Part shown: in pieces, positions 1 through 35,058 of the stretch
How positions within the stretch are numbered: the stretch's first letter is position 1
Layout: every line of letters starts with the position of its first letter
The notes under the pieces: generated by a model
Databases searched by the model: none
Seen by the model: the letters and a program-made list of their open reading frames with translations, nothing else
What the model was told of the DNA's origin: nothing
Program-made: the position numbers and the translations under genes
Assembly (NCBI GenBank): GCA_945862035.1
Contig: CAMAXB010000002.1
Span: 1 to 35,058 of the forward strand
Direction: 5' to 3'
DNA from: Opitutus sp. GAS368
GTDB lineage: Bacteria; Verrucomicrobiota; Verrucomicrobiia; Opitutales; Opitutaceae
DNA: 35,058 nt

Positions 1-10
1 CAGAGCGCAC

Positions 11-739
11 CTAAAACAACGACGCCTCGGCACGCGTTGCCGCCGCGAGCCGCCAGTCAACCGGCGTGCGCCCGCGTTCAATCAACAGGCGGTTCGTCTC
101 CAGAAAGTGACCGCTGCCGACAAACTTCTTCTCCGGCGGCATCTGGTTCTGCGCCATGGGTGAGGGGTGACTACCCCTCAGCACGGCATGCTTGGTCAAA
201 TCGATGATGGGATCCGCAATCGCCGCCGCCTTGGCGCCCCAGAGCAGAAACACGAGGAACGGGGACTGCGCTTGGGCGTGGAGCAGCACGGCGCGCGTGA
301 AGGCCTCCCACCCGAGATTCGCATGACTGAGCGGTTCACCTGCGCGAACGGTGAGCACCGCGTTGAGCAGCAGCACGCCCTGATCGGCCCAGGCCTCGAG
401 CGACCCGCTGGCCGGTTCGACCCATCCGGGCGTCGTGCGTTTCAGCTCCGCGAAGATCGTCCGGAGCGAGCGGGGAATCTTCACACCGGGCTGAACCGAA
501 AACGACAGCCCATGGGCATTACCCGGCGTCGGGTAAGGATCCTGTCCGAGAATGATCACCTTGGTCGCGGCCGGCGGCACCCTTTCCAGGGCCCGGAACA
601 CATGCTCGGCCGCCGGCAGCACGGGTTCCGTGGCGTAGCGCTGATCGACGACCGCGAGGAGGCGCTCGTAGTCATTCGCGGTGTACTCGCTTGAAAAGAG
701 ACCCTGCCACGGTGAGGGCAGGAGGGGGCGAGATGGCAT
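11..739 (-). CDS. ung: Uracil-DNA glycosylase, family 1
   Basis: GQDPYPTPGNAHGLSFSV water-activating motif, LLLNAVLTVR, and HPSPMAQNQMPP...FVGSGHFLETNRLL C-terminal motif. Confidence 0.95.
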   Translation of the reverse strand: MPSRPLLPSPWQGLFSSEYTANDYERLLAVVDQRYATEPVLPAAEHVFRALERVPPAATKVIILGQDPYPTPGNAHGLSFSVQPGVKIPRSLRTIFAELKRTTPGWVEPASGSLEAWADQGVLLLNAVLTVRAGEPLSHANLGWEAFTRAVLLHAQAQSPFLVFLLWGAKAAAIADPIIDLTKHAVLRGSHPSPMAQNQMPPEKKFVGSGHFLETNRLLIERGRTPVDWRLAAATRAEASLF

Positions 740-816
740 GGTGTAATGAGCTAGTTAGCGGACCACTTCGCGAGGCTACGCCTCCAGCCAGCGCCCCGCG
801 AAGTCGTCCCGGTTCA

Positions 817-1971
817 TCAAACTTCCGTCCCTTCATTGAGCGTGCGCAGGTACTCGGCGTAGCTGAAGACGCGATTGCGGCGGTAGCCGGTGATCTCGCG
901 GGCGATGCCTTGCTCGATCAGCACGGCGAGGGCGGAGTTGGCGGTGGGGGCGGTGAAACCGAATTTGGACATGAGGCGGGGCACCGTGACCACGGGTTGC
1001 TTTTGCAGGATATCATGGAGCTTGATCGCGGACACCCCGCGGCGCCCGAGCGCGTGGAGGCGGGCGCGGTCTTGTTGGAACACCTGAAGGAGCCGACTCG
1101 CTGTCGTCGCGGCCTGGGTCGCAGTTTCCTCGATACCCTGAAGAAAGAAATCCAACCACCCCTCCCAGGAGCCATGGGTGCGCACGCGCTGAAGAAGCTC
1201 GTAGTAGGTGCTGCGATGGGTCTTGAGAAAGAGACTGAGGTAGAGCAACGGTTGCGCGAGCACGTGGTCGTGGCACAGCAGAAGCGTGACCAGCAGCCGC
1301 CCGGTTCGCCCGTTGCCATCGAGAAAGGGATGGATCGTTTCGAATTGCGCATGGGCCAGTCCGGCGCGAATCAGAGCAGGTACCTCCGGATTGTGCAGGA
1401 AGAGTTCGAGCGATCCCATACAGGGAATGACCTGGTCCGGTGGAGGCGGCACGAAGAGTGCGTTGCCCGGTCGTGAGCCACCGATCCAGTTCTGTGAGAT
1501 GCGAAACTCGCCGGGTCGCTTCTCGCTACCGCGCCCCTTGCCGAGCAGCACACCGTGGACTTCCTTGAGCAGACGCAGCGAAAGCGGAAACCCTTCACCC
1601 AGTCGCTTCAGGCCATGCTCCATCGCGGCGACATAGTTGGATACCTCGGTGACATCGTCCAACGGTACGCCAGAAGCGGCGTCATTTTCGAACAGGAGCA
1701 GTTCGGAAAGCGACGATTGGGTGCCTTCGATCTGGGACGAGAGCACCGCTTCTTTGCGAACATAGGAGTAAAGAAATAACTGCGTATCAGGGAGCTGGGC
1801 GGTTACTCCAGAAAGCCGGCCGATCGCGACACCTGCCCGCTCGGCTAGGCGATGAAGCGAAGCATCCCAAATTAAAGGGGGCTGCGGCGGGAGCGGGTTC
1901 GGAACGAACGCGAAGCAGGGTTCACCGACGAAGGAGATGGGTAGCTTGATGCCACTTGGACCTCTATCCAT
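817..1971 (-). CDS. Fic family protein (Fic_N + Fic + C-terminal winged-helix-like region)
   Basis: HPFLDGNGRTGR matches the Fic core motif; N-terminal SSQIEG matches the (S/T)xxxE(G/N) inhibitory motif. Confidence 0.93.
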   Translation of the reverse strand: MDRGPSGIKLPISFVGEPCFAFVPNPLPPQPPLIWDASLHRLAERAGVAIGRLSGVTAQLPDTQLFLYSYVRKEAVLSSQIEGTQSSLSELLLFENDAASGVPLDDVTEVSNYVAAMEHGLKRLGEGFPLSLRLLKEVHGVLLGKGRGSEKRPGEFRISQNWIGGSRPGNALFVPPPPDQVIPCMGSLELFLHNPEVPALIRAGLAHAQFETIHPFLDGNGRTGRLLVTLLLCHDHVLAQPLLYLSLFLKTHRSTYYELLQRVRTHGSWEGWLDFFLQGIEETATQAATTASRLLQVFQQDRARLHALGRRGVSAIKLHDILQKQPVVTVPRLMSKFGFTAPTANSALAVLIEQGIAREITGYRRNRVFSYAEYLRTLNEGTEV

Positions 1972-2023
1972 AATTAAAGAAAAGCCATAATCCTTTAATA
2001 AGAGAATCCTTAGTTAAAGAAAT
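1968..2023 (-). promoter_or_regulatory. AT-rich Fic upstream region with repeated TTAAAG-type elements
   Basis: CCATAATTAAAGAAAA (1968-1983) and CCTTAGTTAAAGAAAT (2008-2023) match at 13/16 positions; related CCTTTAATAAGAGAAT at 1992-2007. Confidence 0.4.
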
Positions 2024-2116
2024 CGCGCGGAATTTTCTTAACGGAGAGAGTAACGAAAGAAAATTTGCGACTAAAGCCTTAAATTGGCAATAATCGCATG
2101 AGTCTGTCGCGTTGCA

Positions 2117-2737
2117 TCACGCCTCCAGCCAGCGCCCGCGGAAGTCGGCGCGGTCGACGGGCCAGGCCTTCCAGGGCTGGGCACGGACACGGGCGGCGGT
2201 GAGAAGATTGTGGCAGACGACGCCCAGATCGGAGCGGCTCCAGAAATCCCGGGCGGCCGCGGGGTCCTGCGCCGCCGCAAGCAAGGCAGCGCGAGAGAGG
2301 ACCAGGCCGCTCATCGGTGGGAGGCCGCAGCCGAGTGTCACGAGTACGCCCTGCAGGCGGGACAGCACGGCCTTGCCGCCGACGCTGTGCTCCGTGACCA
2401 CCACGGCGGCCGGTTTACCCAGCCACGCCGAGGTGCCCTCCAAGGGCGTGGCCATTTCGAGGAATTGCTGGAGCACGCTGCTCCAGCCGTCCCAGTGCGT
2501 GCCAGTGCCAAAGAGGAATCCGTCTGCTCGCGCCAGTGCCTCCACGAGCGCGGGTGGCAGGTCGCCGCGTAGGGCCCCGCCGGCGGGCGTGTCAGCGAAT
2601 GCCTCGGCGCGCGTGAGGGTCTCGACTGCCGCGTTACGCACCAGCCGCCGCCGCGCGGCGGCGAGGGCCGCGGCCGTGTTGCCGCCGTTCCCGGCCAGCG
2701 CGCCGTTGAGCAACAGCAGGCGCGGGCGACGGGGCAT
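2117..2737 (-). CDS. Flavodoxin-fold NAD(P)H-dependent FMN reductase-like protein
   Basis: RPRLLLLNGALAGNGGNT, then GFLFGTGTHWDGWSSVLQQFLE and LGKPAAVVVTEHSVGGK; start placed at internal Met (2735-2737) because the longer ORF overlaps glyS. Confidence 0.65.
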   Translation of the reverse strand: MPRRPRLLLLNGALAGNGGNTAAALAAARRRLVRNAAVETLTRAEAFADTPAGGALRGDLPPALVEALARADGFLFGTGTHWDGWSSVLQQFLEMATPLEGTSAWLGKPAAVVVTEHSVGGKAVLSRLQGVLVTLGCGLPPMSGLVLSRAALLAAAQDPAAARDFWSRSDLGVVCHNLLTAARVRAQPWKAWPVDRADFRGRWLEA

Positions 2738-2756
2738 GACGGGTGAGGCCGAGGCC

Positions 2757-4283
2757 TCAGTACACGTGCTCGGCGAGCAGCGCGAGGAGCTCCGTCTCGG
2801 TGATGCGGCGCTGCGCCATCGAATCGCGCTCGCGGAGGGTGAACGTGTCGCCCTCCTTCTCAACCGTGTCGAAGTCGATCGTCACGCACCAGGGCGTGCC
2901 GGCCTCGTCCTGGCGGCGGTAGCGCTTGCCGATCGCGCCGCCGTCGTCGTACTGCACGGCGTAGTTGCGCTTCAGCTTCGTGTAGAGCGCCTTGGCGCGG
3001 TTGGTCAGCGCCTCCTTGTTCTTGAGCAGGGGCAGGATGGCGACCTTGACCGGCGCGATGCGCGGCGAGAGGCGCAGCACGGTGCGCTTCTCCACATTGC
3101 CCTTCTCATCGGTGACATCCTCCTCTGCGTAGCCGGCGCAGAGCACGGCGAGGAAGATGCGGTCGACGCCGACCGCGGGCTCGATCACGTGCGGGACGAA
3201 TTTCTTCTTCGTCGTCTCGTCGAAAATCTCCTGCGGCTTGCCGCTCGCGTTGGCGTGCTGCGTGAGGTCGTAGCTGCCGCGGGCCGCGATGCCCCACAGC
3301 TCCTGTACGCCGAACGGGTACTTGAACATGATGTCCACCGTGCCGCGCGAGTAGAACGCCAGTTTTTCCTTCGGGTGAGCGTAGAGCGAGAGGTGCGACT
3401 CTGGCAGGCCGACCGAGATCAGCCATTGGCGGCACCACTCGATCCACTCCTGATGGCACTGCGACCAGTCGGCGTCCTCGTGGATGAAGTACTCCATCTC
3501 CATCTGCTCGAACTCACGCGAGCGGAAGATGTAGTTGCGCGGCGTGATCTCGTTGCGGAACGACTTGCCGATCTGCGCGATGCCGAAGGGCAGCTTCACG
3601 CGGGTCGTATCGATCACATTCTTGAAGTCGACGAACATGCCCTGCGCCGTCTCGGGCCGCAGGTAGGCGACGGACGAGCCGTCGGTCATCGCGCCGACAT
3701 TCGTCTGGAACATCATATTGAACGAACGCGGCTCGGTCAGGCTGCCCGGCTCGCCCGTAGCGGGGGAGGGGATCAGCGCGATCTCGTCGGGTTGCGCCTC
3801 GGTCATGTCGCGGATCGCGACCGGCAGAAGCGTGCCCTGGATGCCCTTCTTGCGCTTGAAGCTCTCGGCCGCAGCCTGCAGGTCCTCGGCGGTCTTCTCG
3901 CTCTCGAGCGCGGACACGTAGCCGACCGTCTTGCCGTCGATCACCACCGGCGCGAAGAACAGCTGGTCGGCGCGGTAGCGCTGCTTGCTCACCTTGCAGT
4001 CGACCAGCGGGTCGGTGAAACCGGCCACATGGCCCGACGCCTCCCACACCTTCGGGTGCATGATGATCGAGGTCTCGATGCCCACGACATCGTCGCGCCG
4101 GCGGACCATGTCATTCCACCAGCAGTCGCGGATGTTCTTCTTGAGCTCCACGCCGAGCGGACCGTAGTCGAAGAAACCGTTGAAACCGCCGTAGATCTCC
4201 GACGACGGGTAAACAAAGCCGCGGCGCTTCGCGAGCGACACAATGGCTTCCATCTGGTTTTCGGGGGCGGGCGTCGTGGACAT
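2757..4283 (-). CDS. glyS: Glycyl-tRNA synthetase, class II dimeric type
   Basis: RRGFVYPSSEIYGGFNGFFDYGPLGVELKKNI, PETAQGMFVDFKNV, FRNEITPRNYIFRSREFEQMEMEYF; start at MSTTPAPENQ. Confidence 0.97.
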   Translation of the reverse strand: MSTTPAPENQMEAIVSLAKRRGFVYPSSEIYGGFNGFFDYGPLGVELKKNIRDCWWNDMVRRRDDVVGIETSIIMHPKVWEASGHVAGFTDPLVDCKVSKQRYRADQLFFAPVVIDGKTVGYVSALESEKTAEDLQAAAESFKRKKGIQGTLLPVAIRDMTEAQPDEIALIPSPATGEPGSLTEPRSFNMMFQTNVGAMTDGSSVAYLRPETAQGMFVDFKNVIDTTRVKLPFGIAQIGKSFRNEITPRNYIFRSREFEQMEMEYFIHEDADWSQCHQEWIEWCRQWLISVGLPESHLSLYAHPKEKLAFYSRGTVDIMFKYPFGVQELWGIAARGSYDLTQHANASGKPQEIFDETTKKKFVPHVIEPAVGVDRIFLAVLCAGYAEEDVTDEKGNVEKRTVLRLSPRIAPVKVAILPLLKNKEALTNRAKALYTKLKRNYAVQYDDGGAIGKRYRRQDEAGTPWCVTIDFDTVEKEGDTFTLRERDSMAQRRITETELLALLAEHVY

Positions 4284-4478
4284 AAGGGCCAAGAGATAGC
4301 CCGTCCCGCCGGTGGGGGTCAATTCCGGGATGGGCCCCCTGGGCTCGATTCGAGATTTCAAATTTCCGATGAGGAGGCTGATTCCGGCGGTTGAAGGTGG
4401 AGCGGCTTGCCCTCAAGACGCTGGATCGAATCGCTTGACGCAACCGTCCGAGCCAACGCGTTGAGGGCTGTATGGACC

Positions 4479-4521
4479 GGAGACATGGGTGACACATTGA
4501 CGGGGACATGGGTAACACTTT
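4479..4521. repeat. Imperfect tandem GGRGACATGGGTRACAC repeats, possible IS481-like terminal-repeat relic
   Basis: GGAGACATGGGTGACACATT (4479-4498) and GGGGACATGGGTAACACTT (4502-4520); inverted cognate CAAGTGTTACCCTTGTCC at 32883-32900. Confidence 0.45.
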
Positions 4522-4615
4522 GGGGATGCCTCCTTCGCCAAGGCTACCGCTACGAGGCCGGCCCGACCTGCTTTCCACGTTTGCGCCGCGCGGCGAGAGT
4601 TCGTAGGGTGCAGGC

Positions 4616-5287
4616 ATGCTGTTCCGTCTGGTCCGTACCAGCCTTCTGTTGGCCTTATTCGCCGGCGCCGGGTTTGCCGCCGAGACCGCCCCGGCGCCGA
4701 CGGTTTTTGCGTTGGCCGAACTCGATGAGGCCCCGGTCGTTTCCGCCCAGGTTTCTCCGACGTACCCACCCAATCTCAAGGCTTTGCGCGTGCCCGATGC
4801 GGTGACGCTCATCTTCGTGGTCGACGCGACGGGCGCGGTGCGCGACGTGCAGGTGGTCGAGCCCGGCCAGCCCGACTGCGATGCGGCGGCGGTGGCGGCG
4901 GTCTCGCGCTGGGTGTACCAACCGGGCCGCAAGGCCGGCCAGCCTGTCGCGGTGCGAATGCAGCAGAGGGTCGCGTTTGGCTTCGATGACTCGGCGCTTT
5001 TTGATGTCGACCAGCTCGATCGTGCCCCGATGGTGCGTTACCAGGCCAAGCCCGAGTACCCGCCCGATCTCCGTCGGCGCGGCATCGGCGGCGAGGTGAT
5101 CGTCGAGCTCATCGTCGACGAGCGCGGCATCGCCCGCCGCGTGAAGGCCGTCAGCGCCCCCCATACCGCCCTCGGGGAAGCGGCGGAGAATGCGATCGGC
5201 CAGTGGACCTTTTTTCCCGGTATGAAAGCCGGCCGCGCCGTCGCCACCCGCCTCGCCGTCCCCGTCATGTTCGGCGCTAGACCGTAG
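4616..5287 (+). CDS. Secreted protein with two TonB C-terminal-like domains
   Basis: Signal peptide; two YPPxLxxxxxxGxVxxxxxVDxxGxxxxVxVxx...A...W.F.PgxkaGxPV repeats. Confidence 0.82.
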   Translation: MLFRLVRTSLLLALFAGAGFAAETAPAPTVFALAELDEAPVVSAQVSPTYPPNLKALRVPDAVTLIFVVDATGAVRDVQVVEPGQPDCDAAAVAAVSRWVYQPGRKAGQPVAVRMQQRVAFGFDDSALFDVDQLDRAPMVRYQAKPEYPPDLRRRGIGGEVIVELIVDERGIARRVKAVSAPHTALGEAAENAIGQWTFFPGMKAGRAVATRLAVPVMFGARP

Positions 5288-5384
5288 TGGGTCGAAGAAA
5301 CCTGAGACCTGAGACCTAAAACCGGAGTTGCCAGAGGGGCAAAAAATCCGCCGCGGCGGACGCCCGACATCCGATCAAGGTGGT

Positions 5385-5430
5385 GGGAGCATCCTGCTCC
5401 CGTTGTTCGGATCGGGGGCTGGAAGCCCCC
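5385..5430. repeat. Tandem REP-like hairpins with trinucleotide loops
   Basis: GGGAGCA-TCC-TGCTCCC (5385-5401) and GGGGGCT-GGA-AGCCCCC (5414-5430), perfect arms. Confidence 0.6.
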
Positions 5431-5537
5431 GCCACTTTAAGCAGGGATTCAGGAACTCAGGGCTCGCGTTTCAGGTTTCCTAATCCGCGCTTCCCCGCAC
5501 GGTTGACCCGGCGGGGCGGGGGGAGTGCAGTGGCGGC

Positions 5538-5999
5538 ATGAAGGTCATGTTCACCCCCAAGGAGTACGCCAAGCTGCTGGAGCTGGTTCATCTGGGTCTG
5601 CACGCCGTCGCGGGTCGGCAGGGCTTCGACCCACCCGCGGCGCAACGCTATGCCGAGCTCGAGCAAAAGCTGTTCGAACTCGCCACGCCCCTCGGCTGCG
5701 CGGCTCTCGTCACGATCGGGAGCGATGGCCGCCTCGCGCCGTCGGACCAGCTGCTCGACGACAAGCGGCTCCAGAAAACCCAGTCCGAGTACGACAATGA
5801 CACGTTCTGGCACGAGCTGGTGACGCGCCTCGCCGACCGCGACCTCGCCGCCGAGCAGGCCAAGCAATCGCTCGCGGACACCGGGGCCCCGGCAATCGAC
5901 GCCGATGCGCGGCTGCGTCAGATCGAGGACGTGTACTGGGACGAGTTTGAGAAAAATGACCTCGCGAATGTGCTCTTGCTGCGCGGCGGCCGCGGATGA
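5538..5999 (+). CDS. Hypothetical protein
   Basis: 153-aa ORF with ATG start; no family recognised. Confidence 0.6.
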   Translation: MKVMFTPKEYAKLLELVHLGLHAVAGRQGFDPPAAQRYAELEQKLFELATPLGCAALVTIGSDGRLAPSDQLLDDKRLQKTQSEYDNDTFWHELVTRLADRDLAAEQAKQSLADTGAPAIDADARLRQIEDVYWDEFEKNDLANVLLLRGGRG

Positions 6000-6020
6000 C
6001 GGTAACGAACCTCGATCCGT

Positions 6021-6188
6021 TTTTACCACGGATGGACACGGATTCACACGGATACGAACCGAACAATCGGTAAAGGGCCTGGACTCCACGGCAGTCTGCT
6101 CGTGCTGCTGAAACCGTGTGAATCCGTGGTTAAAAAACTCCGTTCATCAATCATCAGTCGGGTCTTTTCGTGTCCATTCGTGGTTAAT
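6021..6188. repeat. Inverted-repeat element of ACCACGGATGGACACGGATTCACACGG type
   Basis: CGGATTCACACGG-type arm at 6021-6052 against CCGTGTGAATCCGTGGTTAAAA at 6114-6135 and GTGTCCATTCGTGGTTAA at 6171-6188. Confidence 0.55.
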
Positions 6189-6248
6189 CCGTTTGGGGCC
6201 CGCGGCCGGTTGACCTTCGGCGGCTTCATTGCACGCTGGTGCATCCCC

Positions 6249-7340
6249 ATGACGTCGCCGCTCCTGCGTCTCGCGCTGTGTCTGTTTTCCCTGGCGTGCC
6301 TGTCGATTCCCGATGCCCGTGCGGCGGTGGCCTCCAAAGATCGACCAGCCCAGCTTTTCCGTCAGCGGCCCCCGATCCATCCGGATTCGATCGCCAACTT
6401 CCGCGTGCGGGGTGAGGTCAGGGTCACGTTCGACGTCGGTGCGGATGGGACGGTTTCAAATGTCCGCGCGGGCTATGCCACGCACCCTGACTTTATCGCG
6501 CCGGCCATTGCCGCGGTGCTGGAGTGGCGCTACCGGCCGGCCTTGCGGGACGGCCAGCCCGTTCCGATGTATGACCAGAAGGCGAACGTGATTTCCGATG
6601 TCGTGGTGCTGGGTGGGCCCGCGTTCTCGATTCCGCCGCGCGGCTCCGACTTGCTGCCCCCGGCGTTCCGCTATGATGAGCCGCCGTCGATCAGGATAAT
6701 GATGCCGGTGGTGTACCCCTACGAGATTCTGGCCGGCGGCCTGCCCGGGCGGGCGAGCGTGGCGTTTGCGGTCGGACCGGATGGGCGCGTCGAGGACGTT
6801 TCGGTGGTGCGCGCCACGCATCCCGATTTTGGCGAGGCGCTGGCGGCCGCGATGGAGTCATGGGAGTTCGAACCGGCGCGCTACGCCGGCCAGCCCTTCG
6901 CGGCGCTGCTGGCCCGGTCCCTCGATTTTAATCCGGAGGGAAAGGACATGCCCGTCAACGAGACCACGCGCCGACTCCTTTTTGAGAGCCGCAAGCCGAA
7001 TCCTGTATTTGTCGACGTGGCGGACCTGGATGAAATGCCGGCCACGCGCTTCGGCGCAACGCCCCGCTACCCGGGCCGCATGGGTGGCGAGGCGGGCCGA
7101 GCCGAGATCGAGTTCATCATCGACCGCACGGGCCGCGTGCACCTCCCACGCATCGTCTCCGCGTCGGCGCCACCCTTCGGCTGGGCCGCGGTGACGGCGG
7201 CGGCCCAGTGGGAATTCTCCCCTCCGCGCAAGGGAGGCCAGCCGGTCGATGCGCGGATGCGCGTGCCCGTCGATTTTCCGGCCCAGCCGCGCTCCACCCT
7301 CACCGTGATTCCCGCCGCTCCGATCGCGCCGGCGCCCTGA
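6249..7340 (+). CDS. Secreted protein with three TonB C-terminal-like domains
   Basis: Signal peptide after Met at 6249; three repeats with YP...G.A.V.F.V...G.V..........FG.A...A...W.F.PA. Confidence 0.8.
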   Translation: MTSPLLRLALCLFSLACLSIPDARAAVASKDRPAQLFRQRPPIHPDSIANFRVRGEVRVTFDVGADGTVSNVRAGYATHPDFIAPAIAAVLEWRYRPALRDGQPVPMYDQKANVISDVVVLGGPAFSIPPRGSDLLPPAFRYDEPPSIRIMMPVVYPYEILAGGLPGRASVAFAVGPDGRVEDVSVVRATHPDFGEALAAAMESWEFEPARYAGQPFAALLARSLDFNPEGKDMPVNETTRRLLFESRKPNPVFVDVADLDEMPATRFGATPRYPGRMGGEAGRAEIEFIIDRTGRVHLPRIVSASAPPFGWAAVTAAAQWEFSPPRKGGQPVDARMRVPVDFPAQPRSTLTVIPAAPIAPAP

Positions 7341-7449
7341 GCGCTGGCGCGCCGGGAGCGTCGGCGGCGAGGAAGCGGAATCCGCGCGCAGGCCGATTCT
7401 CGCGCGCTCGCCCGTTGACCTTTGGCCGAAGGCGTGCACCGTTGGCGGC

Positions 7450-8580
7450 GTGATGCCGCTCGTGTTGCGTTGCGTGCCCCTGCTCTTGGTTGCCGCGCTG
7501 GCGGCCCCGGCCCTGTCGGCGCAGTCCAAGGCCGCCGCCGCTCCTGCCAACCGCGAGGCTGTCCCGTTTCAGCAGAGCCGCCCCGCCTATCCCGAGTCGC
7601 TCCGTACCTATCGAATCCGTGGTGAGGTCCGGCTCGCCTACGACATCGACGCGGAGGGGTATGTGCAGAATCTGCGCGCCACGTATGCGACGCACCCCGA
7701 TTTCCTGCAGCCCGCCCTCGACGTGGCGAAGGGCTGGCGCTTCCGCCCCGCCCGCAAGGACGGAAAGCCGGTGTCCTCAAGTCGCGAGGAGTCGGTCTTC
7801 ACCGACGTTCTCACCCCGGGCTTGGAGGCCTTCGAAATTCCTGCCGTGGCGGTCAAGGACCTGCCGGAATCCCTGCGTTATGACCGGCCGCCGTCGATTC
7901 GCACGCTGGTGCCGGTGGTCTATCCTTATGAGCAATTGCTCGCGAACAAGCGCGGCGCGGCGCAGGTGGCGTTGATCATCGCCCCGGACGGATTGACGCG
8001 TGAGCTCCGGGTGCGCGCCGCCTCGGAACCTGCCTTCGGCCTGGCGCTGGCGGCGGCGATGGAGGCCTGGGAGTTCGAACCGGCGGTCAAGAACGGCGCG
8101 CCCAGCGGTGCGATCCTGACCCGGGGCCAGGAGTTCAAGGTGGATGGTGAAGACCGGCTGGTCAGCGACGGCACCCGCCGGCTGCTGCGGATCCTTTCCT
8201 CCGAAAATCCCGCCATTGTTGATCTCTCCGCGCTCGACGCCTCACCCGAGCCACTGGAGCGCGTTCCGCCGGTGTTTCCGCAGAAGCATGCCGGCAAGGA
8301 TGGCACCACGGAAGTTGAATTCATCATCGATCGCGAGGGCGTGGTCCACCTGCCTCGTATTGTGTCGGCCAGCGAGCCGGAGTTTGGCTGGTCCGCCGCC
8401 ACGGCCGTGGTCCGCTGGAGATTCGCGCCGCCCATCAAGGCGGGGGAGCCGGTGGACGCGCGGGTGCGCGTGCAACTTGATTTTCGTGCCGCCGAACCGG
8501 CGCCGGCGGCCGAAACCCCGCCGACCCCGACCGACCCTTCCTCCCCGGCGCCGGCGGCCGGGTCCCCACCCCCGGCCTGA
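7450..8580 (+). CDS. Secreted protein with three TonB C-terminal-like domains, paralogue of 6249..7340
   Basis: SLRYDRPPSIRTLVPVVYPYEQLLA matches AFRYDEPPSIRIMMPVVYPYEILA of the neighbour; same three-repeat layout. Confidence 0.82.
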   Translation: MMPLVLRCVPLLLVAALAAPALSAQSKAAAAPANREAVPFQQSRPAYPESLRTYRIRGEVRLAYDIDAEGYVQNLRATYATHPDFLQPALDVAKGWRFRPARKDGKPVSSSREESVFTDVLTPGLEAFEIPAVAVKDLPESLRYDRPPSIRTLVPVVYPYEQLLANKRGAAQVALIIAPDGLTRELRVRAASEPAFGLALAAAMEAWEFEPAVKNGAPSGAILTRGQEFKVDGEDRLVSDGTRRLLRILSSENPAIVDLSALDASPEPLERVPPVFPQKHAGKDGTTEVEFIIDREGVVHLPRIVSASEPEFGWSAATAVVRWRFAPPIKAGEPVDARVRVQLDFRAAEPAPAAETPPTPTDPSSPAPAAGSPPPA

Positions 8581-8637
8581 GTCGCCCGCGATGATTGGCC
8601 GGATCCCTGCTTCACCTGCGACCGGCCTTCACTCGCG

Positions 8638-9048
8638 ATGACCACCAACGTTCTTGTCCCGCTGCCCGGCTTTGTGCTGCCCCCGGATTTGCCCTGGCGG
8701 ATCCGTTTCATTGAACAGGTGGAGGACCACCTCCGGACCATGCAGGCGCAGGGGCACTTCCGCCCACCCCGCTTCTTTGGTTACTATTTCCGCGATGGTA
8801 ACCCGGTGGCGGTCAGCGGGAACTGGACAGTCGCGCTCGAACCCGACCCGGTGCTTTCGCCCGTTCCGCGCGACCTTGATCGCCTCACCTGCGGCCAGTT
8901 TCCAATCACGGCGCAGGCCGGCGAGGATCCTGCGTACCTCCTGATCCATGATCGCCGGGACGGTGCCTGCTGGCTGTGGGGCTTCAGTTACGGGTTTCGT
9001 TTTGTCACGGCCACGGATCCGCTCCTGACCGACGACAGCGGGACGTAG
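8638..9048 (+). CDS. Hypothetical protein
   Basis: 136-aa ORF, ATG start shortly after the upstream TonB-domain gene; no family recognised. Confidence 0.6.
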   Translation: MTTNVLVPLPGFVLPPDLPWRIRFIEQVEDHLRTMQAQGHFRPPRFFGYYFRDGNPVAVSGNWTVALEPDPVLSPVPRDLDRLTCGQFPITAQAGEDPAYLLIHDRRDGACWLWGFSYGFRFVTATDPLLTDDSGT

Positions 9049-9301
9049 GCCGGACTTCGCGCGCGCAGGTTTCGCCGGTGGCACTGGGTCGAGAGGGGGG
9101 CTTGCCCCTCAAAGCCTGACCGTGATGCGTTGCAGAGCCCTCGACAAAAATGCCCTTTCGTTGGCAGCGATCGATTGGGGCGTCACGACCGTCTGGACCA
9201 TCAGGACCCCCATCCTGCTTCGCGTGCTCGCGACTACGCAGAACCGGAAAACAACCTTATTTACGCCGCCGTCGCAGCCGGGCCGCTGAGGCTCGGTTGG
9301 G

Positions 9302-10255
9302 TCAGCGCACCCGGCTGCCGTACTGGTTGGAGACCGCGAGGGTGGAGAAGTGGGCGAAGGCGATCCGGGCGACATCGGCTACGGGCGACGCGTTTTCCGG
9401 CAGGTACACGGCCATGACACTCAGCACGAAGGGACGGTTCGCCAGTAGCACGATGCCGGTCTGGCATTGGACGCCGCGCACGGAACCGGGCTTGGAGGCG
9501 ATCGGCACTTCGCGCGGAATGCCGCCGCGAAAGCCGCCCCCTGCGAGCTGCCATCCGTCCGCATCCGGCAGCTTGAGGATCTCAATCATCGCCGTACTAT
9601 CGGGAAACCGCTCCCGGTGGATCATTTCCGCCAACTGGGCCATCTCCCGCGGCGTCGAGATGTTCTCGATGTTTCTGCGGGCCGCGCCGGTCGCATCGAG
9701 CATGACGCGCTGCAGCCGGGTATTCGGCAGACCCAAGGACGCCATCAGGGCATTCACCCGTTCCATGCCAACCAGCGCGATGAGCTTGTTGGTCGCGGTA
9801 TTATCGCTGTGCTGGATCATGGCCTCCAAAAGGGCCCGCACGGTCACGGACACCGGCCCCTTGTCGATCTGCTCGTTGAGCCGACCCGATCCCCGGGCGA
9901 CATCGGCCTCGGTCAGCGTGACGTTTGTGTCCAAGCTGAGCTCGCCCGCACGGGCGGCGCGGAACAATTCTACCATGATGGGAATCTTGATCGAACTGGC
10001 CTGAGCAAAGGGAACGTCGGCGTTGATGGCCAGCACCTGTCCGCTGGTGAGGTCGATGGCCATGACCCCCAGCACGCCACCGAAGGTCGCGCCATAATCC
10101 TCCAGTTGTGCCTGGGTCTTCTGCGCGAGCACATCGGACGGGGTGGCTTGGGCCCGGAGGCCGGTCGTCGCGAGGACCAGGCCGCCTACGGCTGCAACGA
10201 CCCGGAACTTGGCGAGCAGGCGGGACGGCGGGGAGAGGGAATGAGACAGTTTCAT
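9302..10255 (-). CDS. Class-A beta-lactamase-fold serine hydrolase, periplasmic
   Basis: Signal peptide (ends LRAQA); SSIK (SxxK), SDN, and KPGS (KTG box) motifs. Confidence 0.85.
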   Translation of the reverse strand: MKLSHSLSPPSRLLAKFRVVAAVGGLVLATTGLRAQATPSDVLAQKTQAQLEDYGATFGGVLGVMAIDLTSGQVLAINADVPFAQASSIKIPIMVELFRAARAGELSLDTNVTLTEADVARGSGRLNEQIDKGPVSVTVRALLEAMIQHSDNTATNKLIALVGMERVNALMASLGLPNTRLQRVMLDATGAARRNIENISTPREMAQLAEMIHRERFPDSTAMIEILKLPDADGWQLAGGGFRGGIPREVPIASKPGSVRGVQCQTGIVLLANRPFVLSVMAVYLPENASPVADVARIAFAHFSTLAVSNQYGSRVR

Positions 10256-10321
10256 GAGCGGAGAGGTGGCGGGAAGGCCAAGGGGTCACGCAAATAGGGG
10301 GCAACGAAGACAGGTTTGCTT

Positions 10322-10337
10322 AGCAAGCGTCGTTCCT
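10322..10337 (-). promoter_or_regulatory. Candidate sigma-54 promoter for the beta-lactamase-fold gene
   Basis: Minus strand AGGAACG-ACGC-TTGCT against TGGCACG-N4-TTGCW (10/12); GG and GC at correct spacing. Confidence 0.45.
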
Positions 10338-10436
10338 AGGGTATCGGTTCACTGAGATTTGGCAGAAAGTCTCACGGTGTGAGGACAAGGGATAATAAAT
10401 GACTTCATTTTGCGATGCTCCTCGGCGCCTCAGGCG

Positions 10437-10473
10437 GTTGCCTTTAAGGCAACCGTTGTTGCTCACCGACAAC
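10437..10473 (+). promoter_or_regulatory. Candidate EBP upstream activating sequence, double dyad
   Basis: GTTGCC-TTTAA-GGCAAC-CGTT-GTTGCT-CACC-GACAAC; first dyad extends to the perfect palindrome GGTTGCCTTTAAGGCAACC. Confidence 0.75.
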
Positions 10474-10504
10474 GACAAAATTGCCTCCTCCCGTAACGTT
10501 TAAG

Positions 10505-10520
10505 TGGCATGCTCAATGCT
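10505..10520 (+). promoter_or_regulatory. Candidate sigma-54 promoter of the TonB-dependent receptor gene
   Basis: TGGCATG-CTCA-ATGCT, 10/12 to TGGCACG-N4-TTGCW; about 45 nt predicted leader to ATG 10576. Confidence 0.75.
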
Positions 10521-10575
10521 CCATCGAAAAGTGTACCCCGGTATTGTTTGATAATTCAGTAAAAACCAACACCAC

Positions 10576-13500
10576 ATGCATCGCCAAGATCAGGATTCAG
10601 TTTGTCGCCGCTGGGCACGAAAAATCTGCCTAGCGACGGTCGCAATGGGATCCCTCGGCACGGGCCTTTGGGCCCAGGTCGCTCCCCAACCCGCCAGCCC
10701 CGCCGCCCGTCCGAGTACGGGCACCGAAGACGTCATCGAGATGGAGGCCTTCTCCGTCACGGGTTCTAACGTTAAGCGCATGGACCAGGAAAATGTCCTG
10801 CCGGTCACGGTGATGAGCCGCGATGCGATGGACGTGCGCAATGCGCTGACGCCGGTCGATATGCTCACGGCCCTGCCGCAGGTCACGGGTGTGCCGGCGA
10901 ACGAATCACGCTCGGCCTCGGCCGGTGCGCGTGGTGACAACGCCAACATCAACATGCGCGGCCTCGGCACGAATGCCTCGCTCGTCCTGCTGAACGGCCG
11001 GCGCCTTGCCCCGCATCCGATGACGGGCGACCTCGTCGTGAATGTGAATCAGCTGCCCAACCAGGGTATCAGCCAGATTGAGGTGCTGCGCGACGGCGCC
11101 TCCTCGCTCTACGGCTCCGACGCCATTGCCGGGGTCGTGAACTACATCATGCGGACTGATTATCGCGGGGTGCAGATCAAGACCCGTTACGCGACGCCGG
11201 AAGAGCCGGGCGGCTCCCAGCTCCAGGGAACGATCACCTATGGGGCCGACTTCCTCGACGGCCGCCTGCGCTACCTCACGAACTTCGATGTCTTTTTCCG
11301 CGAGGAGCTGTGGCTCCACCAGCGCGAGCAGGGGCGCTTTGCCGACAACTCCTACCGGGCCCCCGCGCCCTTCAACGGGGCGGCAGGTCCCTTCAACTCC
11401 GCGGCAGTTGTTGGTCGCTGGCCCACCTTCCGGGTCGGCACGGCCACGGCCACCAATTATTTCCGTCCGGTCAGCGGCACGCCAACCCTAACCACGGTGG
11501 CGCCGACCCGCGCGGCCAATCCGGAGTACTACAACAACCTGAACGCCTACTCGATGGCGTCCCCCCGCACGCGGCGCATCAACTGGTTCAATCGCGTCGA
11601 GTATGACTTCACCGACACGATCACCGCGTTTGCCGACATCTCACTCTATAAGGCGGACTCCGTCACGATCCGCCAGCCGATCAGCATGAACGCGCCGACC
11701 AGTGACGCGTTTGCGGTCATGTCGGAAAACAATCCCTTCAACCCGTATGGCTCGCGCTTCTTCCACGTCACCGGCGCACCGAATACGGATGGCACCGCCC
11801 GCCTGGTGGGTGCGCCGCGCTCGATTTCCATGCAGGCCCAGCAGATTCAGGATCTCCCGGGTGACCGCATGGAAGTCTCTGCCGGAACCTATCGCTTCGT
11901 GGGCGGCCTCATGGGCAAGCTCACCGACACGTGGTCATGGGAGACGGGTGCCCTTTACACGCAGGTTTACGCGGCCGACCGCGCGCCCTTCAATGTGCGC
12001 GAGAGTCTCTACCACGCGGCGTTGGGTCGCACCGCCATCCCCGGACCAAACGACAACCGCTTCGCGGCTGAGGCCGGCGCGTTCAATCCGTTTGGCTACA
12101 CCTTCAAGGTTCAGAACGGCGCGGTGGTGGCCGACCAGCCCTATGTCAACCCCCAGGGCGTGATGAACACCTTCGTCGATCGCTGGCGCCAGGATGGCCG
12201 CACCGAAGTGGCGAGCCTCGATGCCCGCGCCTCCGGTCGTCTCTTCACGATGTGGGCCGGCGACATCAATGTCGCGATCGGCGGCGAGTACCGAACCGAG
12301 TACTTCCGCTGGGTCCGTCCTTACAATGTGAGCACGCGCAATGACTTCTATGTGTCTTCGCCAATTCCGGACAACACGGGCGACCGTACCGTCACCAGCT
12401 TCTACTCCGAACTGGTGATTCCACTGGTCGCGCCCCAGAACAACATCCCGCTGGCCAATTCCCTCGAGCTGTCCGCCTCGGCCCGTTATGAGAGCTACGA
12501 TGACTTTGGGAACACCACCCGGCCCAAGGTCGGCCTGAACTGGAAGCCGCTGCCCAACATCATGGTCCGCAGTTCCTACAACGAGGGCTTCACTGCTCCC
12601 AGCCTCGCGGATCTCTACTCGCCGCCGTCCTCCACCATCGGCTCGGTCGCGACGCAGATCGACACCTACCGCAATGTCGCGACGAGCGAAGGCGCGTACG
12701 TGACGCTCGCCATCACCTCCGGCAATCCGAACCTGCAGCCGGCCGAGTCCGAGGGCAAGAGCGCGGGCATCGTGATTGATGTGCCATGGGTCCCCGGCCT
12801 CACGCTCACCGCCGACTATTGGGAGATTGATCAGATCGGTCAGGTCGGCTCGCGCAGTGTCTCCCAGCTCTACATCAGCGATGATGTGCTGCTGAAGGCC
12901 TATGTCGCGCAGCAGATCGCCGCGGGCGTCCCGGTCATGTCCATCGACACCGCTAGTGGCACCGCGAACTACCGCGGCGACGTCGGCATCCAGCGCTTTG
13001 CGGCAAATGCCGAGGACGTCGCGCTCTTCGCCGCGTGGAATGCCGCCAATCCCGGCAACCCCCGCGCGGTCGTCGGTCGCGTTCGCGCCACCAACTCGCC
13101 CATCGGCAATCTGGTCTCTGCCACCGCCTCCGGCTGGGATTTCGGCGCAAGCTATAATCTGCCCGAATTGAGCATCGGCCGCCTGTCCTTCACCACGGAC
13201 TGGAGCTACCTGGTCGACTCCTTCTCGACCAACTCGGCGGGGCTCAAACCGGTCATCTCCCTGCGCAAGGGCGTAGGCAGCAACGCCGAGTGGCGGGGCA
13301 ATGGCACCGCGAGCTGGCGCAAGGACAACTGGACGGTGGGCCTGAGCGCCTACTACATCGGCGACTACACCATCGCCAATGTCACCACGACCCAGGCGCT
13401 CTACGAGTCACTCGGTCGGCCCGATTACATCCGCCCGCAGTTCACCGATGGCAACACGCTCTACCGCTACGTCGTGGAGGAAACGCTGTCGTTCAACGGC

Positions 13501-13689
13501 TTTGTTACCTACCGCTTCGGCCGCGGCGCGGATCGCTTCTGGCTGCCGACCTCCGTCCGCCTCGGCGTGTCCAATCTTACCGATGAGGAGCCGCCGCTCT
13601 CCAACGGCAACTTCGGCTATGATCCCGGCGTGCATGCGAATCTCTTCGCCGGCCGCACCTGGAGCATCGAGCTGAACAAGGAGTTCTAA
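10576..13689 (+). CDS. TonB-dependent outer-membrane receptor
   Basis: Signal peptide; plug domain (NINMRGLGTNASLVLLNGRRLAP, EVLRDGASSLYGSDAIAGVVNYIM); C-terminal beta-signal (TWSIELNKEF). Confidence 0.95.
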   Translation: MHRQDQDSVCRRWARKICLATVAMGSLGTGLWAQVAPQPASPAARPSTGTEDVIEMEAFSVTGSNVKRMDQENVLPVTVMSRDAMDVRNALTPVDMLTALPQVTGVPANESRSASAGARGDNANINMRGLGTNASLVLLNGRRLAPHPMTGDLVVNVNQLPNQGISQIEVLRDGASSLYGSDAIAGVVNYIMRTDYRGVQIKTRYATPEEPGGSQLQGTITYGADFLDGRLRYLTNFDVFFREELWLHQREQGRFADNSYRAPAPFNGAAGPFNSAAVVGRWPTFRVGTATATNYFRPVSGTPTLTTVAPTRAANPEYYNNLNAYSMASPRTRRINWFNRVEYDFTDTITAFADISLYKADSVTIRQPISMNAPTSDAFAVMSENNPFNPYGSRFFHVTGAPNTDGTARLVGAPRSISMQAQQIQDLPGDRMEVSAGTYRFVGGLMGKLTDTWSWETGALYTQVYAADRAPFNVRESLYHAALGRTAIPGPNDNRFAAEAGAFNPFGYTFKVQNGAVVADQPYVNPQGVMNTFVDRWRQDGRTEVASLDARASGRLFTMWAGDINVAIGGEYRTEYFRWVRPYNVSTRNDFYVSSPIPDNTGDRTVTSFYSELVIPLVAPQNNIPLANSLELSASARYESYDDFGNTTRPKVGLNWKPLPNIMVRSSYNEGFTAPSLADLYSPPSSTIGSVATQIDTYRNVATSEGAYVTLAITSGNPNLQPAESEGKSAGIVIDVPWVPGLTLTADYWEIDQIGQVGSRSVSQLYISDDVLLKAYVAQQIAAGVPVMSIDTASGTANYRGDVGIQRFAANAEDVALFAAWNAANPGNPRAVVGRVRATNSPIGNLVSATASGWDFGASYNLPELSIGRLSFTTDWSYLVDSFSTNSAGLKPVISLRKGVGSNAEWRGNGTASWRKDNWTVGLSAYYIGDYTIANVTTTQALYESLGRPDYIRPQFTDGNTLYRYVVEETLSFNGFVTYRFGRGADRFWLPTSVRLGVSNLTDEEPPLSNGNFGYDPGVHANLFAGRTWSIELNKEF

Positions 13690-13969
13690 GTCAGTTCCGC
13701 TTCATCCCCGCCCCCGCCGGCCGCGGACACGCGTCCGCTGGCCAGCGGTTCCGGTACGGGCGCCGTCCATAGAGAATCCGGCAACACCCGTAGCCAGTTG
13801 CCCCCGGCCTGCAGACTTACTGAATGTGCGGTCGCCGATTGCCCTCGCCCGCCCGCGCCTCGCCTCCAGCGAGGCGTGGGATCGAGCGGATGACTCCGCG
13901 CTCCTCGGCACCCCGTTCACCGACGAGAACGGGCTCGGCGTGTGGCGGCCAAAGTGCTGATCGCGAGCC

Positions 13970-14881
13970 TCACGGTTTCTTCGCGTCCGCCAGCAGTGCG
14001 TCGATCAGCGGAATCTGTTCGGCCGGATCATCCCCCGGGCGCAGATCCGTGTGCCGGACGCTGCCGTCCGGACCGAGGATCACGCGGAATGGCAGGCGCT
14101 GGATGGCCAGCGCCGCCATGAAGGACTCGTCGCGGGCGACGGCCACCGTGCCGGCGATGCCGCGGGCCTGGGCAAATTCGCCGAGCAGGGTGAGTTCGCG
14201 CGCGGGATCGCCGCGTGTGTCGATGGGTTCGGGCCCGATCCCGCTGAGGCTGCCCTGCAAGGTGGTGATCGCGACAAACGCGACCGGCTGGCCGGCGTAG
14301 TGCGCGGCCAGCTCGCGCACCCGGGGAAACGCGCGCACGCTGGATACAGACCACGTCGCCCAGAAGTCGATCACGACCACCTGGCCACGCAGCGCCTCGA
14401 GGGAGGCGAGCCCGGCGGGTTGCGACCATTGCAGCGGGAGCGCGGGCAGGGGTCGGCCAACAAGGGACGACTGGGCCGCGCGCGCCTGCAGACGCGCTTC
14501 GCGGCGCATCAGGGCGCTGGCGACGGCGAGCCCGGTGTCGGCGTCGGGAAATTCCTCCTGCAGCTGCCGGATGTAGGCCTGCGGCCGCTCCGGTTGATCG
14601 AACAGTTCGATGTCGAGCGCGAGCCGCGTCACGAGGATGTCGGCGACGTCATGCGTCTTCTCCGCCCGATGCTGCTCAAACAGCGCCCCGAGCTCGGTGA
14701 GTTCAGGGGTCAGGGCCGCCTCGGTGTCGTCCCCGGCGGCAACCTTGGCCTGGATTCGAGCGACAATCTCCTCGTGGGCCAGCGCGACGGCCGACGGCGG
14801 CCCGATGGCGTGAGCGCCGGCCGAGGAGGCCAGCAGGCCGAAGAGAAGAGCAATGAGGCCGGGAGCGAAACGCTGCATCAT
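13970..14881 (-). CDS. TlpA-like thioredoxin-fold protein without CxxC
   Basis: LRGQVVVIDFWATWSVSSVRAFPRVRELAAHY matches TlpA/AhpC-TSA context with SVSS in place of CxxC; signal peptide. Confidence 0.8.
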   Translation of the reverse strand: MMQRFAPGLIALLFGLLASSAGAHAIGPPSAVALAHEEIVARIQAKVAAGDDTEAALTPELTELGALFEQHRAEKTHDVADILVTRLALDIELFDQPERPQAYIRQLQEEFPDADTGLAVASALMRREARLQARAAQSSLVGRPLPALPLQWSQPAGLASLEALRGQVVVIDFWATWSVSSVRAFPRVRELAAHYAGQPVAFVAITTLQGSLSGIGPEPIDTRGDPARELTLLGEFAQARGIAGTVAVARDESFMAALAIQRLPFRVILGPDGSVRHTDLRPGDDPAEQIPLIDALLADAKKP

Positions 14882-14967
14882 GTCAGGCTACGAACCTGCC
14901 GGGCGCCGCGGGCTGTGGCAAGGGCCGCCGCCCGGTGCACGGGGGCGGCCCTACGCGAGAGGCGGAC

Positions 14968-15978
14968 TCAGACGGCGGGCGACGGGTTGCTCCAGGCCGG
15001 GGCCGCGAGCTCGGTCACGAGCCGGATGCCGGCCGGGGCGGTGATCAGACGGGGCACGATATTGATCAGCGCAGCCACCGTGGCGTCGTCACCGGCGACG
15101 CCGCCGTTGAGCGTGAGATGAAGGTTGGGCCGTCCGCGGATGACAATCGTGTCGTGGGGATTGGGCTCCCCGAGCGCCATGGTCAGGTCGAGCACGATCT
15201 TGGCCTCGTCGCCGACCATGCCGATGGCACGCTGGTGGAGACCGCGCGTCTGCCCAGGGGCGACATCGAAGAAGGTGGTCTTGATCCGAGCGTCGGCCAC
15301 GACGGGCTCGCACATCTCGGTGATGGCATCGAGTTTCCACCCCATCGCCTTGGCGAGGAGCGCGAGGGACTGCTGGAAGCCGGCGTGGCCGGCCTTGCCG
15401 GCCTTGAAGGCGGCGCGGAATTCCTCGGGCGGGCGGGCGCTGCCGATCTTAGCCTGGAGCGGACCGCGGCGGGTGGACGCATCCACGACGCGTTCGACGT
15501 AGATCGAGTTCACCTGGCGACTGACGCCGGTGAGGACGATCGGGAGCAGGTCCATGACGAATCCAGGATTGACGCCGGTGGCGACCACGCGGGCGCCGGA
15601 CTTGCGGCAGAGCGCATCGTACTCGGCGGCGATTTCCGGTGTCTTGAGTTGAGGGAAGATCAGCTCCTCGCAGGTCGAGGCGACGCTGATGCCGCGCTCA
15701 AGCGCCGGACGGACCTGCGCAAGGGAGGCGGCCGCGCTGGAGGAGGCGGTGTGGAGGATCACGTCGGGCGTCACGGCCTTGAGTAGCTCGTCCATCGAGG
15801 CGTGGACTTTGCCGGCAACGGTGGCATTGCCGGTGACGTCGGCCATGGAGCGGCCGGCTTTGTCGGGGGCGACATCGACGCCACCGACGATTTCGATCCA
15901 TCCTTGGGTGGCGGCGAGGGCGATCGATTCGAGACCGATTGGACCGAGGCCGAATTGGGCGACTTTGATTTTCTTCAT
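14968..15978 (-). CDS. DapB/2,4-diaminopentanoate dehydrogenase-like NAD(P)-dependent oxidoreductase
   Basis: N-terminal Rossmann FGLGPIG; PDVILHTASSSAAA, STCEELIFP, GVNPGFVMDLLPIVLT as in ORD-like proteins. Confidence 0.75.
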   Translation of the reverse strand: MKKIKVAQFGLGPIGLESIALAATQGWIEIVGGVDVAPDKAGRSMADVTGNATVAGKVHASMDELLKAVTPDVILHTASSSAAASLAQVRPALERGISVASTCEELIFPQLKTPEIAAEYDALCRKSGARVVATGVNPGFVMDLLPIVLTGVSRQVNSIYVERVVDASTRRGPLQAKIGSARPPEEFRAAFKAGKAGHAGFQQSLALLAKAMGWKLDAITEMCEPVVADARIKTTFFDVAPGQTRGLHQRAIGMVGDEAKIVLDLTMALGEPNPHDTIVIRGRPNLHLTLNGGVAGDDATVAALINIVPRLITAPAGIRLVTELAAPAWSNPSPAV

Positions 15979-16001
15979 AGAAATTTAGACGCCCTCGCTA
16001 A

Positions 16002-16017
16002 TGCACTTATGATGCCA
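16002..16017 (-). promoter_or_regulatory. Candidate sigma-54 promoter of the dehydrogenase gene
   Basis: Minus strand TGGCATC-ATAA-GTGCA, GG and GC correctly spaced, 9/12 to consensus. Confidence 0.6.
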
Positions 16018-16061
16018 GCCGGAAAATTCCCCCTTTAGTCGGGGGTGTCGCCCTCTAGCCG

Positions 16062-16108
16062 GTTGCCGTACGGCAACCAGCGGTTAGCCCGCGTTGCTGT
16101 AGCGCAAC
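16062..16108 (-). promoter_or_regulatory. Candidate EBP binding dyads upstream of the dehydrogenase gene
   Basis: GTTGCC-GTAC-GGCAAC (16062-16077) inside the perfect palindrome GGTTGCCGTACGGCAACC; second dyad GTTGCT-GTAG-CGCAAC (16093-16108) within the EBP 3' end. Confidence 0.55.
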
Positions 16109-17472
16109 GGGTCGAGCTGGTGACGCCGCACCAGCCGGAAGTAGTGCGAGCGGTCGATGCCCGCGAGGCGGGCGGCGGCTGCCATATTGCCGCGGGCGAG
16201 GCGCAGGCCCTGCTCGAGGTAACGCCGCTCGAAGGCCGCTTTGGCCTCGGCATAGGTGCCGGTGAGGTTGGCGGGCGCGGGCGGGACGTCGCCGGCCCGA
16301 CTAGTCTCGCGCAGGATGCGCTCCGGAAGATCGGCGACGTCGATCCATTCGCGGTCGTGGAGGACGGCGAAGCGCTCAACCAGATGCTCGAGCTCACGGA
16401 CGTTGCCGGGCCAGCCGTAGACCTTGAGGCGGTGGACCGCGTCGGACGTGAAGCCGACGAGGGGGGACCGCGTATTGCGGTAGCGGCGGAGGAAGTGGTC
16501 GATCAGCAGACTGATGTCCACCGGCCGTTTGCGCAGCGGCGGCAGGGTCAGCGAGATCACGTGCAGGCGGTAGAAGAGATCGGTGCGGAAACGTCCCGCC
16601 TCGATTTCCTTTTGCAGGTCGCGGTTGGTCGCGGCGATCACGCGGGCGTGCGATTGCAGGGTCTCGGTGCCACCCACGCGGTTGAACTTGCCGCTCTGCA
16701 GCACGCGCAGGAGCTTGGACTGCAGGGGGTAGCTCATCTCGCCGATCTCATCGAGGAAGAGCGTGCCGGCGCCCGCCTCCTCAAAGCGGCCGACCCGCTG
16801 GTCCGTGGCGCCGGTGAATGCGCCGCGATCGTGCCCAAAGAGTTCGCTCTCGAGTAGGTTCTCCGGGATCGCCGCGCAGTTAATTTCGACGAAGGGCTGG
16901 TTGTGCCGCGGGCTGCGCAGGTGCAGGGCCTGTGCCACCAGCTGCTTGCCGGTACCCGTCTCGCCCAAAATCAGCACGCGGCTGTCGCTGCGGGCCACGG
17001 CCTCAATCGTATCAAAGACCGCCTTCATCGCCGGATCCTCGGAAATCATGCCCTCGCGCCGCACCTCCGCCTGGCCATCCGGCTCCTGCTCGCGGCTGAT
17101 CAACTTGGCCAGGCGGGCCAGCAGTTCCTCCGGCACAACCGGTTTCTCCAGATAGTCGGAAACGCCCAGCCGGGTCGCCTCAATCGCCGTCTTTTCATTG
17201 CCGTGGCTGGTGATCATCACGATCGGGATTCGGCTGCCCTGACCCCGCAGGCGGCGGATCAGCTCGAATCCTCCCATCTCCCTAATCACCAGCGTCGTGA
17301 TCACCAAGTCATACGCCTGCTTCTTCACCATGCGGAGCGCCCGCAGCGGGCTGCCGCAAATCACGGCGGCGCGGCAATGGGGCTTCAGCAGAGCTCGCAC
17401 CTCCTGACAAAACACGGGGATATCGTCGACGATCAGAATGCGGGCCGAGGCGAGGGCGGCATAGGGATTCAC
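16084..17472 (-). CDS. Sigma-54-dependent NtrC-family regulator (receiver + AAA+ + Fis-type HTH), receiver lacking phospho-Asp
   Basis: Walker A GETGTGKQ, GAFTGA sigma-54 contact loop, VGRFEEAGAGTLFLDEIGEM, C-terminal NMAAAARLAGIDRSHYFRLVRRHQ; GTG start at 17472. Confidence 0.95.
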   Translation of the reverse strand: MNPYAALASARILIVDDIPVFCQEVRALLKPHCRAAVICGSPLRALRMVKKQAYDLVITTLVIREMGGFELIRRLRGQGSRIPIVMITSHGNEKTAIEATRLGVSDYLEKPVVPEELLARLAKLISREQEPDGQAEVRREGMISEDPAMKAVFDTIEAVARSDSRVLILGETGTGKQLVAQALHLRSPRHNQPFVEINCAAIPENLLESELFGHDRGAFTGATDQRVGRFEEAGAGTLFLDEIGEMSYPLQSKLLRVLQSGKFNRVGGTETLQSHARVIAATNRDLQKEIEAGRFRTDLFYRLHVISLTLPPLRKRPVDISLLIDHFLRRYRNTRSPLVGFTSDAVHRLKVYGWPGNVRELEHLVERFAVLHDREWIDVADLPERILRETSRAGDVPPAPANLTGTYAEAKAAFERRYLEQGLRLARGNMAAAARLAGIDRSHYFRLVRRHQLDPLRYSNAG

Positions 17473-17509
17473 GTTGTTGATAAGACAACACTAGTTGTTT
17501 CAGGGCAAC
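17473..17509 (+). promoter_or_regulatory. Candidate EBP upstream activating sequence, double dyad
   Basis: GTTGTT-GATAA-GACAAC-ACTA-GTTGTT-TCAG-GGCAAC; same layout as 10437-10473; abuts the EBP start codon. Confidence 0.75.
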
Positions 17510-17540
17510 TTTAAAAAGCGCTCTTCCCGTTGTTTGTCAC

Positions 17541-17556
17541 TGGCATGATGACTGCT
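17541..17556 (+). promoter_or_regulatory. Candidate sigma-54 promoter of the gltS operon
   Basis: TGGCATG-ATGA-CTGCT, 10/12 to consensus; 68 bp from UAS start, as upstream of the TonB receptor. Confidence 0.75.
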
Positions 17557-17613
17557 GCTTCAGATTGATCCGCCGGTTTTTTTGAGAATTGTAATTAGTC
17601 TACCCCGCTCCAC

Positions 17614-18882
17614 GTGACACTTTCCGCCTGGTACCTGTTGTTGTTGGCCGTGCCCGTGCTCCTCGCCGGCGAAGCCGTCTGTCGGCGCGTGCCGGTTCTG
17701 GCGCGCTTCAACATCCCGGCGCCGGTCGTCGGAGGGCTGGGCACCAGCCTGCTCGTGCTCGCGCTGTCGTTTGCCGGGGTCACGATCTCGTTCTCGTCGC
17801 GCACGGACGCGGCGTGGTGGACCTGGCTGGTCACGCCGGAGATCGAGTGGCTCACGCGGCCGCAGAAGGCGGTGAACCTGCCGCTGCTGATCGCCTTCTT
17901 CACCTGCGTTGGACTGAACTCGACGTGGCGCATCGTCAGGTCCGGCAGCTGGCAGCTCCTGCTCTTCTGGGGCCTTGCGACGGTGCTGGCGGTCGGCCAG
18001 AGCTTCACCGGTGTCGCGTTGGCGAACGTTCTCGGCGTTGATTCGTTACTCGGCCTGATCTGCGGCAGCGTGTCCATGACCGGGGGCCATGGCACCGCGC
18101 TGGGCTTCGCCGACACGATCAAGCAGGCTGGCTACGCCGAGGCCGCCACGGCGGGCGCGGCGGCGGCGACCTTTGGCTTGGTGGCCGGTGGGCTGCTCGG
18201 CGGGCCGATCGGCACGCGGCTGATCCAGCGCTTCCAGCTTCCCGTCCCGGGTGCGGCGCGGGCGTCGTCAGCCGGCTCGTCTTCCGCTGGTGGCATCCTC
18301 ACCGATATCGGCCGCCTGGCCGGCACGGGTCGCAGTGCGGTGGTGCATCTGCTGATTCTCGCCGGCTGCATCAAGGTCGGCGCGTGGGTCTCCTACTTCC
18401 TGCAATCCCTCGGGATCGTGTTTCCCGCCTACATGGGGGCTTTGCTCGTGGGCGTCGCCCTGCGGAATTTTCTCGATGCCACCGGCCGCCCGTGGATCCG
18501 CAGCGAGGTGGTGGACCTGATCGGCGCGGTCGCACTGGGTCTCTTCCTGGCGATGGCCATGGCCAGCCTCAATCTGCGCGAACTCGCCGGTGCCGCTGGC
18601 CCAATGCTTATCATCCTCGTGGCTCAGGTCACGCTCACCGCGCTGTTCGCCTGGTGGGTCACCTTCAGACTGCTCGGCCGCGACTACGATGCGGCCGTCA
18701 TGGCGGGTGGTCACTGCGGCTTCGCGCTCGGTGCCACACCCAATGCCGTGGCCAACATGGACGCCCTTGCGCGGCGCTACGGCCCCGCGCCCCGCGCCTA
18801 CACCGTTGTTCCGCCCGTGGGAGCCTTCCTCATCGATTTCACCAACGCCCTCACGATCACGGCTTTCCTTAACTTTCTCTGA
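17614..18882 (+). CDS. gltS: Sodium:glutamate symporter, GltS family
   Basis: GSVSMTGGHGTALGFA, AAATFGLVAGGLLGGPIGTRLI, DYDAAVMAGGHCGFALGATPNAVANMDAL resemble E. coli GltS. Confidence 0.9.
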   Translation: MTLSAWYLLLLAVPVLLAGEAVCRRVPVLARFNIPAPVVGGLGTSLLVLALSFAGVTISFSSRTDAAWWTWLVTPEIEWLTRPQKAVNLPLLIAFFTCVGLNSTWRIVRSGSWQLLLFWGLATVLAVGQSFTGVALANVLGVDSLLGLICGSVSMTGGHGTALGFADTIKQAGYAEAATAGAAAATFGLVAGGLLGGPIGTRLIQRFQLPVPGAARASSAGSSSAGGILTDIGRLAGTGRSAVVHLLILAGCIKVGAWVSYFLQSLGIVFPAYMGALLVGVALRNFLDATGRPWIRSEVVDLIGAVALGLFLAMAMASLNLRELAGAAGPMLIILVAQVTLTALFAWWVTFRLLGRDYDAAVMAGGHCGFALGATPNAVANMDALARRYGPAPRAYTVVPPVGAFLIDFTNALTITAFLNFL

Positions 18883-18933
18883 TCCGTTCTCCGCGGCGCG
18901 CCGGCCGCTGCCGGCATTCCAACCCCTCCTCCC

Positions 18934-20523
18934 ATGACAACCTCGTTCATCCCGCGCCTCCTCCGCTTTGCGCTCGTGGCGCTCGCCGGTCCCGTAGCCC
19001 TGCTCGCTCAGTACGACATCCTCATCCGGGGTGGCCGCGTCCTTGATGGCTCCGCCAGCCCCTGGCGCCATGCGGACATTGCGATCACCGGTGATCGCAT
19101 CATGGAGGTCGGCTTCATTCCGACCACCGCCACCGCCAAGCGCGTGATCAACGCTGCCGGCAAGTACGTGACCCCCGGTTTCATCGATGCGCACTCCCAC
19201 GTCGCTCCGGAGATCGGAACCGAAAAGGGCGCGCCCGCCATCCCCATGCTCCTGCAGGGTGTCACCACCGCGATGATCAATCCCGACGGCGGCGGGCCGG
19301 CCGATCTCAAGCCGCAGCTGGACGCCATCCGCACGCAGCGCCCGGGGCTCAACATCGTGCCGATGATCGGTCACAACGGGGTCCGCAGCACGGTCATGGG
19401 CATGGAAAACCGGGCGCCCACCCCGGAGGAACTCCAGCAGATGAAGGACTACGTCCGAGGCGCCATGCAGCTGGGCGCCTTCGGCTTCTCCAGCGGCCCG
19501 TTCTACACCCCCGGAAAATTTTCCACGACCGATGAGCTCGTCGCCCTCGCCCGTGTTGCCAATGAGACGCCGGGCGCATTCCACATCAGTCACGTTCGCG
19601 ACGAGGCCTCCTACGATGTCGGCGTGGTTGAGGCCGTGAACGAGTTGATCGAGGTCTCCCGCCAGACAGGCATCATCGGTGTCGCCACCCACATCAAGTG
19701 CATCGGTCCGACGGTGTGGGGCAAGTCCGCCGACATCATCGCGAACATCAACAAGGCCCGGGCCGAGGGGCTCTCAATCTGGTCCGACCAGTACGCCTAC
19801 GCCGCCTCCAGCACCGGTCTCCAGGCCGCGCTAGTCCCTGGCTGGGCCCAGGAGGGCGGCCCGACCGCACTCCGCACCCGCCTCGCCAACCCCGAGCAGC
19901 GCGCGACGATCCGGCTCGAGATGGTCGACAACCTCGCCCGCCGCGCCGGCGCCAATGCCGTCATGATCGCGAGCCACGCCGCCGACCGGAAGCTGGAGGG
20001 CAAGCGCCTCGACGAGATCGCGCGCGAGCGTTTGCAGGACCCGGTCGACACCGCCATCGACATCCTCATGGCGGGCGGCGCCTCGATCGTCTCGTTCAAC
20101 ATGAACGAGACCGATCTCGAGGCCTTCATGAAGCAGCCGTGGAACATGACCTGCAGCGACGGCGGCCTGCCCGAGTTTGGCGTCGGCGCCGGTCACCCGC
20201 GCAGCTACGGCGCCTTCTCGCGCAAGATCCGCCGCTACGTCGTCGAGCGGGGCGCCATTTCCCTGGAGCATGCCATCCATACCTCCACCGGCCTCACCGC
20301 CGGCGTGTTCGGCATCAAGGACCGCGGCGTCCTCGTCCGTGGCGCCTATGCCGACATCCTCGTCTTCGATCTCGCCACGGTCACCGATCTCGCGACCTAC
20401 GAGCAGCCCCACGCCTATTCGACCGGCATGGACTTCATTCTCATCAACGGTCAGGTCGCCGTGGCCGACGGCAAGGTGACGCCCGAGCGCCACGGCCGCG
20501 TCCTCCTCCGCCACCAACAATAA
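18934..20523 (+). CDS. Periplasmic N-acyl-D-amino-acid deacylase (D-aminoacylase) family amidohydrolase
   Basis: Signal peptide; DILIRGGRVLDGSASPWRHADIAITGDRI, VTPGFIDAHSH metal motif, FGFSSGPFYTPGKFSTTDEL, FHISHVRDE. Confidence 0.9.
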   Translation: MTTSFIPRLLRFALVALAGPVALLAQYDILIRGGRVLDGSASPWRHADIAITGDRIMEVGFIPTTATAKRVINAAGKYVTPGFIDAHSHVAPEIGTEKGAPAIPMLLQGVTTAMINPDGGGPADLKPQLDAIRTQRPGLNIVPMIGHNGVRSTVMGMENRAPTPEELQQMKDYVRGAMQLGAFGFSSGPFYTPGKFSTTDELVALARVANETPGAFHISHVRDEASYDVGVVEAVNELIEVSRQTGIIGVATHIKCIGPTVWGKSADIIANINKARAEGLSIWSDQYAYAASSTGLQAALVPGWAQEGGPTALRTRLANPEQRATIRLEMVDNLARRAGANAVMIASHAADRKLEGKRLDEIARERLQDPVDTAIDILMAGGASIVSFNMNETDLEAFMKQPWNMTCSDGGLPEFGVGAGHPRSYGAFSRKIRRYVVERGAISLEHAIHTSTGLTAGVFGIKDRGVLVRGAYADILVFDLATVTDLATYEQPHAYSTGMDFILINGQVAVADGKVTPERHGRVLLRHQQ

Positions 20524-20547
20524 CCTCCCTTTCTCGTCTTTCCTCCT

Positions 20548-22137
20548 ATGAAGACCCGTTCTCTCCGCCTCTCCGGGTTCGCGCTGCTAGCCTGCGCCGC
20601 CGCCTCAACCCTCGCCGCCCAGTCCTACGATGTCCTCATCCGCGGTGGCCGTGTGATCGACGGCACCGGCAGCCCCTGGCGCTACGCCGATGTCGCCATT
20701 AAGGGCGACCGCATCGTCGAGGTCGGCCCGATTCCCGCCGAAGCCACCGCCACCCGCGTGATCGATGCGCGCAACCGCTAGGTCACCCCGGGCTTCATCG
20801 ACCCGCACTCGCATGCGATGCCTGGGCTCACCACGGCCGAACTCGCGGGCGCTCCGCCCATCCTCTACCAGGGCATTACCACCGTGCTGATCAATCCGGA
20901 CGGCGGCGGGCCGGCCGATCTCGAGGACCAGCTCCGGCCCACGCGCCAGCATGGGCCGGGCGTCAACGTCGCGCCCATGATCGGCCACAATGGCGTGCGC
21001 TCGACCGTCATGGGCCTCGAGGACCGCCTGCCGACTCCGGACGAGCTCGAGCAGATGAAGACCTACGTGCGAAAGGCGATGGAGCTCGGCGCCTTTGGCT
21101 TCTCCAGCGGTCCGTTCTACATCCCGGGCAAGTACTCCAAGACCGACGAGATTGTCACGCTCGCGAAGGTCGCGGCCGAATTCCCCGAGACGTTTCACAT
21201 CAGCCACATTCGCGACGAGTCCAGCTACGACATTGGCGTGGTCGCCGCGGTCAACGAGCTGATTGAGATCTCCCGGCAGGCCAAGATCCCGGGCATTGTC
21301 ACCCATATCAAGGGCATCGGACCCACCGTCTGGGGCAAGTCGGCCGAGGTCATCGCCAATATCAACAAGGCCCGCGCCGAGGGCCTCGAGATCTGGGCGG
21401 ACCAGTATCCGTACTCCGCCTCCGGCTCGAGCCTCCAGGCCTCGCTCGTCCCGGGCTGGGCGCAGGAGGGCGGCCAGCAGGCCATCGCCACTCGCCTCTC
21501 CAATCCCGAGCAGCGCGCGACGATCCGGATCGAGATGTTGGAGAATCTCGCCCGCCGCGCCGGCGCGAACGCCATCATGATCCGCCGCCACGCAGCCAAT
21601 CCGAAGCTGGAGGGCCGCCGTCTCGATGAGATCGCCCGCGAGCGGCTGCAGGAGCCGATCGACACCGCGATTGACATGCTCATCGCCGGCGGCGCCGCGA
21701 TCGTCTCCTTCAACATGAACGAGAGCGACGTCGAGGCCTACATGCGCCAGCCGTGGAACATGACCTGCACCGACGGCGGGCTCGTCACGTTTGGCTCCGG
21801 GGCCGAGCACCCGCGCGCCTACGGCGCCTTCCCGCGCAAGATCCGCCGCTACGCCCTCGACCGCGGCGCGATCACGCTGGAACACGCGATCCACACCTCC
21901 ACCGGCCTCACCGCCGGCGTGCTCAACATCCAGGACCGTGGCGTGCTGCGCCCGGGCGCCTATGCCGATGTCGTCGTGTTCAATCCGGAAACCATCAACG
22001 ACCCCGCCGCCTACGACGCGCCGCATGCGTACTCGACCGGCATGGACTACGTGCTGGTCAACGGGAAGTTCGCCCTCGCCGAGGGCAAGGTGCTCCCGGA
22101 ACGGCACGGCCGCGTGCTGCTCCGGCATCAGCAGTAG
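20548..22137 (+). pseudogene. Second D-aminoacylase-family amidohydrolase, interrupted by in-frame TAG
   Basis: 77-aa ORF ends at TAG 20779-20781 (IDARNR*VTPGFIDPHSH); same frame continues to 22137, closely similar to 18934..20523. Confidence 0.88.
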
Positions 22138-22170
22138 TCCACTCCTCCCCGCATCTCCTCCGCGCTCCGC

Positions 22171-22197
22171 GCCCGCCCAGCTCCGCGCCGGGCGGGC
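22171..22197 (+). terminator. GC-rich hairpin after the deacylase operon, possible terminator
   Basis: GCCCGCCC-(AGCTCCGCGCC)-GGGCGGGC; no clear U-tract. Confidence 0.35.
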
Positions 22198-22292
22198 ATC
22201 CGCAGGGTCCGGTACGGCCCGAGCCGTTCCCGGGCCCATCGGACCTTGTCTCTCCCGGCATCATCGGTCTTCACTTCCTTATCTCTTCCTTC

Positions 22293-23255
<963 letters not shown>

Positions 23256-23272
23256 TCCGCCGCGGTCCGCCC

Positions 23273-24181
23273 ATGGACGCTGCTCCTGCTCCCACCCCGG
23301 CCGCGCCCGACGCCTCCCTCGCGCGGCTGCGCCGCATCGAGTGGAGCGTGCGCAATGCCGTGCAGAGCATGATGACGGGCGAGTACCTCTCCGTCTTCCG
23401 CGGCCGGGGCATGGAGTTCGACCAGGTGGCGAAGTATAATTTCGGTGACGACATCCGCGACGTCGACTGGAAGGTCACCCCCCGACTCGGCGAACCGTAC
23501 CGCAAGGTCTTTGTCGAGGAGCGCGACATCACCGTCATCCTCGTCTTCGAGGACACCCCGAGCCTGCAGTTCGGCTCGCGTGGTCCCACCCGCCGCCAGG
23601 CCCTGCTCGATGTCGCCGAGCTGATCCTGCTGATCGCCGCGGTCTGCCGCGACCGGGTGGGCTTCGTCCACGCCACGCCTTCCGCCCACGTCGACCGGCC
23701 CCCGGCCGGCGGATCGGGTCGCATCCTGCGCGCCGCAGCCTCGCTGCGTGCACTGCCCCCGCCCGACCCGGTGGCCGCGCCGGCGCCGGCCGCGATTCCG
23801 TGGGCTTTGCTCGAGGGCTGCGCGCCGCGCAACAGCATCCTCGTCTGGTGCGGCGATTTCGCCCCGCGGCCCTTTCCGCCCGCGTGGGCCGGCCTGCAGC
23901 AGCGCTACCAGACCATCGGCGTGCGGATCGACGACCCGTGGGATCTCGCCTTTCCTGCGGGCCAGCGCTTCGCCGCCTACGACCCGGCCTCCGGCCGCGT
24001 CGACCCGTTCGAGGACTCGCCGACCGCCCGCGGCGCGCACGCCGCCTGGCGCGCGGCGCGCGAGGAGGGCTGGCGCCGGCTCTTCCCGGATCCGTTCGGC
24101 CGCCTCGCCGTCGGCACCGGTGATGACCTGCTCGCCGCGGTCGTCCGCTTTTTTCACGCCCGCCGCCGGGCCCTCGGCTGA
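23273..24181 (+). CDS. DUF58 domain-containing protein
   Basis: GEYLSVFRGRGMEFDQVAKYNFGDDIRDVDWKVTPRLGEPYRKVFVEERDITV; follows MoxR. Confidence 0.9.
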   Translation: MDAAPAPTPAAPDASLARLRRIEWSVRNAVQSMMTGEYLSVFRGRGMEFDQVAKYNFGDDIRDVDWKVTPRLGEPYRKVFVEERDITVILVFEDTPSLQFGSRGPTRRQALLDVAELILLIAAVCRDRVGFVHATPSAHVDRPPAGGSGRILRAAASLRALPPPDPVAAPAPAAIPWALLEGCAPRNSILVWCGDFAPRPFPPAWAGLQQRYQTIGVRIDDPWDLAFPAGQRFAAYDPASGRVDPFEDSPTARGAHAAWRAAREEGWRRLFPDPFGRLAVGTGDDLLAAVVRFFHARRRALG

Positions 24182-24190
24182 ACCCCGCCC

Positions 24191-25225
24191 ATGACGACCT
24201 ACGTCTTTCGCGATCCGTGGTGGCTGCTCGGGCTGGGTCTCATCCTCGCCGCGATCGCCCTGCGCCGCCGCGGCCTGGTCACGGTGCTCTTTGTTCCCTT
24301 TGTCAGCGCCTGGCGCGGCGAACCGCGGCTGCGCGGCCTGCCGTGGAATGTGCTCTTCGCCTACGCCGCGCTGGCCTGCCTGGTGCTCGCGCTCGCGCGC
24401 CCGCAGCGCATCGAGCAGCGCCGCGAGGTCCAGTCGCGCGGCTATGACCTGATGCTCGCGATCGATCTCTCCACCTCGATGCTCGCCGAGGACTACGAGC
24501 GCGGCGAGGAGCGGCTCAACCGCCTGCAGGCCATCCGGCCGATCATCCAGGCCTTCATCACCCGCCGTCCGTCCGACCGCATCGGCGTGATCGTCTTCTC
24601 CGGCCGCGCTTACACGCTGGCTCCGCTGACTTCCGACCACGCCTGGCTCGAGAAGCAGATCGACCGGCTCAAGCTGGGCCTGATCGAGGACGGCACCGCG
24701 ATCGGGGACGGCCTGGGTCTCGCGCTCACCCGGCTCGAGCAGAGCGGCCGGTCCGAGGGCGGGCGGCGGCTGGGGGCCTTCGTCATCCTCCTCACCGATG
24801 GCGCCAGCAATCGCGGAGCGCTCAACCCGGAACAGGCCACGGCGATCGCGCGCGACCGGGGCATCCCGGTCTACACGATCGGCGCCGGGCGCGCCGGCCT
24901 GGCGCCGTTTCCGATTTTCGACGCGCTGGGCAACCGCATCGGCACGCGCCAGCGGCCCTCCGACCTCGACGAGGAGACGCTCAAGCTCATGTCGGCCGAG
25001 ACCGGCGGCGGCTATTTCCGGGCCGACGATGCGGCCGCGGTGGAGAACGCCTTCGCCGCCATTGATCAGGCGCAGACGATTGAGTTCGAACCCCGCTACT
25101 CCCTCATCACGACAGAGCTCTTCCGCTGGCCGGCGTTCGCGGGCCTGCTCTGCCTCCTAGCCGCCGCCTTCACCTTCCGTGCCCCGCTGCTGGTGCCCGC
25201 CGGGCGGCGGGTCTCGACCGCATGA
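24191..25225 (+). CDS. VWA domain-containing membrane protein, BatA-like
   Basis: MIDAS motif LAIDLSTSMLAEDY, N-terminal FRDPWWLLGL TM, LLTDGASNRGALNP. Confidence 0.9.
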   Translation: MTTYVFRDPWWLLGLGLILAAIALRRRGLVTVLFVPFVSAWRGEPRLRGLPWNVLFAYAALACLVLALARPQRIEQRREVQSRGYDLMLAIDLSTSMLAEDYERGEERLNRLQAIRPIIQAFITRRPSDRIGVIVFSGRAYTLAPLTSDHAWLEKQIDRLKLGLIEDGTAIGDGLGLALTRLEQSGRSEGGRRLGAFVILLTDGASNRGALNPEQATAIARDRGIPVYTIGAGRAGLAPFPIFDALGNRIGTRQRPSDLDEETLKLMSAETGGGYFRADDAAAVENAFAAIDQAQTIEFEPRYSLITTELFRWPAFAGLLCLLAAAFTFRAPLLVPAGRRVSTA

Positions 25226-27024
25226 AGCTCGGCGCGCCCCTCTTCCTCCTGCTCGCCCTGGTGCCGCTGGCGCTCGGCTACTGGCTGCGCCGTCGCGCGG
25301 CTCGGCCGGACGAGGCGGCGGACACCCCGGCGCATCTGCAGCGGCTCGCCGTCACGCACGACCGGATCGATCCGCGCGGCGTGGCCGCGGTCCCGTCCCG
25401 TGTACCCTGGCGCTTCGGGCTGGGCCTCGGGCTCGTGATCGTCGCCCTCGCCGGCCCGCAGTGGGGCCGGGTGGAGGAGTCGGTCATCGACCAATCGCGC
25501 GAGATCCTCATCGCGCTCGATCTCTCGCGGAGCATGTTGGCGGAGGATGTGCGGCCGACCCGGCTCGAGCGGGCCCGGCTTCTGATCGCCTCGCTCCTCG
25601 GTCAGCTCCGCGGCGAGCGGGTCGGGCTGGTGGTGTTTTCCGGGACCGCCTTCGTGCAGCTGCCGCTCAGCAGCGACTACGAGATCCTGCGAGATTTCCT
25701 CCCGGCCCTCGGTCCGGGTTATCTGCCGGCGGATGGCACGGACTTTGACGCGATGCTGGCCGCCGCGCTGCCGACCTTCGGGCCCACCGCCACGGACCGC
25801 TTCCTCATTGTCATGAGCGACGGCGAAGCCGAACCCAACGCCTGGCGCGACCGCCTGCCGGCGCTCGTCGCGGACGGTGTCCGCGTCATCAGCCTTGGCT
25901 TCGGCACGGCCGTCGGCGCGAGCGTGCCGGATGCGGACGGGCGTCCGATGGTCGACGCGGCCGGGGCGGCGGTGACGTCGCGCCTCGACCGCTCCGCGCT
26001 GGAGGAAATCGCGCGGGCCACGGGCGGGCTCTATCGCGATGCCAACCGCTGGGTCGACGTGGCGGCGCTGCTCGATCGCACCTTCGAGCGCGACGCCGAC
26101 GGGATCGTCCGCGCGGGCGGCACCCGGCTCGGCGAACGCTTTCAATGGCTGCTGGCGCCGGCCATCCTGCTGCTCGCCTGGAGCTGCTGGCGGGAATTCG
26201 CGTTGCAGCCCCGGCCCCGCGCCTACCATGCCGCGCCCGGTGCGGCCGGTCCGGCCCGGACCGCCGTTGCGGTGGCGGTGCTGGTGGGCCTCTTCGCGCT
26301 CGGGTTGCCGCCGGGCGCGACGCGGGCGCAGGAGATCACGGCGACGGCGCGCGCGATGGAGTCGCTGACGGAGGTCGTCCGGCGCGTCTCCGCGCGGCCC
26401 GTCCTCGGGGCGCCCGACTACGCCGAGCTCGCGTTCGCCGTCGTCGCCAACGCCAGCCGGATTCGCATTTCGCAGGAACCCGTCCCGCCCGCCATCATTC
26501 GTGACGGCCTCGCCGCGGTCGCAGCCGGACGCGCGATGGACGGCAAGGCCTTCGACTGGGACCGCCTCCAATCCGACCTCGTCCAGCTCTCGCGTCTGCC
26601 ACGGGCGCCCGATGTCGATCGCGATGCATCGGAGCCGCCGATGGAGGCGCCCTCCGCCACGGATGATGCCCCGCCCGAGGGGGCGACCCCGAGCGAGGGC
26701 GAGGAAGCGGAGGCCGGCGCGGAGGGGGCGGATGATCAGGGCCCGACCCCGGTGGAGGGCGATCCGCTGCCGCAGGACGCGTTTGCCGAGGACGCAGCCG
26801 GAGGGATCGATCCGGAGCCGGAAGGGGAGGGCGCGAATGATCCGAACTCCCAGCAAGTCGGCGGCATGCGTCAGCGCGACTATGCCGCGCTGCGGGATCC
26901 CTCGCTGCTGGTGCCCCTGCACAAGCTCGACGATCTCCGCCGGGCCGATTCGCCGGGGGAACTTTACCAATTGATGCAGGACAGCCCGGCGGAAGACGCC
27001 CCAACCAAAACCCAACGCTGGTGA
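25222..27024 (+). CDS. VWA domain-containing membrane protein, BatB-like, with acidic C-terminal extension
   Basis: ALDLSRSMLAEDVRPTRLERAR, VFSGTAFVQLPLSSDY, VMSDGEAEPN; Pro/Glu/Asp-rich tail. Confidence 0.88.
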   Translation: MKLGAPLFLLLALVPLALGYWLRRRAARPDEAADTPAHLQRLAVTHDRIDPRGVAAVPSRVPWRFGLGLGLVIVALAGPQWGRVEESVIDQSREILIALDLSRSMLAEDVRPTRLERARLLIASLLGQLRGERVGLVVFSGTAFVQLPLSSDYEILRDFLPALGPGYLPADGTDFDAMLAAALPTFGPTATDRFLIVMSDGEAEPNAWRDRLPALVADGVRVISLGFGTAVGASVPDADGRPMVDAAGAAVTSRLDRSALEEIARATGGLYRDANRWVDVAALLDRTFERDADGIVRAGGTRLGERFQWLLAPAILLLAWSCWREFALQPRPRAYHAAPGAAGPARTAVAVAVLVGLFALGLPPGATRAQEITATARAMESLTEVVRRVSARPVLGAPDYAELAFAVVANASRIRISQEPVPPAIIRDGLAAVAAGRAMDGKAFDWDRLQSDLVQLSRLPRAPDVDRDASEPPMEAPSATDDAPPEGATPSEGEEAEAGAEGADDQGPTPVEGDPLPQDAFAEDAAGGIDPEPEGEGANDPNSQQVGGMRQRDYAALRDPSLLVPLHKLDDLRRADSPGELYQLMQDSPAEDAPTKTQRW

Positions 27025-29273
27025 TGACGCGACGCCGACTCCTTATCCTTTCCATGCTGCTGGCGGCCGCGGTCGGTGGCCCGGCCCGGGCGTCGGCGGC
27101 GGAGGCGGGCTTCGTCCTGCCCGACCGGCCCGTGTGGCAGGGGGAGGTCTTCCCGCTCGCGTACGAACTCGCGGTGCCGCGCAGCGAATTCTACAACGTC
27201 GACGGTCTGCTCGAGTGGGATCCGGCCCCGATCGTGATTCAGGAATGGTCGCGCCCGCAATTGGTCGAGCGCTCCATTGAGGGTACCCCGCTGGCGGTCG
27301 TCACGTACACCACGCGGGCGATGGCCCGGGAGGCCGGGGCGATCATCCTCGCGCCCGGTCGGCAGAAGATCGTGGTGCGGACCGGCGCGACGACGCGCAG
27401 CGGCGCGGCCCAGGCTCCGGTGACCGAGATTCGCGCGCTCGCCTCGCCGCCGCAGCGGCTCACCGTGCGCCCGCTGCCCGCGCCCGCGCCCGGAGGATTT
27501 ACCGGCGGCGTGGGCCGCTTTACCCTGACGGGTGCGGTCGAGCCCCTGACGGTGGAGGTCGGCGAGCCCGTGCGCTGGACTCTGACGCTCGACGGCGAGG
27601 GCAGCTGGCCCTTCATCAGCGGCCTACCCCCGCGCTCGGTCTCGCGCGACTTCCGCGCCCCGCTGCCGCCCGAGGTACGCCGGACCTCACGCGAGGGCGC
27701 GCTCTTTACCTCAACGCTGGCGGAGTCGGTCGTCCTGGTGCCAACCAAGCCGGGTCCGCACGTGCTCGGCCCCGTCACGATGGCGTACTTCGATCCGAAC
27801 CGCGGCACCTACGAAACCCTGGAAGTGCCGGCGGTCACGATCACCGTGACCGGAACCGCCCTGGCCGAGGACACGCCCTCGGCGGAGGCGGCGACCGCGT
27901 CGACGGCGGTTGCCCCGGCGGATCCGATCCGTCCCGAGGCCGTGCTGCCCGGTGATCCGGTTCTCCCGGCCGGTGAAGTTCCCCTCCCGCTGTCGCCGGA
28001 AGCCTGGCACCGGGGCCTGCTGCTGACGCTGGTGTTGCCCGGTCTCGCGTGGCTGGTCTTTGCGGTGCAGCGCACCTGGCGCCGCGACCCTTGGCGGCCC
28101 CAGCGCGAGGCGCGCGATCATCTCGTTTCGACGCTGCGGCGGTTGCGATCGGCGGCGGATGAGACCGCGCGCCGGCCGCTCCTGCGGCGCTGGCAACACG
28201 ACGCGGCCTTGCTTTGGGGGCGTACCGAGGCGGCGCCGATCCCGGAAGCGTTCGGACCGGAGGCAACGTGGGGTATGCTCTGGCGCGAAGCGGAGGCGGC
28301 CCTTTACGCGCCGGCCCCGACGCTTTCCCCCGACTGGGTGGTGCGGGCCGAGGCCGCGTTGGCGGCCAAGCGGGTTCGGGCCTTTCCGTTTCTGCGAGTT
28401 TTCCATCCACAGAATCTCGCCCCCTTTCTGGCCATCGTGCTGGTGCTCGGATGGACACCGGACCTGCAGGCGCAGGCGACGACGACGGCCGTGGTGGCGG
28501 CCGATCCCATCGCGGCGTACCGCGCGGGAAACTTTGCGGCGGCGGAGGCGGCGTGGCGAAGCGCCGTGCAGGCCCGTCCGACCGATGTGGCCGCGCGGTA
28601 TAATCTCTCCCTCGCGCTCGCCCAGCGTGGCCGCTGGGGCGAGTCGGCGGCGCAGGCGATTGCCGCCTTTGTTCAGGACCCGCGTCAGCCCGGGGTACGT
28701 GCGCAGCTCGACCTCGCGCTCGATCGCGCCGGTTACCTGCCCCCTGAGGTCGTGGCCTTGCAGCAGGCCAACCAGCTTGAGGCAGTGATCCTCTGGGCCT
28801 CGCCGGCGCAATGGCAGCGCGTGGTGATCGCGTGCGCGGGCATCGGATCCCTCGGCCTGATACTGCTGCTCGCCCACGGCTTCCATCCCGACCGGCGACG
28901 GCTCCGGGCGGGGCTGGGACTGCTGGCGTTCGGGCTGATCGGGACGGCGGTGGGCGGGGCAGCCCTGCGCGTCTTCGGCCCCTTTGCGGACCGTGAACTC
29001 CATGTGGTCTGGCAGGACACGCTGCTCCGCTCGGTGCCGATCGAGGGCGAGATCGCGCAGGAGACGAGTGCGCTGCCGGCGGGAGCGCTCGCAACGGTCG
29101 ACCGCCGATTCCTCGGCTGGTCGCGCCTGACCTTCGCGGAAGGAGCGACGGGCTGGGTGCGCGGGGAAATGCTCGTGCCCATCTGGCGGGCGCCCGAGGC
29201 GGTCGCGCCGGTGCCGATTCCGCCGGCGGGCGCGCGTCCGCCCTTGTCCGGACCGGCGCCGGCTGCGAGGTGA
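27021..29273 (+). CDS. BatD-like protein with C-terminal TPR and SH3-like region (BatD/BatE-type fusion)
   Basis: N-terminal oxygen-tolerance domain (VEPLTVEVGEPVRWTLTLDGEG); AYRAGNFAAAEAAWRSAVQARPTDVAARYNLSLALAQRG TPR; terminal SH3-like ATVDRRFLGWSRLTFAEGATGWVRGEMLVPI. Confidence 0.8.
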   Translation: MMTRRRLLILSMLLAAAVGGPARASAAEAGFVLPDRPVWQGEVFPLAYELAVPRSEFYNVDGLLEWDPAPIVIQEWSRPQLVERSIEGTPLAVVTYTTRAMAREAGAIILAPGRQKIVVRTGATTRSGAAQAPVTEIRALASPPQRLTVRPLPAPAPGGFTGGVGRFTLTGAVEPLTVEVGEPVRWTLTLDGEGSWPFISGLPPRSVSRDFRAPLPPEVRRTSREGALFTSTLAESVVLVPTKPGPHVLGPVTMAYFDPNRGTYETLEVPAVTITVTGTALAEDTPSAEAATASTAVAPADPIRPEAVLPGDPVLPAGEVPLPLSPEAWHRGLLLTLVLPGLAWLVFAVQRTWRRDPWRPQREARDHLVSTLRRLRSAADETARRPLLRRWQHDAALLWGRTEAAPIPEAFGPEATWGMLWREAEAALYAPAPTLSPDWVVRAEAALAAKRVRAFPFLRVFHPQNLAPFLAIVLVLGWTPDLQAQATTTAVVAADPIAAYRAGNFAAAEAAWRSAVQARPTDVAARYNLSLALAQRGRWGESAAQAIAAFVQDPRQPGVRAQLDLALDRAGYLPPEVVALQQANQLEAVILWASPAQWQRVVIACAGIGSLGLILLLAHGFHPDRRRLRAGLGLLAFGLIGTAVGGAALRVFGPFADRELHVVWQDTLLRSVPIEGEIAQETSALPAGALATVDRRFLGWSRLTFAEGATGWVRGEMLVPIWRAPEAVAPVPIPPAGARPPLSGPAPAAR

Positions 29274-29434
29274 TTTTCGATTTTCGAATTTCAATTTTCG
29301 AATGAAGAGGGCGCCCCAGTCCCTCCTTCAGTCGGCTCCGTTCTTCGTGTAGCTCGGGGTGATCTTTCCGCCGATGGTCTGATCCAATCGAAATTCAAAA
29401 ATCGAAATTCGAAAATCCTCCCTCCGCTGCTCCC

Positions 29435-29764
29435 ATGAAAATCGAGAACCTCCCCTTCAACACGATCGACTGGGCCGCGCTGATTCCTGAGCGGAAGCCC
29501 GGCGAGACCGGCTGGGCGGACTGGCGCGTGGTTCAGTTCGGACCGATCCGCGTGCGCATGCTCGAGTATTCCCCGGGCTACAAGGCGGACCACTGGTGCT
29601 CGAAAGGCCACATCCTGCTCTGCCTCAAGGGAGAGCTGCACACGGAGCTCGCGGACGGCCGCGTGTTCGTGCTGAAGCCGGGCATGAGCTATCAGGTTGC
29701 CGACCAAGCCGAGCCCCATCGCTCGTGGACCACGCCCGGGGCGACCCTTTTCGTGGTCGATTGA
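29435..29764 (+). CDS. Small cupin-fold protein (DHWC motif)
   Basis: VRMLEYSPGYKADHWCSKGHILLCLKGELHTELADGRVFVLKPGMSYQVAD. Confidence 0.75.
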   Translation: MKIENLPFNTIDWAALIPERKPGETGWADWRVVQFGPIRVRMLEYSPGYKADHWCSKGHILLCLKGELHTELADGRVFVLKPGMSYQVADQAEPHRSWTTPGATLFVVD

Positions 29765-29912
29765 TCTTCAGGCCCCGCCGTCTCGGCAGCCGCCTCAGGC
29801 GGGGGTGATGAGTGGACGGGAGCTCGTGGTTAGCGGGAGGGGTGAGGGCTCGGACACCTTCGTCAGCGAAGGCGCTTGGCAGCGCCGGGGTCCTCTGACT
29901 TATCTTCTCGGA

Positions 29913-30161
29913 ATGAATTACCGGACGAAGGCGGAGTTTTTTATTCAAGGCATCACCAAGGGCGCGATCGATGCCCCCGAGGTGATCGCGTGGGCGGACG
30001 AGGTCATTGTCTCGGCCGCAAAGACCGAGGACTGGATGATCGACATTTCCACCTGTGGCCCGGAAGACCGCCTCGTCGTGCTGAGCCACCTCAACACGGT
30101 CAAAGGCCAGGCGGACCAGGCCGAGCTTGCCGCCCTGCTCAAGGCGCGCGGGATCGAGTGA
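29913..30161 (+). CDS. Small hypothetical protein
   Basis: 82-aa ORF MNYRTKAEFFIQGITKGAIDAPEVIAWADEVIV...; plausible internal ATG of the longer ORF. Confidence 0.6.
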   Translation: MNYRTKAEFFIQGITKGAIDAPEVIAWADEVIVSAAKTEDWMIDISTCGPEDRLVVLSHLNTVKGQADQAELAALLKARGIE

Positions 30162-30305
30162 CGCCCTGGGCGAATTGACGGTCGAGGGAGGCGAATGCCA
30201 TCGCCCTAAGGATCGAGCGACCATCGCGCCCCCCTGGCCGCGTTTGATGACGAATCGGTTTGGCGAAAGGTTAAAGGCGGGGCGGCCCCTCGGGTTCGAC
30301 TCCGA

Positions 30306-30323
30306 ACGCAGGCTACCCTGCGT
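30306..30323. terminator. Hairpin downstream of the PIN toxin gene
   Basis: ACGCAGG-CTAC-CCTGCGT. Confidence 0.35.
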
Positions 30324-30334
30324 AGAGGGTGGAT

Positions 30335-30742
30335 TTACGAAAAGGGATTCAGCACGTTGACGCCTGAACGCTGGAAATCGGTGACGTTGCGGGTCACGAC
30401 CGTGAGCTTGTGCTCCAGGCCCAGGGCGGCGATGAGCCCGTCTGAGACCGGGAGGGGCTGGTGTGGCGCCAGGCGGCCCCAACGGTCGGCCACGGCTGCC
30501 GAAATGGGGAGGATTCGTTCAGCGTAGTAGGCCTCAAGGCCCAGCAGCCATCGTTCGAGCGCGCCCGCGGCCTTGGGATCCTTGCTGCGGTGAAGTTCAA
30601 TTCCCCGGCGAATTTCTCCGAGGGTGATCACGCTCAGGTAGAGTTCCTCGGGCTCCACGCTTGCGATCCACGCCGAGACACCCGAATTGCAGGGTTTCCG
30701 CCGAAGCTCGGAGATGATGCAGGTGTCGAGGAGGTAGGGCAT
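30335..30742 (-). CDS. PIN-domain toxin, VapC/FitB family
   Basis: YLLDTCIISELRRKP, SVITLGEIRRGIE, VSDGLIAALGLEHKLTVVTRNVTDFQ. Confidence 0.93.
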   Translation of the reverse strand: MPYLLDTCIISELRRKPCNSGVSAWIASVEPEELYLSVITLGEIRRGIELHRSKDPKAAGALERWLLGLEAYYAERILPISAAVADRWGRLAPHQPLPVSDGLIAALGLEHKLTVVTRNVTDFQRSGVNVLNPFS

Positions 30743-30978
30743 CAGAGCTCGATCGTCCGGGGGAGGTCGATCGCACGAGGGAACTCCAAGTCACCCCCTG
30801 GGGGAATATCCCGGAGATACTCGAGGAAGTCCCGCTTGGGGTCCTGGCGTTTGCCGATTAAGGCGGAGCGCAGTAGTCGTCGATGAGCCTCCTCAACGGA
30901 GACGCCTTGGGCGGCGGCGTTGCTGCGGAGTTTCCTCACCACGGCGGTCGGGATGTCACGGACGAGGAGTTGCGGCAT
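30742..30978 (-). CDS. FitA-like ribbon-helix-helix antitoxin
   Basis: MPQLLVRDIPTAVVRKLRSNAAAQGVSVEEAHRRLLRSAL; overlaps the toxin start. Confidence 0.9.
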   Translation of the reverse strand: MPQLLVRDIPTAVVRKLRSNAAAQGVSVEEAHRRLLRSALIGKRQDPKRDFLEYLRDIPPGGDLEFPRAIDLPRTIEL

Positions 30979-30988
30979 GAATCCAGAC

Positions 30989-31005
30989 TGCTATCACTGA
31001 TAGCA
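30989..31005 (-). promoter_or_regulatory. Palindromic candidate operator of the toxin-antitoxin operon
   Basis: TGCTATCA-C-TGATAGCA perfect 8-bp arms; minus-strand TTGACA (31008-31013) immediately upstream. Confidence 0.6.
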
Positions 31006-31403
31006 CGTGTCAAGGGGCCCGGATTTGAGCGCCGCCAAGGGGATAAAGCCTCCAGACTGGGGTCAACGACCCCGGCAATCTTTGAATGATTCAACGCAGT
31101 TCCCTCTAGGATCAGTAGGTAGAGGTGGCAGAAGCCGTTCATCTCGATACGAAGCCCACACGACCACGTTCGGATCACAACCCATGGAACCACATGGGAA
31201 GCTGTAGATGCCCCGCCGTCGTCCCGCGGCAGCGGGAGGACGGTACGCCAGATAATGACCCCGTCAGTTCGGAGGGAGTCAAGGGAGGCGCCGGCTCGCC
31301 TCGCTAGCCGGGCAGCTCGACTGCGGTCGAGTCTCGTTCCTTCCCTCGCGCTGCACGATTGACCCCCACTGCCTAAGAAGCGAAAAATTCGGCACGCAGA
31401 AAC

Positions 31404-31479
31404 GGGCCGATAGCTTAATGGTTAAAGCAGGGGACTCATAATCCCTTGAGTCTGGGTTCGAATCCCAGTCGGCCCACCA
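31404..31479 (+). tRNA. tRNA with CAT anticodon, probably tRNA-Ile2 (lysidine type)
   Basis: GGGCCGA/TCGGCCC acceptor, GGGGA-CTCATAA-TCCCT anticodon arm, CTGGG-TTCGAAT-CCCAG T arm, encoded CCA; C4-G69 and C5-G68 pairs. Confidence 0.9.
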
Positions 31480-31506
31480 AACAAAGTTTGGTGGCACGTC
31501 GGGATG
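31461..31506 (+). repeat. 46-bp direct repeat, copy 1 (tRNA 3' end plus downstream hairpin)
   Basis: AATCCCAGTCGGCCCACCAAACAAAGTTTGGTGGCACGTCGGGATG; identical at 31596-31641. Confidence 0.92.
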
Positions 31507-31595
31507 AGAACCCATGGGTTCGACGAAGTCCCGCCTCGCGGGACGAAGAAGGATCGACCGAAGGTCGAGGGCGTAGCCCTGAGCGGTAGCGAATC

Positions 31596-31641
31596 AATCC
31601 CAGTCGGCCCACCAAACAAAGTTTGGTGGCACGTCGGGATG
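31596..31641 (+). repeat. 46-bp direct repeat, copy 2
   Basis: Exact copy 135 bp downstream of copy 1. Confidence 0.92.
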
Positions 31642-31802
31642 TGGCCATGGTCCACCGTAAGAGCGGCCCCGGCCCCTGCGGGGGAGGAACCCTGATTCTC
31701 ACGCGCTTTGCCGTGGAGGGCTCGCGTTCTTTGGGTTTGGCGGCTAGCGTCATAGGGTTGACGTTCTTGTCTTCGTTTCCTTGCCCTCTCCCTCTCCCGG
31801 CC

Positions 31803-32627
31803 ATGACGCTGCGACGCCTTCGGCTCACTCTTCCTGCGGCGCTGCTGTTGGCGGGGCTCCACGGTCAGACCCCGCCGTCCCCCGCGCCAGACGCGGCCCC
31901 TGTTGCGCCAGTCGCTCCGGACACGTCACTCGCCGTCCCTGCGCCCGTGGCTTCGGCCGAAGCGCCGCCGACGCCGCCCGTGGCTCCGGTCGCTTCTGCG
32001 CCTTCGTCGGCCACCCCTGCGCGAACCCTCACCAAGGAGGAGGCGCTCAAGGAAATTGACGCGGGGCTCGCGGCCTTTGACCTCACGGCCCGCGCGGAGC
32101 GGTCTCCGGTGATCCATGCCGCCATGATGACGCGGCTCACCCTCCTCCGGCAGCGGCGGGCGGATCTGGCCAAGGCCTTCAGCCCAGGTCGCTTTCGCGC
32201 GCTGCAGGCCTCGATTCTCCAGGAGGTGCAGGTGAGCGACAAGATCACGCCCGGCTTCGATCCCGATGGAGGCCGCCTGCGTCGCCCTCTGACCCTCGAC
32301 GAGTCGGTCAACACCGCCACCAGCGACGCGAACCGGATGCTCGCGCTCGACGCCGCCCGCCGGGAAGAACAGTACCGCACCGACCGCGCCGCGGAGGAGA
32401 CCTCGCGTCGTCTGATGGAGATGTCGCGCATCAACGCCGACCTCTCCCGCCTGTCGGGGCAGATTGATGCCTCGACGGTCGGCGACCCCATTCGCCGCGC
32501 CGAGCTGACCACGCGGCTGCGCGAACTCGAGCAGGAGCGCACCCGGCTGGAACTATCCTCCCAGCCGACGACCTTCGACCAGCTCCGCGCGGAGATCCAG
32601 CGGGAAGCCGACCGCGCGAGACCGTAG
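31803..32627 (+). CDS. Secreted hypothetical protein with Pro/Ala-rich linker and coiled-coil-like C-terminus
   Basis: Signal peptide MTLRRLRLTLPAALLLAGLHGQ, PAPVAP-rich linker, charged helical tail. Confidence 0.65.
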   Translation: MTLRRLRLTLPAALLLAGLHGQTPPSPAPDAAPVAPVAPDTSLAVPAPVASAEAPPTPPVAPVASAPSSATPARTLTKEEALKEIDAGLAAFDLTARAERSPVIHAAMMTRLTLLRQRRADLAKAFSPGRFRALQASILQEVQVSDKITPGFDPDGGRLRRPLTLDESVNTATSDANRMLALDAARREEQYRTDRAAEETSRRLMEMSRINADLSRLSGQIDASTVGDPIRRAELTTRLRELEQERTRLELSSQPTTFDQLRAEIQREADRARP

Positions 32628-33020
32628 CGGCGGCGACGAGCCCGGATGCTGGAGACCGGATGCCGGAGTCGGAAGATCTGAAACCTGAGTTTCCAGAGGT
32701 CAGAAGTTAGGCGGGGACGGAGCGGGCACGGCCGTTGTAGCTGGGTCGCCGACCCCGGTCCGTTGGGTGGAGCGACTTGCCCCCAAGACGCTGGTTTTCA
32801 TTCGGCGGAGGCGGAATTGAGATCTGAAACTGCAAACCTGAGACCCGAGTTGGTGTCCATAGGTGGGGAGTCGGAGGTCGGCCAAGTGTTACCCTTGTCC
32901 TGACCATACCGCCTCCAGCCTCCAGTCTCCAGCCTCCGGCTTCCGGTCTCATCCATTCGTCCTTTCCCCGGGCTCCGCTCACCGCTTCACTGGACGAATG
33001 CGAAGGAGCGAGCGCAGTCC

Positions 33021-33656
33021 ATGAAAGCCGTGCTGGCGGTGCTGCGCGCCTATCCGCTACTTTTCGCCGCGGCCGTGGTGGCGGCGTTGGTCGTGCAGCT
33101 CAATCCCGCGTGGCGGGGGATCCTCATCTATGACCGCACGGCCATCGGCAGCGGCGAGGTCTGGCGCTTGTGGACGGGGCACCTGGTGCACTTTGGCTGG
33201 CCGCACTTCATCGCCGATGTGGGGCTCCTGGCGATTCTTGGTCACGCCTTGGGGCGGACGCACGCATGCTTCAGTCGGTTGGCGTTCGCGGTCATGCCCC
33301 CGTTCATCTCGCTCTGCCTCTACGTGTTTGAACCGGCGATGCAGCGCTACGCGGGCCTGAGTGCGCTGGATCTGGGGATGCTCCTCTACCTCGCGGGCCG
33401 CGGTTGGCAGCGCAATTGGCGCGACTGGTTCTGGCCGGCGATCCTCGCGATCTACGTGATCGAACTCGGCCTCGAGATCACGCGGGGCGGCGAGGGCGGG
33501 GGGGTGATTCGCTTCGATGACCCGAGTGTCCGGGTGGCGACCGGCGCCCACCTGGCTGGGGCCGCGTATGCGGTGGCGGCGTGGGTGGTTGCGCGGCGGC
33601 GGGAGCGGGGGGAGGACGGAGGACGGGAGGCGGGAGACGGGAAACCGGATGACTGA
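33021..33656 (+). CDS. Rhombosortase/rhomboid-like intramembrane serine protease
   Basis: WRLWTGHLVHFGWPHFIADVGLLAILG; YAGLSALDLG (nucleophile GxS) and GAHLAGAAYA (catalytic His). Confidence 0.75.
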   Translation: MKAVLAVLRAYPLLFAAAVVAALVVQLNPAWRGILIYDRTAIGSGEVWRLWTGHLVHFGWPHFIADVGLLAILGHALGRTHACFSRLAFAVMPPFISLCLYVFEPAMQRYAGLSALDLGMLLYLAGRGWQRNWRDWFWPAILAIYVIELGLEITRGGEGGGVIRFDDPSVRVATGAHLAGAAYAVAAWVVARRRERGEDGGREAGDGKPDD

Positions 33657-33783
33657 AACGTGAGACCTGAGTTTCCGGAGGGTCCGGGCAGGAGCGTCGA
33701 TTCTGGCAATCCTCGTGTAACCTATTGGGTTACTTTCGCCGAAACTCGCGCTTCGCCGGATTCCTGTTCTCCTCGGACTCCGC

Positions 33784-34491
33784 ATGACGACCTTTACTGA
33801 GCCGGCCGGCTATCCTCGCGTGCGGCGCGTGGGGAGCTTTCAGGAGCTGCTCACCACGCCGATGGCGAATGGGGTGAATGCCCTCTGCTGGGAACGATCG
33901 CTCGCCGGCAATTTCGGCGAGGTCGCACGTGCGCTGGGCTCCGGCGAGGGCATTGTTGCGATCGACGAGGATACGTTGCGGGCCCTGTCGGTGAGTGCCG
34001 CCGGCCGTAGGGCGATTGAGGTCATGCTCGCCGATCAGCGGCTTCTGCGCGACCAGGGCCTCTCGCCCGAGCTGAACATCATCCACGCTTACCCGCGGGA
34101 TGAGGAGGCGGAGGGCATCCCGACGGATGTGTTCTCCTATCACGTCGACAGCGCGCCGGTGCCAGCCGACACTTGGCTCTGCACCTACTTTGGGGCCACC
34201 AGCGAGGGCTTGCTCAACGAGGAAGCGCAGCGGCGGGTGGACGTGCCCGAGACGCGCGCCGCGCTGCTCCGTCTCTTTGGCGGGGCCGAGGGCGTGGACT
34301 TTGAGGAGTTCCTCCGCGATCGCTGCTACGATCTGCACTACGCGCCGCTTCCGGGGGCGCGGCCCTACGCGTTTGGGATCGGCAGTCTCTGGCGCATCGC
34401 CTGCGCGACGCCCGAAAATCCCGTCCTGCCTTGCGTTCACCGCGCGCCCGAAACCAAACCCGGCGACGTGCGGTTGATGATGATCAGCTGA
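33784..34491 (+). CDS. Hypothetical protein with HxD...H iron-site-like signature (DUF1826-like)
   Basis: FSYHVDSAPVPADTWLCTYFG and PCVHRAPETKPGDVRLMMI. Confidence 0.55.
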   Translation: MTTFTEPAGYPRVRRVGSFQELLTTPMANGVNALCWERSLAGNFGEVARALGSGEGIVAIDEDTLRALSVSAAGRRAIEVMLADQRLLRDQGLSPELNIIHAYPRDEEAEGIPTDVFSYHVDSAPVPADTWLCTYFGATSEGLLNEEAQRRVDVPETRAALLRLFGGAEGVDFEEFLRDRCYDLHYAPLPGARPYAFGIGSLWRIACATPENPVLPCVHRAPETKPGDVRLMMIS

Positions 34492-34545
34492 GGGTTCGGA
34501 CAAGCCGGGGTCGCTGACCCCGGCGGCGGGTTTGCTGAAACTGCT

Positions 34546-34968
34546 CTAGCCGAGCGCGGCGCGGGTCTTTTCCGGCATCGGCATGGCTTCCATGCGTCCG
34601 GCGGAGTCCTGGCTGACGTGCACCGTCGACATCCGCCCGTTGGCGACCTCGGTCCAGCGTCCGGCCCGGTCCTTTTCGAAGACGAAGGCGTAGGCGAGGT
34701 GGCTCGGTCCGGTCTCCGTGACCGTGCCGGTGATACGCACCACATCGCCGCACCGCAGGGGGCGGAGAAAGTTGCAGGCCGCCTCGCGTCGCGGCCACCC
34801 GAGGCGCACGCCCTCGGGCGTCGTGCTCATCATCGCCAGGCCAAGCGTCCGGAACCACTCATGCTCACACACCTCCATCCAACGATAGAAATTCGAGAAG
34901 TGCATGAGCCCGGCGGCATCCGTCTCGTGGAATTCAACCCGGCGCGTGATGGTGAAAGAGGAGGGCAT
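34546..34968 (-). CDS. Acyl-CoA thioesterase, 4HBT hotdog family
   Basis: RRVEFHETDAAGLMHFSNFYRWMEVCEHEWF active-site region; start at MPSSFTITRR. Confidence 0.9.
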   Translation of the reverse strand: MPSSFTITRRVEFHETDAAGLMHFSNFYRWMEVCEHEWFRTLGLAMMSTTPEGVRLGWPRREAACNFLRPLRCGDVVRITGTVTETGPSHLAYAFVFEKDRAGRWTEVANGRMSTVHVSQDSAGRMEAMPMPEKTRAALG

Positions 34969-35058
34969 GGATGGGGAGTGGGTAATGACCAATTACCAAT
35001 GGGCAATGACTAATGGGGACGGGTGGTGGTCGAGGGGAAGGATGTAGGGGGGGGGAGC

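Follow-up and report, generated by a model that had tools for sequence, protein, structure and literature searches.

The window, meaning the whole 35,058-nucleotide stretch of DNA analysed here, carries paired inverted repeats and a putative sigma-54 promoter ahead of a TonB-dependent receptor gene, raising the question of whether 10437-10520 is a control module and, if so, to what system it belongs. The original prediction read the repeats as GTTGCC-N5-GGCAAC-N4-GTTGCT-N4-GACAAC at 10437-10473 with a promoter element at 10505-10520, and this reading is exact; the perfect 19-bp palindrome that it described lies at 10436-10454 and encloses the distal dyad. The two dyads, separated by the spacer CGTT, are 21 bp apart start-to-start and lie 31 bp from the TGG of the predicted -24/-12 element, with the proximal dyad centred 39 bp from that TGG. 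Within the element, GG and GC are 10 bp apart, as the sigma-54 promoter class demands; the -12 region reads ATGCT, not TTGCT, in a general context that is TGGCAC-N5-TTGC-like. Transcription is predicted to start at ~10531, upstream of the ATG at 10576. No sigma-70-like promoter was found in 10250-10620, and a search for RNA elements gave no Rfam match at the dyads. The short distance between UAS and promoter, initially considered unusual, is ordinary: the largest class of sigma-54 promoters in Desulfovibrio lies at most 100 nt from the nearest site of an enhancer-binding protein (EBP) (PMC4641369). A weak -24/-12-like sequence, AGGAACGACGCTTGCT, is also present on the minus strand (10322-10337) before a divergent class A beta-lactamase-like gene (9302-10255) and does not rise above chance.

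We consider it likely (probability about 0.86), judging from sequence and conservation, that 10437-10520 is the control module of the TonB-dependent receptor within a compact local sigma-54 regulon comprising an EBP, tandem dyads, and three promoters (Table 1). The window contains three such modules, a correction to the original prediction, and together they surround a single EBP gene. The first faces the receptor, the second (17473-17556, plus strand) faces gltS and two D-aminoacylase-type genes, and the third (16108-16002, minus strand) faces a dehydrogenase gene of the Ord type. The gltS module repeats the layout of the receptor module in its dyad spacing, its distance to TGG, and the position of its proximal centre.

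Table 1. Predicted regulatory elements and associated genes at the EBP locus.
Feature	Position	Strand	Basis or remark
Distal dyad of TonB-receptor UAS, GTTGCC-N5-GGCAAC (GTTGCC-TTTAA-GGCAAC), GTTGCCTTTAAGGCAAC	10437-10453	+	Read from sequence
Proximal dyad of TonB-receptor UAS, GTTGCT-N4-GACAAC (GTTGCT-CACC-GACAAC), GTTGCTCACCGACAAC	10458-10473	+	
Predicted sigma-54 -24/-12 element of receptor promoter, TGGCATGCTCAATGCT	10505-10520	+	TGGCAT-N6-TGCW enrichment
TonB-dependent receptor, plug and beta-barrel	10576-13689	+	Pfam PF07715, PF00593
Dehydrogenase of 2,4-diaminopentanoate dehydrogenase (Ord) type	14968-15978	-	PF19328; NF040740 at 226.9 bits, under its cutoff of 400
Predicted -24/-12 element for Ord-like gene, TGGCATCATAAGTGCA	16002-16017	-	
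Proximal dyad of Ord module, GTTGCCGTACGGCAAC	16062-16077	-	Centre 52 bp from TGG
Distal dyad of Ord module, GTTGCGCTACAGCAAC	16093-16108	-	Within 3' end of EBP gene
Sigma-54 EBP: aspartate-less receiver, AAA+ with GAFTGA, Fis-type HTH	16084-17472	-	PF00158, PF00072, PF02954
Distal dyad of gltS module, GTTGTTGATAAGACAAC	17473-17489	+	Abuts GTG start of EBP gene
Proximal dyad of gltS module, GTTGTTTCAGGGCAAC	17494-17509	+	
Predicted -24/-12 element for gltS, TGGCATGATGACTGCT	17541-17556	+	Also kept in orthologous loci
Sodium/glutamate symporter GltS	17614-18882	+	TIGR00210, over cutoff
D-aminoacylase-type amidohydrolase	18934-20523	+	Nearest solved sequences: N-acyl-D-glutamate deacylase 3gip, D-aminoacylase 1m7j
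Second D-aminoacylase-type gene	20548-22137	+	In-frame TAG at 20779-20781

Both D-aminoacylase-type genes have individual features. Compared with 3gip, the first protein keeps the first His motif (DAHSH) and has lost the Cys of the GNCG stretch, so that its substrate is a guess; its metal site may be of a variant type. In the second gene, the TAG could be either a nonsense mutation or an assembly error; the frame is otherwise intact, and two intact paralogues exist in the genome.

The rarity of the motif was assessed in the window and across the genome. Exact GTTGY-N5..8-RCAAC dyads occur six times in the 35-kb window compared to 0.17 in shuffles, and these six form exactly the three tandem pairs. 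TGGCAT-N6-TGCW occurs three times (0.12 in shuffles), and each copy follows one tandem pair, at 31, 31, or 44 bp, in the right orientation. Random frequency, the outcome against which the original prediction had been set, was not seen genome-wide: the tandem-dyad pattern is confined to three places in the 2.85-Mb assembly (331 contigs, 86% complete), all beside the EBP gene (control, 0), and a looser combination of dyad and -24/-12 element recovers those sites and no others (control, 1). When one mismatch is tolerated, single dyads show no genome-wide enrichment (15, versus 25 in the control). Specificity resides in the pairing plus the promoter, not in the single dyad, and the double dyad with a -24/-12 element is far above chance.

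The EBP encoded between the modules has a Sigma54_activat AAA+ domain (E 7.7e-71) with an intact RGAFTGA, which is GSFTGA in the relative L181. Its Fis-type C-terminal HTH scores 23.4 bits against a cutoff of 22, and the HTH stretch GNMAAAAR..DRSHYFRLVRR is conserved in the orthologue alignment. At the phospho-Asp position of the receiver, Thr is found (Gly in L187 and L188), and none of the 16 orthologues, the window's own included, has Asp. The EBP thus lacks the phosphorylatable residue expected of a two-component response regulator, and classical phosphorylation is therefore unlikely; activation probably proceeds by another route, the probable signal being a ligand or a partner rather than a kinase. 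In L175 (1238-3777), a receiver-histidine kinase gene immediately precedes the gene of an EBP orthologue in which the phospho-Asp is also absent, and a VPDSG-CTERM protein is encoded on the opposite side.

Neither the two family models used nor the protein of one relative found rpoN in the 86%-complete assembly, although the RpoN Pfam model matches 18 of 18 relatives tested. This absence is probably an assembly gap. A menG/ubiE-like gene precedes rpoN in three relatives; the copy in this genome (C167:689-1378, minus strand) is followed by the end of the contig ~690 bp past the gene, and the corresponding interval in L189 is ~1.5 kb, longer than the sequence left on C167.

Conservation was examined in 252 genomes of the family, which yielded 15 EBP orthologues with 62-77% identity from five genera besides that of the window. 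Tandem dyads near the EBP start, 21-22 bp start-to-start, are present in 13 of the 15 orthologous loci as well as in the window. The relatives' dyads are of the class GTKGNC-N5-GNCMAC, and their rarity per locus corresponds to P of at most 0.003 (300 shuffles) under a motif score picked after the sites had been seen. An Ord-like gene adjoins the EBP gene in 11 of 15 loci, with gltS or a deacylase gene opposite in most. TGGCAY-N6-TGC lies upstream of the Ord-like gene in every one of the 11 orthologous loci that hold it and at seven promoters of gltS or deacylase genes in orthologous loci. In most relatives, as in the window Ord promoter, the proximal dyad is centred 50.5-52.5 bp from TGG; several relatives' Ord promoters have no dyad within 140 bp or one imperfect dyad only. 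As befits a UAS, the site recurs at the predicted target promoters and nowhere else, and it accompanies the EBP gene from genome to genome. The exceptions are L175 and L176, the two closest EBP orthologues, which sit in a different neighbourhood with neither dyads nor the neighbour genes of the window locus. The exact tandem pattern has no match in the 251 other genomes of the family since dyads in those genomes have drifted to GTKGNC, and these forms were found only once the EBP orthologues had been located. Searching named genomes for the EBP returned relatives at 35-49% only and no orthologue; an earlier search of 38 relatives was likewise without an orthologue, apparently because few genomes had been drawn per genus. 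In two loci, the EBP orthologue and a divergent gene are separated by a TPP riboswitch that lies beside the tandem dyads (L187, 4683-4795; L188, 11550-11662); in L187, the divergent gene encodes a TonB receptor.

The predicted sigma-54 module before the receptor is supported by its gltS-like layout, the nearby EBP gene, the genome-wide confinement of the pattern, and the conservation of its EBP/gltS counterpart in orthologous loci. The copy at 10437 is private to this genome: of the 29 receptor homologues that match best, not one is preceded by tandem dyads. The receptor itself is a member of a large family of paralogues, two more of which are encoded in this genome. These observations would suit a scenario in which only the EBP/gltS and Ord sites work and the receptor module is decayed or recently copied and without effect. 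Although this alternative survives best, we regard it as very unlikely, given that the genome's best dyad sits here, that its spacings are exactly those of the gltS module, and that four relatives have TonB-receptor genes immediately after regulated genes. In these relatives (L155, L180, L181, and L182), the deacylase gene is followed by TonB-receptor genes in the same orientation, which would fit a single operon. The window's receptor gene lies beyond the EBP gene, on the opposite flank, with its own module, and we infer that it entered the regulon by acquiring the module at 10437. In two receptor homologues from other genera (L199 and L200), near-canonical -24/-12 elements (TGGCACCGTTTTTGCT and TGGCACGTTCCTTGCA) are located ~180-250 bp upstream of the receptor match without the dyads described here, and sigma-54 control of this receptor type may recur. 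Just upstream of the receptor locus (4616-8580, plus strand), three successive proteins each carry the TonB_C domain in two or three copies, a repeated arrangement that is unusual among proteins of the TonB type.

A palindrome this long would equally fit an operator of the LacI, GntR, or TetR type. The dyads might accordingly serve an ordinary repressor or activator of a sigma-70 promoter, with the -24/-12 matches being coincidental. This reading ranks next and is likewise highly improbable: the enriched element always follows a tandem pair, similar elements precede the same genes in relatives, the receptor upstream region (10250-10620) yielded no sigma-70-like promoter, and the gene amid the sites encodes an EBP. 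Least probable of all is that the EBP acts on the dyads mainly as a repressor of sigma-70 transcription, as dyads abutting the EBP start and the aspartate-less receivers of regulators under indirect or ligand control (e.g., FleQ; PMC12632262) might suggest, whereas -24/-12 elements conserved at fixed distance and the intact GAFTGA of the window EBP point to activation; repression at the EBP's own promoter could coexist with activation.

In the favored reading, a local sigma-54 regulon, the EBP (16084-17472) would bind tandem dyads of the class GTTGCC-N4/5-GRCAAC, whose centres are ~21 bp apart and therefore on one face of the helix. From the proximal site, whose centre precedes the -24 element by ~39 or 52 bp, it would remodel sigma-54 polymerase and activate the promoters of the receptor, the gltS/D-aminoacylase operon, and the Ord-like dehydrogenase. 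Autoregulation of the EBP gene is also probable, since the dyads at 17473-17509 abut its start. Because GltS, the deacylases, and the receptor fit together, the regulon would most likely serve to take up and deacylate compounds that are N-acylated or contain D-amino acids. The putative substrate and signal follow from family resemblance, and EBP binding, sigma-54 dependence, and autoregulation are predicted from sequence.

Among known systems, AauR/RpoN of Pseudomonas acidic-amino-acid uptake (PMC7962211) is the nearest functional analogue found, pairing an EBP with a Fis-type HTH, two palindromic sites upstream of -24/-12, and an amino-acid uptake target. However, the AauR site is TTCGG-N4-CCGAA, AauR belongs to the AauSR two-component system, and its main target is the AatJQMP uptake system, whereas the window targets are a TonB receptor, GltS, and deacylases; a receiver without Asp is a trait of the window EBP, unlike AauR. 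DguR of Pseudomonas, initially taken for a sigma-54 EBP, was rejected as a comparator, being treated as a LysR-type regulator in PMC10926688. Local EBP regulons of Desulfovibrio similarly comprise mostly one to four operons, in which EBP sites and promoter are most often no more than 100 nt apart, but they belong to another phylum, and the GTTGC string is absent from the text searched (PMC4641369). Aspartate-less or pseudo-receivers are already known (PMC4395418, PMC12632262). FleQ is among them, an EBP-type regulator with a receiver fold that lacks the phosphorylatable Asp; FleQ responds to c-di-GMP with FleN. A link of sigma-54 to TonB-type uptake has also been predicted in Flavobacteriia (PMC12316311), where it is unconfirmed and concerns TonB itself, in contrast to the receptor with a nearby EBP and predicted sites described here. 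No counterpart in Verrucomicrobiota or with a GTTGCC-class site is described in the literature searched, which covered a minority of subscription journals.

The locus would represent a new sigma-54 regulon of a familiar type, with three switches and a predicted binding site undescribed before. A bolder interpretation, which we hold tentatively and at somewhat short of even odds, is a distinct, undescribed EBP subfamily that needs no kinase: its aspartate-less receiver would respond to a D-amino-acid or acyl-peptide signal, and the EBP would turn on the chain for its own uptake, beginning with the outer-membrane receptor and ending with cytoplasmic catabolism, via helically phased tandem dyads; TonB receptors would join within an operon or via a private copy of the module. 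Regulator, predicted binding site, promoters, and targets together form a testable sigma-54 regulon. No EBP regulon turned up for this lineage in the literature searched, and sigma-54 would here be tied to a TonB receptor in the outer membrane. That the receiver Asp is consistently missing makes the locus a natural system for exploring how an EBP is switched without phosphorylation.

Follow-up and report, generated by a model that had tools for sequence, protein, structure and literature searches.

The region between the gene of an NtrC-family sigma-54 activator (EBP) and the divergent gltS gene raises the question of whether the paired inverted repeats (dyads) and the -24/-12 element found there constitute a regulatory switch and, if so, which genes it serves. 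The window examined is the whole stretch of 35,058 nucleotides from Opitutus sp. GAS368. As judged from sequence comparison, the answer is very probably affirmative: the locus would carry a real, conserved switch, in which the enhancer of the EBP and the sigma-54 promoters form one local uptake-and-catabolism regulon.

Direct reading of the window confirms, letter by letter, the UAS/sigma-54 module that the first-pass annotation had placed at 17473-17556. This module (Module B) reads GTTGTT (17473-17478)-GATAA-GACAAC (17484-17489)-ACTA-GTTGTT (17494-17499)-TCAG-GGCAAC (17504-17509), followed after 31 bp by TGGCATGATGACTGCT. The latter contains TGGCA-N7-TGC, with GG and GC 12 bp apart, and thus matches the sigma-54 consensus TGGCA..TGC (PMC8743547); the start of gltS transcription is predicted at 17567. 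The two dyads upstream of TGGCATGATGACTGCT represent tandem putative activator sites and are kept in orthologs. Since the GTG start of the EBP open reading frame, on the minus strand, lies at 17472, the UAS adjoins its start codon exactly. The identical geometry reported for the TonB-dependent receptor module (Module A) also holds: 5/4/4 bp inside the UAS, 21 bp from dyad start to dyad start and 68 bp from UAS start to promoter. Module A reads GTTGCC-TTTAA-GGCAAC-CGTT-GTTGCT-CACC-GACAAC (10437-10473), 31 bp, TGGCATGCTCAATGCT (10505-10520), and the match in spacing is obtained with its second dyad read as GTTGCT-N4-GACAAC at 10458-10473. Absent from the earlier annotation is a third module on the minus strand, Module C (16108-16002), which precedes the ord-like gene and overlaps the EBP gene at its 3' end. 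The dyad centres are separated by 20.5, 20.5 and 31 bp in Modules A, B and C, corresponding to about 2, 2 and 3 helical turns.

The dyads are rare. The two-dyad pattern matches at Modules A and B and in 0/100 dinucleotide shuffles, and of the six matches to GTTGYYN4-5RRCAAC across the 2.85-Mb assembly, five fall within Modules A-C. A dyad followed within 22-52 bp by TGGC-N8-TGC occurs assembly-wide only at Modules A, B and C. The promoter motif is far less selective when taken with one mismatch: TGGCA-N7-TGCT is common in GC-rich DNA, with 10 matches observed in the window against 6 expected. A scan of 250 family genomes for a single dyad plus promoter returned mostly chance matches in coding sequence, and the controls gave many matches as well; such single-site matches, being mostly due to chance, were therefore not taken as evidence.

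Regarding the genes of the locus (Table 1), the EBP scores 237.6 bits against PF00158 and 23.4 bits against PF02954 and has GAFTGA in its translation, as expected for an AAA+/HTH activator. Against TIGR01818 (NtrC/NR(I) proper) it reaches 381.3 bits, below the cut-off of 558.6, so that it does not qualify as NtrC proper. The closest solved relatives of the two D-aminoacylase-like amidohydrolases, the first of which is probably co-transcribed with gltS, are N-acyl-D-glutamate deacylase and D-aminoacylase. The ord-like protein is amino-acid-dehydrogenase-like, and its relatives in the PDB are dihydrodipicolinate-reductase-like. Orthologous EBP loci also carry genes for gamma-glutamyltransferase, M14 carboxypeptidase and TonB systems. 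Judging from this gene content, the common theme of the locus would be the import and degradation of amino-acid compounds of the glutamate-like, N-acyl or gamma-glutamyl kind. Upstream of the receptor module, three tandem TonB genes are present (4616-5287, 6102-7340 and 7450-8580), and a class A beta-lactamase-like gene (PF13354; 9302-10255, minus strand), whose product stays under the curated NCBIfam cut-offs shown, adjoins it. In some relatives, the neighbours of the EBP gene encode an exosortase (L161:8109-9152) or a VPDSG-CTERM protein (L151:449-1165).

Table 1. Genes and predicted regulatory elements of the locus, by position in the window
Feature	Positions	Strand	Remarks
Module A, distal dyad	10437-10453		GTTGCC-N5-GGCAAC
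Module A, proximal dyad	10458-10473		GTTGCT-N4-GACAAC
Predicted sigma-54 promoter of TonB-dependent receptor	10505-10520	+	TGGCATGCTCAATGCT
TonB-dependent receptor	10576-13689	+	PF00593, PF07715
Redoxin/thioredoxin-like protein	13970-14881	-	Downstream of ord; weak PF08534 match
ord-like dehydrogenase (2,4-diaminopentanoate dehydrogenase / dihydrodipicolinate-reductase-like)	14968-15978	-	PF19328; NF040740 below cut-off
Predicted sigma-54 promoter of ord-like gene	16002-16017	-	TGGCATCATAAGTGCA
Module C, proximal dyad	16062-16077		GTTGCC-N4-GGCAAC; 31 bp centre to centre from distal dyad
NtrC-family EBP (sigma-54 activator)	16084-17472	-	Receiver-like domain without phospho-Asp, AAA+ with GAFTGA, Fis-type HTH; GTG start
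Module C, distal dyad	16093-16108		Minus-strand GTTGCG-N4-AGCAAC; inside 3' end of EBP gene
Module B, dyad next to EBP start	17473-17489		17 bp, GTTGTT-N5-GACAAC
Module B, second dyad	17494-17509		16 bp, GTTGTT-N4-GGCAAC; 20.5 bp centre to centre from first dyad
Predicted sigma-54 -24/-12 promoter of gltS	17541-17556	+	TGGCATGATGACTGCT
gltS, sodium/glutamate symporter	17614-18882	+	TIGR00210 317.1 bits (cut-off 310.75); PF03616
D-aminoacylase / N-acyl-D-glutamate deacylase-like amidohydrolase	18934-20523	+	
Second amidohydrolase, D-aminoacylase-like tandem paralog	20626-22137	+	72% identical to first

Orthologs of the EBP are found in 15 genomes of the same family, with 62-77% identity, after which the next best matches drop to about 340 bits. 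In the genome_contigs collection, the best of the matches listed reaches about 41% identity and no ortholog is among them; at the loci of these distant homologs that were scanned, no two-dyad UAS was found. A motif-free palindrome test was too weak, since the window itself scored no better than p = 0.10, and was replaced by a scan of whole loci (6-20 kb) with a half-site matrix built from the six window dyads only, allowing a gap of 3-6 bp within the dyad pair. With this matrix, the best dyad pair of the locus is the one immediately upstream of the EBP start in 12/15 orthologs, with a centre spacing of 20.5-21.5 bp. In L162, a GTGGAC/GTCCAC variant is recognisable by eye at the same place. In the window and in L153-L157 and L158, no base separates the dyad from the EBP start codon; in several others the distance is 1-6 nt. 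Dyad length (16-17 bp) varies and the half-sites drift across genera, which counts against the preferred reading. TGGCA-N7-TGC promoters face gltS or the aminoacylase gene in L153-L158 and ord in L153-L163. On the other hand, L159-L161, L164 and L165 retain the UAS without a strict divergent sigma-54 promoter; activation of the divergent gene is therefore not the sole role of the UAS. In one of these loci (L164, genome G147), a DHDPS-family gene and an FAA-hydrolase gene are separated by an extra two-dyad UAS (L164:12044-12081) accompanied by divergent sigma-54 promoters, likely a further regulon member in that genome.

Promoter and activator are associated at ord, before which a TGGCATCACACGTGC-type promoter is conserved in EBP-bearing relatives. 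Of the genomes with ord, 13/13 that bear the EBP have the sigma-54 promoter, located 46-58 bp before ord, vs 0/16 of those that lack the EBP, the absence of the EBP being judged by an E-value threshold and locus L199 being one that could not be placed. The corresponding Fisher p of about 1.5e-8 (1/C(29,13)) ignores relatedness, and genomes of one family are not independent. Both states, with and without the EBP, are present inside genera g7, g8 and g59. rpoN was detected in 15/15 EBP-bearing relatives and in 15/16 of the EBP-free genomes with ord (partial in two), only G264 being without a match; consequently, the absence of the promoter is not explained by loss of sigma-54. Searches of the window's own assembly, which is 86% complete, with PF04552 and TIGR02395 gave no rpoN match, a point against the preferred reading; the assembly probably misses the piece that bears the gene. 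In the EBP-free genome G255 (L189), a decayed-looking sigma-54-like element, TGGCATCCTCCGGGC, occurs 48 bp before the ord start and is possibly a decaying promoter.

In two genomes of genus g8, the EBP gene has been relocated and its start is not preceded by a dyad pair, while a dyad pair (4-bp gap) and two divergent sigma-54 promoters remain between ord and the aminoacylase gene. Here the UAS sites travel with the target genes.

The exact correspondence between Modules A and B admits an explanation other than selection on distance. The first-pass annotation had described the spacers of the two modules as different and had argued from the shared geometry for selection, an argument that loses weight here. 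The UAS-promoter spacers are indeed not identical, but 16/31 positions agree in register (52%; shuffle p = 0.0016), so that they are not simply different. Similarity is weaker downstream (19/47, p = 0.018) and disappears upstream of the UAS (7/60). Moreover, the UAS-promoter gap amounts to 42-44 bp in the orthologous gltS/aminoacylase modules (L153-L158), vs 31 bp in the window. Selection as such is backed by the ortholog comparison, but the features conserved across genera are the two-dyad spacing and the placement at the EBP start, and not the 68 bp. Because the gap is not conserved and half of the spacer is shared, the exact match may stem from duplication of one module instead of independent selection for 68 bp. 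The evidence for this reading is about evenly balanced: the in-register spacers, the residual downstream similarity and the different gap in orthologs favour it, while the region upstream of the UAS shows no similarity and the likeness of the spacers could reflect a common constraint on a short loop.

Concerning the dyads themselves, a chance coincidence of inverted repeats with a -24/-12 match has a negligible probability; one-mismatch promoter matches are indeed common and single-dyad-plus-promoter matches across the family mostly due to chance, but the two-dyad pattern does not arise in shuffled sequence, is nearly unique in the genome and is conserved, and the ortholog dyad pairs together with the co-occurrence of ord promoter and EBP refute a chance origin. 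It is also very improbable that the dyads are bound by another DNA-binding protein or by the second EBP of the genome. Binding by the EBP studied here is only predicted and the genome does have two full-length EBPs; however, dyads and promoters co-occur with this EBP, in the absence of which the ord promoter is missing. The second EBP, the only other full-length one found in the assembly, is an ordinary Asp-bearing one encoded on another contig, and its HTH differs; it was rejected as the binder, given its HTH and the fact that the ord promoter tracks the first EBP. A somewhat more serious, though still rather doubtful, possibility is that the dyads at the EBP start act mainly as an autoregulatory operator that sets the EBP level, activation of gltS being secondary or lineage-specific. 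The position of the pair at or near the start codon in most orthologs and its retention in the five loci without a strict divergent promoter are consistent with such a role. Against it, the EBP start in genus g8 has no dyad pair while the targets ord and aminoacylase have one, and at two other places in the window, distant from that start, a dyad pair precedes a sigma-54 promoter. The core reading of the first-pass annotation, EBP enhancer sites coupled to a gltS sigma-54 promoter, is well supported by the 12/15 ortholog dyad pairs and by the distribution of the ord promoter.

As to the signal, the position of the phospho-acceptor Asp, aligned with the Asp of NtrC1 and LuxO, is occupied by Thr in the window EBP, which accordingly lacks the conserved Asp of a phosphorylation-controlled response regulator. 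Of the 16 family members, 14 have Thr at this position, two have Gly and none has Asp. Classical phosphorylation is therefore unlikely, and the EBP is probably activated by a ligand, a partner or its own protein level, and not by a kinase.

The observed sites, their geometry and conservation, the co-occurrence with the EBP and the loss of the Asp are best explained by the following mechanism. The Fis-type HTH of the EBP would bind GTTGYY-N4/5-RRCAAC as dimers spaced two turns apart on the same face of the helix, and the bound dimers would nucleate the AAA+ oligomer. Looping over about 76 bp, the oligomer could then open sigma-54 RNA polymerase at 17541-17556, so that gltS and the D-aminoacylase genes would be transcribed from near 17567. 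The same EBP would drive the TonB-dependent receptor through Module A and the ord-like dehydrogenase through Module C, with glutamate-like or N-acyl/gamma-glutamyl amino-acid compounds as the presumed substrates of the regulon.

Since the dyad ends at the base before the EBP start codon, binding of the EBP probably also represses its own gene, by analogy with XylR at Pr; the operator adjoins or nearly adjoins this codon in most orthologs. Such autoregulation is not obligatory, because the relocated EBP gene of genus g8 has no such site. L160, L161, L164 and L165 each have a well-conserved sigma-54 promoter that lacks a dyad nearby; their only good dyads are found on the far side of the EBP gene, at a distance of about 1.4 kb. 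A more speculative extension, which at present appears unlikely, is that the two dyads next to the EBP start may be a shared two-way enhancer, also acting on the ord (or gamma-glutamyltransferase) promoter about 1.4 kb off and served by activators in which phosphorylation has been permanently replaced by another input to the receiver-like domain.

Taken as a whole, a complete small regulon is defined here from sequence, comprising activator, binding site, three promoters and the uptake and catabolic genes. The gain and loss of activator and promoter within single genera provide a natural experiment on the formation and decay of a sigma-54 regulon, and since every family member has lost the phospho-Asp, how a kinase-free, receiver-bearing activator is gated becomes a directly testable question. 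A literature search limited to open-licence papers found no paper on sigma-54 activators in Verrucomicrobia/Opitutaceae. Switches of this kind are well known, while the activator family with its lost phosphorylation site, the binding site and the regulon look undescribed.

Four known systems come closest. The sigma-54 activator XylR of the TOL plasmid shows the same arrangement, with its gene and the sigma-54 promoter of its target pointing in opposite directions; at the divergent Ps/Pr region, XylR activates its target and represses its own promoter (PMC3469447). XylR, however, responds to an aromatic effector and recognises another site, whereas the EBP described here has a receiver-like N-terminal domain and its autorepression is only inferred. 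Similarly, the norR-norVW intergenic region, which separates an activator gene from its divergent sigma-54 target, has multiple enhancer sites that scaffold the NorR oligomer (PMC2941729). NorR differs in its GAF domain and in its three sites, in contrast to the two dyads two turns apart found here. With NtrC, the EBP shares the receiver-AAA+-Fis HTH order and palindromic sites of about 17 bp, that of NtrC being TGCACCAnnnTGGTGCA (PMC8743547); it differs in the GTTGYY half-site, in the missing phospho-Asp and in its score of 381 bits vs the NCBIfam ntrC cut-off of 558.6. Finally, FleQ is likewise a sigma-54 activator with a phosphorylation-incompetent receiver domain (PMC10723142). Unlike FleQ, a motility and biofilm regulator that works with FleN and c-di-GMP (PMC10723142), the EBP has predicted targets in uptake and amino-acid catabolism.
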